Shown: positions 1 to 64,000 of the stretch, piece after piece
How the letters are laid out: every line of letters begins with the position of its first letter
Position numbering within the stretch: position 1 is the first letter of the stretch
Origin: an uncultured Fluviicola sp.
Lineage (GTDB): Bacteria; Bacteroidota; Bacteroidia; Flavobacteriales_D; Crocinitomicaceae
Reading direction: 5' to 3'
Assembly (NCBI GenBank): GCA_913009205.1
Contig: CAJVYC010000001.1
Coordinates: 248,001-312,000 of the forward strand
DNA: 64,000 bases
Notes under the pieces: model-generated
What the model was told of the DNA's origin: nothing
Seen by the model: the letters and a program-made list of their open reading frames with translations, nothing else
The model's database searches: none
Position numbers and translations under genes: made by a program

Positions 1-243
1 ACCGAAATCGGCGTGACCAGGTGTGTCAATGATATTAATCTTTGTTCCTTTATAAGTTACAGAAACGTTTTTAGACGTAATTGTAATTCCTCTTTCACGC
101 TCAAGATCATTGCTGTCCATAATAAGTTCTCCTTTCGGACGATTTCTCTCATCGACTACTGCTCCTGCTTCAATCATTTTGTCAACCAATGTTGTCTTAC
201 CATGATCAACGTGTGCAATAATTGCTATGTTTCTAATTTCCAT
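1..243 (-). CDS. typA: Translational GTPase TypA/BipA, N-terminal part (cut by window edge)
   Basis: The first 81 codons of a ribosome-associated GTPase of the EF-G-like translation factor family. It starts at the ATG at 243 and runs off the left edge. The start reads [20 protein letters not shown], which contains the P-loop AHVDHGKT. It is followed by [14 protein letters not shown], the switch I/G2 signature typical of TypA rather than LepA or EF-G, and by the G3 motif DTPGHADF. TypA/BipA acts on ribosomes in 50S assembly and in growth under stress or cold. It lies on the same strand as the DEAD-box helicase next door, another factor usually linked to ribosome biogenesis at low temperature. 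Only the G domain is visible, so nothing can be said about the C-terminal half. Confidence 0.93.
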
Positions 244-265
244 CTTCTTTAATTATGAATTTTAA

Positions 266-299
266 TTAAGCTGATCTCGACTTCGCTCGATCAGCTTAA
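266..299 (-). terminator. Hairpin between the helicase stop and typA start
   Basis: An 11-bp perfect stem, TTAAGCTGATC/GATCAGCTTAA, encloses a loop containing CTCGACTTCGCTC. It lies 29 bases past the helicase stop codon and 23 bases before the typA start. On the minus strand it is followed by an AT-rich stretch rather than a clean T-run. It may end helicase transcription, but the loop resembles the CTCGACTTCGCTCGA-type hairpins that are scattered between genes in many Bacteroidota genomes. Confidence 0.5.
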
Positions 300-327
300 T
301 GTATAATTCCGAATTTCTAATTATTTA

Positions 328-2343
328 CTAATCTTTACGTCTTCTTCTTTCTGCACCAGCATCGCGGGCTGAGGTTCTTTCACCTCCACTTCGTTCACTA
401 CTACTTCTTTCGCGATTTCCGAATTCTCTGCTTCCACCGTCACGTCTTCCACCTTCACGGTTTCCACTTCCTTCTGAGCTTCCACTGTCACGACTTCTAC
501 GATTTCCACCGCCACTAAATCCGCCACTGCTTCTTCTGTTTCCACCGTCTCTGCTTCCGCCATCACGACTTCCACCTCCACTACGATTTCCAAAGCTTCG
601 GCTTCCACCGCCGCCTCCTCCGCGATGACCAGCTCCTCCACCACTTCGACTTCCGCCTCCGCCTCCACTTCTGCTACCTCCTCCGTCTCCGGATTTCTTT
701 TTGGTAACTTCAATAGAAACATCGTGTCCTTCGTAATCCGATCCGTTTACTTTGGCTAAAATATCGTCAGCATGCTCGTTATCGGCCTCAAAGAATGAGA
801 ATGAAGCAAGAATATCAATACGACCTACTTTGTCAGATTTTAATCCAGTACTATCGCAAATAACTCTTAGAAGTCCACCAGGATTTAAACCATCACGGTT
901 TCCAAGGTTAACAAAGAATCTTGTTTTGTTTTCATCATTACGACGACCACCACGTTCTCCTCTGTCTCTATCTCTTCTTTCTCCTCTTTCACCACGATCA
1001 CTATCTCTGCCACGACCTGAGTCTTTGGCATTTAAATCGCTTGCTTTGTTGTAATATTCAATAAAACGATTGAATTCAGCAGAAACGAATTTCTTAACTA
1101 CTTCTTCCGTAGATAATCCTTCAAATTCTTTCATTACTGCAGGAAGAAACTCAGCGATATTCTCTTCTTTAACTTCCGTTGTAATTACTTTATCAACCAA
1201 TTTCATCAATTGGATTTCACAAATCTCTTTAGCTCCAGGAACCGTTCCCTTCTTAAAGGTTGTTCTCAATTTCTTCTCTAAGGTTTTAATCTTGTAGCTT
1301 TCTCTTGGCGTAACCAACACTAAAGATTCACCTTTTTTACCTGCACGTGCTGTCCTTCCACTTCTGTGCGTGTAATTTTCAATCTCATCTGGAAGGTTAT
1401 AGTTTATTACGTGTGTAATATCATCTACATCGATCCCTCTTGCTGCTACATCTGTTGCAACTAAGATTTGAATTGATTTTGATCTGAAGCGACGCATTGC
1501 ATTGTCCCTTTGCGCTTGTGACAATTCACCGTGCAATGGTTCTGCGCTGTATCCTTCTTTCACTAATTTTTCTGCAACTGCTGCCGTTTCACGACGCGTT
1601 CTACAGAATATCAATCCGTAAATACTTGGATTGAAATCAATTATACGTTTAACAGCATTGTATCTATCACGTTCTGAAACCGTGTAATATATATGCTCTA
1701 TATTTTCATTTGACTGGTTTTTGTGTCCAATGGCAACCTCTAGTGGATTCTCCATATAGTTCTTTGCAATCGCTGCCACTTCTTTCGGCATTGTCGCAGA
1801 GAATAACCATACGTTTCTTTCTAAAGGAGTTTTATCAAGGATATGATCAATATCTTCCTTGAATCCCATGTTTAGCATTTCATCTGCTTCATCGAGAACA
1901 ACCCACTCAATCTCATTGAGATCAATTGCTTTCCGATTCGTCAAGTCAACTAACCGACCAGGAGTTGCAACGATAATCTGCGCTCCTCTCTTAATGTCTG
2001 AAATCTGTCTTTTGATGTCCGTTCCTCCGTAAACCGCTACCGTGTTCACATTCACGTTTTTCGAATAATTCTGAATGTCCTTGGAAATCTGCAAGCAGAG
2101 TTCTCTTGTTGGACAAATCACCAGTCCCTGAGGTTTCTTTCTTCCCTCTTCGACTTTACTTACTAATGGTAGACCGAACGCCGCCGTCTTACCTGTTCCC
2201 GTTTGAGCCAAACCAACAAAATCACTCTCCTCCTTTAATAGGTGAGGGATCGCCTCTTGTTGTATCGGAGTGGGTGTTTCAAAACCCAATTGTGTTAACG
2301 ACTTCAACACCCCACTCTTTAGCCCTAGTTCCTCAAATGTCAT
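328..2343 (-). CDS. DEAD-box RNA helicase with DbpA-type RNA-binding domain and Gly/Arg/Ser-rich tail
   Basis: An ATP-dependent RNA helicase of 671 residues. The helicase core carries AQTGTGKT (46-53), PTRELCLQI, VATPGRL, DEAD (151-154), SAT (182-184), ATDVAARGID and HRSGRTAR (327-334). A charged Arg/Glu/Asp linker (about 441-470) leads to a DbpA/CsdA-like RNA-binding fold (about 474-548, KTRFFVNLGNRDG). The tail (551-671) is built from GGGSRS, GGSRDGG and RRSRDSG blocks. The family acts in ribosome assembly and RNA turnover, most clearly in the cold; the tail probably adds non-specific RNA binding. The low-complexity DNA of the tail creates long open frames on both strands, which I treat as shadows. 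A TATCTTTG box lies 22 bases upstream of the ATG. Confidence 0.95.
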   Translation of the reverse strand: MTFEELGLKSGVLKSLTQLGFETPTPIQQEAIPHLLKEESDFVGLAQTGTGKTAAFGLPLVSKVEEGRKKPQGLVICPTRELCLQISKDIQNYSKNVNVNTVAVYGGTDIKRQISDIKRGAQIIVATPGRLVDLTNRKAIDLNEIEWVVLDEADEMLNMGFKEDIDHILDKTPLERNVWLFSATMPKEVAAIAKNYMENPLEVAIGHKNQSNENIEHIYYTVSERDRYNAVKRIIDFNPSIYGLIFCRTRRETAAVAEKLVKEGYSAEPLHGELSQAQRDNAMRRFRSKSIQILVATDVAARGIDVDDITHVINYNLPDEIENYTHRSGRTARAGKKGESLVLVTPRESYKIKTLEKKLRTTFKKGTVPGAKEICEIQLMKLVDKVITTEVKEENIAEFLPAVMKEFEGLSTEEVVKKFVSAEFNRFIEYYNKASDLNAKDSGRGRDSDRGERGERRDRDRGERGGRRNDENKTRFFVNLGNRDGLNPGGLLRVICDSTGLKSDKVGRIDILASFSFFEADNEHADDILAKVNGSDYEGHDVSIEVTKKKSGDGGGSRSGGGGGSRSGGGAGHRGGGGGGSRSFGNRSGGGSRDGGSRDGGNRRSSGGFSGGGNRRSRDSGSSEGSGNREGGRRDGGSREFGNRERSSSERSGGERTSARDAGAERRRRKD

Positions 2344-2365
2344 CTAGTTCTTTTAAAATAAGGTG

Positions 2366-2373
2366 CAAAGATA
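2366..2373 (-). promoter_or_regulatory. -7 box for the DEAD-box helicase
   Basis: TATCTTTG on the minus strand matches the Bacteroidota -7 consensus TAnnTTTG. It ends 22 bases before the helicase ATG. No TTG-type -33 element is visible at the usual spacing. Confidence 0.45.
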
Positions 2374-2382
2374 CGTAGAAAT

Positions 2383-2986
2383 TCAATAACAGTCTATTAA
2401 CTCAAGATAAAGCTTACAATTAGTTCTTTGTTGATAAACTTTAGAATTACAATTTAAGCCTGAATCCGACATCCAATTGTAATACATATGGATATCATTT
2501 TTGTTTTCAAATTGTTCAGGAATGTTTGCAGGATCTTCATCGAAAATTTGTAAGATATCTATTGTTATTCCCCTTGCAATGTTTGAAATCGGGACGTCAT
2601 TTGGTGATCCTTCAAATGGATTCTCTCCAGCTAAACCTATACTTAGCATAGTATTAAAGACCCAAATCACAATTACTGTAAAAGGAATATTGAACCAAAC
2701 AAAGAATTGACCAATCCAAACATCCGCGCTCGATAAATCAACACCTGTTTTTTGCAAATGCAGGAATTATTGCCATTGGTAACAACCACATAAAGATATG
2801 CACAAAGTGGTACCCGATACTTCCATATTGTTTTGGGTAAGGAAAGTTTTTAATTCGCTCAGTCTTTCCTTGAAGTGCAGTTAATTCTTGAAGAATTTGC
2901 TGTAAATTCAACAATGAATCTTCGAACAAAAAACATTTCATTTCAGATAAATAAATTAACACTAATTTAGCCCAAATGAATTTCAA
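2383..2986 (-). pseudogene. Bestrophin-family chloride channel remnant (5' truncated, frameshifted)
   Basis: Two minus-strand frames together give the C-terminal part of a bestrophin/UPF0187 membrane protein. The first carries LQGKTERIKNFPYPKQY and a membrane segment (HIFMWLLPMAIIPAFAK). The second carries VWIGQFFVWFNIPFTVIVI, another membrane segment, then ENPFEGSPNDVPI, the family signature. The frames join at a run of six T (2748-2753; A on the coding strand). Removing one base restores AFAKTGVDLSSADVW through the joint. Intact family members are near 290 residues, and about the first hundred are missing here. The recognisable part starts near 2941, where the divergent glycosyltransferase gene begins at 2976, so the 5' half was deleted. 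Even if the homopolymer were a sequencing error, the gene would still be truncated. Confidence 0.8.
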
Positions 2987-3701
2987 GACTTTATCTATAA
3001 TTATCCCTGCCTACAACGAAGAGAAGACCATTCACTTTATTTTGGACAAGGTAAAGGCTGTTAAATTAAACGGTGAATTAGCCAAGCAAGTAATCATTGT
3101 TAACGATTGTTCTAGCGATGATACAAAAGGTGCTGTTGAAAAGTACATTTCAGCCAATTCCGAATTGAACATCACTTATTACGAACACGAAGTAAATAAA
3201 GGTAAGGGTGCGGCACTTCATACCGGAATAAAAAAAGCTCAAGGTGATTTGCTGATCATTCAAGATGCTGATTTGGAATACGATCCTGAAGAGTACAATG
3301 ATCTTTTAAAACCTATGTTGGGTGGTCATGCTGATGTTGTTTATGGCTCGCGGTTCCTTGGAGGAAATCCACATAGAATTCTTTTTTACTGGCATTCGAT
3401 CGGAAACAAATTACTGACACGTTGGTCGAATCGATTTACGAACTTGAATTTGACAGACATGGAAACGTGTTATAAACTTTTTAAGACAGATATTATACAA
3501 GACATGCGATTGAATGAAAATCGATTTGGTTTCGAACCTGAGATAACAGCAAAGATTTCTAGAATCAAAAACATTCGAATTTATGAAGTTGGAATTTCAT
3601 ACTATGGACGAACGTATGAGGAAGGGAAAAAAATCGGTTGGAAAGACGGGTTCAGGGCCCTTTGGTGTATCACTAAATATGGTTTGTTTAAGGCGAAGTA
3701 G
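2976..3701 (+). CDS. Family 2 glycosyltransferase, dolichyl-phosphate mannosyltransferase-like
   Basis: A 241-residue GT-A fold enzyme that would transfer a sugar from a nucleotide donor, probably to a polyprenyl phosphate. The N-terminus [14 protein letters not shown] is the GT2 nucleotide-binding start. [18 protein letters not shown] and [12 protein letters not shown] follow, with the metal-binding Asp pair at 97/99, then YGSRFLGG and METCYKLF, the pattern of DPM1/GtrB-like enzymes. There is no C-terminal membrane anchor, so this is the short soluble form. Its 5' end sits on the truncated end of the broken bestrophin gene. No polysaccharide cluster is directly adjacent. Confidence 0.9.
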
Positions 3702-3759
3702 AGTTTGGGTATTGGATTTTAAACGTTGGTTATTCATAAACGATAATGGAGTTCTAACT

Positions 3760-3986
3760 ACAAAATCTAATGATATATTCCTTAAACCTCGATTCGCCAT
3801 GTAATAATTGTACCACGCTTCGCCACTTGAATCATCAGCATCTATAGCCTCTTTCCAAAGCTTGGATTACGTTTCGTGCCAGCTGGTTTCTTCAACGACT
3901 TTCGTAACACTGTAAACCGATTCTATCTTTTGGGCACTCACTTGTAAAACCACAAACACGGCTATAATTCATATAACTTTCCTCAT
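3760..3986 (-). pseudogene. Decayed exported-protein gene (TPR-like remnant)
   Basis: No intact gene lies between 3702 and 4171, but one minus-strand frame from the ATG at 3986 reads as a protein with two stops. It runs MRKVI, TGA (3969-3971), then a signal-peptide-like IIAVFVVLQVSAQKIES, then SVTKVVEETSWHET, TAA (3867-3869), then SKLWKEAIDADDSSGEAWYN and YYMANRGLRN. The pattern of W, several A/D and AWYNYY resembles the first repeat of exported Bacteroidota tetratricopeptide proteins. That assignment is by eye. Homology seems to stop near 3760, so the 3' part is gone. The same strand carries the T9SS protein further upstream. Confidence 0.55.
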
Positions 3987-4121
3987 GTTTTTCAATTTTA
4001 AAAAAGCGGTGCAACAGCTTCAACCGTACTTATCGAAAGTAATACTCAGAAGACGTTAAGTAGTTCATCAAAACGTCAATTAATTTATAATTAACTGATT
4101 TTTGCAAAAATAGAGCACAAT

Positions 4122-4150
4122 AAAAGGGACTCGATATGCTCGAATCCCTT
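4122..4150 (-). terminator. Terminator after the T9SS-exported protein
   Basis: AAGGGACTCGA and TCGAATCCCTT form an 11-bp stem with one mismatch around a five-base loop. On the minus strand it is followed by TTTTATTG. It lies 22 bases past the stop codon of the gene ending at 4172. Confidence 0.65.
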
Positions 4151-4171
4151 GTCTAACAGTTCGAGCTATTA

Positions 4172-5431
4172 TTAAAGCTTCATAATCTTATGGACCTTAT
4201 TAGATTGATTCTCCGTTGGTTTCAAATAGTAAATCCCAGTTTCCAAGCGTGAGATATCGATAATTGTTCCATTCGTTGCAACGATATCTGCGACAAGAAC
4301 CTTACCATTCAAATCGACAAGATTGTAAACGACATTTTTATTGAACTCATTTTCAACTGTAATAAAATCGCTGGTTGGATTTGGATATATATTAATTCGA
4401 TAAAAGTAATCCTCGTCGTTCAATCCAAGACTTGTTAAATTAGTATTTACAACTGCATACCCACTGTCACCAACTGCAAATGTGATATCTTGCCCGTAGG
4501 AAGCAATTCCATTTATAGGATGGTCTACTAATTCTATATTCCCTGCGACACCGTTACTTATTTTAAATAATGCACCTTGATTGTTCCAATTAACTTTACC
4601 TCCCAAATAAACATCACCATTATTCGATTTGCCTAGCGCTTGAAATGCTGGGTAAATGAAGTTTCCTAAATTAACTTGACTCCATGTCAACCCAGTATCT
4701 GTTGATATTAAGAATGAGGACACACCGCCTGTGCCATTATCAGATAACCCTGCATAAACAGTATCTGCAGATACAAACATAACTGAAGTCAAATAGGATG
4801 GACTCATCAAACCAGATGGAATAGAATCCCAAAAAGCACCCCCATCGATTGATCTTAAGAAGTACTCACCGCGAATTGCTGCAATTCCAACACCGTTATT
4901 AAAATCGATGTCGACTACCTGCTCACTTGTATTGGGAGAAAAATAGTTCACAGTTGAAACACCCCAGTTAGGATCCGTAAAACGCTCAATACTAGCACCA
5001 TAAAAACAACCTGCTCCCCCTACAAAATAGTCGAACTCATCTATCACATAGGTGCACCTTTTATAACACATATTCGAACCTGGATTCGAGGCTGGAGTCC
5101 AATTAATTCCGCCGTCCACAGTTTTATAAACGCCACTACCATCGTTTAAAATAGTGATAAATCCAACCTGATCATTTACGAAATCAACATCTACAATTCT
5201 ATCAGAGAATGCGCTGTTTGAAAGACCAATAGGACTTAATTCTACCCAACTCTCTCCTCCATCTATGGATTTCAGAATTATCGTTGAATCTCCAACAATA
5301 TAGCCCGTTGTGGAAGTTGGGAAATCTATATCATTTAATTTATAAGTAGTTGGCACTGAAATATCAAACCATTGCTGAGCGATCAGTAAATTGGCCGACA
5401 AGGCGAAGAATGCGATTATTAAAGTTTTCAT
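4172..5431 (-). CDS. Exported BNR/YCF48-like repeat protein with T9SS type A sorting domain
   Basis: A 419-residue extracellular or cell-surface protein. It has an N-terminal signal peptide (MKTLIIAFFALSANLLIAQQ) and repeated blocks of the form K-S/T-x-D-G-G-x-x-W (ILKSIDGGESW, YKTVDGGINW, LRSIDGGAFW, LISTDTGLTW), typical of BNR/YCF48 beta-propeller blades. The last about 75 residues (YRINIYPNPTSDFITVEN ... LETGIYYLKP ... HKIMKL) are a por secretion C-terminal sorting domain, used for export through the type IX system. Its substrate or role is unknown. It stands alone, with a terminator at 4122-4150 and the AraC regulator upstream on the same strand. Confidence 0.88.
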   Translation of the reverse strand: MKTLIIAFFALSANLLIAQQWFDISVPTTYKLNDIDFPTSTTGYIVGDSTIILKSIDGGESWVELSPIGLSNSAFSDRIVDVDFVNDQVGFITILNDGSGVYKTVDGGINWTPASNPGSNMCYKRCTYVIDEFDYFVGGAGCFYGASIERFTDPNWGVSTVNYFSPNTSEQVVDIDFNNGVGIAAIRGEYFLRSIDGGAFWDSIPSGLMSPSYLTSVMFVSADTVYAGLSDNGTGGVSSFLISTDTGLTWSQVNLGNFIYPAFQALGKSNNGDVYLGGKVNWNNQGALFKISNGVAGNIELVDHPINGIASYGQDITFAVGDSGYAVVNTNLTSLGLNDEDYFYRINIYPNPTSDFITVENEFNKNVVYNLVDLNGKVLVADIVATNGTIIDISRLETGIYYLKPTENQSNKVHKIMKL

Positions 5432-5501
5432 GATTATAAATTTTATAGTTACACCACGAAGTTATGTTGAAGGTAATCAATCTACCATGTACAATTTCGC
5501 A

Positions 5502-6329
5502 CTAAGCATGTACATTTCGGAACTCTGATGGCGAACAGCCTGTTTTTGACTTAAAGAACTTGGAAAAATGCCCAGGATCGTCGAAGTTTAAGTCATATGC
5601 GACTTCTTTCGCTGACATTCCAGTTTGTAATAGACGTTTTGCCTCAAGAATAATTTGATTGTAGATCACTTGACTTGTACTTTTCCCAGTTTGAGCCTTT
5701 ACTATTTCATTCAAGGCCTTCTCAGTGATGTTTAAGTGATATGAGAAGTCTTTTACTTTCTTAATTGTTCTAAATTCTTTAAACAAGAGCTTTCTGAACG
5801 CTGCATACTCGCTTTTTCGTTTATCTCCGCGTTCTTGATCTGAATCCATGCACTGTATGCAAAGGCTCTGAATGGCATTTTGAATCGTTAAATTCTTTAG
5901 ACTTCCGGAACTGGAATGCGCTTCCCAAATCATTTCGGTGAGCATAACGAAAGACTCTTGATCTTTCTTATCAATAGTATAAACAGGACTCACCTCATCA
6001 ACGTCATAACAAACGTGATCAAAAAGGAATTCCATAATTTCAGATGGACCATTAACAGCGTCGAATTCAAACAAATAAACGAATCCATTTGAATCCAGTT
6101 CTCTATTTACTTGATGAACCTGTCCAGAGCCGACAATATGAATGGAAAACGATTGAATTGGGAACTTTTTAAAATCGACAAAATGATTTCCGCCTCCATT
6201 AATAAAACAGAAAAATTCAAAATAATTGTGACGATGTGCTTCGCTAAAATCATATTCGTTAAGCCCTGACAGTCGGTTGACTATTATTTCTCGTCGATTT
6301 GTTTTATCTGAACTGTGCGTAAGTATCAT
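5502..6329 (-). CDS. AraC-family transcriptional regulator
   Basis: A 275-residue regulator with an N-terminal cupin-like ligand or dimerisation domain (SEAHRHNYFEFFCFINGGGN) and a C-terminal AraC-type double helix-turn-helix. The second HTH reads AKEVAYDLNFDDPGHFSKFF followed by KSKTGCSPSEFRN, the standard family ending. The ATG at 6329 gives a full-length product. The ligand cannot be read from sequence. The neighbouring T9SS protein (4172-5431), on the same strand 70 bases downstream, is a possible target but nothing proves it. Confidence 0.9.
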   Translation of the reverse strand: MILTHSSDKTNRREIIVNRLSGLNEYDFSEAHRHNYFEFFCFINGGGNHFVDFKKFPIQSFSIHIVGSGQVHQVNRELDSNGFVYLFEFDAVNGPSEIMEFLFDHVCYDVDEVSPVYTIDKKDQESFVMLTEMIWEAHSSSGSLKNLTIQNAIQSLCIQCMDSDQERGDKRKSEYAAFRKLLFKEFRTIKKVKDFSYHLNITEKALNEIVKAQTGKSTSQVIYNQIILEAKRLLQTGMSAKEVAYDLNFDDPGHFSKFFKSKTGCSPSEFRNVHA

Positions 6330-6369
6330 TCAGAGCTAAAAATACAGAAATAAAATTCAATTTCAGATT

Positions 6370-6834
6370 CTATTTATCGTCCTTGATTGGAAAGTCATCT
6401 GATTTCGGTTCAGATTTTTTATTTGCAGTTGGGGCATCAGTTGATTCCCTTTCAGAAGCTTTCGAATCTTCCTCTGTAGATACAATTTCAACAACCTTTA
6501 CTTCTTCTACTATTTCTTCCGCAATCAACGTCGTTCTTCTTGGAGGAGTATACTTTACAGCATTGTCAATGTCCTGAGCGTATTGATCCAATGGTCTTTT
6601 AATGTCTTCCGCAGTTTCTGAAATGAGTCCTTTTAGGTCAAGATCTCCTTTCATTTCATCTGTAGATTTCTTAATCTCAGACTTAATATCCGCAGAAGCT
6701 TCTTTAATCTGACGGATCGTTTTGCCGAACGTTCGTGCCAGTCCCGGAATACTTTTAGAACCAAAGAAAACGAGGATGAATCCCATAATCAATAGGATCT
6801 CGAACCCGCCAATATCATTAAATATTAAAAGCAT
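6370..6834 (-). CDS. tatA: Sec-independent protein translocase TatA/TatB-like subunit
   Basis: A 154-residue pore subunit of the twin-arginine pathway, which exports folded proteins. A single N-terminal membrane helix (FEILLIMGFILVFFGSKSIP) is followed by the conserved GLARTFGKTIRQIKEASADI amphipathic helix. A long charged tail rich in Lys, Glu and Asp (PTANKKSEPKSDDFPIKDDK at the end) follows. TatA usually has about 60-100 residues, so the tail is long, as in several Bacteroidota homologues; TatB cannot be excluded. A TATCTTTG box ends only four bases before the ATG, which suggests a leaderless transcript. Confidence 0.88.
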   Translation of the reverse strand: MLLIFNDIGGFEILLIMGFILVFFGSKSIPGLARTFGKTIRQIKEASADIKSEIKKSTDEMKGDLDLKGLISETAEDIKRPLDQYAQDIDNAVKYTPPRRTTLIAEEIVEEVKVVEIVSTEEDSKASERESTDAPTANKKSEPKSDDFPIKDDK

Positions 6835-6838
6835 ATTG

Positions 6839-6846
6839 CAAAGATA
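6839..6846 (-). promoter_or_regulatory. -7 box for tatA, leaderless arrangement
   Basis: TATCTTTG on the minus strand, with only four bases between it and the ATG at 6834. Transcription would begin at or next to the start codon. Confidence 0.5.
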
Positions 6847-6987
6847 TGTATTTCGATTATTCGACCATTAGATTTTTCGATTATTCGAATAGAAAGAGGG
6901 CACTTTTAAAAAACTCCTTTTACAATGGGTGTCAGTTGAGTGTATTTGTTGACAGAAACTCAATTGTTCGAAAAGGAAAGTCGTTCT

Positions 6988-7422
6988 TTAAAACCCTGCT
7001 TTTTCTGACGGATAGGAATTAAAAGTTCCAGTTGCAATGGCAACAATACCTCCTTTTTGGTTCACAATTTTTCCTTCCACGAATAAAATGTGCTTTCCAG
7101 TTTTGACAATCTCAGCCGTTCCAGAAAGAACATCGCCCAACAAACCAGGTGTGACAAAAGATATTTTCATTTCAATTGTAGAAACGACCTTGTTGTCTGA
7201 TATAACTTGAGACAAGGCACAAACGCCCATTGTAGCATCCATTAAGGCACTAATAGAACCTCCATGAGCTGCAATGGGCGTGGCAAGATGAGATTCTGTA
7301 ATCTCCATCGTATAATCAACGTGGCCAGGTGACGGAACATCAAATTTCATTCCCAATAATTCTCCAAAGCGATTTGCTTTAATATATCCTTGAACTATTG
7401 GATGATTTCTATATTCTTGCAT
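6988..7422 (-). CDS. PaaI-family hotdog-fold thioesterase
   Basis: A 144-residue acyl-CoA thioesterase of the hotdog fold. The diagnostic part is HGGSISALMDATMGVCALSQ, the HGG-x(n)-D/E active-site helix of the PaaI group, followed by VSTIEMKISFVTPGLLGDVL. The true substrate is unknown. Its ATG overlaps the stop of the MscS channel gene upstream by one base (TAATG), so the two are translationally coupled, although no functional link is obvious. Confidence 0.87.
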   Translation of the reverse strand: MQEYRNHPIVQGYIKANRFGELLGMKFDVPSPGHVDYTMEITESHLATPIAAHGGSISALMDATMGVCALSQVISDNKVVSTIEMKISFVTPGLLGDVLSGTAEIVKTGKHILFVEGKIVNQKGGIVAIATGTFNSYPSEKAGF

Positions 7423-8252
7423 TATCCTTCTTTCTGCATGTGCACATCCATTTGAGGGAATGGAATAGACAATCCTGCATCACCAAATTCATTGTAAACG
7501 CGTTCGTTCATAGTAAAGAAAACATTCCAATAATCTTCTGTTTTCACCCACGCCCTAACCGTTATATTTACCGAGGAATCGCCTAATTCACCAACTCCAA
7601 TAAAGTTTGCTCCTTCTTTTAGAATCCTTTCATCTTCACTGATAAACTTGTCTAACAATACTTTTGCCACTTTTAAGTCGTCTCCATACGCAATTCCAAA
7701 TACCCAATCAACTCTACGTTTTTCAGCTTTGGTGAAGTTTGTAACTGTTCCGTTAGCAACAGCTCCATTCGCTAGAATAATGATTTTATTGTCCAACGTT
7801 GTAAGATTCGTGTTAAAAATTAATATCTCTTTCACGGTTCCTTCTTCGCCTTGCATGTTAACGTAATCGCCAACTTTAAATGGTTTAAACAAAAGAATCA
7901 TTACTCCACCAGCGAAGTTTGATAGCGTTCCAGAGAATGCCAAACCAATTGACAGGCCGGCAGCACCAAGAATAGCGACAAAAGAAGTCATTTCAACTCC
8001 TAACTGAGACATTGCAGTAATTAAGACAAGTACCTTGAGACCAATGCTTGTTAGGCTTCGCATAAAACTAACAAGACTATCATCCGCACCTCTTTTTTTA
8101 AGCACTTTGACAACAGCTTTGGAAACTACTTTTGCGATCCAAAAACCTATTATTAATATTGCTAAGGTGATTGCTATTCTAATTCCAACATCAATGAGCA
8201 GAGCACTTAAACTGCCAGTGTTCATTCCTAGCATTTTTTCCAATTCTTTCAT
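7422..8252 (-). CDS. Small-conductance mechanosensitive channel (MscS family)
   Basis: A 276-residue inner-membrane channel that releases solutes under hypo-osmotic shock. Three membrane segments are visible (about 18-40, 60-85 and 88-115). The third holds the pore-lining pattern AAGLSIGLAFSGTLSNFAGG, followed by VMILLFKPFKVGDYV, which leads into the cytoplasmic beta domain (GTVKEILIFNTNLTTLDNKI). The length matches E. coli MscS (286). It is co-transcribed with the thioesterase downstream through a one-base overlap. Confidence 0.93.
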   Translation of the reverse strand: MKELEKMLGMNTGSLSALLIDVGIRIAITLAILIIGFWIAKVVSKAVVKVLKKRGADDSLVSFMRSLTSIGLKVLVLITAMSQLGVEMTSFVAILGAAGLSIGLAFSGTLSNFAGGVMILLFKPFKVGDYVNMQGEEGTVKEILIFNTNLTTLDNKIIILANGAVANGTVTNFTKAEKRRVDWVFGIAYGDDLKVAKVLLDKFISEDERILKEGANFIGVGELGDSSVNITVRAWVKTEDYWNVFFTMNERVYNEFGDAGLSIPFPQMDVHMQKEG

Positions 8253-8315
8253 GTTTTTTAATTATAACGATAGAGTCGATTGATTGTTACTTGTTTTGAT
8301 ATTATAAGTTCAAAC

Positions 8316-8338
8316 CCATAATTCATAACTTCTAATTA
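8316..8338. repeat. Dispersed intergenic repeat, copy 1
   Basis: A 23-base sequence, CCATAATTCATAACTTCTAA plus TTA, occurs identically here and at 14743-14765. Both copies lie just downstream of minus-strand genes. The same words in degenerate form occur near 14724-14738 and, inverted, near 25741-25760. Confidence 0.6.
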
Positions 8339-8353
8339 AGCAGATCTCTTGTG

Positions 8354-9511
8354 CTATTGCTTTTTCTCTTTTTTCGACTTTTTGACTTTCTTCTTTTTCT
8401 CAGTAGTCGGCATTTCGTCGTCTTCGCTTTCGTCTCCAGTTGGCGTTCCGAATGAATACGTTTCGCGTCCATGCACATCGTACTTATGTTCCTCCAAAAG
8501 AACATCCTTTTTATAAAGTGTACGAGATTTTATGCTTTGATCCGGGTAAAAAACTTCGAACCATCCTTCTTTTTTACCTTTCTTGTAATTCTCAGATACT
8601 TGAATGTGTCCTTGATAATAGAACGTTTTGAATTCACCATTCTTGACTCCTTCATTCCAACTTTCAGTTTTCAAAAGTTTGCCGTCTTCATAAAAATATT
8701 GGCATTGCTGATCCTTCTTACCCTGTTTATAATTGAGTTCTTCAATTATGACTCGTTCTAAATTGTAAATCCTAAAATAGCCATCAAAAATGCCGTTTTT
8801 ATAATTCACTTCTCGTTTAAGCGATCCCCCAATTCCGTCTCTACCTCTCTTATAGTAGGTTTTCTTTACTCCGTTTAAAATTCCGGCTTTGTAGTGCTCA
8901 ATTTTCGTCGTGTCTGAGCGGTATTTGATATCGTGGTCTGTTTTACTAATGTTTTCTGGTTTCGCAAAGAACTTTTGAACGCCTTCTTTCTCTCCCATGT
9001 AATAATTCATTTCCCAAGCCAAAAACTCAGTGCTGTCGTACATAAATGACCACTGACCATGCTCAACACCGTTTACTAGAGATCGAATTACTTGAGGGCA
9101 TCCTGTTTCGTAATACGTTGTATCCGTTCCGTTTTCCTTTCCATTTACAAAAGTTACTCTACGTTGAATTCTTCCGTTCATGTGGCACGACTCGCAAGTT
9201 CCTGTAAAAGGCTTATTCGCTCCATCAACACGCGATATATCGGTTTGCTTTTTGAAGACGGTATTTGATCCTTCATCGAAGGATAAATCGCTGTTACAAT
9301 CAATCATCCCAATGGTTTGTCCACACTCCCATTCGGCATACCTAATTTGATCTTTAGACAATCGAACGCGTTTCAATGTTTCTCCTTCTCCAGTTGTTGT
9401 CCACCTGAAATAGCAGGAATCCTCCTCTTTCACTATTCCATCATCTCCGAATTGCGCGTTCACTTGAGATGAGAATCCAATTAATACTAAAAGTACAATG
9501 ATGTATTTCAT
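8354..9511 (-). CDS. Exported MORN-repeat (YwqK-like) protein with a CxxCH motif
   Basis: A 385-residue exported protein of unknown function. It has a signal peptide (MKYIIVLLVLIGFSSQVNAQ) and a series of repeats around NG-x-x-x-G-x-x-x-x-Y (YKNGIFDGYFRIY, YKQGKKDQQCQYFYEDGKLL, WNEGVKNGEFKTFY, YKKGKKEGWFEVFYPD). This is the MORN variant, often automatically named YwqK-family antitoxin; no toxin partner is nearby, so I do not call it an antitoxin. Near the N-terminus the sequence GTCESCHMNG contains CxxCH, formally a c-type haem attachment motif. The C-terminus is a Lys-rich tail (KKKKVKKSKKEKKQ). Confidence 0.8.
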   Translation of the reverse strand: MKYIIVLLVLIGFSSQVNAQFGDDGIVKEEDSCYFRWTTTGEGETLKRVRLSKDQIRYAEWECGQTIGMIDCNSDLSFDEGSNTVFKKQTDISRVDGANKPFTGTCESCHMNGRIQRRVTFVNGKENGTDTTYYETGCPQVIRSLVNGVEHGQWSFMYDSTEFLAWEMNYYMGEKEGVQKFFAKPENISKTDHDIKYRSDTTKIEHYKAGILNGVKKTYYKRGRDGIGGSLKREVNYKNGIFDGYFRIYNLERVIIEELNYKQGKKDQQCQYFYEDGKLLKTESWNEGVKNGEFKTFYYQGHIQVSENYKKGKKEGWFEVFYPDQSIKSRTLYKKDVLLEEHKYDVHGRETYSFGTPTGDESEDDEMPTTEKKKKVKKSKKEKKQ

Positions 9512-9566
9512 AATTTTATTTTTAGATGCATACTTAGCTTTCTTATCAAAACCTATTCCTAATTGA

Positions 9567-9959
9567 TCATTTCAACTTAAGAAGTTCTTTCTTCATAACT
9601 TCTGGAATCGAAATCGTTTCATTTTTTGAAGGATCAAAGCAAACCAGTGTTGAGCCTCCAGTAGTATGCAAGATGTCATTGACATGCAATTCATAGTTCA
9701 AAGAAAAGCTTTTCGTTCCTATTTGATCTGCGATTATAGTCAAACAGGGTACATCGCTTAAAAGAACTGGCTTTAAATATTCCACGTTGTTTTTGACTAA
9801 AACGACACTGTTTTTAGTCCAATCCCAGTCTTCTCCAAGCATTTGACCAAAATAATGAACTCTGGCAATTTCAAAATAACTCAAATAGACACTATTATTA
9901 ACATGACCTAACACGTCTAAATCGGAAAATCGAACTTGTATTTTAACTGGTTTTAGCAT
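9567..9959 (-). CDS. Acyl-CoA thioesterase, YbgC/FadM-like hotdog fold
   Basis: A 130-residue hotdog thioesterase of the 4-hydroxybenzoyl-CoA thioesterase group. The signature is VRFSDLDVLGHVNNSVYLSY, with the catalytic Asp in SDLDxxGHVNN, followed by FEIARVHYF. It starts one base into the stop region of the dehydratase gene upstream (9959), so both are read from one transcript. The physiological acyl-CoA is unknown. Confidence 0.9.
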   Translation of the reverse strand: MLKPVKIQVRFSDLDVLGHVNNSVYLSYFEIARVHYFGQMLGEDWDWTKNSVVLVKNNVEYLKPVLLSDVPCLTIIADQIGTKSFSLNYELHVNDILHTTGGSTLVCFDPSKNETISIPEVMKKELLKLK

Positions 9960-11833
9960 TAAATATCTAATTTTTCGAATTGAGAATTATTACTGATAAA
10001 TTCTGGAACGATTGCTTTCATTCGCCTGACCATTTCATCATTATCTTGAGCACCGAACAATTCAATCAAATCAACAATTTTTGAAATCTGATCGCTTTCT
10101 TCTTCTCGCATTTTTGCTTTTAAAATCTGAGGGTGATGCGTTGTCAAAGTATTCTCTTCCTTTGCCAATAACTCTTCGTATAACTTTTCTCCAGGACGTA
10201 ATCCTGTAATTTTAATTTCAATATCCTTGCCAAGCTCCATTCCACTAAGCTGGATCATTTTCTTGGCAAGATCAATGATCTTAACCGATTCTCCCATATC
10301 AAACACGAAGATTTCACTTCCTTCCCCCATTGTTCCAGCCTCCAATACCAATTGGCAAGCTTCGGGAATTGTCATAAAGAAACGTGTTATTCTTTCGTCT
10401 GTTACAGTTAAAGGTCCACCTTGATCTAATTGTCGCTGAAAAAGCGGAATCACAGAACCGTTTGATCCCAATACGTTTCCAAATCGAGTGGTAATAAATT
10501 TGGTGTCAGAATCATTCGAATACTGCGCATAAATTTCTGCAATCCGTTTGGAAGCACCCATTACATTCGTAGGATTCACGGCTTTATCAGTAGAAATCAT
10601 CACGAACTTGTGTACTTTAAATTCGCTGGCCAAATCAACCAGGTTTTTTGTTCCAAGGATATTGGTCAGCACGGCTTCAGATGGATTGACTTCCATCAAC
10701 GGAACATGTTTGTAGGCCGCAGCATGAAAAACGTACTTCGGATTAAATGAAGTAAAGACGTTTTTCATTCTATCCCGACTTCTGATATCGCCAATTACAG
10801 CCTCGAACTTTAGATTGGGAAATTCAGAACTAATTTCGTTTTGAAGATCGTACAAAGGAGACTCCGCTTGATCCAGTAAAATAAGTTTCGCTGGATTGTA
10901 CTTTGCAATTTGGCGCACCATTCCGCTTCCAATAGATCCTGCTGATCCTGTAACAAGAATAATTTCATTCGACAATTCAGATGCGATCTTGTCTTCGTCG
11001 AGCACTATTGGCTTGCGGCCCAATAGATCATCAATCTTAATTTTGGAAATCTGTTTCGCTGAAAACTCACCGTTGATCCAACTTTTAGCGCTTGGAACTT
11101 TTTGAACTGTAACACCGTTGGCCAAACAAATTTCAACAATTTCCTTTCTCTTCAATTCGTCTGGAGCTTGAATGGCGATAATTAGCTCCGTTACGCTTTT
11201 GTCAGAAATAACTTTTTCCAATTCCGATGAATGATAAATCGTAATTCCTTCGAGACGGTTTCCAGATTGCTTTTTGTTATCGTCAATGAAGCCCGCAATT
11301 CTATACGCTGTCGCTTGGTCTTTCTCGATCGTTCTTTTTGTGAGAAGTCCTGAAATTCCTGCTCCGTAGATCAAAACAACTTCATCGACATCTTTACTTC
11401 TCGTTGATTCCATGTGGATCAACTTAATAACAAATCGAGAGCCAACAATGAACGCTGTAGAAAAGAACAACTCAACAATTAAAACAGAAGTTGGAAATAG
11501 ATAAGCGCCATCGATATAATAATATTTCACCAATCCAGAAATTCCAAACAGCGTTGAACTGATTAAAGTCGCTTTTACAATTCGTGTGAAATCTTCTATA
11601 GACGTGTGCCGAATAAGACCCTTGTGAATTTTAAAAAGATAGAAAACGACCAATTTGATTCCGATGTAAAGCCAAATTGACTTTGACAGTATATTCCATT
11701 CTGACTGAATCAATTCTTCTTTGGCTTCAAGATCAAAGCGAATTAAATACGCGACAAACAAAGCCGTTAACGAAAGTACGATATCACCGAAAATGATAAT
11801 CCAACGCGGCGTATTTGATTTTGGAAGAAGCAT
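9959..11833 (-). CDS. Membrane nucleotide-sugar 4,6-dehydratase (CapD/WbpM/FlaA1-type)
   Basis: A polysaccharide biosynthesis enzyme that probably converts UDP-GlcNAc or a relative to a 4-keto-6-deoxy sugar. I start it at the ATG at 11833 (624 residues); a longer frame needs a TTG at 11875. There are four N-terminal membrane segments, then a CoA-binding-like Rossmann domain (VLIYGAGISGLLTKR), then the SDR domain with ILVTGSAGSIGSGMVRQ. The active-site region STDKAVNPTNVMGASKR has Ser and MxxxK in place of the usual YxxxK, as is known for WbpM/FlaA1-type enzymes. It closes a minus-strand group with the FemAB-like and NodB-like genes, pointing to surface polysaccharide or lipooligosaccharide synthesis. 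Confidence 0.9.
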   Translation of the reverse strand: MLLPKSNTPRWIIIFGDIVLSLTALFVAYLIRFDLEAKEELIQSEWNILSKSIWLYIGIKLVVFYLFKIHKGLIRHTSIEDFTRIVKATLISSTLFGISGLVKYYYIDGAYLFPTSVLIVELFFSTAFIVGSRFVIKLIHMESTRSKDVDEVVLIYGAGISGLLTKRTIEKDQATAYRIAGFIDDNKKQSGNRLEGITIYHSSELEKVISDKSVTELIIAIQAPDELKRKEIVEICLANGVTVQKVPSAKSWINGEFSAKQISKIKIDDLLGRKPIVLDEDKIASELSNEIILVTGSAGSIGSGMVRQIAKYNPAKLILLDQAESPLYDLQNEISSEFPNLKFEAVIGDIRSRDRMKNVFTSFNPKYVFHAAAYKHVPLMEVNPSEAVLTNILGTKNLVDLASEFKVHKFVMISTDKAVNPTNVMGASKRIAEIYAQYSNDSDTKFITTRFGNVLGSNGSVIPLFQRQLDQGGPLTVTDERITRFFMTIPEACQLVLEAGTMGEGSEIFVFDMGESVKIIDLAKKMIQLSGMELGKDIEIKITGLRPGEKLYEELLAKEENTLTTHHPQILKAKMREEESDQISKIVDLIELFGAQDNDEMVRRMKAIVPEFISNNSQFEKLDI

Positions 11834-11890
11834 GAACAAATTTAATATTTTCGATGGTTTCAAAGGTCGATCCAAGAATTTATACTTTAT

Positions 11891-12772
11891 TCATCGGTCA
11901 ATTAAGTGTGTCTTTAATCTTTTTGCAAGTTTAAACCAAGCTGGGCCGTTATTTTGGATATGCATGAAATACACTTCATCAATACCACCGAGATTGTAAT
12001 TAAAGCGTTTAACCCCTTCAATATTCGATCCACCGAAGTCAAATTTTAGGTTGTTTTCTTTGGCGTATTCAATAGCACTATTTAAGGCCAAATACATTCC
12101 ACCATTTGATTTTGTCTCACTGTCCACTGCGCCTTTAACATACAACAACTGATCTTTTGATTCAAAGCAAACAATCCCCCCCAAGTTGCCATTGCCAGCA
12201 ACGTTGAACACTTTTATAGCTTCTGCTTGCTTAGCATTTTCAAAAAGTTGTTTCAAGGCATTCAATGATTTCTCGGTAATTCCCATGAATTTATGATTCA
12301 ATTCTTCCTTTACTTTGGAAAACACATTTGAATAATCATCTGTGAGAGCAACACTAAACCCATTCTTTTCTGCCTTTTTTAAAGACCGTTTGGCTTGACT
12401 TCCCAATTTACGGCTTTTAAAATCACTGATTGCTTGATAAATTCTTTCTTCGGGTTTATCAAACAATTCATGACGACACGCAAATTCAATGACTTTAAAC
12501 CGTTCTGTGATCAGCGCTAATTCGTCTTCTTTGAATTCTCCAATCACCTCGGAATACCTTCCGAAAACTGGGCTATAGAGCACTTCGACTCCTGCTCTTT
12601 TTGAATACGGTAGTGCGATTCCTCGTGAGTAATCATCATTGACTAGAACGCACCAGTTTTCCGCAATAGCATCCAAGTACCACGCTTTTGCGAAGAGTGA
12701 TATGCCTCCTTGCTTGTTCGTCAAGTTCTCCCAGCGAGCTAAATTAATATTTTTGCGTTCTACTATTTGCAC
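11891..12772 (-). CDS. FemAB/GNAT-like acyl- or aminoacyl-transferase
   Basis: A 293-residue protein of the FemABX/BioF2-like GNAT group, whose members attach acyl or aminoacyl groups to peptidoglycan or exopolysaccharide precursors. The best marks are GGIVCFESKDQLLYVKGAVD, the helix GGMYLALNSAIEYAKENNLK, and FDFGGSNIEGVKRFNYNLGG, which parallels the FDFEGSM-x-x-G-x-x-x-F-x-x-x-F-G ending of the family. The start is a GTG at 12772, overlapping the upstream deacetylase stop by ten bases. The acceptor is unknown; the context suggests a surface glycan. Confidence 0.75.
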   Translation of the reverse strand: MQIVERKNINLARWENLTNKQGGISLFAKAWYLDAIAENWCVLVNDDYSRGIALPYSKRAGVEVLYSPVFGRYSEVIGEFKEDELALITERFKVIEFACRHELFDKPEERIYQAISDFKSRKLGSQAKRSLKKAEKNGFSVALTDDYSNVFSKVKEELNHKFMGITEKSLNALKQLFENAKQAEAIKVFNVAGNGNLGGIVCFESKDQLLYVKGAVDSETKSNGGMYLALNSAIEYAKENNLKFDFGGSNIEGVKRFNYNLGGIDEVYFMHIQNNGPAWFKLAKRLKTHLIDR

Positions 12773-13743
12773 GACTCTTTTTGAAACGTTGTAAATTGGT
12801 GTTTCATATGATTCTTGTTTATAAATTTCGCCAAGCTTTTTATCGAAAATTTCGTATTCCCTTTTGGATGACCAATCACAACCATTTCCTTGTGTTCCAT
12901 ATTTGTAGATTTCTCTAAACCTGATTCCAATTTACTCGCGTAATATCCGTCGGATGAAACATGGCCAATTGTAAACGTTCTTAGAACACGCTTTTTTCGT
13001 CCCCCCTGACTAATGAAATCCCCATCACCAATCATTTTATGTTGCGCAGGTTTCAATCTTCCAAGGATATACAAACGCCAAAAGAATAAAGGACTGTAGC
13101 GTAGAGAAGTTATTGGATATTCGGTAAAATCGCCACCGTCGTCTTTAACACAGACATCGTTTGTAAAGGTGTACTTCGAATCTGATGGCGCTTCTCGGAA
13201 ATCAACAGCGTATTCGTTGGTCGCTATAAAATCTCCTGTAATTACGCTACTGTCGATCTTAATTCCGACTTCTTTAAAAATACCTGCAACATGCTCAAAA
13301 GGTTGAATGCACCAACCTCCAGCTCTAAATGTGGTAACGGATCGACCAATCAATTTTTCCAAATATGATTTGTACGATCTTACAATTTTATCACTTTCTG
13401 ATTGCTCAAAATCTGATAATTTATAAACGCCATCTACATTCATCGACCATTTGCCCTTTTCGTAAGTCGCCTTCTCCCAATGCGGATGAATGTGCAATTG
13501 AACGTCATGTCCAAGTGTTATCATTTGCTGAACTTGTTCTTTAACAGATTGAAGCTCACCTTGCAATTCTGGATATTTTTCGGCTTGAATTAAATATCCA
13601 ACATCAACGAAAAAAGTAAGGAATACCTCTTTCCACTTGGCCAAATTAAATAAATCTTCGGTTGGCTCAAGCATGCATTTTTCGACTGATCCTGAATCTT
13701 CGCCGAAGAACAATTCATAGTCATATGTTAGGAATATTTTCAC
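12763..13743 (-). CDS. NodB-like polysaccharide deacetylase-fold protein
   Basis: A 326-residue member of the glycoside hydrolase/deacetylase superfamily. The start is GTG. The N-terminus IFLTYDYELFFGED holds the family's Asp-x-Asp/Glu metal or base motif, and the pair QLHIHPHW gives the metal-binding histidines. FRAGGWCIQPF corresponds to the R-x-G-G-W substrate loop. Such proteins remove N-acetyl groups from glycans, although some in polysaccharide loci have no proven activity. It is first in a tightly packed run with the FemAB-like and dehydratase genes, supporting a role in surface-glycan assembly. Confidence 0.75.
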   Translation of the reverse strand: MKIFLTYDYELFFGEDSGSVEKCMLEPTEDLFNLAKWKEVFLTFFVDVGYLIQAEKYPELQGELQSVKEQVQQMITLGHDVQLHIHPHWEKATYEKGKWSMNVDGVYKLSDFEQSESDKIVRSYKSYLEKLIGRSVTTFRAGGWCIQPFEHVAGIFKEVGIKIDSSVITGDFIATNEYAVDFREAPSDSKYTFTNDVCVKDDGGDFTEYPITSLRYSPLFFWRLYILGRLKPAQHKMIGDGDFISQGGRKKRVLRTFTIGHVSSDGYYASKLESGLEKSTNMEHKEMVVIGHPKGNTKFSIKSLAKFINKNHMKHQFTTFQKESCK

Positions 13744-13790
13744 GTAGCGAAGATAGCTGAAATCTTAGTTTAATGCGCTATATTAGTAGA

Positions 13791-14225
13791 ATGAAAAGCA
13801 GATATTTAATTCTAATTTTGTCTTTCCTTATCATCTCTATACATGGTTTTAGTAAAGATATTGGTGATAAACAAATCGCTTTTGCCAATGAATTTGCAGC
13901 AGCCGTTGCGGATCACAGCGAAAAGAAAACGATAAAATATTTAGACAAGAAATACAAAAAAGAACAATTAGAGTTTCTTAAAGGAAACAAGGAACAGTTG
14001 GTCAATGAATTGTTTGGTGGTCAAGAACTGTCCGATATAGACAAGTATTTGAATTTTAAGAATAGCGAGATCACTAAAATTGAAATTGTAGAAATAATTC
14101 AATTAAAAGCGAGAACAGAATGCACATATATCTTTAAATTAATTAGAGGTGATCAAAAAACTCTTTCTTCTCTTCGTTTAAAGGTTAATGGCAAAAAGTT
14201 CGGTTTTGAAAGCGCAAGAGGATAA
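13791..14225 (+). CDS. Hypothetical exported protein
   Basis: A 144-residue protein from the ATG at 13791; an in-frame ATG at 13773 would add six residues before the signal sequence. The start MKSRYLILILSFLIISIHGF is a clear signal peptide or membrane anchor. The rest is soluble, rich in Lys and Glu, and looks like a small alpha/beta fold (FANEFAAAVADHSEKKTIKY, LRLKVNGKKFGFESARG). I do not recognise the family. The overall shape recalls DUF4878-like exported proteins, but I cannot support that. The CYTH gene follows after three bases, so the two are probably co-transcribed. Confidence 0.6.
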   Translation: MKSRYLILILSFLIISIHGFSKDIGDKQIAFANEFAAAVADHSEKKTIKYLDKKYKKEQLEFLKGNKEQLVNELFGGQELSDIDKYLNFKNSEITKIEIVEIIQLKARTECTYIFKLIRGDQKTLSSLRLKVNGKKFGFESARG

Positions 14226-14228
14226 TTC

Positions 14229-14684
14229 ATGGCAATAGAAATTGAGTATAAGTTTCTCGTTAACAGGGAAAAATGGAGCGCTTTAAGTAAGCCCGAAGGG
14301 TCATTGATTGTTCAGGCCTACATTCACAATTCCAAAGAAGTAACCGTTCGCGTTCGTATCAAAGGAACATCCGCGTATCTAACGATCAAAGGTCAAACGA
14401 TTGGTGTGAGTCGCTCAGAGTTTGAATATGAAATCCCTATTTCGGACGCTGAAGAAATGATCGAACAATTCTCAGCGAAGCACATCCGAAAGTACAGGTA
14501 CGAGATTTCAATGGGAAAACATACGTGGGAAGTTGATGTTTTTGGAGGGAAACTGGAAGGATTAATCTTAGCAGAAATAGAACTTAACGATGAGGACGAA
14601 GTGTTTGAAAAACCAGATTGGATAACAGAAGATGTTTCGACAGATGAATCTTATTATAATGCGGTTTTAATTGAGAAGTGTTGA
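14229..14684 (+). CDS. CYTH-domain triphosphate-tunnel protein
   Basis: A 151-residue single-domain CYTH protein. The N-terminal signature is ExExK (EIEYKFLV, Glu4-x-Glu6-x-Lys8), followed by the alternating basic and acidic strands of the tunnel (TVRVRIKGTSAYLTIKG, SRSEFEYEIP, KYRYEIS, WEVDVFGG, AEIELNDEDE). Single-domain bacterial CYTH enzymes are usually inorganic triphosphatases; class IV adenylate cyclase and thiamine triphosphatase activities also occur in the fold. The length is normal for the family. Confidence 0.88.
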   Translation: MAIEIEYKFLVNREKWSALSKPEGSLIVQAYIHNSKEVTVRVRIKGTSAYLTIKGQTIGVSRSEFEYEIPISDAEEMIEQFSAKHIRKYRYEISMGKHTWEVDVFGGKLEGLILAEIELNDEDEVFEKPDWITEDVSTDESYYNAVLIEKC

Positions 14685-14742
14685 GGTTGGGGAGTAGAAT
14701 TTAGAGAAGGACAGTTAGAATACACAACTCATAACTTCTAAT

Positions 14743-14765
14743 CCATAATTCATAACTTCTAATTA
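14743..14765. repeat. Dispersed intergenic repeat, copy 2
   Basis: Identical over 23 bases to 8316-8338. The last three bases are the stop codon of the gene at 14763-15080. A partial copy (ATAACTTCTAATCC) sits just before it at 14731-14744. Confidence 0.6.
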
Positions 14766-15080
14766 GTCCGCGTTTAAACCTCCTTCTTGTGTGTCAAAAA
14801 CAAATCCTCCCATTTGAATATCAAACCATTCGTTGAAAATTTCAAATTTTATGTCAGGATACGTAGATTCATCTTCTGACACGGCCATCAGTTCGTTTTT
14901 GAACACCTTTTTAAAATGACTTTTCAAAACAGGCTCATCATCATAGAAGTCCTCTTCAATAAGGTAAACAGACGGTTCAGAATCAGCCAAGGCGTTGAAA
15001 TCCTCATCATTTTTATTAGCCCAATCCACAAATAATTTGGTTGGTTTCACTGAAAGGTATCCTCTATTTACAAATTTCAT
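14763..15080 (-). CDS. Hypothetical acidic cytoplasmic protein
   Basis: A 105-residue acidic protein without signal peptide or membrane segment. It starts KFVNRGYLSVKPTKLFVDWA and continues with SVYLIEEDFYDDEPVLKSHF, FEIFNEWFDIQMGGFVFDT. The overall pattern suggests a small, conserved soluble fold, but I cannot name a family. Its ATG overlaps the stop of the lipoprotein gene upstream by four bases, making a three-gene unit with threonine aldolase and the lipoprotein. Confidence 0.65.
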   Translation of the reverse strand: MKFVNRGYLSVKPTKLFVDWANKNDEDFNALADSEPSVYLIEEDFYDDEPVLKSHFKKVFKNELMAVSEDESTYPDIKFEIFNEWFDIQMGGFVFDTQEGGLNAD

Positions 15081-15682
15081 AATGTGTTGCTTTTAAACCT
15101 GACTTTTTGGCCGTCCACAAAGGTAAACCATCTTGCTCGAGAGCCAAGCTTTTGATGAACCAAATAATTCCATTCTTCGTCAAAGCCCAATACCTTGTAA
15201 TAATCGATCCAAGTGTTTAGAGCAATGGAACTTCCAGAAATAAAAATCAGACTCGTATCTCCAACCATAATACATAAGGGTTCTTTCTGAAAATTGACCT
15301 CATCGCCCAATTGGTCAATTTCAAACATGTCTAACCAGTTGTAAAATGCATTGACCGTTTTCAGTGAATCTTTAAATGACCAATTGTAATATTGAAATGA
15401 TCCATTGGAATTTAAAATTTTGTATTTCTCGCTACTTTTTGGTCCTACTCGATCTGGAAATTGCTTTTGATCGGAAAAAACCAATGAATCCACTTCAATT
15501 CCATTTCGATTAAACAAAGCTCTGATTCCACGAGTAGAATCTACTTTTTCAATTTCATCATCCAATTTATCGTAATCTCTTTTCGATTGTGGAATAATAT
15601 CAGATACATCTATAGTTTTCTCTTTCGGCTGTGAGCAGGCCGCTAAAAGCGTTACAAATAATATATAGCCTATTTTTTTCAA
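15077..15682 (-). CDS. Hypothetical lipoprotein
   Basis: A 201-residue envelope protein with a lipoprotein signal, MKKIGYILFVTLLAACSQ (lipobox LAAC, Cys16). The start codon is TTG, overlapping the threonine aldolase stop as TTGA. No known domain is recognised. The middle (YYNWSFKDSLKTVNAFYNWL, SLIFISGSSIALNTWIDYYK) resembles a small nuclear-transport-like or lipocalin-like exported fold, but that is only an impression. It is coupled both to the aldolase and to the small acidic protein. Confidence 0.65.
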   Translation of the reverse strand: MKKIGYILFVTLLAACSQPKEKTIDVSDIIPQSKRDYDKLDDEIEKVDSTRGIRALFNRNGIEVDSLVFSDQKQFPDRVGPKSSEKYKILNSNGSFQYYNWSFKDSLKTVNAFYNWLDMFEIDQLGDEVNFQKEPLCIMVGDTSLIFISGSSIALNTWIDYYKVLGFDEEWNYLVHQKLGSRARWFTFVDGQKVRFKSNTL

Positions 15683-16692
15683 ATTGATCTAATAACTTCT
15701 ATTGTTTCATCGATTTGCAACTCGGAAATGTCAAGGTGCGTAACAAAACGAATCATTCCAGGTCCGAACGCCATGACCTTAACCTGTTTCTCCGCCATTT
15801 TATTAATGAGTGTATCTCTTTTACTTTCGTCATGAAGCAGAGCAACTACAATGTTTGTATCCACAGGAACAACATCTTTCACCCAATTCAAATCCAACAA
15901 TGCCGTTTCAAGTGCTCGCGCATGTTTGTGATCCTCTTTTAAACGTTCAACGTTGTTCTTTAATGCATAAAGTCCACCTGCGGCGATTATTCCCGCTTGG
16001 CGCATTCCTCCACCAAACACTTTTCTAACCCGGCGTGATTTCTTAATAAAGTCCTTCTTTCCGATTAAAACAGAGCCAACTGGAGCGCCCAAACCTTTTG
16101 ACAGACACAATGAAATTGAATCAAACTCAGCCGCGTATTCCTTTATATCAACGCCGTTTTCGACCATTGCATTCATTAAACGCGCTCCATCTAAATGAAG
16201 CGGTAAATTGTTTTCTCTACAAAAAGCGCCGATTCTTTTGATCTCTTCAAAATCGTAAATCGCTCCACCTCCACGGTTGGATGTATCTTCCAAGCTTACG
16301 AGTTGAGTTACGGGATAATGAACATCATCTGGATTGATCCATTGCTGAACATCATTTAAAGTCAAGCGGCCTCTATTGCCATGAATTAAGCGAACCGAAG
16401 CTCCCGTATTCTTTGCAATTCCTCCTCCTTCATATTTGTAAATATGACTTTCAACGTTGGTGATTATTTCTCCGCCAGGTTGAACGTGAACATTAATTGC
16501 AACTTGATTTGTTTGCGTACCCGATGAGCAATAAAGCGCAGCTTCCATTCCAAACATATCTGCAGCGAAAGATTCCAATTCATTAACCGTTGGATCTTCT
16601 GTAAAAACGTCGTCTCCAACTTCGGCCGTAAACATTGCATCTAACATTGCCTTTGTTGGTTTCGTTACTGTGTCGCTTCTAAAATCAATCAT
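15679..16692 (-). CDS. ltaE: Low-specificity L-threonine aldolase
   Basis: A 337-residue PLP-dependent fold type I aldolase that splits L-threonine or L-allo-threonine into glycine and acetaldehyde. The N-terminus IDFRSDTVTKPTKAM and GDDVFTEDPTVNELE are family hallmarks. HLDGARLMNA carries the PLP-contacting Asp and Arg, and SLCLSKGLGAPVGS holds the Schiff-base Lys199. RVRKVFGGGMRQAG is also conserved. Full length for the family. Confidence 0.95.
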   Translation of the reverse strand: MIDFRSDTVTKPTKAMLDAMFTAEVGDDVFTEDPTVNELESFAADMFGMEAALYCSSGTQTNQVAINVHVQPGGEIITNVESHIYKYEGGGIAKNTGASVRLIHGNRGRLTLNDVQQWINPDDVHYPVTQLVSLEDTSNRGGGAIYDFEEIKRIGAFCRENNLPLHLDGARLMNAMVENGVDIKEYAAEFDSISLCLSKGLGAPVGSVLIGKKDFIKKSRRVRKVFGGGMRQAGIIAAGGLYALKNNVERLKEDHKHARALETALLDLNWVKDVVPVDTNIVVALLHDESKRDTLINKMAEKQVKVMAFGPGMIRFVTHLDISELQIDETIEVIRSI

Positions 16693-16851
16693 ATTCTTAA
16701 TTCTTTACTGTGAAATTACAATTTGTTCATTGAATTCTAAGTTCACATACTTGGAAAAACTAGAATTCGATTCCATTCTTGTACTTTTTGCTACTTTTAG
16801 TGACACAACCTTTCACTAAGGATCAGTTCACTAAAACTGAAAATCATCAGA

Positions 16852-17949
16852 ATGAAAAAAATATATAGTTTACCCGGTCTCGGATTGGCGCTCGTCTTTT
16901 TAATCGTATCATTCATCTTCATCAATAAAAGTGTTGAAGAATCGAATAAATTTAAAGAAGAGAAAGTCAAAGTTTCAGAAATCTTGAATTTCAATGACCG
17001 CCTTTTGTCCTTTAGGGATTGGGTATTTTCAAAAGATGCGTGGGATGAAAAGAAGGCGAAGCTCGATGTTGTCATGAAAGAGTCGGATGCTCATTACGAA
17101 AAAGCCAACACGTACGGTTATTACTTGTCATATTCTTGCTTGGCATTCTTCATATTAATTGTGGCCATTTATGCCAAAAAGCGCATTTATTTTGGATTGA
17201 CTTTTGCCATTTGTTTTATATCCATTGTACTCCTGGGCCAAGGTGTAATGAATCCCATTCTGGAGATGTCCGCTTTTAAAGAAGAGATGACGATAAAAGT
17301 TTATGTACATCCAGATGACATTCCCTTCTTTGAGGGAGCTGTGGAATACATAGCTGAAGTAAATGAATTTATGGGGGATATCCACAACGTAATTGACCTC
17401 GTTCGCATTGTGCCATATGTTGGACCCAAAGCAGCAAATGAAGTCCAAGCTGTCACCAGTGGTGCTCAAGAACACCTTACAGAAGGGGAAGCATTTTTAA
17501 ATAAAAATCGCGATAATCCAATTGGATTTGATAAAGTTTTTCCCGGCCGAACATATTTCTATTACCAGAACAAAGGGATAATGGATGTCATCACACTCCT
17601 TTGGAAACATGACAACAAGCCTGTTGCATTGGCTATTGGAACCTTTAGTATCGTTGTTCCGGCTATAAAATTAATTGCAACGCTCCTAATGTTATTGTTT
17701 GGAGTGACAAAAGCCAAACGCTTCAGAAAATTCTTAAGCTATATCGCTAAATTCAGTATGGCCGATGTATTTGTTGTGAGCGCTTTCTTGGCTTTCTTAA
17801 GCTTTGCCAATATGAGTGCGGGCGTTGAAATGGATGCGAAAGTACTTTTTGGGCTCTATTACTTTATGGGGTATGTAATACTATCTATCTTCCTTGGAAT
17901 GTTACTCGATCGAAGTATTAAAGCACGTATTGAGAAAGATGAATTATGA
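16852..17949 (+). CDS. Membrane protein with PqiA-like C-terminal domain
   Basis: A 365-residue inner-membrane protein. It has one N-terminal membrane segment (LGLALVFLIVSFIFINKSVE), a coiled or charged stretch, two further segments near residues 90-135, a soluble loop of about 100 residues, then four segments. The C-terminal part (FSIVVPAIKLIATLLMLLFG, KFSMADVFVVSAFLAFLSFA) matches the paraquat-inducible PqiA domain, with the P-x-x-K-L and S-M-x-D-V-F patterns. PqiA/YebS proteins work with MCE-domain lipid carriers in the envelope. No MCE partner is nearby, so a lipid-transport role is only inferred. Confidence 0.7.
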   Translation: MKKIYSLPGLGLALVFLIVSFIFINKSVEESNKFKEEKVKVSEILNFNDRLLSFRDWVFSKDAWDEKKAKLDVVMKESDAHYEKANTYGYYLSYSCLAFFILIVAIYAKKRIYFGLTFAICFISIVLLGQGVMNPILEMSAFKEEMTIKVYVHPDDIPFFEGAVEYIAEVNEFMGDIHNVIDLVRIVPYVGPKAANEVQAVTSGAQEHLTEGEAFLNKNRDNPIGFDKVFPGRTYFYYQNKGIMDVITLLWKHDNKPVALAIGTFSIVVPAIKLIATLLMLLFGVTKAKRFRKFLSYIAKFSMADVFVVSAFLAFLSFANMSAGVEMDAKVLFGLYYFMGYVILSIFLGMLLDRSIKARIEKDEL

Positions 17950-17968
17950 AATAAATTATACCCAAGCT

Positions 17969-18391
17969 ATGAAAATGCTATTACTCTTAGGATCCATTAT
18001 TTCATTGAGCGCAACGCCCTTCGCTCAAAAAATTCAAAAGGAGACTTTTGGCGATTTCACATACACTCAAACACCATCAAACTTGGCTTTATCAGAATTA
18101 GAGGCCTACTTTGTTGAGGCGAGTGTTCCGAGTAATGATAATCATAAGGTAGTTGAAGTTAGGGCAGGATCCAATTTAACGGGGCATGAAAAAATAATGA
18201 ACAGACAGAATGCAACGTTTTTTGTGTAGTAAACTGTTTACCCGACAATATTTGGAACGCCAGAGTACGATCGCCAAACAAATAAAGACGGAACTAAAAC
18301 GACGACTTACGCCTATACGTATAAAGGTTATTCTACTTATAAAACAGCTGTTATGATTTACGATATGGAAATGAGAAAGCAACTTCAGTAA
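17969..18391 (+). pseudogene. Decayed small exported-protein gene with tandem in-frame stops
   Basis: From the ATG at 17969 the frame gives a signal peptide (MKMLLLLGSIISLSATPFAQ) and about 86 residues (KIQKETFGDFTYTQTPSN ...). It meets TAG-TAA at 18227-18232. The same frame then stays open for another 52 codons (TVYPTIFGTPEYDRQTNKDG, TTTYAYTYKGYSTYKTAVMI) to a TAA at 18389. That second stretch has ordinary protein composition, so the two halves were probably one gene. The family is not recognised. It follows the PqiA-like gene with a 19-base gap. Confidence 0.5.
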
Positions 18392-18456
18392 GTCGCTCAA
18401 TACTATTATAGATGATGCGGAATTTCGGGAAACTGAGATTCTCTATTTTTTTAACA

Positions 18457-19098
18457 TTACTTTACACGGGCAATCATGAGACCATCGCGGATTGGAAGAA
18501 GAACCTCTTCTACTCGATCATCATTGTGAATCACAGTGTTCATTTCGATGAGAACCTTTGTATCTAAATCCTCTTCTTCAACTTCTTCCAGTACTTTACC
18601 CGACCAAAGCACGTTATCAAGAATGATGTACCCTCCTTTGCGCACCTTGTTAATTATCATGTTGTAGTAATTCAAATAGTTCGACTTGTCGGCATCAATG
18701 AAGACAATATCAAATTCGCGCTTGAGTCCGGGAATAATTTCCATCGCATCGCCAATAATACATTTGATTTGATCCTTGTATTCTGATTTCGCGACGTATT
18801 CATTAACTAAGTCTTCCAACTCTTCATTCTTATCAATCGTAACAATGTGACCATTCTCCGCTAAACCTTCAGCAAAACAAAGAGCAGAATAGCCTGTGTA
18901 TGTTCCAATTTCTAAAACATCATTCGGCCGAATCATTTGTGAAATCATACTCAAAACGCGTCCTTGAAAATGCCCGCTTAGCATTCGAGGTCGTAAAACA
19001 TTCATGTGTGTTTCACGGTTTAAATCGTAAAGAATATTTGGCTCTGCCGCCGTATGTGCACAAACATAATCGTCTAATTCTTGAGAAATGAATTCCAT
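18457..19098 (-). CDS. SAM-dependent O-methyltransferase (family 3, catechol-type)
   Basis: A 213-residue class I methyltransferase of the O-methyltransferase family 3 group. DVLEIGTYTGYSALCFAEGL is the SAM-binding motif I, IVTIDKN is motif post-I, and DIVFIDADKSNYLNYYNMI holds the metal-binding Asp pair. YIILDNVLWSGKV is also conserved. The acceptor (catechol-type hydroxyl or a tRNA base, as for TrmR) is not determined. It is a stand-alone gene, converging with the decayed gene at 17969. Confidence 0.92.
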   Translation of the reverse strand: MEFISQELDDYVCAHTAAEPNILYDLNRETHMNVLRPRMLSGHFQGRVLSMISQMIRPNDVLEIGTYTGYSALCFAEGLAENGHIVTIDKNEELEDLVNEYVAKSEYKDQIKCIIGDAMEIIPGLKREFDIVFIDADKSNYLNYYNMIINKVRKGGYIILDNVLWSGKVLEEVEEEDLDTKVLIEMNTVIHNDDRVEEVLLPIRDGLMIARVK

Positions 19099-19330
19099 TA
19101 TTTGATTTATTGATCTATTAAATCTACGTTTTCCTAATTATATCGCCTAACATCTAATTCTTCAGTCGAGTAAAAGCGACCCTTCTAGATAGATTTAACC
19201 AACATGGATTCAAATGTTGAATTGAAAACATATTTAAGATGATTAATCAGCCACATAGACTTGATTTCTTCAAAGATTCATTTTTTTCACCTAATCCACA
19301 ACGGAATGATTCAATAAAACGCAAATACCT

Positions 19331-19338
19331 TACATTTG
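19331..19338 (+). promoter_or_regulatory. -7 box for the SpoU methyltransferase, leaderless arrangement
   Basis: TACATTTG is a perfect TAnnTTTG match and ends four bases before the ATG at 19343, so the transcript would begin at or beside the start codon. Confidence 0.5.
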
Positions 19339-19342
19339 CAGC

Positions 19343-19822
19343 ATGAAGACGGCAAATGAGAAAGGATATTGCGCTATTGGTGTTTTTAGGGGAAAGACGG
19401 AACACAACATGGGAACGCTATGGAGATCGGCCTACATTCTAGGTGCTGCTTACATTTTCACTGTTGACGGCAAGTACAAAAAACAATCATCCGATGTGCT
19501 AAGAACGTGGTCTAGAATTCCATTATTCACCTACAAAGACTTTGATGAATTGCTAAAAAACATTCCTTATGATTGTCGTTTGGTAGGCGTTGAAATCGAC
19601 GATCGAGCAGAAATGCTTCATGAGTTCCAGCATCCAAAACGTGCCATTTATTTATTGGGAGCCGAAGACACCGGTCTACCTGAGTTCGTTAAAGAGAAAT
19701 GCCACATGTTGATAAAATTACCCGGTAACAACTCGCTTAACGTCGGAGTAACAGGAAGTATCGTACTTCATGATAGAGCTTCCAAAGTTCCAACAACGCT
19801 TCCTCCATATCACAAAGAATAA
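19343..19822 (+). CDS. SpoU/TrmH-family RNA 2'-O-methyltransferase
   Basis: A 159-residue SPOUT enzyme without an N-terminal RNA-binding extension, so closer in size to TrmL. Motif 1 is NMGTLWRSAYILGA (N-x-G-x-x-x-R), motif 2 is IYLLGAEDTGLPE, and motif 3 is LPGNNSLNVGVTGSIVLHDR. Together these form the trefoil-knot SAM site. The target is likely a tRNA wobble nucleotide, but rRNA cannot be excluded. Confidence 0.9.
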   Translation: MKTANEKGYCAIGVFRGKTEHNMGTLWRSAYILGAAYIFTVDGKYKKQSSDVLRTWSRIPLFTYKDFDELLKNIPYDCRLVGVEIDDRAEMLHEFQHPKRAIYLLGAEDTGLPEFVKEKCHMLIKLPGNNSLNVGVTGSIVLHDRASKVPTTLPPYHKE

Positions 19823-19841
19823 TTCATTTTAACGCAAACCG

Positions 19842-20527
19842 ATGAGCGTTAAGGCCCTTCTATTTTTATTTCTTTTAATTCCATTCATTGGAGCTTCGCA
19901 AACAAATGAGAGCTCTGTAAAATTAGACACTTCTATTTTTTCATTGCCTTCTTCCAAACAAAGCTTTCAATTCATCCGTGTTAAAAAGGAGCTTGATTCA
20001 TCTTTTTTCAAAATTTCGTTTTCTCCTACAAAATCGCAGAACATAAAGGCGATTAGAACTCGTGTTTTAAAAGCGCATTTCAATTATTCAATCGCCACGG
20101 ACACCTCCTCAATAGACTCAACTATATTGATGATGATCGATCAAACAAACTTAAATAACTTGATTCATATCGGAGATTAGACTGAATCCATTTCCCTCCT
20201 CTCAAAATACGTATCAAGAGACAGAGACATGACGATCGCCTCACTTATCATTAATCAAGAAGAGTCGGTTGACTTAATTACAGCAAAACTTATAGAATTA
20301 AGTATGAATTAGTGGAAATTATTCATTCATTCAAGAAACTGCAGTCTATCTAAGGCCCAATAAAACGAAAGCATAAGGTTTTAAAACCCAAAGTCGATAA
20401 GAAAAGTAAGACCACCAGACTCAGGTCTAAAACAGTAATTCAAAACACTAGAAAATCATTTATTCAAATTGATAATGAGCTGAATGTCTTGATAGATAAA
20501 ATTCACAATGACGCTGAAAATCAATGA
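19842..20527 (+). pseudogene. Decayed exported-protein gene (stops and a frameshift)
   Basis: The frame from 19842 encodes a signal peptide (MSVKALLFLFLLIPFIGASQ) and 112 residues before a TAG at 20178-20180. The same frame then stays open (TESISLLSKYVSRDRDM, TIASLIINQEESVDLITAKL). A shift near 20303 moves to another frame (KYELVEIIHSFKKLQSI), which crosses a TAA near 20350 and ends at a TGA at 20525 (KTVIQNTRKSFIQIDNELNV, LIDKIHNDAENQ). Pieced together this is a protein of about 225 residues. I do not recognise it. Annotating only the first 112 residues as a gene would hide the decay. Confidence 0.6.
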
Positions 20528-20596
20528 GTTTGAAGCCGTCCCGAACTCATTCGTCGAAAAAAGTCCACAATCAAAGAACTATCGGAAAGAATGTTC

Positions 20597-20604
20597 TAGT
20601 TTTG
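20597..20604 (+). promoter_or_regulatory. -7 box for the SulP transporter
   Basis: TAGTTTTG followed by CGCC, a typical Bacteroidota -7 box, 30 bases before the ATG at 20635. No clear -33 element is visible. Confidence 0.45.
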
Positions 20605-20634
20605 CGCCCTTGAATCATTCAGCCAAAGCACACT

Positions 20635-22455
20635 ATGAAAAAAATATTCAACCTATTTGATCTCAAACAAAAGATCAATTACAAAAATGAAGTTCTATCC
20701 GGATTAACAGTTGCCTTAGCTTTGGTTCCAGAAGCAATTGCATTTGCGTTAATAGCAGGTCTATCACCACTTACAGGATTGTATGCTGCATTTTCAATTG
20801 GATTGATAACTTCAATTTTCGGTGGGAGACCGGGAATGATTTCTGGAGCAACTGGCGCCATTGCAGTGATTTATGTTGGGATGATTGCTATTATAAAAAA
20901 GGCTAATCCAGATATTACAGTTGATGAAATCACGCAATATATTTTAGCAACGGTTATTCTTGCTGGAGTTTTGCAAATACTTGTTGGTGTTCTAAAACTG
21001 GGTAAATTCATTCGTTTGGTTCCGCATCCTGTGATGTTTGGTTTTGTCAACGGTTTAGCGATTGTCATTTTCATGTCCCAAATGGCATCTTTCCAAGAAA
21101 ATGTAAAAGATCCGTTTGGTAACAATAGGATTGAAACGAAGTCTATCAGTGAAGCTTATCACATAAATGAAACTGTTGTTATTAATGACAAAACAAATAC
21201 AATTGCCTTCAATCTGAAAGACGATACAAAACTTCATGACTTTGAAACCGATGAGTTGAAATATCAAATTTTTGACGGTCAAGTTTACAATGTTTCTGAT
21301 TCAACAGTAGCGTTCAATTTTGCGAACGAAACCTTGTACAATATTGAGCAAGAGGGAGACGTATCCGTTTGGATGAATAAGGACGACTTAATATTAATGA
21401 TTGGTCTTGTGCTTCTTACGATGCTTATTATTTGGGGATTGCCAAAACTCACAAGATACATCCCATCTTCACTCGCGGCTATATTAGTCGTTTCTGCAAT
21501 AACCATATTTGGAGGTATAGACACGCGAACGGTTGGCGACTTGGCCTCAATTCAAGGGGGATTCCCGATGCCTTCACTACCAAACATTCCATTTACATGG
21601 GAGACATTTCTTCTTATCTTCCCTTACGCTCTAATCGTTGCAGGTGTTGGGCTTATTGAAAGTCTACTAACGCTTAATTTGATAGATGAAATTACGCAAA
21701 CGAGAGGGGAAAGCAATAGAGAATGTGTGGCTCAAGGTTCGGCAAACATTGTTTCTGGTTTCTTCCTAGGAATGGGCGGATGTGCAATGATTGGTCAAAG
21801 CTTAATTAACATTTCATCTGGAGCGCGTGCAAGACTTTCAGGAATTGTAGCATCGCTTGGATTGTTGTCCTTCATTATGTGGGGCGCGCCAGTCATTGAA
21901 CAACTCCCAATGGCAGCGTTGACGGGAGTAATGGTAATGGTTGCGATCGGAACGTTTGAATGGGCAAGTCTCAAAGTATTTGGAAAAATGCCTATCACAG
22001 ATGTTATTGTTATGATTGTTGTTACACTAATAACGGTGTTCTTGCACAATTTAGCTCTAGCAGTTTTGGTTGGTGTAATCATATCAGCGCTAGCGTTCTC
22101 TTGGGAAAATGCAAAACGAATTCGTGCGAGAAAGTACGTTGATGAAAATGGATCTAAACATTACGAAATTTACGGCCCCCTTTTCTTTGGTTCGATCTCA
22201 ACGTTCAATGATAAATTTGATGTTCAGAATGACCCAGACGATGTTATCATCGATTTTTCTGATAGTAAAATCGTAGACATGTCCGCAATTGAGGCATTAA
22301 ACTCATTGACAGAACGTTACCTTCAAGCTGGAAAGAAAATCCATCTTCGTCATCTTAGTGCTGATTGCCAAGTGCTATTGAAAAACGCGGATAAAATCGT
22401 TGAAGTGAATGTGATGGAAGATCCTACATACCACGTTGCGGCTGATAAAGTTTAA
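20635..22455 (+). CDS. SulP-family inorganic anion transporter with STAS domain and large insert
   Basis: A 606-residue membrane transporter for sulfate, bicarbonate or a similar anion. The N-terminal signature GLTVALALVPEAIAFALIAG and GATGAIAVIYVGM are SulP core motifs, with about 12-14 membrane segments. A cytoplasmic STAS domain (about 500-600, VIIDFSDSKIVDMSAIEALN) closes the protein. Between the segment ending near 152 and the one starting near 249 lies a hydrophilic insert of about 95 residues (starting NVKDPFGNNRIETKS), where typical SulP proteins have a short loop. Substrate cannot be read from sequence. Confidence 0.92.
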   Translation: MKKIFNLFDLKQKINYKNEVLSGLTVALALVPEAIAFALIAGLSPLTGLYAAFSIGLITSIFGGRPGMISGATGAIAVIYVGMIAIIKKANPDITVDEITQYILATVILAGVLQILVGVLKLGKFIRLVPHPVMFGFVNGLAIVIFMSQMASFQENVKDPFGNNRIETKSISEAYHINETVVINDKTNTIAFNLKDDTKLHDFETDELKYQIFDGQVYNVSDSTVAFNFANETLYNIEQEGDVSVWMNKDDLILMIGLVLLTMLIIWGLPKLTRYIPSSLAAILVVSAITIFGGIDTRTVGDLASIQGGFPMPSLPNIPFTWETFLLIFPYALIVAGVGLIESLLTLNLIDEITQTRGESNRECVAQGSANIVSGFFLGMGGCAMIGQSLINISSGARARLSGIVASLGLLSFIMWGAPVIEQLPMAALTGVMVMVAIGTFEWASLKVFGKMPITDVIVMIVVTLITVFLHNLALAVLVGVIISALAFSWENAKRIRARKYVDENGSKHYEIYGPLFFGSISTFNDKFDVQNDPDDVIIDFSDSKIVDMSAIEALNSLTERYLQAGKKIHLRHLSADCQVLLKNADKIVEVNVMEDPTYHVAADKV

Positions 22456-22548
22456 TATTTTAATTGCGTTTTGTTTTTTTAAAAGGTTGATTTATCACGT
22501 ATCTTTACCACTCATAACATTATACTCAAATACTATTTTTTTGTGGGA

Positions 22549-22556
22549 TAATTTTG
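22549..22556 (+). promoter_or_regulatory. -7 box for the TonB-dependent receptor
   Basis: TAATTTTG matches TAnnTTTG and lies 23 bases before the ATG at 22580. No TTG is present at the expected -33 spacing. Confidence 0.4.
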
Positions 22557-22579
22557 TTTAACAATACAAAAAATCTGTA

Positions 22580-24910
22580 ATGAAATATTGCTTTATACTT
22601 TTAATTACGCTCTCCAGCTCATCACTTCTCGCACAAAATTTTACGATAAGTGGGTCTGTTAAAGATTCTACGAATGGAGAGGATTTATACGGAGCTTCAG
22701 TTCGTGTAAAAGAATTGACGAACGTTGGTGCTATAACAAATGCTTACGGTTTTTACTCCTTAACCCTTGAAAAAGGATTATATACATTGGTCTATGGTTC
22801 TTCTGGATTTGATCAGAAAGAAGTTAAGATTGAACTCGACAAGGACATGTCAATTGATTTGGAATTAAATGTCCCGAGTGAAATTCAAGAGCTTGGAGAT
22901 GTTATTGTTAAGGCAGAAAAAGGAAATAACAATATTACGTCTGCCGAAATGAATGTGACGAAATTAACACCAAAGGATATTGAAACAATCCCTGTTCTTT
23001 TCGGAGAAAAAGATATAATGAAAACACTTCAGTTGACTCCTGGTGTAAAAGGAGCTGGTGAAGGGAACGCTGGATTCTTCGTTCGTGGCGGTGGTGCTGA
23101 TCAAAACCTTATTCTACTTGATGAGGCTCCAGTTTATAACGCTTCTCACCTACTTGGTTTCTTCTCAGTATTCAACTCAGATGCAATTAAGGATGTAGCG
23201 CTTTACAAGTCAGGAATTCCTGCAGAATATGGTGGAAGAGCATCATCGGTTATGGATGTTAAGATGCGCGATGGTAATAAGAAACAGTTTGAAGCATCGG
23301 GTGGGATTGGATTGATTTCATCGCGTTTAACTGTCGAAGGTCCAATCGTAAAAGACAAAGGATCATTCATCATTTCAGGAAGACGAAGCTATGTTGATAT
23401 ATTCTTAAAACTGTCAAAAGATGAGCAAATCCAAAATACCTCTTTGTTTTTCTATGACCTAAACATGAAAGCTAATTACAAGTTAGGCGAGAAAGACAGA
23501 ATTTTCCTTTCTGGATATTTTGGAAGAGACAATTTTGGATTTGGAGATGATTTTGGATTCAACTGGGGAAATGCAACAGGGACATTAAGATGGAACCACA
23601 TTATCAATCAAAAACTCTTCTCTAATACGTCACTAGTATATAGTAATTTCGATTACGCTTTTAATATTGGAGCAGAAGGAGAAGACGATTCATTTGGTGT
23701 TCAATCGTCGATTCAAGATTGGAATGTAAAGCAAGACTTTACGTATTACGCCAATCAAAACAATACACTTAAATTTGGATTAAATGGTATCCACCACACA
23801 TTCAAACCAGGTGCTTTAACTGGTGGAAATGAATCTTTCAACGAATTAGTTCTTGACTCAAGGTACGCTATTGAAATGGGAGCATACATCCAAAACACGC
23901 ATAAAGTTGGAAACCGTCTCAACCTGATGTATGGTTTGCGTTACTCTGGATTTAATTTAATCGGTGACGGAAACAGATATGATTTCGCTGAAAACGGGAC
24001 GGCTACAACAACCGAATTTGATAAATGGGAAACCATTAAATACCACAACGGGTTGGAACCGCGTTTATCTGCAAGTTATCTTTTGACTGAAAAGAACTCC
24101 ATTAAAATGAGTTACAACCGTAACTTCCAATACTTGCACCAAGTATCAAATTCGACTTCTTCAAGCCCAACAGATATCTGGGTGCCAAGTTCAAACAATG
24201 TAAACCCGCAGATCGCAGATCAGATTGCGGCCGGATATTACCACAACTTGAAGGATAACATGTACGCACTGTCCGGTGAGATTTACTACAAGTTTTTGCA
24301 GAATCAAATTGATTACAAAAACGGAGCGAATAGCTTCTTAAATGATGAAGTCGAAGGTGAGTTTGTTTATGGAAAAGGACGTGCATACGGACTTGAAATT
24401 CAATTGAGAAAAACGAAAGGGAGGTTCACAGGTTGGATCAGCTACACACTTTCTAGATCTTTAAGAACGTTTGATCAAATAGATGGAGGAAAAGAATTCT
24501 CAGCGCGTCAAGATAGAATTCATGACATCGCGGTAGTTGCGATGTTTAAAATCAATAAGTCTCTCGCTGCATCGGCAACGTGGATTTACTATACTGGAGA
24601 TGCTGTAACATTTCCGTCAGGTGGATACAGTGTAAACAACACTTTTATTCCATTGTATACAGAGAGAAATGGATACAGAATGCCTGATTACCACCGTTTG
24701 GATTTAGGATTGACATGGTACCATAAAGAGAAAAAGAGATTTGAATCAAACATGAACTTCTCTGTATACAATGCATACGGTAGAGAAAATGCTTTTTCAA
24801 TTACGTTTGAGCCAGAAGATCCTGATGCACCGAACGGACCTCAAAAAGCAGTACAGACAACATTATTTAAGCTAATCCCAGCGATTACTTGGAACTTTAA
24901 TATTAAGTAA
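22580..24910 (+). CDS. TonB-dependent receptor with CarboxypepD_reg-like N-terminal domain
   Basis: A 776-residue outer-membrane receptor that imports a large or scarce ligand using TonB energy. After a signal peptide (to about residue 19) comes the CarboxypepD_reg-like domain (ISGSVKDSTNGEDLYGASVR ... YGFYSLTLEKGLYTLVYGSSGF). The plug follows, with TPGVKGAGEGNAGFFVRGGG and NLILLDEAPVYNASHLLGFF, then the 22-strand barrel ending in aromatic residues (LIPAITWNFNIK). It forms an operon with the DUF4249 lipoprotein two bases downstream, an arrangement like SusC/SusD. The ligand is unknown; no hydrolases or metal genes are adjacent. Confidence 0.93.
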   Translation: MKYCFILLITLSSSSLLAQNFTISGSVKDSTNGEDLYGASVRVKELTNVGAITNAYGFYSLTLEKGLYTLVYGSSGFDQKEVKIELDKDMSIDLELNVPSEIQELGDVIVKAEKGNNNITSAEMNVTKLTPKDIETIPVLFGEKDIMKTLQLTPGVKGAGEGNAGFFVRGGGADQNLILLDEAPVYNASHLLGFFSVFNSDAIKDVALYKSGIPAEYGGRASSVMDVKMRDGNKKQFEASGGIGLISSRLTVEGPIVKDKGSFIISGRRSYVDIFLKLSKDEQIQNTSLFFYDLNMKANYKLGEKDRIFLSGYFGRDNFGFGDDFGFNWGNATGTLRWNHIINQKLFSNTSLVYSNFDYAFNIGAEGEDDSFGVQSSIQDWNVKQDFTYYANQNNTLKFGLNGIHHTFKPGALTGGNESFNELVLDSRYAIEMGAYIQNTHKVGNRLNLMYGLRYSGFNLIGDGNRYDFAENGTATTTEFDKWETIKYHNGLEPRLSASYLLTEKNSIKMSYNRNFQYLHQVSNSTSSSPTDIWVPSSNNVNPQIADQIAAGYYHNLKDNMYALSGEIYYKFLQNQIDYKNGANSFLNDEVEGEFVYGKGRAYGLEIQLRKTKGRFTGWISYTLSRSLRTFDQIDGGKEFSARQDRIHDIAVVAMFKINKSLAASATWIYYTGDAVTFPSGGYSVNNTFIPLYTERNGYRMPDYHRLDLGLTWYHKEKKRFESNMNFSVYNAYGRENAFSITFEPEDPDAPNGPQKAVQTTLFKLIPAITWNFNIK

Positions 24911-24912
24911 TT

Positions 24913-25704
24913 ATGAAAAATATATTATACATCCTTATTGCAGTCGCGACTTTTAGTTCTTGTCAAAAAGACATTGATCTCGATTTGAATTCTGCTAACC
25001 CATCAATCGTTATTGAAGCAAATTACGCTGCTGAAGACAGTACAGTTAGTGTCAGAATAACGAAAACCGTTAATTATTTCGGTTCAGAAGCAGTTCCAAC
25101 TGTTGACAATGCAACGGTGACCATAACTGATCAAAATGGTGTGAGTCAATCCGTTCCTTTTTCGTCAAACGGAGATTATACCTTAACAAATTATGCGCCT
25201 CAGCTCAATACCATATATAGTTTAAAGGTAGTTATAGGTGGTGTTTCTTACTCAGCGAGCAGTAAAATGGCTAGCCCTGTAATTATGGATACTATCGCGT
25301 ACGATTGGTTTGAAGGTGGATTTGGATTTGATGAAGGATTTGTGATGGTCATAAACTTCTTAGACCCTGCCGATACCGTAAATTTCTATGCGGCGAGATT
25401 CACTGTTAACGGAACCGAGTTTAATCGACTTGATGAAGGCTTTACTCAAGATGACGCATTGACCGATGGAAACTACCAGTCACGGCCGTTATTCGGCGGT
25501 CCTCAAGTAGATTCTTTGGATGTTGTTGGCCTTGAATTGTTATCAATTGATCAAGCAATATACAATTACCTCAACGAAGCAGCAAGCATTGTGGGAGGAT
25601 CAACATCTGCTGCTCCTGGAAATCCAACTTCGAATTGGGACAATGATGCATTGGGTTATTTTAGTGCTTATAGTTCAAGCAGACAAGAAGTCACTTTGCC
25701 ATAG
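24913..25704 (+). CDS. DUF4249 lipoprotein, partner of the TonB-dependent receptor
   Basis: A 263-residue lipoprotein (MKNILYILIAVATFSSCQKD, lipobox FSSC, Cys17) with the DUF4249 layout: a first strand-rich domain (PSIVIEANYAAEDSTVSVRI, VDNATVTITDQNG), then YTLTNYAPQLNTIYSLKVVI and a C-terminal part with LGYFSAYSSSRQEV. DUF4249 proteins are found next to TonB receptors in Bacteroidota and are thought to sit over the barrel as surface lids. It begins two bases after the receptor's stop codon. Confidence 0.88.
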   Translation: MKNILYILIAVATFSSCQKDIDLDLNSANPSIVIEANYAAEDSTVSVRITKTVNYFGSEAVPTVDNATVTITDQNGVSQSVPFSSNGDYTLTNYAPQLNTIYSLKVVIGGVSYSASSKMASPVIMDTIAYDWFEGGFGFDEGFVMVINFLDPADTVNFYAARFTVNGTEFNRLDEGFTQDDALTDGNYQSRPLFGGPQVDSLDVVGLELLSIDQAIYNYLNEAASIVGGSTSAAPGNPTSNWDNDALGYFSAYSSSRQEVTLP

Positions 25705-25824
25705 TCGATTCCTTTTTTGGGAGCTTGGGGTTTAGATTTTAGGTTATTAGAAGTTAGAAGTTGAAACCTCTAAATTCTAAAAGTGAGGAACGAACACTCC
25801 AAAAAAAGCTTGTGACTGACTAGC

Positions 25825-26127
25825 CTACCCAAACCAAACATCATTAATCATCTCAAATCCTGCCTGTTCATTGATTCGTTGAATAATAACTTGCTTTCCG
25901 TGTGACAATTCATCTCGCATTACGGCAGATTCCATTTTAAGAAAGAGTTTCTTATTCTTGATATAGATATCCTTCGTTCTGTGAGCAACAGCAGTACCCA
26001 TCATTTCCGGCCAAGACTCGATAATTTCGATTTCTTTCATTTTGCCTTCATAACCATAAGCTTTAAGCCAACGGTCGAGCACTTCCTTTAACGGAGCCTC
26101 ATTCGATGTACGTTTCAAATCACTCAT
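25825..26127 (-). CDS. DUF721 (DciA-like) protein
   Basis: A 100-residue protein of the DUF721 family. The pattern PLKEVLDRWLKAYG, ESWPEMMGTAVAHRTKDIYI, KNKKLFLKMESAVMRDELSH and IQRINEQAGFEMINDVWF is typical. The family includes DciA, a replicative-helicase loader or operator in bacteria lacking DnaC. Its ATG overlaps the recF stop by eight bases, the standard Bacteroidota arrangement, which supports a role in replication. Confidence 0.88.
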   Translation of the reverse strand: MSDLKRTSNEAPLKEVLDRWLKAYGYEGKMKEIEIIESWPEMMGTAVAHRTKDIYIKNKKLFLKMESAVMRDELSHGKQVIIQRINEQAGFEMINDVWFG

Positions 26128-27247
26128 TCAATGTCAATTTAACCCCAAGTTCGCTCACAGAGCATTCTTCAACTTGGAAAACTTTACATTCGAGATTACT
26201 TTCAGAGAAAATCTTTTCTACTCGCTCGATGTCTGTATCCGTAACAAGTACTTGTCCAAAAAACTGATCACTGACCAATTTCATCAGACGCTCTACCCTT
26301 GTATGGTCCAATTTATCGAAAATATCATCAAGAAGCAATACGGGCTGAGTATTTAAATGGTTTTTCAGCCATTCGTATTGTGCCAATCGAAGTGCAATTA
26401 TAAACGATTTCTGTTGACCTTGTGAACCAAATTTCTTTACAGGATGGCCTTTAATTTGAAAAACCAAATCATCTCGGTGAACCCCTACGTTTGAATAGCG
26501 CGTGTACGCATCCTTTTTCTCGTATTGCTTAAGCAAGTCAACAAATGGTGCATCTGACAATTGTGATTTATAGACCAAATGAACTTCTTCATCGACATGT
26601 CCAATTGCGTCGTAATGCTTTTGAAAAACAGGGATAAATTCATTTAAAAACGACTTTCTTTTCTCAAAAATATCCAATCCAAGTTCGATCATTTGGTGGT
26701 CCCAAATCTCAATGGACTCACGATCAAACATACGATGCTCAGCCATATTTTTCAGCAAGGCATTCCGCTGCTTGATGACCTTTGCGTATTTTTGAATAGA
26801 ATCAAGATAGCGTCTATCGAACTGAGAAATAATCCCATCCATCCACCGTCTTCTCAGCTCACTACCTTCGGAAATTAAATCCCTGTCGTAAGGTGAAATC
26901 ATTACAGCCGGAAATTGACCAATATGATCCGCAAGTTTTTCGTATTCCTTCTTATTCCGCTTAAAAACCTTTTTTGACCCAACTTTAACCGCACAATGAA
27001 TGGTAATTTTAGCATCATCCTTATGCCATTGTCCTTGAATTGAAAAGAAGGGTTGATCGAATCGAATATTTTGTTTGTCAATAACATTCATGTACGACTT
27101 ACAAATACTCAAATAGTGAACAGCATCAAGGATATTAGTTTTCCCGGCGCCGTTGTTTCCTACGAAGCAATTGATACCGTCAGACAACTGAATTTCGGCT
27201 TCTTCGTAATTCTTAAAATTGATAAGATGTAAGTTCTCTAGATGCAT
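26120..27247 (-). CDS. recF: DNA replication and repair protein RecF
   Basis: A 375-residue SMC-like ATPase that helps load RecA at gaps, working with RecO and RecR. I start it at the ATG at 27247 (HLENLHLINFKNYEEAEIQL); a TTG one codon earlier is possible. Walker A is VGNNGAGKTNILDAV, the signature motif is GSQGQQKSFIIALRLAQ, and Walker B is PVLLLDDIFDKLD. A TAATTTTG box ends five bases before the ATG, suggesting a leaderless transcript. It overlaps the DUF721 gene downstream. Confidence 0.95.
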   Translation of the reverse strand: MHLENLHLINFKNYEEAEIQLSDGINCFVGNNGAGKTNILDAVHYLSICKSYMNVIDKQNIRFDQPFFSIQGQWHKDDAKITIHCAVKVGSKKVFKRNKKEYEKLADHIGQFPAVMISPYDRDLISEGSELRRRWMDGIISQFDRRYLDSIQKYAKVIKQRNALLKNMAEHRMFDRESIEIWDHQMIELGLDIFEKRKSFLNEFIPVFQKHYDAIGHVDEEVHLVYKSQLSDAPFVDLLKQYEKKDAYTRYSNVGVHRDDLVFQIKGHPVKKFGSQGQQKSFIIALRLAQYEWLKNHLNTQPVLLLDDIFDKLDHTRVERLMKLVSDQFFGQVLVTDTDIERVEKIFSESNLECKVFQVEECSVSELGVKLTLNE

Positions 27248-27252
27248 CAAAA

Positions 27253-27260
27253 CAAAATTA
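27253..27260 (-). promoter_or_regulatory. -7 box for recF, leaderless arrangement
   Basis: TAATTTTG on the minus strand, five bases from the ATG at 27247. It diverges from the TPR-protein promoter at 27317-27324. Confidence 0.5.
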
Positions 27261-27316
27261 GTCCATTTTGTTCAATAACTTCTATCAAGTCATACTTCTT
27301 TATCGAAAAAAAAACT

Positions 27317-27324
27317 TATTTTTG
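27317..27324 (+). promoter_or_regulatory. -7 box for the TPR protein-ribH-glmM unit
   Basis: TATTTTTG followed by CAGC, a characteristic Bacteroidota -7 box, 19 bases before the ATG at 27344. The next genes (ribH, glmM) follow closely and may share it. Confidence 0.5.
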
Positions 27325-27343
27325 CAGCGCTTAATTTAGTAAA

Positions 27344-27979
27344 ATGTTAGAAAACTTATCAGGAGAAGAATTAAAGAATCAATTTAAGACGAATAAGACG
27401 CTTAGATTAGTCACAATGATTATTGGTGGCGCCGCAATAGTGGCTTTGGGCTACTTCATATACCTTCAATTTATTTGGTATCCTACAAACGAAGAGTCAA
27501 AAGATAAGTACTGGCCAGGATTGAACCTTGCCGTTACTGATTCTACTGATGCAGCCTTAACAGCGTTGAAACCTGTCAAAGAAAAATACGACGGTTACAT
27601 TGGTGGAGAGATTGCTCAATTCGTTTATGCGCGTCAATTGATGAACAAAGGGGAATACAAAAAAGCAATCGAAGATTTAGAAGGAGTTGATGTTGAAGAC
27701 ACTTATGTTGCTTTGATGGCAATCGGACTTAAAGCAGATTGCCTTTCTGAAATGGGGAAATACACTGAAGCAGCAAATCTTTATTTGGAAGCAGCTAACA
27801 CAATCGATAACGATTTCACTACCCCGTTCTATTTGAAAAAAGCAGCACTTTGTGCTGAAGAAGTGAAAGATTTCAAAATGGCAGCGAAGAGCTATAAACG
27901 AATAAAAGATATGTATCCTCAATTTGCTAACTCAAATAGTATTTACAAGTTCTACGCTAGAGCGAAGAGTCAAATTTAA
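27344..27979 (+). CDS. Membrane-anchored tetratricopeptide-repeat protein (YfgM-like)
   Basis: A 211-residue protein with a cytoplasmic N-terminus, one membrane segment (VTMIIGGAAIVALGYFIYLQ) and a periplasmic C-terminal region of TPR helices (EIAQFVYARQLMNKGEYKKA, LKADCLSEMGKYTEAANLYL, FKMAAKSYKRIKDMYPQFAN). The layout matches the YfgM/TPR_21 group, ancillary to the Sec translocon and periplasmic chaperones, but many unrelated Bacteroidota TPR proteins look alike. It is followed by ribH after 12 bases. Confidence 0.8.
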   Translation: MLENLSGEELKNQFKTNKTLRLVTMIIGGAAIVALGYFIYLQFIWYPTNEESKDKYWPGLNLAVTDSTDAALTALKPVKEKYDGYIGGEIAQFVYARQLMNKGEYKKAIEDLEGVDVEDTYVALMAIGLKADCLSEMGKYTEAANLYLEAANTIDNDFTTPFYLKKAALCAEEVKDFKMAAKSYKRIKDMYPQFANSNSIYKFYARAKSQI

Positions 27980-27991
27980 ATAACATAATCT

Positions 27992-28480
27992 ATGGCTACA
28001 GAAGGTCGTAATTTATCAGAATACAATAAAGAATTTATTCCAAGCGGTGCCGATTTCACGATCGGCATTGTTGTTTCTGAATGGAACCAAAACATAACGT
28101 TGAATTTACTCAAAGGCGCAAAACAAGCCTTGACAGATAACGGCGTTAAAGAAGAAAACATCGTCGTGCGATTCGTTCCTGGTGCTTTCGAACTTCCATT
28201 GGGATGTCAATTTATGTGTGAAAGCGGAACTATTGACGGCGTTGTCGCTATTGGAGCAGTCATCCAAGGCGAAACAAAACACTTTGATTTTGTCTGTGAC
28301 GGAGCAGCACAAGGAATAAAAGACGTTAATCTTAAATACAATATTCCTGTTTCATTTTGTCTTCTCACAGACAATACCTTGCAACAATCCATTGATCGTT
28401 CGGGTGGTAAACACGGGAATAAAGGAATTGAATGCGCAATTGCCTGCATGAAAATGATCGCGCTAAAAAAATCATTCTAA
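27992..28480 (+). CDS. ribH: 6,7-dimethyl-8-ribityllumazine synthase
   Basis: A 162-residue enzyme that condenses 5-amino-6-ribitylaminouracil with 3,4-dihydroxy-2-butanone 4-phosphate in riboflavin synthesis. GIVVSEWNQNITLNLLKGA is the substrate-binding start, VPGAFELPLGCQFM and AIGAVIQGETKHFDFVCDGA contain the phosphate-binding and catalytic His regions, and PVSFCLLTDNTLQQSIDRSG follows. Slightly long at the N-terminus, otherwise canonical. The gene lies between the TPR protein and glmM, not in a riboflavin operon. Confidence 0.95.
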   Translation: MATEGRNLSEYNKEFIPSGADFTIGIVVSEWNQNITLNLLKGAKQALTDNGVKEENIVVRFVPGAFELPLGCQFMCESGTIDGVVAIGAVIQGETKHFDFVCDGAAQGIKDVNLKYNIPVSFCLLTDNTLQQSIDRSGGKHGNKGIECAIACMKMIALKKSF

Positions 28481-28481
28481 C

Positions 28482-29867
28482 ATGACTTTAATAAAATCTA
28501 TTTCAGGAATTCGCGGAACCATCGGAGGTAAAGTGAACGAAGGCCTAACACCTGTCGATGCAGTTAAATTTGCAGCAGCCTTTGGAACTTGGTTAATTCG
28601 ACGCAACCCACATACCAAAGTAAAAGTGGTAATCGGTCGTGATGCTCGCATTTCTGGACAAATGATTTCTGATCTTGTTTCTTCAACGTTGGTTGGATTG
28701 GGGATCGATGTGATTAATTTGGGACTGTCCACTACTCCAACAGTTGAAGTTGCTGTAACAATTGAAGGTGCTCATGGAGGAATCATTCTAACAGCAAGCC
28801 ACAATCCAAAACAATGGAACGCACTTAAGCTATTGAATCAAAAAGGTGAATTCATTTCGGGTAGCGATGGAGAACTTGTATTATCAATTGCAGACAATGA
28901 AGATTTTGATTTCGCCGAAGTGGATGATCTTGGTCACGTAACAAACGATGATTCTTATTTACAAAAACACATTGATGCGATTTTAGCACTTGGTGTGATC
29001 AATAGAAAAGCAATTGCAGCTGCCGATTTTTCTGTCGTTGTCGATGCCGTAAATTCTACAGGCGGAATATTCGTTCCAGCAATTTTGGAAGCTTTAGGAG
29101 TGAAGAATATTACAAAATTATATTGCGACCCAACGGGTGAGTTTCCGCACAATCCAGAACCGCTTCCTGAACATTTACAGGATCTTTCGGCGAAGATTAA
29201 AGAAACAGGCGCAGACGTAGGTTTCACTGTCGATCCAGATGTGGATCGGTTGGCAATGGTTTGTGAGGATGGATCTATGTTTGGCGAAGAATACACGCTC
29301 GTCGCTGTTGCGGATTACGTATTGAGTAAAACGCCAGGCAGTACAGTGTCAAATCTGTCCTCTACAAGAGCTCTAAGAGACGTTACTGAGTCGGTTGGAC
29401 AAACATATTATGCTTCTGCTGTTGGTGAAGTAAACGTCGTTACAAAGATGAAGGCTGAGAATGCTGTTATCGGAGGCGAAGGAAATGGTGGTGTGATATA
29501 TCCCGAACTCCATTATGGACGTGATTCTTTGGTTGGAATTGCTTTGTTCCTATCGCTTCTCGCTGAAAAGAATATGAAAGTTTCTGAATTGAGAGATAGT
29601 TATCCAAAGTACACGATCTCAAAAAATAAGATTCAATTGACTCCAGAAATTGATGTTGATAACGTACTTTCTGAAATGGCCAAGAAGTATGCGCACGAAG
29701 AAGTTGATTCAACGGATGGTGTTAAAATATACATCGGTAAAGAATGGGTGCACTTGCGCAAGAGCAATACGGAGCCAATTATCAGAATCTATTCAGAGAG
29801 CAAATCACTTCATACTGCGAATGAACTTGCAAATCGAATTATTAGTGAGATTAAGGAGTTGATTTAA
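28482..29867 (+). CDS. glmM: Phosphoglucosamine mutase (alpha-D-phosphohexomutase)
   Basis: A 461-residue phosphohexomutase, probably making glucosamine-1-phosphate for UDP-GlcNAc synthesis. The N-terminus KSISGIRGTIGG gives the first domain, TASHNPKQWNALK holds the phosphoserine (Ser106), and DPDVDRLAMV is the metal-binding loop. GEGNGGVIYPELHYGRD matches the sugar-binding loop, and KSNTEPIIRIYSES the phosphate-binding C-terminal domain. It starts one base after the ribH stop. A related enzyme at 49717 has a different substrate loop; this copy has the better GlmM fit. Confidence 0.85.
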   Translation: MTLIKSISGIRGTIGGKVNEGLTPVDAVKFAAAFGTWLIRRNPHTKVKVVIGRDARISGQMISDLVSSTLVGLGIDVINLGLSTTPTVEVAVTIEGAHGGIILTASHNPKQWNALKLLNQKGEFISGSDGELVLSIADNEDFDFAEVDDLGHVTNDDSYLQKHIDAILALGVINRKAIAAADFSVVVDAVNSTGGIFVPAILEALGVKNITKLYCDPTGEFPHNPEPLPEHLQDLSAKIKETGADVGFTVDPDVDRLAMVCEDGSMFGEEYTLVAVADYVLSKTPGSTVSNLSSTRALRDVTESVGQTYYASAVGEVNVVTKMKAENAVIGGEGNGGVIYPELHYGRDSLVGIALFLSLLAEKNMKVSELRDSYPKYTISKNKIQLTPEIDVDNVLSEMAKKYAHEEVDSTDGVKIYIGKEWVHLRKSNTEPIIRIYSESKSLHTANELANRIISEIKELI

Positions 29868-30259
29868 TCGAATCCTGAAGCTTTAGAATTATCGTTTTCC
29901 CAATTTTAAAAGATTCTTCATCCACTGAAACTTTTGATGTTTGCTTTTAAACAAACTTATTCATCGCTCCTGGAGAAAGTTGCATTTCGCAGGTATCTTT
30001 CACCTTTGACTAGAATGAAAATCTGCCCAACTCACTTAGGTATAAAAAATCACCTAAAAAAAACATAAAGCGATTTTAATCAACCTTTAACATTATACAA
30101 TTAAGTATTTACACTTAATTTTTCAGGGTTGAATTTTATAAAACATGATCCCCATCGCATTCGGTTTCGTTTTTTTTGATTACCAATCACTTCATGGGAA
30201 TCAGAACTGCAGCTTACTAAAAGAAGCAGACCGAGAAAATTAAAAATGACTTTATTCAT
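29864..30259 (-). pseudogene. Decayed small lipoprotein gene between glmM and ispH
   Basis: About 520 bases here lack an intact gene. On the minus strand an ATG at 30259 starts a lipoprotein signal, MNKVIFNFLGLLLLVSCSSD (lipobox LVSC). Open to 30101 in that frame, it changes character at a run of eight A; dropping one A gives GNQKNETECDGDHVL and a stop. Further down, FLGDFLYLSELGRFSF, TAG, SKVKDTCEMQLSPGAMNKFV, TAA, KQTSKVSVDEESFKIGKTII, LKLQDSIKSTP reads as protein in one frame and ends within the last bases of glmM. I infer one lipoprotein gene of roughly 130 codons broken by a shift and stops. The first 52 codons could instead be a small intact lipoprotein. Confidence 0.4.
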
Positions 30260-30372
30260 AGTTGAATTACGTTTGACTAAAATAGCGTTCCTTTTCTCTT
30301 TCTCCTATTTCCTTAACTTGAGATATGAAGATTTCTTTTCGATTCCTTCCGCCTGATTCTTATTCCTTTTCT

Positions 30373-30380
30373 TATTTTTG
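30373..30380 (+). promoter_or_regulatory. -7 box for ispH, leaderless arrangement
   Basis: TATTTTTG ends six bases before the ATG at 30387. It would start the ispH-cyclase-adenosyltransferase transcript at about the start codon. Confidence 0.45.
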
Positions 30381-30386
30381 ATATTG

Positions 30387-31598
30387 ATGAAGAAATTCAA
30401 GATTCCAGAGTTTTACAACTCTCCTATAATTAGTAAAGTCAAAGCGAAAAGAAAGCTAGACGACCCGCGTAAAAAAGATTTCACGCCAAGCATTCTTGAC
30501 TTTGGAAATATTGAATTCATTATTAGCCGCCATTTTGGATTTTGCTATGGCGTTGAAAATGCAATTGAAAAATCATACAAAGCAATAACAGAAAATCCTG
30601 GCAAGAATATTTATTTACTCAGTGAGATGATTCACAATCCAGAAGTCAATCAAGATTTATTGGATCAAGGATTGAAGTTTATTCAAGATACACATGGGAA
30701 TCAACTAATCGATTGGGACACCATTGATTCAGATGACATAGTAATCATCCCAGCATTTGGAACAACAATTGAAACAGAAAAATTACTGATTAACAAAGAC
30801 ATTAATATAGCTAAATACAATACGACGTGCCCTTTTGTAGAGAAAGTTTGGAACCGCTCAGCATCTCTGGGAAAAAGCGATCACACGATTATTATTCATG
30901 GAAAGAACAGCCACGAAGAAACAAAAGCGACGTTTTCACACAGTAAAGAAAACTCTCCTTCAATAGTAATCAAGGACATCAATGAGGCAGGAATAATTGC
31001 CAATTATATTCTTGGAAAAATTTCAAGTGATGAGTTATTAAGAAGATTCATGGGAAAGATCTCAGACGAATTTAATCCAGAAAAGGATTTGAATAAAATC
31101 GGCGTGGTGAATCAAACCACCATGCTAGCAACAGAAACGCAAGAAATTGCTGACTTTCTAAAAAACACAATGATTGAAAAGCACAGTAGCAAATCGCTAA
31201 AGGAACATTTTGCGGATAACCGCGACACATTGTGCTATGCAACGAATGACAATCAATCGGCAACAATTGAACTGTTGAATATTGAAGCAGATTTGGCAAT
31301 CGTTGTTGGAGGTTACAACAGCAGCAATACAACACATTTGGTTGAATTACTTGAACCAAATTTTAAAACTTTTTTTATAAAAACGAAGGATGAAATAATT
31401 GATTCAGATCAAATTCGATCGTTCAACATCCATTCAAAGAATATTGAAGAACATTCTACGTTCCTACCAAAGAAAGAAAAAACAAGAATAATTATAACAT
31501 CAGGTGCTTCTTGTCCTGACGCGGCAGTTGATGCCGTAATTCAACGTATATTAGACCTCAATAATTCTCCCATTTCAATCAACGACATTCAGTTTTAG
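30387..31598 (+). CDS. ispH: 4-hydroxy-3-methylbut-2-enyl diphosphate reductase
   Basis: A 403-residue iron-sulfur enzyme, the last step of the MEP isoprenoid pathway, giving IPP and DMAPP. I start it at ATG 30387 (KKFKIPEFYNSPII) rather than at the TTG three codons upstream. The three cluster cysteines are Cys53 (RHFGFCYGVENAI), Cys148 (NTTCPFVEKVW) and Cys283 (RDTLCYATNDNQ). HGKNSHEE, VVNQTTMLATET, VVGGYNSSNTTHL and ITSGASCPDAAVD are also conserved. At about 400 residues it is the long form, with a 40-residue N-terminal extension and an internal insert near 195-235. The next gene starts inside its stop codon. Confidence 0.95.
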   Translation: MKKFKIPEFYNSPIISKVKAKRKLDDPRKKDFTPSILDFGNIEFIISRHFGFCYGVENAIEKSYKAITENPGKNIYLLSEMIHNPEVNQDLLDQGLKFIQDTHGNQLIDWDTIDSDDIVIIPAFGTTIETEKLLINKDINIAKYNTTCPFVEKVWNRSASLGKSDHTIIIHGKNSHEETKATFSHSKENSPSIVIKDINEAGIIANYILGKISSDELLRRFMGKISDEFNPEKDLNKIGVVNQTTMLATETQEIADFLKNTMIEKHSSKSLKEHFADNRDTLCYATNDNQSATIELLNIEADLAIVVGGYNSSNTTHLVELLEPNFKTFFIKTKDEIIDSDQIRSFNIHSKNIEEHSTFLPKKEKTRIIITSGASCPDAAVDAVIQRILDLNNSPISINDIQF

Positions 31599-33301
31599 TG
31601 GAAAAATTTATTAACATATTAATTATTGACTCTGACCCAAAAGTTCGCATTGAGCTTAAGGAGATTCTTTCTGGTGGAGGAAATAATGTTCTACTTGCTG
31701 AAACAATCAAAGACGCTCTACCAATCATTGAAAAAAAGGAAATTGGAATTTACTTAATCAATATTGATGAACCTGAAAATGGCTTATCGAATATCTCTTC
31801 CATACATGATATAAGTATTTTCAAAAATAATTACATCATCATTATTACCAAAGATGATCGTCCTGGCGTGAAACTTGTGCGGGGAATGAATCAAGGAGCA
31901 GTTGATTATTTGACCTTCCCTTTGAGTCCAAATTTAGTCCGTTCCAAAATTGATGTGTACAAATCATTGTTCTATAAGGATCAACGAATTGTTCAATTAT
32001 TGAGTAATATTTTTCCTGACACTATTTTGCAGGAACTGAGTAACAACAACAAATTTTCACCGAAAAGGGTTGAAAATGGCGTAGTTCTATTCACAGATTT
32101 CGTTGATTTCTCATCAAAAGCGAAGAAGGTTAAGCCACTGCACTTACTATGGAAACTGGAAAAATATTTCACGAAATTCGACGAGATTATTGAGAAGTAC
32201 AATTTAGAAAAAATAAAAACAATTGGTGATGCTTATATGGCATTATCAGGAGTTACCGAGAACAAACCAAAATCAGCAGTGCGAGCTTGTTTGGCCGCAA
32301 TTGAAATTCGAGAATTCATGCGCAAGGAACGCGATATTGCCATTGCTATGAAAAAAGATTTCTGGCAAATTAGAATTGGACTCCATATGGGGCCCCTTGT
32401 CGCAGGGATTATTGGAACGTCAAAATTCAGCTTCGATGTCTGGGGTGACACCGTAAATATAGCATCCCGAGCAGAAAATGCTTCGAAACGAGGATATATA
32501 ACCATCACCTCAACCATAGAGGACAATGTAAATAAGTATTTCAATTCGCATTCACGAGGCGAAATTGAAATCCACAAACGAGGCGGAAGTATTGAAATGT
32601 TTTATTTAGACAATATGAAACAACAATACTCATTGGGTCGAGAGGGTACTTATGCAAATGGCTTATTGAGAAGTATCTGTGACCTTCCATCTATGGATTT
32701 TGATCAGATGCGTGTGCATATATTAAATCGTCTTAAATCATTGCTTCCGGAGTCCATATCTTACCATGACTTGCCACACACCTTAAATGTTGAAAAGGCT
32801 GCGATTCGATATGCCAATCTCGAGGGCGTAAAAGGAGAAGAATTAATTATGCTCAAAACCGCTGTCCTTTTCCACGACTCAGGGTTTATTAGTCATTACC
32901 ACAGCAACGAGGAGTTTGGAGCTACGATTGCAGAATCAATGTTACCACGATTTGGATATTCGGATGTTCAAATTCAAATCATTAAGAAAATTATATTGGC
33001 TACTAAATTTGAAATTAAGCCTGTAACATTGCTGGAAGAGATAATGAGTGATGCTGATCATGACTACCTTGGCCGTCCTGATTATTTGAGTATTTCCAAA
33101 AAATTACGCCAAGAAATGTCAGATTTCGGAAGAGATTTTGAAGATATTGAATGGCTGGATTTTCAAATTAACTTCTTGGAGAATGGACATAATTACCATA
33201 CTGAAACAGCAAAGAATATAAGAAATCAAGGAAAAAAAGCCCGTGTTATTGATCTAAAATTGAGACGCAACAAATTAATTGAAGCAGAAAAAGAAAAATG
33301 A
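31598..33301 (+). CDS. Degenerate receiver - class III adenylate cyclase - HD domain fusion
   Basis: A 567-residue signalling protein. Residues 5-125 form a receiver-like domain (NILIIDSDPKVRIELKEILS), but the phospho-acceptor position is Asn55 (LINIDEP) and the conserved Lys is Phe107 (YLTFP), so it probably cannot be phosphorylated normally. Residues about 160-320 are a class III cyclase with metal Asp167 and Asp211, substrate-selecting Lys207 (EKIKTIGDAYMA) and Asp280 (FDVWGDTVNIASR), Asn287 and Arg291. This is the ATP-specific set, so cAMP is the likely product. Residues about 385-490 are an HD domain (His394, His426-Asp427, DADHD 485-489), possibly hydrolysing a nucleotide. The GTG start overlaps the ispH stop by one base; the next ATG overlaps its own stop by four. 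Confidence 0.88.
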   Translation: MEKFINILIIDSDPKVRIELKEILSGGGNNVLLAETIKDALPIIEKKEIGIYLINIDEPENGLSNISSIHDISIFKNNYIIIITKDDRPGVKLVRGMNQGAVDYLTFPLSPNLVRSKIDVYKSLFYKDQRIVQLLSNIFPDTILQELSNNNKFSPKRVENGVVLFTDFVDFSSKAKKVKPLHLLWKLEKYFTKFDEIIEKYNLEKIKTIGDAYMALSGVTENKPKSAVRACLAAIEIREFMRKERDIAIAMKKDFWQIRIGLHMGPLVAGIIGTSKFSFDVWGDTVNIASRAENASKRGYITITSTIEDNVNKYFNSHSRGEIEIHKRGGSIEMFYLDNMKQQYSLGREGTYANGLLRSICDLPSMDFDQMRVHILNRLKSLLPESISYHDLPHTLNVEKAAIRYANLEGVKGEELIMLKTAVLFHDSGFISHYHSNEEFGATIAESMLPRFGYSDVQIQIIKKIILATKFEIKPVTLLEEIMSDADHDYLGRPDYLSISKKLRQEMSDFGRDFEDIEWLDFQINFLENGHNYHTETAKNIRNQGKKARVIDLKLRRNKLIEAEKEK

Positions 33302-33846
33302 AGGTTTATACAAAAAAAGGAGATTCAGGAACAACCCAACTCATAGGAGGAACAAGGGTAGTAAAGAGCTCAATGCGAATTGAAGCTTATGGAACTGTTG
33401 ACGAACTAAATTCTTATTTAGGATTAATCAGAGACCAATCGATTAAAGAATCTCAAGCGGAACAGCTTCTTGAAATTCAAGATCGTTTATTCACAATGGG
33501 TTCACTTTTAGCAACGGATCCCAAAGGAACAAAGATGAAACTGCCTCAATTGCAGGATTCAGACATCGAAAGCCTTGAGAATTGGATCGACGAAATGGAA
33601 GAAACATTAGAACCTATGACAAGCTTCGTTCTTCCTGGAGGACACACTGCAGTATCATTTTGCCACATTGCACGATGTGTATGTAGACGCGCAGAACGAA
33701 TCGTAGTTGACTTAAATGAGAATGAAAAAATTGAGCCTATCATTCTCACATATTTGAATCGTCTAAGCGATTATATGTTTGTATTAAGTCGAAAGCTTAC
33801 GCTCGATTTAAAAGCGAACGAAATCCCCTGGAAGCCAAGGATGTAA
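33298..33846 (+). CDS. Cob(I)alamin adenosyltransferase, PduO type
   Basis: A 182-residue enzyme that makes adenosylcobalamin from ATP and cob(I)alamin. The N-terminus VYTKKGDSGTTQLIGGTRV is the ATP-binding signature. EAYGTVDELNSYLGLIRD and the helix FVLPGGHTAVSFCHIARCVC-RRAER carry the conserved Arg and Cys region, and LNRLSDYMFVLSRKL closes the fold. Full length for the PduO type. The ATGA overlap with the cyclase gene implies translational coupling. No other cobalamin gene lies in the window. Confidence 0.93.
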   Translation: MKVYTKKGDSGTTQLIGGTRVVKSSMRIEAYGTVDELNSYLGLIRDQSIKESQAEQLLEIQDRLFTMGSLLATDPKGTKMKLPQLQDSDIESLENWIDEMEETLEPMTSFVLPGGHTAVSFCHIARCVCRRAERIVVDLNENEKIEPIILTYLNRLSDYMFVLSRKLTLDLKANEIPWKPRM

Positions 33847-33888
33847 GATTAATAAGTTATTCGCGTAAATAATAAACTGCACTGTTAA

Positions 33889-33919
33889 TTTGGAATTAAA
33901 AGAATAAAAATTACATTTG
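33889..33919 (+). promoter_or_regulatory. Complete -33/-7 promoter for the DUF2795 gene
   Basis: TTTG (33889-33892), 19 bases, then TACATTTG (33912-33919), followed by CGCC: the full Bacteroidota promoter layout. The ATG is 28 bases further on, and a purine-rich GGAAGAGG lies 6-13 bases before it. Confidence 0.7.
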
Positions 33920-33947
33920 CGCCAAACAACAACAAAGGAAGAGGATT

Positions 33948-34169
33948 ATGTACTGGACTTTAGAATTAGCGTCATATTTAGAAGATGCACCATGGCCTGC
34001 AGCAAAAGATGAATTAATTGACTTTGCAATTAGGAATGGAGCACCTCTTGAAGTAGTTGAGAATCTCCAAGCATTAGAAGACGAAGGTGAGACATATGAA
34101 AGTATTGAAGAGATCTGGCCCGACTATCCGTCGCGAGAAGATTTTCTCTTTAACGAAGATGAATATTAA
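33948..34169 (+). CDS. DUF2795 small protein
   Basis: A 73-residue acidic protein of the DUF2795 family. The pattern SYLEDAPWPAAKDELIDFAI, RNGAPLEVVENLQALED and DYPSREDFLFNEDEY is characteristic. The function is unknown; the fold is a small helical bundle. It has its own promoter (33889-33919) and terminator (34178-34211), so it is an independent transcription unit and probably well expressed. Confidence 0.9.
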   Translation: MYWTLELASYLEDAPWPAAKDELIDFAIRNGAPLEVVENLQALEDEGETYESIEEIWPDYPSREDFLFNEDEY

Positions 34170-34177
34170 AATGACAT

Positions 34178-34211
34178 TCCTCTTGGCTTAGCTAAGAGGG
34201 ATTTTTTTTTG
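34178..34211 (+). terminator. Rho-independent terminator after the DUF2795 gene
   Basis: CCTCTT-GGCTTAGCT-AAGAGG stem-loop followed by GATTTTTTTTTT. It is the clearest intrinsic terminator in the window, nine bases past the stop codon. Confidence 0.85.
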
Positions 34212-34248
34212 CACCTTAGATTAAATCAGCATTACGCCGCGTCGCAAT

Positions 34249-34833
34249 ATGAACTTTCTAGGACACCTCTTTTTCTCGAACAATGATCCTCAATTGATGT
34301 ACGCCAATCTTCTTGGCGATTCAGTTAAAGGCAAAGATTATTCCCATTTACCTCAGAAAATTCAAGACGGCGTTAAGCTTCACAGAACGATTGACAATTA
34401 TATTGATACGCATCCTGTCGTTCTAGAATTACTTCGTGAGTTGTACAAACCTCTCCCAAAAATATCTGGAGTTGCCGTTGATCTCTATTTTGACCACCTG
34501 CTTGCTAGAAACTGGAGTTCCTTTCATGAGAAAAGTTTGAAAGAATTTGTCAAAGACTTTTACGCAATTGAATTTAAAACACCGGAACAATATTCCTACC
34601 GATTTGATTTCATGATTGGCAAAATGAAAGAGTTTGATTGGTTATATGAATATCGAAACCATTCCGGATTAACACAGGCTTGCTTAGGACTTTCTCGTAG
34701 AATCTCATTCGAAAATGTATTGGCCAAAGCTCCTGAAATCTTCCTAGAATGTGAAGAATCTATTGAGCTGGCCTTCAACAGATTTATGTCCGATGCCATC
34801 CCGTTTTTTGAAAGCTATTTTAAGGAAAATTAG
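34249..34833 (+). CDS. Acyl carrier protein phosphodiesterase-like protein (AcpH, DUF479)
   Basis: A 194-residue HD-superfamily protein of the AcpH group, which removes the 4'-phosphopantetheine arm from acyl carrier protein. The signature is MNFLGHLFFSNNDPQLMYAN, LLGDSVKG, LHRTIDNYIDTHPVV and AVDLYFDHLLARNW. The metal-binding Asp and His positions of the family are present (GD, HRxID, DH). Length matches E. coli AcpH (193). Confidence 0.88.
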   Translation: MNFLGHLFFSNNDPQLMYANLLGDSVKGKDYSHLPQKIQDGVKLHRTIDNYIDTHPVVLELLRELYKPLPKISGVAVDLYFDHLLARNWSSFHEKSLKEFVKDFYAIEFKTPEQYSYRFDFMIGKMKEFDWLYEYRNHSGLTQACLGLSRRISFENVLAKAPEIFLECEESIELAFNRFMSDAIPFFESYFKEN

Positions 34834-34904
34834 CTCCAATTGTTGAAAACTATAACTCAGTTTTAGGGCTTATCCAATAAAAAAGCCATAATTTGCTAAG
34901 TACG

Positions 34905-36368
34905 ATGATAAAAAAATTGCGCTTTTTGAAAGCTAAATATTTGTCAGCCTCACTACTAACGATCATCCTAATTGTAGCTTCGAGCTGTGTTATGGAAAAA
35001 GACGACAGCGTTAAATCAGTCGAGGAAACATCCGAAAGACCGGGGGTTGCAATTGATCTACCCGAAATAATCAAAAAAGGAAAACTGACAGTTCTAGCTG
35101 AGAATAGCACAACTTCCTATTTTATTTACAAAGGCAAAAAAATGGGGTTTGAATATGAATTACTCAACCTCTTTGCTGAAAATTTGGGCGTAACACTAGA
35201 AGTAAAAATTGTAAAAAATCTCGACAGTTTAATTATCATGCTCAACAGAGGCGACGGCGATTTAATTGCTTGTAATTATACTGTAACCAATTACCGAAAC
35301 AAAGTCATTAATTTTTCTGAACCCTTTATAAAGTCACAACAAGTTCTAATTCAGCGAAAGCCTGATGGCTGGCAAGACATGAAAGAAGAGGAGTGGAAAG
35401 CAGATTTAATTAGCGACCCGTCTCAACTTGCTCAAAAAAAAGTACACGTATGGAAAAACTCAAGTTATTATCAACGGCTTGAACATCTTCAAGAAGAAAT
35501 CGGTGACACTATACATATTGAAGGTGTAAAGGGAAATATTGGCGGTGAAGAACTCATTGAACAGGTTTCTTCAGGACTTATTGACTATACAATTACTGAG
35601 AACAATGTTGCTCAAGTCAACGAGCAGTTTTTTCCAAACATTTATATAGGCCTTGACCTATCGGTGAAACAACAAATGGCTTTTGGAATCCGAAAATCCA
35701 GTCATTTATTGAAATCTAAATTAGATGCATGGCTGAAGGAATTTAAGGGAAAATCTACATATAGGTATATCAAACGTAAGTACTTTGAAATGCCGCACGT
35801 CACCCGTAACCGCAAAAGAGACCACTCAACATTGGATGGGACGAATATCTCCAAGTACGATGAATTATTCAAAAAAGCCAGCGATATGAGCGGTTGGGAT
35901 TGGCGATTGATTGCCTCCGTAGCCTATCAAGAATCAAAATTCAACCCTGAAGCCTTGTCTTTTGGTGGCGCTTATGGCATGATGCAGTTCATGCCAAATA
36001 CAGGTCCGCACTACGGAGTCTTCCCTGACTCTCCTCCAGGGACTCAGATTATGGGTGGCGCAAAAAAGTTAATGGCAGACGAAAAATTCTGGAGCAGTGT
36101 TCCCGATGCCTTCGAACGAAAAAAATTCGCTCTGGCTTCATACAATGCGGGCCGTGGACGCATTCAAGACGCTTCTCGTTTGGCTAAAAAATATGGTCTA
36201 AACCACCTAAAGTGGGAAGACAATGTGGAAGTCATGCTTCTCAATCTTTCGAAACAAGAATACTACCAAGATGAAGTCGTTCGAAATGGCATGATGCGCG
36301 GAACAACAACCTACAAGTATATCCAAGAAGTTACAGCGAGATATATGGAATGGGTGACTCAATATTGA
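34905..36368 (+). CDS. mltF: MltF-like membrane-bound lytic murein transglycosylase (lipoprotein)
   Basis: A 487-residue lipoprotein. It starts at ATG 34905 with a lipobox VASSC. Residues about 60-290 form a periplasmic solute-binding domain of type 3 (GKLTVLAENSTTSYFIYKGK, NRGDGDLIACNYTVT, RNKVINFSEPF). The C-terminal part is an SLT goose-lysozyme-like domain: YDELFKKASDMSGWDWRLIA, SVAYQESKFNPEA with the catalytic Glu, and GAYGMMQFMPNT. It cleaves peptidoglycan glycan strands with 1,6-anhydro product formation, and the sensor domain regulates it by binding muropeptides in the characterised homologue. Confidence 0.92.
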   Translation: MIKKLRFLKAKYLSASLLTIILIVASSCVMEKDDSVKSVEETSERPGVAIDLPEIIKKGKLTVLAENSTTSYFIYKGKKMGFEYELLNLFAENLGVTLEVKIVKNLDSLIIMLNRGDGDLIACNYTVTNYRNKVINFSEPFIKSQQVLIQRKPDGWQDMKEEEWKADLISDPSQLAQKKVHVWKNSSYYQRLEHLQEEIGDTIHIEGVKGNIGGEELIEQVSSGLIDYTITENNVAQVNEQFFPNIYIGLDLSVKQQMAFGIRKSSHLLKSKLDAWLKEFKGKSTYRYIKRKYFEMPHVTRNRKRDHSTLDGTNISKYDELFKKASDMSGWDWRLIASVAYQESKFNPEALSFGGAYGMMQFMPNTGPHYGVFPDSPPGTQIMGGAKKLMADEKFWSSVPDAFERKKFALASYNAGRGRIQDASRLAKKYGLNHLKWEDNVEVMLLNLSKQEYYQDEVVRNGMMRGTTTYKYIQEVTARYMEWVTQY

Positions 36369-36481
36369 TTTGGAGTTTGGAAAGCATTATATATAATTTC
36401 ACCCTATTTGTTTATGAGCTGTTTGGTATTGAATTTGTATATTTCATTCATCAAAAAAAGAACTGCTACTGACAAAACGAA

Positions 36482-36808
36482 ATGAACCTAACTCCTATAC
36501 TAAGTAACCAAACAGCCTTGAATGGCCGCTTAATCAATACAGGAGTGGACTCCATGATGGACAAAATCATGTATATCTACATGATTGTTCTAATCAGCTT
36601 CTTTGTACTGCAATTCATTTTTGTACTTGCTGTAATTCTTAAACGAAAAACGACTTTTCGAATGCTCCTTGGAGTGCTATCCTCAATATTCTTACTCGCA
36701 AGTATTCCTTTCTTTCTACCAGGCTCGTCCTTTGCATGGTTTGGGGCAATCGTTGTTTTAATGGGAATCATTGGAATTTTCGTCTCCATCAAATTCAAAA
36801 AGAAATAG
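36482..36808 (+). CDS. Small membrane protein of unknown function
   Basis: A 108-residue protein with three predicted membrane segments (IMYIYMIVLISFFVLQFIFV, MLLGVLSSIFLLASIPFFLP, AWFGAIVVLMGIIGIFVSIK) and a short Lys-rich tail. No family recognised. It stands between mltF and miaA; nothing in the context suggests a role. Confidence 0.6.
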   Translation: MNLTPILSNQTALNGRLINTGVDSMMDKIMYIYMIVLISFFVLQFIFVLAVILKRKTTFRMLLGVLSSIFLLASIPFFLPGSSFAWFGAIVVLMGIIGIFVSIKFKKK

Positions 36809-36905
36809 ACATTCCAATCCTGACTTTAATTTATAATGTCCCTTCTCTACTCTTGGTGTTCAAAAGCTATCGCTTTTTCTGCCAATTAAAAATTATCTTT
36901 ACTCT

Positions 36906-37811
36906 ATCAAACATCTCGTTGTTATATCAGGACCAACAGCAAGCGGAAAAACAAGCTTGAGTATTGCCGTAGCAAAGCACTTTAAAACGTGTATTGTTTC
37001 TGCAGATTCACGTCAATTTTACAAAGAGCTTTCGATTGGAACTGCAAAGCCTTCAATTGAAGAGCAAGATGCTGTTCCGCATCATTTCATAAATTCCCAT
37101 TCGATCGAGGAAGAAGTAACATCCTATCAGTTCGAAGAAGAGGCGCTAAATCTTTTGAAAGAAGAATTCAAAACAAAAGATGTAGTTGTTTTAGTCGGTG
37201 GATCAGGAATGTTTATTGACGCACTTTGCATTGGGCTGGATAACATTCCGAATTCTCCAGAGGTCAAATTGAAAATTCAAAAAGAACTGGAGGAAAACGG
37301 ATTAGAACCTCTTCTAGTTGAGTTAATGGAGTCCGATCCAGAATATTACGAACAGGTTGATAAAAGCAACGCTATGCGCATTGAACGCGCAATTGAGGTT
37401 ATTCGCTTGACAGGCAAGAAATTCTCTGAGCTAAGAAAACAGAAGCCACCCCCCCGACCTTTTAAAGTACATCGTATCGTACTGAATCATGATCGGCAAG
37501 TACTTTATGACAGAATCAACCGGCGCGTGGATATTATGATTGAAGGCGGTCTACTTGAAGAAGTTCAATCCGTTCAATCCCAAAGGCATCTTTCATCGCT
37601 CAATACCGTTGGATACAAAGAACTATTTGCTTATCTTGACGGGCATTCAGCGCTGGAAGAGGCGGTCGAAAAAATAAAACAAAATTCCCGTCGATATGCA
37701 AAACGGCAATTGACTTGGTTTAGAAGGCATCCTGAATCTCAATGGATTAGATATGGCGCAGAAAAAGACATGCTGAATGCAGTGATAAATTATTTTGAAA
37801 AGAATCGATAA
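36906..37811 (+). CDS. miaA: tRNA dimethylallyltransferase MiaA (no canonical start codon)
   Basis: The enzyme adds a dimethylallyl group to A37 of tRNAs reading UNN codons. The P-loop VVISGPTASGKTSLSIAVA, ADSRQFYKELSIGTAKPS, HHFINSHSIEEEVTSYQFEE, VLVGGSGMFIDALC and RYAKRQLTWFRRHPESQW are all MiaA motifs. The first standard start codon in frame is a TTG at 36957, which lies after the P-loop and would remove it. Upstream the frame is open to a TAA at 36834 but contains no ATG, GTG or TTG. I place the start at ATC 36906 (IKHLVVISG), which gives 301 residues, normal for the family, and which sits four bases after TATCTTTA, a near -7 box. ATT 36885 and CTG 36879 are alternatives. Confidence 0.85.
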   Translation: MKHLVVISGPTASGKTSLSIAVAKHFKTCIVSADSRQFYKELSIGTAKPSIEEQDAVPHHFINSHSIEEEVTSYQFEEEALNLLKEEFKTKDVVVLVGGSGMFIDALCIGLDNIPNSPEVKLKIQKELEENGLEPLLVELMESDPEYYEQVDKSNAMRIERAIEVIRLTGKKFSELRKQKPPPRPFKVHRIVLNHDRQVLYDRINRRVDIMIEGGLLEEVQSVQSQRHLSSLNTVGYKELFAYLDGHSALEEAVEKIKQNSRRYAKRQLTWFRRHPESQWIRYGAEKDMLNAVINYFEKNR

Positions 37812-37859
37812 ACCAACTAATTGGAACGATTATTGAAATATGAAAGTCAAAACCATTGC

Positions 37860-38501
37860 ATGAATATAACGCTCGATCATATTATGCCCTCTCCCCTAGC
37901 TTCCATAAAACATGGACCCGACAGCATTTGGGGAAATAAAGTAGAACTCATCGCCGGACGACGTATTCTATTAAATGCTTCTAGTGGAAAAGGAAAGTCA
38001 ACTTTTGCAACAACTATTTTTGGTTTACGACAAGATTATCAAGGGGAATTGTTCTACGATAGCATTAATATCAAAGATTTTGGCCCAAACGAATGGACGC
38101 AAGTTCGTCAATCCAAAATTTCAGTAATTTTTCAAGACTTGCAGTTGTTTCCAAAGTTGACTGTTCAAGAGAATCTTATTCTAAAAAATAGCATTACAGA
38201 TACGTTTACAGAAGTTGAAATGCTCCAAATGATGGAACGCTTAGAAATTGAAGATAAATGGCAACAAGAATGCGGTTTACTTTCAATGGGGCAGAAACAG
38301 CGTGTTGCTATTATCCGCTCATTGGCCCAGCCTTACGAATGGTTAATTATGGACGAGCCGTTTTCGCATTTAGACATTGACAATACCGATCGTTGTTTAA
38401 AAATGATCCATGAAAGAACTACGGAACAAAAGTCAGGCTTCGTTTTGACATCTTTGGGAAGCTCTCATGGATATGAATTTGATCAAGAACTAAAACTGTA
38501 G
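37860..38501 (+). CDS. ABC transporter ATP-binding protein (LolD/FtsE-like)
   Basis: A 213-residue ATPase started at ATG 37860; a TTG at 37821 would add 13 residues. Walker A is NASSGKGKST (Ala replaces the first Gly), the Q-loop is SVIFQDLQLFPKLT, the signature is LSMGQKQRVAI in place of LSGGQ, and Walker B is WLIMDEPFSHLD. The neighbouring permease, two bases after the stop, is of the FtsX/LolE type, so this pair probably works on envelope lipoproteins or mechanotransmission rather than on solute uptake. Confidence 0.88.
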   Translation: MNITLDHIMPSPLASIKHGPDSIWGNKVELIAGRRILLNASSGKGKSTFATTIFGLRQDYQGELFYDSINIKDFGPNEWTQVRQSKISVIFQDLQLFPKLTVQENLILKNSITDTFTEVEMLQMMERLEIEDKWQQECGLLSMGQKQRVAIIRSLAQPYEWLIMDEPFSHLDIDNTDRCLKMIHERTTEQKSGFVLTSLGSSHGYEFDQELKL

Positions 38502-38503
38502 CT

Positions 38504-39682
38504 ATGTTGACAAAATTGCTTTTCAAAAATCAAGACCGAAAGCAACTAATCATCGCTATGATTGGTTCTTTTCTCGGGATTACATTTTTAATAACTTCAA
38601 TTCATTACTTGATCAAAGTCAATGAGTTTGGAGAAGGAACAGAAATTCTTGGTCCAAATACGATAATTGTTCAGAAAAAGGTGACGACTTCAACAACATT
38701 TGGAATGTCTAAGTCGGATTTTAGCCAAAAGGAAATCGACAACCTATTGGCAATGACTTTCATTACTGATATTAAGCCCATCTTGACTAATAACTTTAAT
38801 CTTTGGTTTGAAACTTCAGACAAGCGAATTCCCGAATTTAAGACGAATCTATTTATTCAAACTATTGATGAATCATTCTTAAAAATAGATTCAAAAAAAT
38901 GGCAATGGGAAAAAGGCGACAAATCAGTTCCTATTATTTTGCCTAGGGATTTTATCGTAATGCTAAATACCTTTGCAGCTTCAAGTGGATTTGCTCAAGT
39001 TTCTGATGAATTAGCCATGAAAGCCGGATTTAAGTTCATGATCTCCGATGAAGACAACAATAAAGAATGGTTTGATGTTCATATCGTTGGATTTACCAGT
39101 GAAGTATCTGCGGTTCTCGTTCCTGCATCGTTTATGGAGTATGGAAATATGAATTTTCGATTGGAAGATGAAAAGAAGATAACACAAATTATGATCTCCG
39201 GAAAAGAGAGCGAATTTGGTTTGGTCGAACAAATGCTGACTGAAAATGGCCTTGAAACAAGAGAATCACAAATGATCGTTGGCCGCTTGAAAAGTATGGT
39301 AGGGACTTTGTTTTTTGTTGTTCTTTGCATTTCAATAATCGCAGTTTTCCTTTCTGGACTTGTTTTAATCCAATACATGCAATTGCTGATGTCCAAAAAT
39401 GCCTATGAAGTCAGAACTCTTCTAAGAATTGGATACCATCCTGATAATGTTATTCGTCGGTTCTTTATCTATTTCGTAAAGGTCTTTGGGATTGTTATGG
39501 GAATGGGAATGGTCACCTTTCTGATTTTTAAACACTTTCTCGATAAAATGTTCAAAGAAGGCGGACTCCATATTGATACAGGAATTACATATTGGAGCAT
39601 GGGAGCACTCTTATTAGCCCTCGCGTTGTTCACCCTTTCTAGTTTCCTTACAGCCAAAAAAGGGATCTATAAAGAATACTAA
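38504..39682 (+). CDS. FtsX/LolE-like ABC transporter permease
   Basis: A 392-residue permease with the MacB/LolE layout: an N-terminal membrane segment (LIIAMIGSFLGITFLITSIH), a periplasmic domain of about 210 residues, and three C-terminal segments (TLFFVVLCISIIAVFLSGLV, FGIVMGMGMVTFLIFKHFLD, WSMGALLLALALFTLSSFLT). LLRIGYHPDNVIRRFF is the coupling-helix region of FtsX-type permeases. It forms a transporter with the preceding ATPase; with a single permease gene the assembly is likely a homodimer. Confidence 0.85.
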   Translation: MLTKLLFKNQDRKQLIIAMIGSFLGITFLITSIHYLIKVNEFGEGTEILGPNTIIVQKKVTTSTTFGMSKSDFSQKEIDNLLAMTFITDIKPILTNNFNLWFETSDKRIPEFKTNLFIQTIDESFLKIDSKKWQWEKGDKSVPIILPRDFIVMLNTFAASSGFAQVSDELAMKAGFKFMISDEDNNKEWFDVHIVGFTSEVSAVLVPASFMEYGNMNFRLEDEKKITQIMISGKESEFGLVEQMLTENGLETRESQMIVGRLKSMVGTLFFVVLCISIIAVFLSGLVLIQYMQLLMSKNAYEVRTLLRIGYHPDNVIRRFFIYFVKVFGIVMGMGMVTFLIFKHFLDKMFKEGGLHIDTGITYWSMGALLLALALFTLSSFLTAKKGIYKEY

Positions 39683-39820
39683 ACGTTAAAGAATTGTTAA
39701 TCCGACATCCTCCGAGCATCTAAAAAAAAATATTTAACGTCAATGGATTGTTAATCGCTTGCTATCATGTATTTTTAGTTCCTTAACATTATATCTTTAA
39801 ACTTTAAATAGACCCATTTT

Positions 39821-41701
39821 ATGAAATCATTGTTGATAATCTTCTTGTTAATAAGCTCGTACACTGTTAATGGACAAGATATTAAATTCAAAATAATTGG
39901 ACATAGCGATACCACGGTTAATCTTGTGAAGTACTTTGGACAAAAATTATTTTACGCCGATACTGCAGAAATGGTAAACGGTGTCGTTGAGTTTGATGGT
40001 AGTAAACAAAAAGCTGGAGTTTTGGCGTTGTACCTTCCTGGAGAGAAAATTTTGGACTTTATATATAACGAAGAATCATCGGTATATATTGAAGCCTCTT
40101 TGCCCAACTTAATGGGAACGGCAGAATCTAAGCCCGATGGCAGCAAGCCAATCTCGATTGAAAACAAAATCTTTTTAGAGTATGTTCAATACATAAGTAA
40201 CAAGCGTCAAGAGGCAACAGTTCAATCAAAATCAAGAGACGGTTTAGAAGAAAATGATCCGCAATATGTTCGCCTTTCCGCTCAGATCAGTGCGATCGAA
40301 GTAGAAATGAACGAGTACAAAGAAAAAATTGGAAACGAATTTTGGAGTAAAGAATATCTTGCTGAGAAAAAAGCAATATCTGACAAATACATTGCTAAAC
40401 GCGAGAAGGTGAACCCCGAAAAGAAAAAATACACCAAACTATCTACAAATATCCAAGGTATTGAAGACGAAGTGAACGCCTACAAAGATAAAGTCGTTAA
40501 AGAGCGATGGGATAATGGCCTTATTAATGGACAGAGGATGCAACTTAAGCAACTTAAAATCCAGAGAGATGGACATGAAAAAGATTCTGAGATGCACAAA
40601 TCAATCACGGCGGAAATTGATGCAATTAACAGCGGGGTGATTGATTATCAAAAGAACATAACCCAAAATCCTAACAACCTTTTGGTTTCTAAGGTTGTTC
40701 TAATGTCAATGGACATAGAGATTCCAGAAACACCTTTTGATGCTAACGGAAACATAATAGATTCCAACTTCAGGTTCAAATATTACCGCGATCACTACTT
40801 CGACAATATTGATTTAAAAGACGATCGCTTGATGCGAAATCGCGTATTTCATAACAAGTTTACGAATTACTTCAGTTCAAACATTATGCTTCAGCATTGG
40901 GACACAGTAATTCACTATGCTTTCAAATTTTGCGATGCTCTAGATCCTAAATCGGATATGTTCCAGTACACCGTTTCTTGGATAACGAGCCAATACGAAA
41001 AGAGTAAAATCATGGGGATGAACAAAGTTTTCATTTACATGGGAGAACGTTATTACTGTAACCTCAATGAAGAAGGAAAATCACCCGCACGCTGGATGCC
41101 GAAGAAAAACCTAGATGCACTTTGTGAAAAAGTGAGCACTCATTACGATTTAGTTATGGGAGCAAAGCCTCCAAATCTAATTTTGCGGGACACAACAGAT
41201 GTGAATTGGCGAGATTTCTACAGCCTCGACAACGAATACACAGTACTTTATTTTTGGGATCCAGAATGTGGACATTGTAAAAAAATTACACCAAAATTGC
41301 AGAACCTTTACGCTAAAAAATGGAAGGATCGAAACATAGATATCTTTGCTGTTGGTAAGGCAACTGGAGATGATTTTAATAAATGGAAAGAATTCGTTCG
41401 CAAGAATAAATTGGAATTCATCAATGTTGCCGTAACCGCGAATCTGTATGACAGCGCATTAGTTAATGCCTCGCTGTTCATTCCTAGATATACCACGCTG
41501 AAATCATTGAATTATCAAAAGACTTATGATATATATGCAACTCCAAAAGTTTGGGTTCTTGACAAAGACAAAAAAATCGTTGCTTACAGTCTAACTGTTT
41601 CTCAATTGGAGAACTTGATGGATCGTTTGCAAAAGAAAACAGACGCTCCGAAGCTATACCCGCTAGAGGAGGAAGATCCGGAAGAAGACATGATGCATTA
41701 A
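39821..41701 (+). CDS. Exported thioredoxin-fold protein (TlpA/ResA-like)
   Basis: A 626-residue exported protein. It has a signal peptide (MKSLLIIFLLISSYTVNGQD), a strand-rich N-terminal domain of the DUF4369 kind (FKIIGHSDTTVNLVKYFGQK), a helical and probably coiled-coil middle (about 105-300, rich in Lys and Glu), then a C-terminal thioredoxin fold with active site WDPECGHCKKITPKLQNLY and the cis-Pro region YDIYATPKVWVLDKDKK. Such proteins reduce or oxidise disulfides in the periplasm, often for cytochrome c maturation. The tail is acidic (EEEDPEEDMM). Confidence 0.85.
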   Translation: MKSLLIIFLLISSYTVNGQDIKFKIIGHSDTTVNLVKYFGQKLFYADTAEMVNGVVEFDGSKQKAGVLALYLPGEKILDFIYNEESSVYIEASLPNLMGTAESKPDGSKPISIENKIFLEYVQYISNKRQEATVQSKSRDGLEENDPQYVRLSAQISAIEVEMNEYKEKIGNEFWSKEYLAEKKAISDKYIAKREKVNPEKKKYTKLSTNIQGIEDEVNAYKDKVVKERWDNGLINGQRMQLKQLKIQRDGHEKDSEMHKSITAEIDAINSGVIDYQKNITQNPNNLLVSKVVLMSMDIEIPETPFDANGNIIDSNFRFKYYRDHYFDNIDLKDDRLMRNRVFHNKFTNYFSSNIMLQHWDTVIHYAFKFCDALDPKSDMFQYTVSWITSQYEKSKIMGMNKVFIYMGERYYCNLNEEGKSPARWMPKKNLDALCEKVSTHYDLVMGAKPPNLILRDTTDVNWRDFYSLDNEYTVLYFWDPECGHCKKITPKLQNLYAKKWKDRNIDIFAVGKATGDDFNKWKEFVRKNKLEFINVAVTANLYDSALVNASLFIPRYTTLKSLNYQKTYDIYATPKVWVLDKDKKIVAYSLTVSQLENLMDRLQKKTDAPKLYPLEEEDPEEDMMH

Positions 41702-41708
41702 CATTAAA

Positions 41709-41762
41709 ACCTTTTTAAAAGACTTGATCCTTCATTTGAAAGTTCAAGGCTCTTTTGTTTTT
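41709..41762 (+). terminator. Possible terminator after the thioredoxin-fold gene
   Basis: An imperfect stem (AAGACTTGA against TCAAGGCTCTT) is followed by TTGTTTTTTG. The interval 41702-42088 holds nothing else I can support: short open stretches on both strands, each with several stops. Confidence 0.4.
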
Positions 41763-42088
41763 TGTAATGGTCTTCGGTAATCTTAACAGTTTTTAAAAAA
41801 GAAAGCACATCGCCCGCAATTATTGGAAACCTATAAGGTACTTATGCCTTGTCATTTATGACAGTATATTCTGCCTAGTAATAAATTCCAGAAAAACCAT
41901 ACATGTAAAATGTCAGTCGCACCAATAAATGTAAATCGTGACTCAGAAGAGGTGATTCAGGTTATTCTTAAAAAATCTTAGTTACACATAATTGTAGACG
42001 AATAATTCATTCCATCTACTTCCGTTAACATAACTTTCTTTGCAGTAACTCCTCAATGCTATTATCTTTATCCTATTAAAAAAATTCT

Positions 42089-45000
42089 ATGAAACTATTA
42101 GCTTTCCTTTTTACTTTGTCAGCTTCATTTTCTTTTGGTCAAACATATTGGCAACAGGAAGTTAATTACAAAATTGATGTTGCATTGAATGACAAAGATC
42201 ATACACTCTCCGCAATTGAAGAATTTGAATACATCAATAATTCTCCGGATGTTCTGAACCGAATTTACGTTCATCTTTGGCCAAACGCTTATAAAAATAG
42301 CGAAACGGCCTTGGCGAAACAGCAATACGAAGGAGGGAAAACAATGTTGAAATACGGCCCAGAAGAGGAAAAAGGAAACATTAGCGGATTGGATTTTAAA
42401 GTTGACGGAGTCAAAGTAAAATGGGAGTTTGAAGAATTTAATATTGATATCGCAATCATTAAATTAAATCAACCGCTTCAGCCTGGAGGAGAAATTACAG
42501 TTTCTACACCTTTCAAGGTTAAATTACCGTCGGGTAAAATCTCACGCCTTGGACATATCGGTCAATCTTATCAAATAACACAATGGTATCCTAAACCTGC
42601 TGTTTATGATGCTGAAGGATGGCACCAAATGCCTTACTTGAACCAAGGTGAGTTTTATTCAGAATACGGTTCGTTCGATGTTAATATTACTCTCCCTGAA
42701 AACTATGTCGTTGGCGCTACCGGTGAGTTACAAACTGAATCTGAAATTAAATTCCTTAATGATCGTGCTAAAAAAACAGCTACGAACATTGAAAAAGGAA
42801 CAGATTTTACAGAATTTGAAATAACTCCCAAGAAAGGATTTCCAGTATCTTCAACCGACTCGAAAACAATTCGATACACGCAATCCAATGTTCATGATTT
42901 TGCTTGGTTCGCTGATAAACGTTACAATGTTCTTAAAAGTGAGGTTGAACTTCCGAATTCAGGTAGAATGGTAACTTCTTGGGCTATGTATACTGAAAAG
43001 GAAGCGAAGCTTTGGAAGAAAGCCAGTGAGTACTTAAACGATGCGATCTACTACTATTCAAAATGGAACGGTGATTATCCGTACAACAATGTGACTGCGG
43101 TTGATGGAACAATTAGTGCTGGCGGTGGTATGGAATACCCCAACGTAACCGTTATCGGTAGATCTGGAAACACTCAGCAGTTGGAAATTGTTATTGTACA
43201 TGAAGTCGGGCACAACTGGTTCTACGGTCAATTGGGGTCAAATGAAAGAGTTCATGGTTGGATGGATGAGGGAATGAACACCTTGAATGAAGTTCGCTAT
43301 ATGCAAACAAAATACCCGGACAATACGGCTATGACGGATTTAGTGAGGGGAGCCAATTTTCACCTGGAACATTTGAATCACCATGACTTAAGTGATATGG
43401 CTTACCGTGGTTTTGCAGGAATTGGCGAGGATCAACCTATTGAAACCCATTCAGCCCATTTTTCTCAAATAAATTATGGTGTTGTAATGTATCAGAAAAC
43501 AGGATTGATATTTTTTTACTTGAAAGATTATTTGGGAGAAGAGCTGTTTGACAAATCAATGAAGGCTTATTATTCCGAATGGGAATTTAAACATCCTCAA
43601 CCTAATGATATGCGCCGATCATTAGAAAAAGCTTCTGGTAAAGATCTTTCTTGGCTATTCGATGATTTAATTCAAACGACCAACCACATTGACTATAAAT
43701 TGAAAAGCGTTAAAGACAAAGACAATATGTTAACGGTCAAAATCAAAAACGTCGGGCATGTTGATGGGCCAATTGAAGTCAACGGTATAAAGAATGGAAA
43801 GGTTATCGAAACGGTTTGGATAGAACCTGGCAGTAACAAAAACACAGTTGTATTAAAAGATGCTACGGCTGATGAAGTTCGTATTGATGCAAACAAGGAC
43901 ATTCCGGAATTAAACCGACAAAACAACCTTTGGATCAAGGACAAAATGCTCCATCGATTCGAACCCCTCAAATTCGAACTTCTGGCGGGCGATGATGAAC
44001 CAGAATCCACCAATCTTTTCTGGGCACCGGCAATTGCCGGTAATCATTATGACAAATTGATGGCCGGTGCGATCATTCATAATTACGGTATTCCATTCAA
44101 TAAATTTAAATTCTTAATCACTCCAATGTACTCCTTTGGAAGACAAATGATTTCTGGAATTGGCGAGCTGAGTTATACAATGCTGCCAAAAACGGGATTG
44201 AAAATGTCGCGCTTTGGGGTTTCCATAAAATCATTCAAGAACGATACAGTCTTCGAACGAAATAAATCTTACTACTTAACTGTCGCACCCTATTGGATGG
44301 CGAAAATTGGCTCTCGAAAATCAAATGGATACTTGTCACAGACAATAAAGGTTCAATCTTTATACAGAACGGACAAGCGAAATTCAATTTCTATAGATCG
44401 AGTTGGAGCTTATGCAGAATACGAATTACAAATCAATAAGGCAGATCATAAATTCAACGTGAAATTAAGAAATGAATTCATTATGGATCTTGACAATTAC
44501 GACAAGATGGCGCGGCTTTTACTCGAATCCAAATACCAATTCCGTTACCTTAGAAACAAAATGGAACGCTGGATTGAAGTTCGTGCTTTTGTTGGCCAAC
44601 AATATTTGCGTGATTTTAACCCGGCTAAGAATGGCTACCAGTATTCAATGTCAATTGCAGGACAAGACGGAACACAAGATTTATTTGTTGACGAATATTA
44701 CTTTGGAAGAAGCGAATCATCTGGAGTTTGGTCTCAGCAGAGAAACGAAAACATGGGTGGTTTTAAAAGCACAGTAAGTGGTTACGGAACAAGTGCATTC
44801 ATGATGGCTACGGGTAATTTATATTTCCAGCTTCCTATCAAACCAGGGGTTTTCGGAGCCTTTTTCGATGTTGGAACCTTCCACAATGGAGTTGCACTTA
44901 ATACAGTTTACAATGCTGGACTAGGTGTTCGTTTCGGTGATATTTTTGGGGTATACTTCCCTATTCCCGGATTGATAAGTCCCCAAATAGAAGACACGTT

Positions 45001-45109
45001 TAAGGATAGTAATGGAAAAATTCAATACAGTCAAATGATTCGATTCACACTGAAGTTCAACGTCTTCAAAAAGCCGCTGAATATTTCTAGTTTATTGGTG
45101 GTGGGGTAA
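42089..45109 (+). CDS. Exported M1-family zinc metallopeptidase
   Basis: A 1006-residue exported peptidase. After a signal peptide (to about residue 17), the N-terminal domain (about 20-290) precedes the catalytic domain with the substrate motif GGGMEYPN (346-352), the zinc site HEVGHNWFYG (371-380) and the third ligand Glu394 (GWMDEGMNT). Beyond about residue 560 lies an unusually long C-terminal part of about 440 residues with alternating strands (TVAPYWMAKIGSRKSNGYLS ... VFGAFFDVGTFHNGVALNTV), which looks like an outer-membrane beta-barrel or a large beta domain. It ends eight bases from the converging DUF5995 gene. Confidence 0.92.
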   Translation: MKLLAFLFTLSASFSFGQTYWQQEVNYKIDVALNDKDHTLSAIEEFEYINNSPDVLNRIYVHLWPNAYKNSETALAKQQYEGGKTMLKYGPEEEKGNISGLDFKVDGVKVKWEFEEFNIDIAIIKLNQPLQPGGEITVSTPFKVKLPSGKISRLGHIGQSYQITQWYPKPAVYDAEGWHQMPYLNQGEFYSEYGSFDVNITLPENYVVGATGELQTESEIKFLNDRAKKTATNIEKGTDFTEFEITPKKGFPVSSTDSKTIRYTQSNVHDFAWFADKRYNVLKSEVELPNSGRMVTSWAMYTEKEAKLWKKASEYLNDAIYYYSKWNGDYPYNNVTAVDGTISAGGGMEYPNVTVIGRSGNTQQLEIVIVHEVGHNWFYGQLGSNERVHGWMDEGMNTLNEVRYMQTKYPDNTAMTDLVRGANFHLEHLNHHDLSDMAYRGFAGIGEDQPIETHSAHFSQINYGVVMYQKTGLIFFYLKDYLGEELFDKSMKAYYSEWEFKHPQPNDMRRSLEKASGKDLSWLFDDLIQTTNHIDYKLKSVKDKDNMLTVKIKNVGHVDGPIEVNGIKNGKVIETVWIEPGSNKNTVVLKDATADEVRIDANKDIPELNRQNNLWIKDKMLHRFEPLKFELLAGDDEPESTNLFWAPAIAGNHYDKLMAGAIIHNYGIPFNKFKFLITPMYSFGRQMISGIGELSYTMLPKTGLKMSRFGVSIKSFKNDTVFERNKSYYLTVAPYWMAKIGSRKSNGYLSQTIKVQSLYRTDKRNSISIDRVGAYAEYELQINKADHKFNVKLRNEFIMDLDNYDKMARLLLESKYQFRYLRNKMERWIEVRAFVGQQYLRDFNPAKNGYQYSMSIAGQDGTQDLFVDEYYFGRSESSGVWSQQRNENMGGFKSTVSGYGTSAFMMATGNLYFQLPIKPGVFGAFFDVGTFHNGVALNTVYNAGLGVRFGDIFGVYFPIPGLISPQIEDTFKDSNGKIQYSQMIRFTLKFNVFKKPLNISSLLVVG

Positions 45110-45117
45110 ACCTCGAC

Positions 45118-45885
45118 TTACTTGTTCAGTTTATTCATTTTATAGGCTACAGTTCCGTATTCCAACGGTCTAAATATTCGAATAAGGAAGCTAACCAATT
45201 TTCCAGGTCGAACTATTTTTATTCCATACTTAGACACATCTTTATCTCTGGTCTCAACATACGTTGCACGGCCTTGCGCAGTATGAAGATTCGAATATGC
45301 AATAGCAACTTCCCACGCTTCATCTCTTGCAAAATCCATCGCGAATTTGGCAATCTTCTCATCTACTCCACCCAAAATCAAATCTATTGGTTTGAGCGGC
45401 CAGAATATAGAAGACAATTGATCTTGAACATCATCAACCAACGACTCGAGAACCACATTGATCTTATCAAAATCATCGTGAATAGAATGAATATCGGTGG
45501 GCTGTGCCTCACTTGCCGCAATTCCTAAATCCAAACTAATGTGAGCATTCATTCCTACAAACAAATGTTGAATGACCATTGGACTCCAAAAGCGCGCAGA
45601 ATCGAAAGCGATCTTCCAAGAAGTCGAACACCTCTCTCCATTTTGATATTGATGGTTCGCCAAAAGATAACGGTTTGCAAAAATGATATCGAGCTTTTCC
45701 ATACGAGGATTGTCATCGAAATAACCTTCCTCTATCTTATCCTTTACGGCTAAAGTTACGCGTTTGTAAAGCGCAGCAAAATACCCCATTCTACTTTTCT
45801 TATGAATTGAATCTAAAATAATAACATCGAGCTGTTCGATTACTTGGTCAACGTTTGTGGGAAGTACAAATTCTACTGAACTCAT
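45118..45885 (-). CDS. DUF5995 family protein
   Basis: A 255-residue protein of the DUF5995 family. The pattern DKIEEGYFDDNPRMEKLDII, FANRYLLANHQYQNGERCST, SWKIAFDSARFWSPMVIQHL and FVGMNAHISLDLGIAASE is diagnostic. The His and Asp residues in NAHISLDLG suggest a metal-binding helical enzyme, but no activity is known to me. Confidence 0.88.
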   Translation of the reverse strand: MSSVEFVLPTNVDQVIEQLDVIILDSIHKKSRMGYFAALYKRVTLAVKDKIEEGYFDDNPRMEKLDIIFANRYLLANHQYQNGERCSTSWKIAFDSARFWSPMVIQHLFVGMNAHISLDLGIAASEAQPTDIHSIHDDFDKINVVLESLVDDVQDQLSSIFWPLKPIDLILGGVDEKIAKFAMDFARDEAWEVAIAYSNLHTAQGRATYVETRDKDVSKYGIKIVRPGKLVSFLIRIFRPLEYGTVAYKMNKLNK

Positions 45886-45926
45886 TATTAAAAAGATGAA
45901 TTATTAATTGATAATTCGCAATTGGG

Positions 45927-47792
45927 CTACTCGTACTCAGAAAGTTCTAACCAGCGCATTTCCTTATCTCCCAATTCAGCGACAACTTTAGAAAGACGTT
46001 CCCCCGCTTTCATAAGATCCTCATTGCTTGACGATTCGTCTGAAAGTACCGTTGTCATTTCAGCTTTTTCCTTTTCAAGGTTTTCCATATCCTTTTCAAG
46101 TCCTTCAAATTCTTGACGTTCCTTAAAAGATAGTTTTATCTTTTCTTTAAGCGATTCGGGCTTCTTTTCAACAACCTTCACCTCTTCTTTAACGTATTTA
46201 TTTGCGTCTTTACCCTCCCTAAGTATATTTTTTCTGTACTCCGTATAGTTCCCTAAAATATCGCTGATTTCACCATCGCCTTTGAAAACGAACATATGAT
46301 CGACCATTTTATCCATGAAGTATCTATCATGAGAAACAACGATTAGACAGCCTTGGAAGCTTCTCAAATAATCTTCAAGAACGCTCATTACAAAAATATC
46401 GAGATCATTTGTTGGCTCATCGAGAATCAAGAAGTTCGGGTTTTTCATCAAAACCGTCATCAATTTCAATCGACGTTTCTCACCTCCACTCAACTTAGAA
46501 ACGAAATTATAATGCATGTCTCTGTTGAACAGGAACTTCTCCAAGAACTGTGCAGCTCCCATTTCACGTCCTTTTTCCAATGGAATAAATTCGGCGATAT
46601 CACGAATTACATCGATGACTTTTTGATCCTCTTTGGCTTCTAACAATTGTTGGTCGTAATAACCAAAAACTACTGTTTCACCTGTAACTACTTTTCCTTT
46701 ATCGGTAGGCTCAAGGCCCATAATCATATTTAAGAAAGTCGATTTTCCAGTTCCGTTATTCCCAACAATTCCAATCCGTTCTTGTCTTTTAAAAACGTAA
46801 GAAAGCTCGTTTAAAATCTTTGTATCACCAAATGCTTTTCCAATTTTATGCAACTCAAGAATCTTTGTTCCCAAACGCTCCATTTTAACTGGAATGTCCA
46901 ATTCAGAGCGATCTATATGTTGCTTTGCAACTTTTTTCACATCGTGAAAAGCTTCAATCCTAGCCTTCTGTTTCGTCCCTCTCGCTTTTGGCTGCTTGCG
47001 CATCCAATCTAACTCCTTACGGAATTGATTCTTTGCTTTGCCAATCGTGGTATCTCTGTTCTCATTTCTTTCGGCTTTCTTCTCAAGGTAATAAGAGAAG
47101 TTTCCTTTGTATTTATAAATCGTTTTGTCTTCCAATTCAAGAATTGTATCGCAAATAACCTCCAAGAAATAACGGTCGTGCGTTACCATCAAAATCGTAC
47201 TCTTTGATTTAGAAAGGTACGATTCCAACCATTCAATCATGTCCAGATCCAGGTGATTGGTAGGCTCATCAAGAATTAGAAACTCAGGTTCTGCAACCAA
47301 AACTTTGGCAAGTGCAACACGTTTCTTTTGTCCACCGGACAGGGTACTGACTAGTTTGTGTGTATCGACAAGTTTCAGAACAGAAAGAATTTGATCCACT
47401 CGAACTTCAACATCCCAAGCATTTAACTCTGTGATCGCCTCAAAAGATGCAGCAATTAAATCTTCATCTTCCAAGCGCATTGCTCGGTTGTAATCCTTTA
47501 CGGCTTTAAGCTCTGGCAAATCATGTGCAAAAATCTCTTCCAAAATTGTATTGGATTCATTAAGATTCTCACCTTGTTCCATGAACGCAATTCGAAGGTC
47601 TTTTCTGAAAACAACCCGCCCAGAATCGATTGATTCCTGACCTAACAAACAACGAAGAAGCGTAGTCTTACCACTTCCGTTTTTAGCAACAATTGCTGCT
47701 TTTTGGCCTTGTTCAATTCCGAATGTCAAATCCTCAAAGAGGTATCTGTCACCGAATGATTTAGTACATTCTTCTACTGAAAGGAAATTCAT
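45927..47792 (-). CDS. ABC-F family ATPase (Uup-like)
   Basis: A 621-residue soluble ATPase with two ABC domains and no membrane part; ABC-F proteins act on the ribosome E-site to relieve stalls. The first domain has Walker A VAKNGSGKTTLLRCLL and signature TLSGGQKKRVALAKVLV; the second has VGNNGTGKSTFLNMIM and KLSGGEKRRLKLMTVL. The linker contains the antibiotic-resistance or P-site-tRNA-interaction motif region, and the C-terminus is a charged coiled coil (LEKDMENLEKEKAEMTTVL), as in Uup. It lies three bases after DUF4293, in the same direction. Confidence 0.93.
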   Translation of the reverse strand: MNFLSVEECTKSFGDRYLFEDLTFGIEQGQKAAIVAKNGSGKTTLLRCLLGQESIDSGRVVFRKDLRIAFMEQGENLNESNTILEEIFAHDLPELKAVKDYNRAMRLEDEDLIAASFEAITELNAWDVEVRVDQILSVLKLVDTHKLVSTLSGGQKKRVALAKVLVAEPEFLILDEPTNHLDLDMIEWLESYLSKSKSTILMVTHDRYFLEVICDTILELEDKTIYKYKGNFSYYLEKKAERNENRDTTIGKAKNQFRKELDWMRKQPKARGTKQKARIEAFHDVKKVAKQHIDRSELDIPVKMERLGTKILELHKIGKAFGDTKILNELSYVFKRQERIGIVGNNGTGKSTFLNMIMGLEPTDKGKVVTGETVVFGYYDQQLLEAKEDQKVIDVIRDIAEFIPLEKGREMGAAQFLEKFLFNRDMHYNFVSKLSGGEKRRLKLMTVLMKNPNFLILDEPTNDLDIFVMSVLEDYLRSFQGCLIVVSHDRYFMDKMVDHMFVFKGDGEISDILGNYTEYRKNILREGKDANKYVKEEVKVVEKKPESLKEKIKLSFKERQEFEGLEKDMENLEKEKAEMTTVLSDESSSNEDLMKAGERLSKVVAELGDKEMRWLELSEYE

Positions 47793-47795
47793 GTT

Positions 47796-48272
47796 TTAAC
47801 GTAAACGATCGAGTGAATCCAGCAATTTTTTGTCTCGCTTAATTCCGATGTTCGCTAGAAATGAAAATGGGAACCCAATGATGAAAAGCCAATAACCTAG
47901 ACCCATTTCACGGCTTGTAATTTTAGCTTCAACCAATCCATCTCCCCAAATTGAAAGAAAAAAGATTGCGGTTAAGCTAAGGAAATAAAGGAAAAATACA
48001 GTTCTTCCCAATTTGAATTGTCGGTTTATATTTTTAAAAGCCATCAAACAAATGAAAGTCAAAAGCACCAATGATATCAAGCCTATAAACAATGGGAAAG
48101 TTGATGTTCCCAATATCTTTCCGTTTATAACAGAATATTCTGTAACACCCCATGAATTAAATGTAAATCGTGAAGTTTTATTTACAAAACTAAACAATGG
48201 ACTTCCGATAGCCACAATAGAAACGAGGATGATAATAATCCCTAAATAAATGGTTTGAACGCGTTGTATCAT
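47796..48272 (-). CDS. DUF4293 membrane protein
   Basis: A 158-residue membrane protein of the Bacteroidota-specific DUF4293 family. The N-terminus MIQRVQTIYLGIIIILVSIV is diagnostic. Four membrane segments are visible, at about 7-28, 55-80, 90-110 and 122-145. Function unknown. It heads a two-gene unit with the ABC-F gene. A TATCTTTG box lies 17 bases upstream of the ATG. Confidence 0.9.
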   Translation of the reverse strand: MIQRVQTIYLGIIIILVSIVAIGSPLFSFVNKTSRFTFNSWGVTEYSVINGKILGTSTFPLFIGLISLVLLTFICLMAFKNINRQFKLGRTVFFLYFLSLTAIFFLSIWGDGLVEAKITSREMGLGYWLFIIGFPFSFLANIGIKRDKKLLDSLDRLR

Positions 48273-48289
48273 TACTCAAATTTGAAGTC

Positions 48290-48297
48290 CAAAGATA
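48290..48297 (-). promoter_or_regulatory. -7 box for the DUF4293/ABC-F unit
   Basis: TATCTTTG on the minus strand, 17 bases before the ATG at 48272. No clear -33 element. Confidence 0.45.
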
Positions 48298-48373
48298 CTG
48301 CTTTTAGTGGAAGAGAGAGAAGACTTTTAAATTGATTTGTAGGTAAAATTAAGAACGCGTAACTGGTTTCGAT

Positions 48374-48570
48374 TTATAAATCATCGTCCAACAAATCGAT
48401 AGCATCGTTATCCATTTTACTTTTCACGAATCGTGAGACTATTTTGTAATCTTCAGGACCCATGCAAGAAGAAGGAAAAAAGTAGTTAGTTTCTAGGTTC
48501 AACAAAATAAATCCAGCCGACATTTGACAGTCATTAAGGTTGCTCCATTGTTTTGATTTTTTATTCCCGT
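48374..48570 (-). pseudogene. Possible gene fragment downstream of aroC
   Basis: Past the aroC stop, a frame that overlaps the end of aroC stays open and gives [60 protein letters not shown]. The composition looks protein-like, with two cysteines, but the only ATG that does not run inside aroC (48523) would give a 49-residue product without a signal. I read it as the 3' end of a lost gene left beside aroC, or a very small unknown gene. Confidence 0.3.
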
Positions 48571-49640
48571 CTTCTATCAGGGTAATCGATTCTGCTGTTG
48601 TGGAGCAAGTAGAAATCAAGAATTGTAATCGCGGCCATCGCCTCAACGATTGCTACCGCTCTTGGAACAACACAAGGATCGTGACGGCCTTTGCCTTGCA
48701 TTTCAACGATTTTATCCTTTGCATTGAGCGTTTGTTGTTTTTGAATCAAGGTTGCAACAGGCTTGAATGCTATTCTCATATTAATTACCATTCCATTGGA
48801 GATCCCGCCTTGAATCCCACCTGAATGGTTCGTTTGCGTGCTTCCGTCTTCATTAAACAAATCGTTGTGTTCCGATCCTTTCATTTCGATGCAATCAAAA
48901 CCACTTCCGTATTCAAAGCCTTTCACTGCATTAATGGACAACATCGCTTTGCCAAGATCGGCGTGGAGCTTGTCGAAAACAGGTTCGCCCAATCCTGGCG
49001 GAACATGATTGATTTCACAAACAATGCTTCCTCCAATTGTGTCGCCGGCCTTCTTTATTTCTTTAATCAAATATTCCATTTTTGCGGCATCTTCAACATT
49101 TGGGCATCGAACGGAATTATTTTCAATTTCATTGTAATCAACCTCGCCTAGCAGTTTCACAGACCCAACTTGATCTACATATGCAACAATGTCGATTCCT
49201 TTAAGTTCTAATATTTGTTTGGCAATTGATCCCGCTACAACGCGGCATGCTGTTTCTCGAGCAGATGACCTCCCTCCTCCTCTATAATCTCGATTTCCGT
49301 ACTTTTTATCGTACGTAAAATCGGCATGAGACGGACGGTAAACCTCTTTAATATGATCGTAATCTTTTGACTTTTGATTGTCGTTTGGAATAATGAAACC
49401 TATCGAAGTTCCAGTCGTTTTGCCTTCAAACAATCCCGATAAAATTTGAACTTTATCCGACTCTTTTCGTTGCGTTACAATTTCAGACTGCCCAGGCTTT
49501 CGTCTGTCTAAATCTGCTTGAATAGCATCCAAATCAATTGAAACATTTGACGGAACTCCATCTATAACACCTCCAATGGCAATCCCGTGAGATTCACCGA
49601 AGGTAGAGAGTTTGAATATGGTTCCGTAGGATGAGGACAT
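48561..49640 (-). CDS. aroC: Chorismate synthase
   Basis: A 359-residue enzyme making chorismate from EPSP with reduced FMN, the last step of the shikimate pathway. [51 protein letters not shown] and [13 protein letters not shown] are canonical motifs, and [20 protein letters not shown] marks the C-terminal active-site region. The end ([10 protein letters not shown]) is slightly longer than usual. Just upstream sit three TTAGATG repeats. Confidence 0.96.
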
Positions 49641-49656
49641 TTTTCGAAGTTAAAAT

Positions 49657-49682
49657 TTAGATGTTAGATGTTAGATGTTAGA
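49657..49682. repeat. Heptamer tandem repeat (TTAGATG)3 plus TTAGA
   Basis: Three perfect TTAGATG units and a partial fourth, between aroC and the phosphohexomutase gene. Similar heptamers occur at 51178-51201. Confidence 0.85.
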
Positions 49683-49716
49683 ATTTGGAACCTTCTAAGA
49701 TCTAAATTCTTCAATA

Positions 49717-51114
49717 TTACCCACAAATTGTTTCTTTCGTTACTTGAAGAATTTTTCTTACTTCTTCCATTGTCGGTGCTTCTGCATAAGTTCTAAGAAC
49801 GGGCTCCGTTCCAGAAGGACGAATCATGACCCATCTATTTTCATCAAAGAAATACTTGAATCCGTCAATAGTTCCCACTTCTTTTACTTGGTATTCACCA
49901 AAGCTTTTGTAATGATCAGCCTTACAATTCGCAACGATTTTTTGCTTCAATTCTTCTGTAATATGTAAATCGCTTCTTTCAAATTTAAAGGGCCCAACGA
50001 TTTCGTAAACTTCACGAATCAAGTCGTCCAGTGTCTTTCCTGATTTCGCCATGAATTCCCAGATGATTAATCCCATCCAAATCCCATCACGTTCAGGAAT
50101 GTGTCCTTTCGTAGCAATTCCTCCTGATTCTTCACCTCCAACAAGCACGTCTTCTTCAATCATTATGCTCGCGATGTACTTGAATCCAATCTTCACAACT
50201 TCACTTTCCAAACCGTAATGATCTGCCATTACTTTAACTCTAGGAGTTGTACTAAAAGCCGTTGCGACTTTACCCGTCATTCCTTTGTAATGTTTCAAGT
50301 AATGAATCAATAAAAGTATGATGTGGTGGGAATCGATGAATTCACCCGATCCGTTGTACAAGCCAATTCTATCGGCGTCACCATCTGTTGCTAAGGCGCA
50401 ATCTATATCTCCTCTTTCTTTAATGAAAGATTCTAATTCTTGTAAATTCTTTGCAATCGGCTCTGGAGCTTGCCCCATAAAAGAGGGATTGTTCTCACAA
50501 TGCAAGAAATGCGTATTTGGAAGTAAACGTTTCAATGCATTCTGACCTGAACCGTACATTGCATCATACGCCAAAACCAATCCTGATTTCTCAATCGCAT
50601 CAAGGTCAAAGTTTGCTTTTGCATGATCAACATACATTGTTTCCAAATCAATCACTTCGATCAAATCGCTGTCCATTGAAATTGAGGCCAAATCGATATT
50701 ACTCACTTCTGGAATGATATCTTCAACTTCTTGAACTTTCTCTGGTGACAATGGCCCTCCGTGGTGAGATTTCAACTTAAACCCGTTGTAAGAAGGCGGA
50801 TTGTGACTTGCTGTAATAACAACTCCGACCGAACAACCCAACTTTACAGCTCCAAGTGAAACCATTGGTGTTGAAACAAATCCTATCGCCATTTTAACTG
50901 GAATACCGGCATTGATAAAAACCTTAACTGCAGTTTCAGTAAACAACGCTCCGGAAAATCGACAATCATGTCCGATAACCACACTCGGCTGATCGAAATT
51001 TTGTTTTAACCATTCAGCCGTCGCGACAGTTACTCTCGCTACGTTTTCTACAGTGTAATCATCCGCGATAATTGCTCTCCACCCGTCTGTACCAAATTTT
51101 ATTTTCTTTGACAA
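49717..51114 (-). CDS. Phosphoglucomutase/phosphomannomutase family protein
   Basis: A 465-residue alpha-D-phosphohexomutase. KIKFGTDGWRAIIADDYTVE is the N-terminal domain start, TASHNPPSYNGFKLK holds the phosphoserine (Ser103), TDGDADRIGL is the metal loop, GGEESGGIATKGHIPERDGI is the sugar-binding loop, and RPSGTEPVLRTYAEAP the phosphate-binding end. The sugar loop GEESGG fits phosphoglucomutase or phosphomannomutase, in contrast to the GlmM-like enzyme at 28482. The start codon is TTG at 51114; there is no upstream ATG, and a TATATTTG box lies 24 bases before it. Confidence 0.9.
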   Translation of the reverse strand: MSKKIKFGTDGWRAIIADDYTVENVARVTVATAEWLKQNFDQPSVVIGHDCRFSGALFTETAVKVFINAGIPVKMAIGFVSTPMVSLGAVKLGCSVGVVITASHNPPSYNGFKLKSHHGGPLSPEKVQEVEDIIPEVSNIDLASISMDSDLIEVIDLETMYVDHAKANFDLDAIEKSGLVLAYDAMYGSGQNALKRLLPNTHFLHCENNPSFMGQAPEPIAKNLQELESFIKERGDIDCALATDGDADRIGLYNGSGEFIDSHHIILLLIHYLKHYKGMTGKVATAFSTTPRVKVMADHYGLESEVVKIGFKYIASIMIEEDVLVGGEESGGIATKGHIPERDGIWMGLIIWEFMAKSGKTLDDLIREVYEIVGPFKFERSDLHITEELKQKIVANCKADHYKSFGEYQVKEVGTIDGFKYFFDENRWVMIRPSGTEPVLRTYAEAPTMEEVRKILQVTKETICG

Positions 51115-51138
51115 ATTGCTCTCTTTTTAATGATAGTA

Positions 51139-51146
51139 CAAATATA
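51139..51146 (-). promoter_or_regulatory. -7 box for the phosphohexomutase
   Basis: TATATTTG on the minus strand, 24 bases before the TTG start codon. Its position supports that start. Confidence 0.4.
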
Positions 51147-51156
51147 GTTAGATTTT

Positions 51157-51201
51157 GGATATTGGATGGTTGATGTCGGATATTGGATATTGGATATTGG
51201 A
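51157..51201. repeat. Heptamer tandem repeat (GGATATT)n
   Basis: Three perfect GGATATT units and a partial fourth at 51178-51201, with degenerate units extending back to 51157. Located between the histidine kinase and the phosphohexomutase. Confidence 0.85.
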
Positions 51202-51339
51202 CCGCTGCGCTTTTGGATTGTTAGACTTTTAGATTTTAGACTATTTGTGTTTCATTGAAATCTTATCAAATCTAAAAGCCATTGCCAATCTAAATTCTAC
51301 TATCTAAAAACTAGACACGACTGATCTGTTATCGAAAAC

Positions 51340-52779
51340 CTATTTCGAAAATGTAATTCGATATTCCAGTCCTTTATCTGTATTTGAAACCACTTTCTCC
51401 GCATCCAATTGGTCGCAAAGAACATCTATCAATGAAAATCCAAGGCCATCTGAGAGTTGATCGTTAATGTATCCTGGACCATCATCACCTACAACAAGAA
51501 TATAATTGTCTTTGGCTTCTTTCAATACTAACTTGAAACAACCTCCAGGTTTCAAACCATACTTAAATGCGTTGCATGTTATTTCATTCATGATTAAAGC
51601 AACTGGGATTGATCGTTCCAAACTTAGCGCATGGTTGTTGACATTAATATCAATGTTCACTTGAATATTTGGAACTTCTAAATAAGTATTGATCAGAGAT
51701 TTTGCTAATTCCGTGAAGTACGTTTTCATTTCAAAACTTTCAATACTTTTTTGCTGATACAATAGTTCATGAACCATCGCCATGGTGCGCACTCTATTGA
51801 TACTCGTTCCAAATTCTTTTCGGAAACTTGCATTCGTTTGCTTCGCCATCTGGAGGTTTAGCAAACTAGAAATTACTTGAAGGTTGTTTTTTACGCGGTG
51901 ATGAATCTCTTGGATCAGCACTTCTTTTTGCTGAAGTGATTGCTTTAATTGCTCTTCTATATTTTTTCTTTTGAAAAAAACAGGAATTTCAATATCATGA
52001 TCAGAGGATACATTCGCTATCTCTTCAACATATTGCTCAATTTTGTGCGGAGGCGCCATGATAAACGTGCATGCATCTGCTCCTTGAGCCTCACAGGTAA
52101 CCTCGACAGTTGTCAAGGCGGTATCGTAACTTTCCTCAACCCATCCGGCAGAATATCCACAGTTCATTGTACAAACTGGATACTTCGATTTCTTACCCGC
52201 CTTAATCCAAGACTGTGCTTCAAATGAATTGTGATGCTGAAACTTAAGCATAAAGTCATCTCCTGGAATAGGGTTACTATCTGGTAAAATCTCAACATTT
52301 GCCCAGCCTGTATAGGCAAAATGAATAGGCCCTGCTGCTAATTTCTCAATCGGTTCCTTAAGAGTTAAGCTTTTATTAAAGGCAATTGAATCTTTCTTTC
52401 CGATTACTTTTGAATTGTCGTATAAGTAATTGTGACCTATACTTTCGGCTTCTTTTTCAGACCGATCAGAATACCGTTCCTTAATAAAGTCTATGAATTC
52501 ATAGCTCATCGAATCGGATCTAAAGAGAATATACCGCTGACCGTGAACGGTAATTTCTCCCGAAACAGGATCATAATTGAAATCTGTAAAATGCTCCGCT
52601 ACTTTCTCTTCAATTGCTCCGAAAATCTCTGAGAATGCATCGGGAACAATAACAGTAGCTGGACGTTGACCATCTTCTTGAATGAGAAGTCGCCTTTGCT
52701 CCAAAAGTTCATTTTCAAGAGCCTTAATTTTCTTTATTATTGCAGCCTTTTTCATCTTAAGCGCCCGTCCAATTCTCAT
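51340..52779 (-). CDS. V4R-domain sensor histidine kinase (HisKA_2/HWE type)
   Basis: A 479-residue soluble kinase. An N-terminal coiled coil (about 10-35) leads to a V4R ligand-binding domain (about 45-250), with [17 protein letters not shown]-like strands and the cysteine-rich end [13 protein letters not shown] ... [14 protein letters not shown] (Cys203, 207, 229, 237). The kinase part has [20 protein letters not shown], with phospho-acceptor His294, and a HATPase with [12 protein letters not shown] and VGDDGPGY. No membrane segment and no response regulator gene adjacent. It is 17 bases from the ornithine aminotransferase stop in the same direction, so probably co-transcribed with it. Confidence 0.87.
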
Positions 52780-52796
52780 TGAACTGGCACCAAAAT

Positions 52797-54083
52797 TTAT
52801 TTCTTAAATTCCTTGATTGTTTTCTCAATAATGGCAACACATTCCATTAATTGAGCTTCCGTCATTACTAATGGTGGTGCGAATCGAATAATATTTCCGT
52901 GTGTTGGTTTTGCCAAAAGACCATTTTCTTTAAGTGCTTCACAAAGATTCCAAGCTGTTTCGCTTTCTTCCGTATCATTTACAATGATCGCATTCAACAA
53001 GCCTTTTCCTCTAACTTTAAGAACCAAATCAGTAGAGTCAATTATTCTCTGCATTTCAGTTCTGAAAATATTTCCTAGGCGAAAAGCATTCTCGGCCAAT
53101 CTTTCATCTGTTACAACTTCTAACGCAGCCATCGCAACTTTAGCTGCAACAGGATTTCCACCAAAAGTAGAACCGTGTTGGCCTGGTTTGATGACATTCA
53201 TAATTTCGTTATTTGCCAATACGGCAGAAACAGGGTAAGCACCGCCTGAAATAGCCTTACCTAAGATAAGGATGTCTGGTTCAACATAAGAAGTTGGATC
53301 TTTTTGACATGAATTCGTACAGTTACAATCTCCGCATACTGCCAGTAATGAACCTGTTCTTGCGATTCCTGTTTGAACTTCATCCGCAATGAAAAGTGTT
53401 CCGTTTGCAGCGCACAATTCTTTCGCTTTTACCAAATATCCTTCGTCTGGAACATAAACTCCAGCTTCACCTTGAATAGGCTCAACTAAGAATCCTGCAA
53501 CGTTATCGTTGTCTTTAAGTGCTTTTGCCAATGCTTCGGTATCATTATAAGGAATACGAATAAACCCTGGTGTAAATGGTCCGAAGTTTTTCTGAGCAAT
53601 TGCATCATTCGAAAAAGAAACAATCGTTGTTGTTCTCCCATGGAAGTTGTTCTCACAAACGATAATTTGTGCTGAATCTTCACTGATTCCTTTTACTTCA
53701 TAAGCCCATTTTCTACACAACTTGATTGCTGTTTCAACAGCCTCAGCTCCGGTGTTCATTGGAAGAACTTTATCGAAACCGAAATATTGAGTTACAAATT
53801 TCTCGTATGGTCCAAGAACGTCATTGTAAAATGCTCTCGACGTAAGAGTTAATTTTTTCGTTTGCTCGATCATTGCCCCAATAATTTTTGGGTGACAGTG
53901 ACCTTGGTTTACTGCTGAATAAGCAGATAAGAAATCGTAGTATTTTTTACCATCTACGTCCCAAACATGAACTCCTTCTCCGCGCTCCAAAACCACTTCT
54001 AAAGGGTGATAATTGTGAGCACCGTACTTATCCTCCAAAGCGATTAGTTCTTGTGATGTAATTTTTTCCATCGTATCGTTCAT
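52797..54083 (-). CDS. rocD: Ornithine aminotransferase with a cysteine-rich insert
   Basis: A 428-residue PLP-dependent class III aminotransferase converting ornithine and 2-oxoglutarate to glutamate semialdehyde and glutamate. [52 protein letters not shown] and [12 protein letters not shown] are family motifs; [11 protein letters not shown] and [16 protein letters not shown] surround the Schiff-base Lys276. Between them, just before the Lys motif, is an insert with Cys250, 253, 255 and 259 ([18 protein letters not shown]), pattern C-x2-C-x-C-x3-C, where typical enzymes have a short DH/E-x-V loop. A promoter lies at 54195-54225. Confidence 0.92.
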
Positions 54084-54194
54084 AATGTATTATTTAATTC
54101 CATCCACACCATTTATCTTGAATCTGCGTCAACACTTGATTCTCAAAAGCAATGCTTTTTCTTCTCATTCATTGGAGAGAAATCATCCGAGTTA

Positions 54195-54225
54195 CAAAAA
54201 TAAGGGATTAAGGCCGTATTGTCAA
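54195..54225 (-). promoter_or_regulatory. -33/-7 promoter for rocD and the histidine kinase
   Basis: On the minus strand, TTG (54225-54223), 20 bases, then TATTTTTG (54202-54195), close to the TTG-N19-TAnnTTTG consensus. It leaves a leader of about 105 bases before the rocD ATG. Confidence 0.5.
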
Positions 54226-54313
54226 TAGATTAGGTGCTATTGTTATAACGTTTATCCTGAAACTATGGGGAAGGCGAATCATTAAGTCTAAGATAGCAGT
54301 TTTACACCTTTAT

Positions 54314-54598
54314 TCAAGCTATTATTTTTTTAAACAACAGGCTACAATCATCACCTCCCATATCCGAGAAATTGATTTGATAAAAATAATCTTCTGCAAG
54401 AACGGCATACGTTCAGATTCGAACTTTTACAGGACCGATTTCATAGAAACTCAGGTTAAATTAACTTTGAAAAAAGAATGCTTTATGGCCGTCTATGGTT
54501 ATTTCTTTTGGACTATCTAGAACGTTAAATCCTGAAAGGATAAAGACATATGGTACTCGCCATTGCACTATGAAATCGAAGTTGAGTAAACAATCAAA
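54314..54598 (-). pseudogene. Decayed tandem copy of the adjacent lipoprotein gene
   Basis: The minus-strand frame ending at a TGA (54314-54316) gives SPKEITIDGHKAFFFQS, stop, FNLSFYEIGPVKVRI, stop, TYAVLAEDYFYQINFSDMGG. This lines up with the C-terminal half of the intact lipoprotein just upstream (PVEVKVDGVQSVYFLSIFDL ... KGDRFYQINFSDMES), including an exact FYQINFSDM. It ends directly at the stop codon of the intact copy, so it is the downstream half of a tandem duplication, now with two in-frame stops. The interval 54084-54313 holds only the rocD promoter. Confidence 0.75.
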
Positions 54599-54600
54599 TC

Positions 54601-55209
54601 TTAATTCACCTTAATCGAGCGCACCATTTTTTCAAACAAAGAGTCACTTGGATTGGCTTCACTTTCCATATCTGAAAAATTGATTTGGTAAAAACGATCA
54701 CCTTTAGGAATGTTGTAGGTCCAACTCTTTATAGAATGTGTTGTTACGGAATCAATTTTAAGGTCAAAAATGGATAAAAAATATACCGATTGAACACCGT
54801 CGACCTTCACTTCAACTGGTTCCTGAATGTAAACGTAATTCTTCAATGTTTTTTTGATTTCAATTGCGCTTCGTTCTATTCCAACTTTAAATGATTCAAA
54901 GTTTTTATATGGGTTTGCTGCAACATTCACTTCAACAGTGGGCAACATTCCGTCGTACTTTTTAGGATTGTACTTTGTATAAACACATACAGGAGCCATT
55001 CCAGTATATTTATCCGTTAAGTTTTGCAACTGCTTGTCGCTCAACTTCAACATGTTGTCGTTTGCCTTAACCACGGAACCGGATTCATCGAACCAACCCT
55101 CTGGTTTTGAAATGTGGAATGATCCTTCCCCTTCGAAATCTTCATCCTTCACTTCTAAAGAGCAAGAGAACAAAATAAAACCAAAAAGAAAAAAGATAAT
55201 TCCTTTCAT
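54601..55209 (-). CDS. Lipoprotein of unknown function
   Basis: A 202-residue lipoprotein (MKGIIFFLFGFILFSCSLEV, lipobox LFSC). The rest has a PsbP-like or DUF-type look: EGSFHISKPEGWFDESGSVV, PVCVYTKYNPKKYDGMLPTV, EVNVAANPYKNFESFKVGIE and the end FYQINFSDMESEANPSDSLF-EKMVRSIKVN. That pattern (a stress-response-like beta sheet over a helix) recalls small lipoproteins of the same size in Flavobacteria, but I cannot name a family. A decayed copy lies immediately downstream. parC is two bases upstream. Confidence 0.72.
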   Translation of the reverse strand: MKGIIFFLFGFILFSCSLEVKDEDFEGEGSFHISKPEGWFDESGSVVKANDNMLKLSDKQLQNLTDKYTGMAPVCVYTKYNPKKYDGMLPTVEVNVAANPYKNFESFKVGIERSAIEIKKTLKNYVYIQEPVEVKVDGVQSVYFLSIFDLKIDSVTTHSIKSWTYNIPKGDRFYQINFSDMESEANPSDSLFEKMVRSIKVN

Positions 55210-55211
55210 AA

Positions 55212-57959
55212 TTAAAACAGTTTCGGTTGGTCAGTCTCATCATCGTCTTTTTTGGAGACATCCCACTCTACTGTTGTTGAAGGCACATCGTCTTCTGAAA
55301 CTACATCCTCTTCTTCATCAGTACTTTTAGTATCCGGCTCTGACTTTATTGGTTTTTCAGGTTCTGGCCAATGCTCCTCCCCCTCAACAGGACCTTCAAG
55401 AAGAATCTCTTTTACCTTCAATTTCGTTAATTGGTTTCCTTGCGACTTCATTCCTTTGACATCGATGAATTCGTGGAGGTTAACTATTGTGTCAGGTAAG
55501 TTCTTTGTTGATTTAAGAAGCTTGTTGTATACAATTTTGGCTACAGGTTTATAAGCCGTTGAAACGACATCAAGATATGAACCTTCTGATTCAGAAATGA
55601 ACAACACTTTTTTATCGCTTGTGACTTCGCACAAGAAACGTTTGCAATAATGCATATCCTTCTCTCCATCGAAATATACAACCGACAATGGTCTGTCTGG
55701 GTGCCATTTTTCAATGTGAACCATATCGTCATCGAAGTGTGTTGCTAAATCCAAGCTCGATAATCGGTATTCGCCCCCTTTATAGATTGTAAGAATTTTA
55801 TCGTTTCCTTTAAAGTTACCAAGGAACTTACCCCGCTTATCATCGTTCAAACGCCCTACGACGTCATCATACCAAACTTTTCGTGCCGCAAGTGTTGAAC
55901 CACCCACTTCTTTTTGAATAATTTTAGAAACGATTTCTTTCGTCACTCGATTTCCGGATGCCCCTCTTCCTTTAATCAGAAGCTCACCCAAATCTACATC
56001 AAACTTAAGGCGTTTTAAATGTGGACGGGCTCTAAGAACAACTGTTACCACTTCACGTTCTCCATTCGGATGCACATTGAAGTACAACATTTTCGATCCT
56101 TTCGTTCCCTTGGTAAGGTCGTATTCTGTATCTCTTGTAATTGACTTCACGGTGAAGCGCTTCATCATCGTTGGTCCACCTACACCGTCTTGGTACATCA
56201 TGTGGTAAATCGTACGAATGTCTCCACGTTTCCAGACGTTGGCGTAGATAATTCCCTTTCCAACAAATTTCTTGTCAGTAACCTTGGTAATCATCATTTT
56301 ACCTGAGGCGAAGAAAATTATAATATCATCAATATCGGAGCAATCAGAAATGTACTCTGCTTTCTTCAAGCCATAACCAACAAAACCTTCTTCGTAATCA
56401 ACATAGAATTTTTTATTGGCAATAATAACCTTTGTTGCATTGATAGAATCAAACGCTTTAAGTTCTGTTTTCCGTTCTTTTCCTTCTCCGAATCTCTTCT
56501 TTAAATCTTTGTAATAATCAATTGCATACTCGATAAGGTTGGCAAGATTCGATTTAACGATTTCCATTTCTGCCTCTATCTTTGCAATTGTATCGTCTGC
56601 TTTATCTGCATCAAATCGAGTGATTCGAATCATTGGGATTTGCGTCAGACGGTGTAAATCTTCATCCAAAATCTCGCGAATCAATTGCTTTTTAAATGGC
56701 TTAAATACTTTGTGCAAATATTCATAAAGCGATTCTTTATCACTGTAATTCTTGAAATCAATGTACATTTCCTCGTTAATGAAAATCTTCTCTAATGTTG
56801 AGAAGTGCCATTGACGTTCCAGTTCGTCTAAACGAATTTCAAGTTCCTTTTTAAGCAAACGAACCGTATTGTCCGTATTTACTTTCAAGATTTCCGTTAC
56901 CCCCATGAATCGCGGCTTATTACCGTCAATTACAGATGTATTTGGCGAAATTGACACTTCACAATCGGTGAATGCGAAAAGTGCATCCATTGTTTTGTCA
57001 GGTGAAACTCCTGGTGCAAGATGAATCATTACTTCCGCTTTTGCGGCCGTGTTATCCTCAATCTTCTTTATTTTTATTTTCCCTTTATCGTTTGCCTTGA
57101 TGATCGAATCAATAAGGGATGTCGTTGTTCCATAAGGAATTTCATTAACGACTAATGTTTTGTTGTCTTCTTTTCTAATTCGGGCTCTCAAACGAATTTT
57201 ACCTCCTCTAAGTCCGTCATTGTAATTAGACGCATCAATCATTCCTCCATTTGGAAAATCGGGAAGAAGCGTTACTTTTTTACCACGTAAATGGTTAATT
57301 GATTGTTCAATAAGTTCAATAAAATTGTGCGGCATAACTTTACATGCCATCCCTACCGCAATACCTTCAGCCCCTTGAGCCAATAGCAGCGGGAATTTTA
57401 CTGGAAGTTGTTCTGGCTCATTGTTCCGACCATCATAACTCTTAAGCCAATTTGTCGTTTTGGCATTGAATACAATGTGTGCCGCCAGTTTTGAAATTCG
57501 TGCCTCAATATAACGCGGTGCAGCTGCTCCATCTCCGGTTAATGTATTTCCCCAGTTTCCTTGACAATCAACCAATAAGTCTTTTTGTCCCAAATGAACG
57601 AGAGCATCACCAATTGAAGCATCACCGTGCGGATGGTATTTCATAGTGTTACCTATGATATTTGCCACCTTATTGTAACGACCATCATCCATCTCCTTCA
57701 TGGAATGCATGATTCTTCTTTGTACAGGCTTGAATCCATCGTGTAACGAAGGAACGGCTCTCTCTAGAATTACGTAAGATGCGTAATCCAAGAACCAGTT
57801 TTCATACAGTCCACTAACAGGAATAATATTATTGTCTAAAACCTTTTCAGCGAAGGGCATTGAAGTATCTTCATAGTTATCTCCGGATTCCCCATCAGAA
57901 GAATCATCGTTTCCGCTTTCCAATTCGTTGTCCTCTAACTCGTCGTTTTCGTCGGCCAT
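55212..57959 (-). CDS. parC: DNA topoisomerase IV subunit A (ParC)
   Basis: A 915-residue type IIA topoisomerase A subunit, decatenating daughter chromosomes with ParE. The N-terminal part has DYASYVILERAVPSLHDGFK, PVQRRIMHSM and YHPHGDASIGDALV, and DGAAAPRYIEARISKLAA with the DNA-attacking Tyr150. The acidic N-terminus (first about 35 residues) and the acidic C-terminal tail (DTKSTDEEEDVVSEDDVPST) are extra. In the C-terminal half the GyrA-box wrapping repeats are not clear, which fits ParC rather than GyrA. It starts one base after the parE stop. Confidence 0.92.
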   Translation of the reverse strand: MADENDELEDNELESGNDDSSDGESGDNYEDTSMPFAEKVLDNNIIPVSGLYENWFLDYASYVILERAVPSLHDGFKPVQRRIMHSMKEMDDGRYNKVANIIGNTMKYHPHGDASIGDALVHLGQKDLLVDCQGNWGNTLTGDGAAAPRYIEARISKLAAHIVFNAKTTNWLKSYDGRNNEPEQLPVKFPLLLAQGAEGIAVGMACKVMPHNFIELIEQSINHLRGKKVTLLPDFPNGGMIDASNYNDGLRGGKIRLRARIRKEDNKTLVVNEIPYGTTTSLIDSIIKANDKGKIKIKKIEDNTAAKAEVMIHLAPGVSPDKTMDALFAFTDCEVSISPNTSVIDGNKPRFMGVTEILKVNTDNTVRLLKKELEIRLDELERQWHFSTLEKIFINEEMYIDFKNYSDKESLYEYLHKVFKPFKKQLIREILDEDLHRLTQIPMIRITRFDADKADDTIAKIEAEMEIVKSNLANLIEYAIDYYKDLKKRFGEGKERKTELKAFDSINATKVIIANKKFYVDYEEGFVGYGLKKAEYISDCSDIDDIIIFFASGKMMITKVTDKKFVGKGIIYANVWKRGDIRTIYHMMYQDGVGGPTMMKRFTVKSITRDTEYDLTKGTKGSKMLYFNVHPNGEREVVTVVLRARPHLKRLKFDVDLGELLIKGRGASGNRVTKEIVSKIIQKEVGGSTLAARKVWYDDVVGRLNDDKRGKFLGNFKGNDKILTIYKGGEYRLSSLDLATHFDDDMVHIEKWHPDRPLSVVYFDGEKDMHYCKRFLCEVTSDKKVLFISESEGSYLDVVSTAYKPVAKIVYNKLLKSTKNLPDTIVNLHEFIDVKGMKSQGNQLTKLKVKEILLEGPVEGEEHWPEPEKPIKSEPDTKSTDEEEDVVSEDDVPSTTVEWDVSKKDDDETDQPKLF

Positions 57960-57960
57960 T

Positions 57961-59856
57961 TTATGATGCTTTTTCTAATTTTTCTTCTGGATTTTCTTTA
58001 TCATCTTCTCCAATATCCTCCTTCACATCTTCTTCAACCCTCAAGTTATCGATAATAAACTCTTGACGTTGAGGTGTGTTTTTCCCCATGAAGTAAGATA
58101 GAATTGAATCAATCGAAGCTTCTTTTGAAAGGATTACGGGTTCCAGTCTGATATCATCACCAATGAAGTGTTGGAATTCGTCAGGTGAAATCTCTCCCAA
58201 TCCTTTAAATCGGGTGATTTCGGCATTTTTACCTAATTCCGTAAGAGCATCTCTGCGCTCTTGTTCTGAATAACAGTATATCGTTTTCTTCTTGTTTCGA
58301 ACTCTAAACAATGGTGTTTCGAGAACATAAACGTGGTTCCTTTTGATCAAATCGGGGAAGAACTGGAGGAAGAACGTTAAGAGCAAGAGACGAATGTGCA
58401 TTCCATCAACATCGGCATCTGTTGCAATTACGATTTTGTTGTACCTCAAATTATCCATATCATCCTCAATATTTAAGGCTGCTTGGATCAGGTTAAACTC
58501 TTCGTTTTCATAAACAACTTTCTTTGTCAAGCCATAACTGTTCAACGGCTTCCCTTTCAATGAAAACACTGCTTGCGTCTTCACGTCTCTCGACTTTGTA
58601 ATTGAACCACTGGCAGAATCTCCCTCAGTAATAAACAAAGTAGTTTCTTCATGCAAGGGATTCTTCACGTCCGAGAGGTGCACTCTACAATCACGCAATT
58701 TCTTGTTGTGCAAGTTTGCTTTCTTAGCTCTATCTCTCGCAATTTTCCGAATTCCAGAAAGTTCTTTTCTTTCCTTCTCCGATTGCTTTATTTTATTTTC
58801 TAAAGTCTCAACAACTGCTGGATTTCTGTGCAAGTAGTTATCTAAAGCTTCTTTCAAGAAATCATTGATGAAGGCCCTCATGGACTTCCCTTCAGGCTCA
58901 ACTTCAAGAGAACCTAACTTTGTTTTTGTTTGTGATTCAAAAACAGGTTCAACTACTTTCACAGCAACTGCGGCTACAATTGATTGGCGAATATCTGATG
59001 CTTCGTAGTTCTTTCCATAGAAATCTCGAATCACTTTGGCTACCGACTCTCTAAATGCGCTTTGGTGAGTCCCACCTTGCGTTGTGTGCTGACCATTTAC
59101 GAAAGAATAATAATCCTCGCCATACGTTTTACCGTGCGTAAATGCCACTTCTATATCTTCTCCTTCAAGGTGAATGATTGGGTACAACGGGTCGCCATCC
59201 ATGTTGTCCTCGAGCAAATCTTTCAATCCATTTTTAGATTGGAAGCTTTCGCCATTCATCTTGATCACCAAGTTTCGATTGAGGTAACAGTAATTCCACA
59301 TCATTTTTTGGAGGTAAGCTGTTTTATAGGCGTACTTCTTAAAAACGGTATCATCTGGAATGAATGAAACATAGGTTCCATTCTCCTCATCTGTCTTTTC
59401 TATTTTTGGATCTTCGGTAAGTTCACCTCGGCAGAAGGTTGCGCTTTTCTTTTCTCCGTCTCTCACAGAGTAAACATGGAAATATGAAGACAATGCATTG
59501 ACTGCTTTAGAACCTACTCCATTCAGTCCAACAGATTTTTTAAACGCTTTAGAATCGTATTTACCACCAGTATTGATTTTGGACACAACGTCAACGACCT
59601 TCCCTAAAGGAATTCCACGACCATAATCCCGAATAATAACTTTACCATCCTTGATCGTAATATCGACTTTTTTACCATTGCCCATTACGAATTCATCGAT
59701 ACAGTTATCGACAACTTCTTTAGCAAGAATATATATTCCATCATCTGCAGATGAACCATCTCCAAGTTTCCCGATGTACATTCCGGGTCTTAGTCTAATA
59801 TGTTCCTTCCAATCTAATGATCGAATATTATCCTCAGTATACTGATTTTCTGCCAT
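57961..59856 (-). CDS. parE: DNA topoisomerase IV subunit B (ParE)
   Basis: A 631-residue ATPase subunit. The GHKL part has [31 protein letters not shown] and GRGIPLG, with [15 protein letters not shown]; the TOPRIM part has [20 protein letters not shown], with the EGDSA motif, and [20 protein letters not shown]. The end carries [20 protein letters not shown]. It lies next to parC as in most Bacteroidota, which supports ParE over GyrB. A TATCTTTG box lies 25 bases before the ATG. Confidence 0.93.
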
Positions 59857-59881
59857 TTACATTGGTTTTTCTGAGAGAAGT

Positions 59882-59889
59882 CAAAGATA
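59882..59889 (-). promoter_or_regulatory. -7 box for the parE-parC unit
   Basis: TATCTTTG on the minus strand, 25 bases upstream of the parE ATG at 59856. No matching -33 element. Confidence 0.45.
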
Positions 59890-59958
59890 AAGAAGAAACC
59901 GAGTGTTTTTGCGGCTACCGTGAAGAACTTATCCACTAAACACGGTTGATATTAACAA

Positions 59959-60237
59959 ATGGAAAGTTTCATTCTCGCTCGAGTTGCTGTACATTCATTA
60001 GAAATCGATGGGATTCCGAATTTCATTTACTTGAAGCGATTGGAACCTAAAGAACTAAAATTTTATAGGTATCGTTTTTGGCACTTGGAAAACTTAAGGC
60101 ATCCAAATTATGGATTGAGAAACCCCCTCAAATTGTTTCAAGTGATGGGTTTATTTTTTAAGGGAGAAGAAAAAGCCAAATTTTTGAAGACAAGTGGCAG
60201 CGCAGGTGGGCAAAAGACACTATTTAATGATTTATAA
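59959..60237 (+). CDS. Small basic hypothetical protein
   Basis: A 92-residue protein (MESFILARVAVHSLEIDGIP, NFIYLKRLEPKELKFYRYRF, WHLENLRHPNYGLRNPLKLF, QVMGLFFKGEEKAKFLKTSG). It is basic and aromatic, with no signal peptide or known motif. It is the only plus-strand gene between 45.1 and 64 kb, in the gap between parE and rnz. It could be a real small gene or a remnant. Confidence 0.45.
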   Translation: MESFILARVAVHSLEIDGIPNFIYLKRLEPKELKFYRYRFWHLENLRHPNYGLRNPLKLFQVMGLFFKGEEKAKFLKTSGSAGGQKTLFNDL

Positions 60238-60251
60238 TTTTAAGACTGACT

Positions 60252-61160
60252 TTAGAGGATAAATTGATCCCCATCTTCAGCAACGAGGCAATTTTCAAAA
60301 ATAGGTCGAGCTTCTTCAATATGTAAATTACCATTTTCATACCTGGCGCTTAAATGCCCCATCAACAATTTACCAACAGATGCTTCTTTAGCAATGTTTG
60401 CAGCATCACTGGCAGTTGAGTGTTTGGTTGCAATAGCGCGATCTCTAAGATCCTCAAGGAATGTTGCTTCATGGTAAAGCAGATCAACTCCTTTCACAAA
60501 TTCAATAACACTTGACATGTATTCGGTATCACTGCAAAATGCGTACTTCAATTCGGGCCCACTTGACTCTGTGTAGTTTTCGGACAGAAAAACCTTTCCT
60601 TCAAATTCAATATCCTCTCCTGCTTTCAAACGGTGATAGTGTTCTATTTTGACACCGTCCTCTTTCGCTTTATCCACACGTAATTTACGCTCTTTTACTT
60701 TCTGAGTTATGACAAACCCACTTGTTGAAACCCGATGTGAAAGCGGGAAATAATTGATTTTTATTTTAGCATCTTCAAATAGAATTCCACTTGAATCTTT
60801 TTCCAATTCAATGAAATTTATTTCAAAAGTGAACCCACCTCCGCCAGCATGAATTTGACTCATGATTAACGCCTTCAATCCCGGAGGGCCAAATATTTGA
60901 ATGGACTTCTCCCTTCCCATGAGATGCATGGTACTGAGTAAACCAACCAAACCGAAATAATGATCCCCATGAAGGTGTGAAATTAGGATATGGTTAATAC
61001 GCTGAAATTTAATCCCTAGTTTTCTTATTTGAATCTGCGTTCCTTCGCCACAATCAATTAAAACATGCCGTTCGCTGCACTGAACATATTGTGCCGTAGG
61101 ATTTCTTCTGGAAGTAGGAATTGCTGCTCCGCTACCGAGTATGGTAACTGAAAAACTCAC
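60252..61160 (-). CDS. rnz: Ribonuclease Z
   Basis: A 302-residue metallo-beta-lactamase-fold endonuclease that removes tRNA 3' trailers. The zinc motif SHLHGDHYFG (His62 onward) and the start TILGSGAAIPTSRRNPTAQY are typical, with YAFCSDTEYMSSV, LYHEATFLED, and KHSTASDAANIAKEA, LMGHLSARY completing the ligand set. The start is a GTG that overlaps the STAS gene's stop (TAGTG). Confidence 0.94.
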   Translation of the reverse strand: MSFSVTILGSGAAIPTSRRNPTAQYVQCSERHVLIDCGEGTQIQIRKLGIKFQRINHILISHLHGDHYFGLVGLLSTMHLMGREKSIQIFGPPGLKALIMSQIHAGGGGFTFEINFIELEKDSSGILFEDAKIKINYFPLSHRVSTSGFVITQKVKERKLRVDKAKEDGVKIEHYHRLKAGEDIEFEGKVFLSENYTESSGPELKYAFCSDTEYMSSVIEFVKGVDLLYHEATFLEDLRDRAIATKHSTASDAANIAKEASVGKLLMGHLSARYENGNLHIEEARPIFENCLVAEDGDQFIL

Positions 61161-61498
61161 TATGAAATTTTAGAAAAGGCGTCGCTTTTATCGCTTGCAA
61201 GCGTTAGAACTTTATCCAATTGTGCAATTTCGATAAGCTTTTGAACATTCTCTTGAAGTCCGCACAAAACAAATTTTCCATTTGTATCCTTGCACAAGCG
61301 ATTAGCAACAAGAATTGCGCTTAATCCGGACGAATCGCAGTATTTTGCTTTCGACATGTCAATCACGATATTGTTCACACCGTTCTTATTCAATAAAACC
61401 AATTCAGCCTTCAAACCGGATGCGTTTCCTGCATTCAGCTTCACGACGTTAACTTGTACTACTGCTGTACCGTTTTCCTGATCTACTGTAAAGTCCAT
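61160..61498 (-). CDS. STAS-domain anti-sigma factor antagonist-like protein
   Basis: A 112-residue single STAS domain, started at ATG 61498 (MDFTVDQENGTAVVQVNVVK); a TTG seven codons upstream lies inside the promoter box. IVIDMSKAKYCDSSGLSAIL contains the DSSG phosphorylation site (Ser56/Ser57) of SpoIIAA/RsbV-like antagonists. No RsbW-like kinase or sigma factor is nearby. It is coupled to rnz by a one-base overlap. Confidence 0.88.
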   Translation of the reverse strand: MDFTVDQENGTAVVQVNVVKLNAGNASGLKAELVLLNKNGVNNIVIDMSKAKYCDSSGLSAILVANRLCKDTNGKFVLCGLQENVQKLIEIAQLDKVLTLASDKSDAFSKIS

Positions 61499-61516
61499 TT
61501 GTGTATTTGTTTCTTT

Positions 61517-61524
61517 CAAATGTA
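61517..61524 (-). promoter_or_regulatory. -7 box for the STAS-rnz unit
   Basis: TACATTTG on the minus strand, 18 bases before the ATG at 61498; it overlaps the alternative TTG start, arguing against it. Confidence 0.5.
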
Positions 61525-61531
61525 AGAATTT

Positions 61532-62464
61532 TTATTGGCGTTTTATTTTTGCAGCCAACAAATATATCACAGCCATTCGAACCGCTACTCCATTCTCAAC
61601 TTGATCCAATATTATGGCTTGATCTGAGTCTGCTACATCGCTTGTAATTTCAACTCCACGATTGATTGGACCTGGATGCATCACAACGATTTTCTTTGAA
61701 AGTGAGTCTAGAATTTCTTTGGTCAATCCATATTGCATTGAGTATTCTCTCAGTGACGGAAAGTATTTAATCTCTTGTCGTTCCAATTGAATTCGAAGCA
61801 TGTTTGCAACATCGCACCAATCTAGCGCTTTCAAAAGGTTGTGTTCGACTTTCACTCCTAATTTGTGAATGTACTTTGGAATTAACGTTGTCGGTCCGCA
61901 AACCATCACTTCAGCTCCAAGTTTTTGAAGGCAGTAGATGTTTGAAAGCGCAACTCTTGAATGAAGAATATCTCCAACAATGACAACCTTCTTCCCTTTA
62001 ACTTCTCCAAGTCGTTCTCGAATTGAATAAGAATCAAGTAAAGCTTGGGTCGGATGTTCATGTGTTCCGTCTCCAGCGTTTACTACTTTGGCGTCTACTC
62101 TTTCGGAAAGAAACTTCGCTGCGCCTGGATTGGGATGCCTCATGACCACCATATCCACCTTCATTGAAAGAATATTGTTTACGGTGTCTATTAAAGTCTC
62201 GCCTTTCTTAACAGAGCTACTTGCTGCTGAGAAGTTCACGATATCTGCTGAAAGTCTTTTTTCGGCCAGTTCAAATGAAAGTCGGGTCCGTGTTGAATTT
62301 TCAAAAAATAGATTGGCAATAGTGATGTCTCTAAGTGAAGGAACTTTTTTAATTGGGCGATTGATGACTTCTTTAAAAGCATCTGCCGTTTTAAAAATGA
62401 TATCAATATCATTTTTAGTGAGATCCTTTATTCCAGTTAAATGTTCAACGCTTAAACTATCCAT
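61532..62464 (-). CDS. pyrB: Aspartate carbamoyltransferase, catalytic subunit
   Basis: A 310-residue enzyme of pyrimidine synthesis that joins carbamoyl phosphate and aspartate. FENSTRTRLSFELAEKRL carries the carbamoyl-phosphate motif STRTR, DGTHEHPTQALLDSYSIRE the HPTQ motif, and VVMHPGPINRGVEI the aspartate-side loop. It overlaps pyrR by eight bases, giving a pyrR-pyrB operon. No pyrI is seen in the window. Confidence 0.95.
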   Translation of the reverse strand: MDSLSVEHLTGIKDLTKNDIDIIFKTADAFKEVINRPIKKVPSLRDITIANLFFENSTRTRLSFELAEKRLSADIVNFSAASSSVKKGETLIDTVNNILSMKVDMVVMRHPNPGAAKFLSERVDAKVVNAGDGTHEHPTQALLDSYSIRERLGEVKGKKVVIVGDILHSRVALSNIYCLQKLGAEVMVCGPTTLIPKYIHKLGVKVEHNLLKALDWCDVANMLRIQLERQEIKYFPSLREYSMQYGLTKEILDSLSKKIVVMHPGPINRGVEITSDVADSDQAIILDQVENGVAVRMAVIYLLAAKIKRQ

Positions 62465-63005
62465 TGGCTTCCGGTGTAAAAAGTACGACTTTATCTTCTC
62501 CTTCTATTTCATTCCATTCAACTGAGACTCTTTCAGAAATCAGCGTGTCTACTGTCTTTCCTACGTAATCCGCCTGAATTGGTAAATCTCTTTTAAATCT
62601 TCTATCGATCATTGTCAGCAGTTCAACCTTAGATGGTCGACCAAAGGCAAGTAATGCATCCAGTCCTGATCTGATTGTTCTACCTGTATAAAGTACATCG
62701 TCGATAAGAACTACATTTTTGTTTTCAATAACGAAATCAATATTAGTTGCACTTGGAATTAGTGGAACTTCTCTTCGTCTGAAATCATCTCGATAAAACG
62801 TAATATCTAAATTTCCGCAAACAATTTCCTTTCCAAGAATTTCTTCCAATTTTGATTTCAGACGTCTAACAACGTTGACTCCTCTAGGTTGTAGGCCTAT
62901 GAGAACTGAATTTGAAAAATCGTTGTGGGTTTCTATTAATTGATAACAAAGGCGGTTAAGTGTTAGTTCAAAATGCTTAGAATTAAGAATCACTTGCCTT
63001 TCCAT
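62457..63005 (-). CDS. pyrR: Bifunctional pyrimidine regulator / uracil phosphoribosyltransferase PyrR
   Basis: A 182-residue PRT-fold protein. I start it at ATG 63005 (MERQVILNSKHFELTLNRLC); an upstream ATG at 63089 would add 28 residues that run through the promoter. VVLIDDVLYTGRTIRSGLDA is the PRPP-binding loop, and RGVNVVRRLKSKL and RFKRDLPIQADYVGKTVDT are PyrR-typical. PyrR in Gram-positives attenuates pyr mRNA; here the transcript appears to begin at the ATG, so no attenuator lies before pyrR itself. Confidence 0.92.
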   Translation of the reverse strand: MERQVILNSKHFELTLNRLCYQLIETHNDFSNSVLIGLQPRGVNVVRRLKSKLEEILGKEIVCGNLDITFYRDDFRRREVPLIPSATNIDFVIENKNVVLIDDVLYTGRTIRSGLDALLAFGRPSKVELLTMIDRRFKRDLPIQADYVGKTVDTLISERVSVEWNEIEGEDKVVLFTPEANG

Positions 63006-63010
63006 TGTAA

Positions 63011-63040
63011 CAAAGATAAAGAGTATTTTATTACGCCCAA
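63011..63040 (-). promoter_or_regulatory. -33/-7 promoter for pyrR-pyrB, leaderless
   Basis: On the minus strand TTG (63040-63038), 19 bases, then TATCTTTG (63018-63011), a full consensus match. It ends five bases before the pyrR ATG at 63005, so the mRNA should be leaderless or nearly so. Confidence 0.65.
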
Positions 63041-63056
63041 CGCGAAACGATTGAAA

Positions 63057-63064
63057 TATATTTG
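63057..63064 (+). promoter_or_regulatory. Plus-strand -7 box diverging from pyrR
   Basis: TATATTTG fits TAnnTTTG on the plus strand. It overlaps no gene and would start a transcript near 63071, running away from pyrR into the structured region ending at 63210. Confidence 0.35.
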
Positions 63065-63070
63065 AAACAT

Positions 63071-63210
63071 TAAATTTCTGATTTAGCACTGTTAAATCAA
63101 CAATTCATACCATTCAGATTTTATTCAAAAAAGGGAGGCTAAAAGCCCCTATATTACTCTATTAGGTAGCATAAAGGGAAGTTAAATCGAATTAGACTTC
63201 CGTTTTTTTT
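63071..63210 (+). ncRNA. Candidate structured small RNA upstream of pyrR
   Basis: About 140 bases without coding potential on the plus strand carry three successive hairpins: TGATTTA-gcactgt-TAAATCA (63079-63099), AGGGAGGCT-aaa-AGCCCCT (63132-63150, with small bulges), and GGAAGT ... ACTTCC (63177-63201) followed by G and eight T, a clean intrinsic terminator. A -7 box sits at 63057-63064. No plus-strand gene precedes the terminator, so it must end something else. I match no known riboswitch or RNA family by eye. The middle hairpin is also followed by six T on the minus strand, so it could act as a terminator there. Confidence 0.4.
63127..63150 (-). terminator. Minus-strand terminator-like hairpin
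   Basis: On the minus strand AGGGGCT-TTT-AGCCTCCCT is followed by TTTTTT. It may protect the pyrR promoter from readthrough from 63555-63893, 400 bases upstream, or may simply be the reverse face of a hairpin of the candidate small RNA. Confidence 0.45.
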
Positions 63211-63211
63211 G
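63176..63211 (+). terminator. Rho-independent terminator of the candidate small RNA
   Basis: GGAAGT and ACTTCC (63177-63201), with extra TAA/TTA pairs inside, followed by G and eight T. There is no annotated plus-strand gene in front of it for 2.9 kb. Confidence 0.65.
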
Positions 63212-63417
63212 TTTTAAATGCCTGAATTCAGATCTTCATTATTTATAGTAGTATTGGTTGACTGCGGTTTTTTTGATTTGAGCTCAGGTATTTTTTTTGC
63301 CTAAAAAACAGATTTTTCGATTGAATTAAACAATCTAAAATTGAAAAAGAAGAAGATTACTTCCGTTGATCTCGCTCGGCAATAAAGACGTGCAGATTTA
63401 ATTGAAGTACTTGGTTT

Positions 63418-63452
63418 ATTTTTTAACCACAAAGGCGCAAAGGAGACTATTG
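63418..63452. repeat. AACCACAAAGGCGCAAAGG-type interspersed element
   Basis: TTTTTTAACCACAAAGGCGC followed by AAAGGAGAC. This word, and its complement CTTTGCGCCTTTGTGGTT, recurs between genes in many Bacteroidota genomes. A degenerate continuation (GATACATGCGCAAAGAATCT) lies at 63461-63480. The interval 63211-63554 otherwise shows no supportable gene: the plus frame KKKKITSVDLARQ, stop, RRADLIEVLGLFFNHKGAKE is partly a translation of this element. Confidence 0.5.
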
Positions 63453-63554
63453 ACTTACTTGATACATGCGCAAAGAATCTAAAAATCGTTTTCAAATCAT
63501 AACCATCCAAAAGGCTTCAGCCGTTCTAATAATTGAAAAATAAAATGATCGAAA

Positions 63555-63893
63555 TTAGTTCCCTCCTTTCTTCTTAACTTTATAACCTTCTGCAATTAAA
63601 AGATCAAAAATCTTATCCTTGTGTTTTCCTTGAATGAGAATATCTCCATCTTTAACCGCCCCACCAACACCGCACTTACCCTTCAACATCTTAGTCAAGT
63701 CTTTCAAATCATCTGGATCACCGATGAATCCTTCTACCAAAGTCACTTCTTTTCCGCCGCGTTGCTTTCGATCGATTGACACGTATAGGTTTTGGTCCTT
63801 GGCATCGAGTGTTTCTTCATTCTCTTCTTCGTCGTTATCGTAATTAAAGTCAGGATTTGTAGAATATATAGTGTATTTTTTCTTCTTTGCCAT
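63555..63893 (-). CDS. SUI1-family translation initiation factor-like protein (YciH)
   Basis: A 112-residue protein of the SUI1/YciH family, relatives of eukaryotic eIF1. The fold signature is VSIDRKQRGGKEVTLVEGFI, KMLKGKCGVGGAVKDGDILI and QGKHKDKIFDLLIAEGYKVK. The N-terminal 40 residues are acidic. In bacteria it is non-essential and may influence start-site fidelity. This is of some interest here because several genes in the window appear leaderless or start at unusual codons. Confidence 0.9.
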   Translation of the reverse strand: MAKKKKYTIYSTNPDFNYDNDEEENEETLDAKDQNLYVSIDRKQRGGKEVTLVEGFIGDPDDLKDLTKMLKGKCGVGGAVKDGDILIQGKHKDKIFDLLIAEGYKVKKKGGN

Positions 63894-63901
63894 AATTTAA
63901 T

Positions 63902-64000
63902 TTATTGATTTAATGCGATCATGTATTGTTCCAGAAATTTGAATCGCTTTTCGAAGTACCGTTTCATGAGTCTTATTTCTGCATCATAATCCTTCTTATC
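63902..64000 (-). CDS. C-terminal end of an unidentified protein (cut by window edge)
   Basis: The last 32 codons of a minus-strand gene: KKDYDAEIRLMKRYFEKRFK and FLEQYMIALNQ, then TAA at 63902-63904. The Y-D-x-E-I-x-x-[LM]-K-x-[WY]-x-x-x-R-x-x-[FW] pattern is reminiscent of the end of CotH-like kinases, but 32 residues are too few to name it. Confidence 0.6.
   Translation of the reverse strand, partial: DKKDYDAEIRLMKRYFEKRFKFLEQYMIALNQ

Follow-up and report, generated by a model that had tools for sequence, protein, structure and literature searches.

An ATC codon conserved in part of the Crocinitomicaceae as the probable, weak start of miaA, coupled to a downstream coding element

Where does translation of miaA begin when no standard start codon precedes its P-loop? 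The question is raised by a gene in a 64,000-nt stretch of DNA from an uncultured Fluviicola sp. of the Crocinitomicaceae, referred to below, at its full length, as the window. The original prediction was that no ATG, GTG or TTG occurs between an in-frame TAA and the first in-frame TTG, with the P-loop encoded between them, and direct reading agrees: codons 36837-36956 of the miaA frame include zero ATG, GTG or TTG. The TTG at 36957 comes too late to serve as the start, since the P-loop would be lost. The features of the locus are as follows.

36834-36836, plus strand: in-frame stop TAA 5' of miaA, read from the sequence
36894-36901, plus strand: putative -7 promoter box TATCTTTA, ending 4 nt before the ATC
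36906-36908, plus strand: ATC, inferred miaA initiation codon, shared by 29/30 same-genus genes and 56/107 family genes
36906-37811, plus strand: miaA coding sequence from ATC to TAA (37809-37811), 301 codons plus stop, with TIGR00174 and PF01715 matches
36921-36926, plus strand: codons 6-7, GTT ATA, putative coupled downstream element (consensus GTC ATA), from the codon-bias comparison
36930-36953, plus strand: P-loop GPTASGKT, read from the sequence
36957-36959, plus strand: first in-frame TTG, just 3' of the P-loop

Read from the ATC, the window protein is a full MiaA in score, length and P-loop. It matches TIGR00174 with an E value of 2.6e-78 and 263.2 bits (cut-off, 148.65), residues 5-281 spanning profile positions 2-283 of 288, and PF01715 with an E value of 2e-78. 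The expectation that ATC 36906 would yield a protein of normal length is thus borne out by 301 codons and a near-complete profile match. Between the MltF-like gene and miaA, the window also holds a 108-codon open reading frame (ORF; 36482-36808) that matches neither Pfam nor NCBIfam; the sequence immediately 5' of miaA resembles the end of the MltF-like gene in several relatives.

Three origins had been offered for the odd start, i.e., a rare start at ATC or ATT, mutation of an ATG or an error, together with the suggestion to compare the start region in close relatives. That comparison upheld the first and disposed of the other two. In the window's genus (g1), a protein search found miaA in 30 of 34 genomes, and the same codon is ATC in 29 of these 30 genes, the exception (L020) having ATG. 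The closest named relative found, a Crocinitomicaceae metagenome assembly whose MiaA is 87% identical (L032, apparently the contig of G010), carries the same ATC. Across the family, 56 of 107 miaA genes read have ATC 8 codons ahead of GPT, distributed over five genera (g1, 29/30; g13, 2/2; g15, 3/4; g16, 4/4; g18, 18/23), and 0/44 genes from other genera of the family have it at the start position. These 107 genes, from 107 genomes, comprise all 30 genus matches and a hand-picked spread of family matches, so that 56/107 is not the proportion of a random sample. The family search itself gave a miaA match in 189/200 genomes, from which 100 further start regions or genes were taken, some genomes twice; a duplicate (L057, same genome as L198) was left out of the miaA set. 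A sequencing error, an assembly consensus error or a private mutation of ATG in the window's genome is refuted by the presence of ATC in 56 genomes, and its probability is practically nil.

The codon itself is held strictly. Wherever an ATH codon stands 8 codons before GPT, it is ATC (56/56, with ATT 0 and ATA 0 among the 107 genes), and ATC makes up approximately 28% of the Ile codons in the miaA genes. An upstream stop closes the frame in 53/56 ATC genes within the sequence examined, and 37/56 lack any standard start from the last in-frame stop up to the P-loop. No standard start combined with a conserved near-cognate codon places miaA, on the sequence record, among genes with a putative AUH-type non-AUG start. 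In the remaining 19 genes, three frames run past the sequence end and the rest have a standard codon upstream, which in five (L013, L017, L019, L183 and L186) is an ATG 17-25 codons before GPT that could in principle be the start. These 19 genes, and the window's own frame, open for 23 codons 5' of the ATC, lend themselves to a reading in which translation starts at an upstream near-cognate codon (ATT 36885 or CTG 36879) or is coupled to the upstream gene, with ATC as an internal Ile codon. Such a reading is hard to reconcile with the in-frame stops that lie close before ATC in many relatives, a TAG immediately preceding it in L189, and with a conservation that falls to near background directly 5' of ATC, A-rich positions excepted. 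Moreover, ATC is never swapped for ATT or ATA, unlike an internal Ile codon. We therefore consider an upstream start improbable.

Codon 4 locates the beginning of the translated region more closely. It specifies Leu in 52/52 full-length ATC genes through five spellings (CTC, CTA, TTA, CTT and CTG); thus it is translated, and translation begins at or before codon 4. Where there is no upstream start, this leaves codon 1, 2 or 3, of which only codon 1 resembles a start, and ATC would be the only credible start of miaA. The context of the codon points the same way: A occupies -3 in 42/56 and -5 in 37/56 ATC genes, at a background of 29%, and A-3 resembles the start context reported in the accessible text of PMC6847099, where adenine at -3 is a positive start-site determinant in Flavobacterium johnsoniae. 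A variant initiator tRNA reading AUC was also considered and rejected. The search for initiator tRNAs, which detected only those sharing the query stem sequence, returned 31 matches in 28/29 genomes, all with the anticodon CAT and none with the AUC-matching GAU; the ARAGORN list for the window's genome (23 loci) is incomplete, as it contains no Ile tRNA.

Conservation of the start is accompanied by an unusual codon choice a short distance downstream. Codon choice was compared column by column over 111 columns in 52 full-length ATC genes. The columns with the strongest synonymous bias were codons 1, 7 and 6, the bias at codon 1 (ATC in 52/52) holding by construction. Codon 7 is ATA in 48/52 genes (ATA usage, 17%) and codon 6 is GTC in 43 of 48 Val codons (GTC usage, 15%), both being unbiased in the 44 non-ATC genes compared, while codons 4 and 5 of the ATC genes vary freely. 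The next strongest bias, at codon 13, is taken to reflect the two separate Ser codon blocks. The window has the near-invariant ATA at codon 7 and the minority codon GTT at codon 6.

As column-bias p-values ignore kinship, changes were counted on the MiaA tree. Among ATC genes, parsimony requires a single change at codon 7 (to ATT, in g16) and five at codon 6, compared with 13, 13, 13 and 18 in other Ile columns and 16 and 21 in other Val columns. The corresponding numbers in non-ATC genes are 10 for codon 7, the lowest of five Ile columns, and 14 for codon 6. Where codon 7 specifies Ile, the spelling is ATA in 48/52 ATC and 5/40 non-ATC genes. The few changes at codons 6 and 7 in ATC genes indicate that the start codon and positions +16 to +21 are held together at the nucleotide level. 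When the ATC-ATA link was tested by independent pairs across well-supported branches, four pairs were available (on average 2.5 in agreement, 0 in disagreement and 1.5 without difference); they point in the same direction as the tree counts and are too few to reach significance. ATA is not strictly required, since all four g16 genes combine ATC with ATT at codon 7. Conversely, L020 retains GTC ATA behind its ATG and may be a recent reversion. On a tree of 96 MiaA genes, the distribution of ATC takes 10 changes, of which well-supported branches force at least 4. One ancient origin of ATC followed by several returns to ATG seems a more economical history than gaining three matching codons again and again, and is unproven by the tree.

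If AUC merely kept MiaA low, as AUU does in infC, and the bias at codons 6-7 had an unrelated cause, the start codon alone would need explaining. Weak miaA starts are indeed common: outside the family but within the order, TTG is the nearest candidate start in 7/28 genes that could be read, and 9/51 non-ATC genes of the family have TTG or GTG, and no ATG, at 8-12 codons before GPT. Codons 6-7, however, are frozen only in ATC genes, which makes a simple weak start of this kind a rather unlikely explanation. The main rival to the reading that we prefer is a single regulator binding site spanning both parts, i.e., ATC and GTC-ATA belonging to the same operator in the DNA, or the same site in the RNA, at the 5' end of miaA, with binding setting expression and the AUC start as a tolerated by-product. 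This would account for the start codon and codons 6-7 being kept or lost together and for a pattern apparently specific to miaA. Nevertheless, in two g11 relatives (L149 and L150), a box lies 3 nt before an ATG at equal promoter spacing and the element is absent, and the element thus goes with the start codon rather than with the promoter. The putative site is not palindromic by eye, the distance between box and ATC varies from 3 to 13 nt, and a binding site could sit a few bases off and spare the ATG. We judge such a regulatory site unlikely, if slightly less so than the simple weak start.

The nature of the element was approached from RNA structure and rRNA pairing. RNAalifold detected no conserved fold between -4 and +150 in the 56 ATC sequences. 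Pairing of the element with 16S rRNA gave nothing specific or convincing in one ATC species and three others; the ATC species and all three other species have the 6-mer UAUGAC in their 16S. A search of 14 genomes had recovered 16S genes from 4, one of them an ATC species. Two of the four have an altered anti-Shine-Dalgarno end (GGAACATCTCC in L319 from G122 and GGAATATCTCTTTT in L320 from G106), and in the 16S of L318 and L321 this end reads GGAACACCTCC.

Upstream of the start, TATCTTTA resembles the Bacteroidota -7 promoter box, TAnnTTTG. The box-to-ATC spacing had been likened to that of leaderless genes in the window, and the likeness stands, as TAnnTTTG lies 3-6 nt before a candidate start ATG in several long ORFs (6834, 11833, 19343, 27247, 30387 and 63005). 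In 35/56 ATC genes, the 3' end of a TAnnTTT[GA] box lies 3-13 nt before the ATC, compared with a mean of 1.9 and a maximum of 7 in 500 single-base shuffles. The spacing is 3-4 nt in 10/56 genes, the window included, and 9-13 nt in 25/56. From the usual distance between box and transcript start, the 5' end of the mRNA would lie at or near the AUC, and the miaA mRNA is predicted to be leaderless or nearly so, beginning at or a few bases before this codon. Three observations count against this part of our reading: 21/56 ATC genes have no TAnnTTT[GA] box in the 3-13 nt range, leaders exceed 10 nt in 87% of predicted F. johnsoniae transcripts (accessible text of PMC6847099), and leaderless mRNAs appear to need AUG (excerpt of PMC5622118).

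ATC does not seem to be in wider use as a start in these genomes. The pattern ATCAAN7ATYGTCATA gave 12 miaA matches and 4 others in 16 genomes, and 2 matches in the reversed control; in this exact form it misses 4/16 genomes, the window's own included. All four non-miaA sites lie opposite long open frames, and the element was rejected as a general start signal. TAnnTTTG-N2-5-ATCAAA occurs at 10 sites in the genome (2 for the reversed control), and the longest frame from such an ATC has 87 codons (L143), none looking like a credible gene; general ATC starts were rejected on this basis. A tally over 614 gene-like ORFs in 864 kb took the codon located 3-6 nt 3' of TAnnTTTG and no later than the first standard start of the ORF; it is ATG in 23 cases and ATC in 0. 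With TAnnTTT[GA], the kind of box that miaA carries, the numbers are 32 and 2. This composition survey has little power: by the amount of coding-like sequence ahead of the first standard codon, miaA came only sixth, and a stricter cut-off (296 ORFs) lost the gene. On the minus strand of the window, approximately 47 codons of coding-like character come ahead of the first standard start in the ORF at 11894-12931, a candidate for a decayed gene or another odd start.

The ATC-start gene was not found among the genomes sampled outside the Crocinitomicaceae. A pattern combining ATC with the P-loop matched in 27/299 genomes of the order, all in Crocinitomicaceae, and in none from its other families (G200-G381); such counts are lower bounds, as 4/56 known ATC genes (L183, L189, L190 and L191) misfit the pattern. 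A looser version matched in 4/395 genomes of the class, two of them in Crocinitomicaceae, and the other two matches (L276 and L277) have TTG or ATG just upstream. A miaA match was obtained in 43/44 genomes of other families of the order, and none of the 28 readable loci among 30 taken has ATC at the start position; L258 and L273 lack the P-loop pattern and were left out of this reading.

Other unusual miaA starts were encountered during these surveys. In L272 (G211, family f2), the only in-frame standard codon before the P-loop is a GTG directly at it, with ATT or CTG, 14-15 codons before the P-loop, as candidate starts. In L205 (G106, g7), the last 12 codons before the P-loop offer no standard start; a single TTG 17 codons before it is probably within the preceding gene, and an ATA at 10 is a candidate. 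The case for ATA starts in L175 and L177 is weakened by a coding-like extension with an upstream TTG or GTG that both share. Three genomes (G214 and G203 of f5 and G270 of f9) encode a second, divergent MiaA-like protein (29-33% identity).

Altogether, with a rough probability of 0.58, we favor the reading that miaA is translated from a deliberately weak AUC on a short-leader or leaderless mRNA and that use of this codon depends on the downstream element. The ATC would probably be a built-in weak, controllable start. In the proposed mechanism, the mRNA would begin at the AUC or a few bases 5', and the ordinary initiator tRNA (CAU) would pair with the first two bases of AUC only, the third being mispaired; such two-base pairing would make initiation weak and open to IF3 proofreading. 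GUC-AUA at +16 to +21 would then act as a cis signal that renders the weak AUC usable or, alternatively, would allow its use to be set in trans by a factor that may be MiaA itself. This arrangement would serve to keep the MiaA dose low and tunable. In a lineage that has gone back to ATG, the element would no longer be held and would drift. A bolder version, which we hold tentatively and at somewhat less than even odds, is that this is a new bacterial start signal, in which an AUC at or near the mRNA 5' end works only with GUC-AUA at +16 to +21. The two together would make up a switch specific to miaA, perhaps through feedback of MiaA on its own mRNA, kept since an ancestor inside the family and with both parts lost on return to AUG.

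AUC starts appear to be very rare in bacterial gene sets. Of 61,358 ancestral AUG starts, the switches listed in the excerpted text of PMC5622118 lead to GUG, UUG, CUG (2) and AUU (1) and none to AUC, while AUU, CUG and AUC are described as variably used starts in the accessible part of PMC9845219. The listings from our literature search, confined to open-access articles, showed no report of an AUC/ATC start in miaA or in Crocinitomicaceae. Gene finders limited to ATG, GTG and TTG will truncate or miss ATC-start miaA. Bacteroidota are reported to lack Shine-Dalgarno signals (PMC6847099, in part), and many Bacteroidetes genomes to have neither these nor recognized leaderless starts (PMC3160421, in part). 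The coupling of a start codon with an element downstream of it would offer a testable handle on start choice and its tuning in this phylum, as well as on the control of tRNA-modifying enzyme levels. In Escherichia coli, miaA is under posttranscriptional control by CsrA and CsrB, according to the available text of PMC12249760.

Compared with known systems, the ATC genes resemble leaderless Bacteroidota genes with TAnnTTTG where the box lies 3-4 nt before the start (10/56) and differ from them where it lies 9-13 nt off, which implies a short leader (25/56), or where none is in range (21). The position of the element within the coding region (+16 to +21) is shared with the downstream box, a proposal, since refuted, that the first part of the coding region pairs with 16S rRNA (PMC3160421, in part). 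The miaA element differs in having no specific 16S complement. The gene for IF3 in E. coli, infC, starts with AUU. The likening of the window's miaA to infC-type genes holds as an analogy only: the gene is another one, miaA and not that for IF3, as infC-type IF3 autocontrol would require, the codon is AUC and not AUU, and infC of the genus has an in-frame ATG in 30/30 loci. We know of no counterpart in infC of the downstream GTC-ATA element, and miaA would further differ in having this coupled element in its coding region and a short leader or none. What the two appear to share is a near-cognate AUH start, likely weak and controllable, in a gene belonging to the machinery of translation and tRNA.
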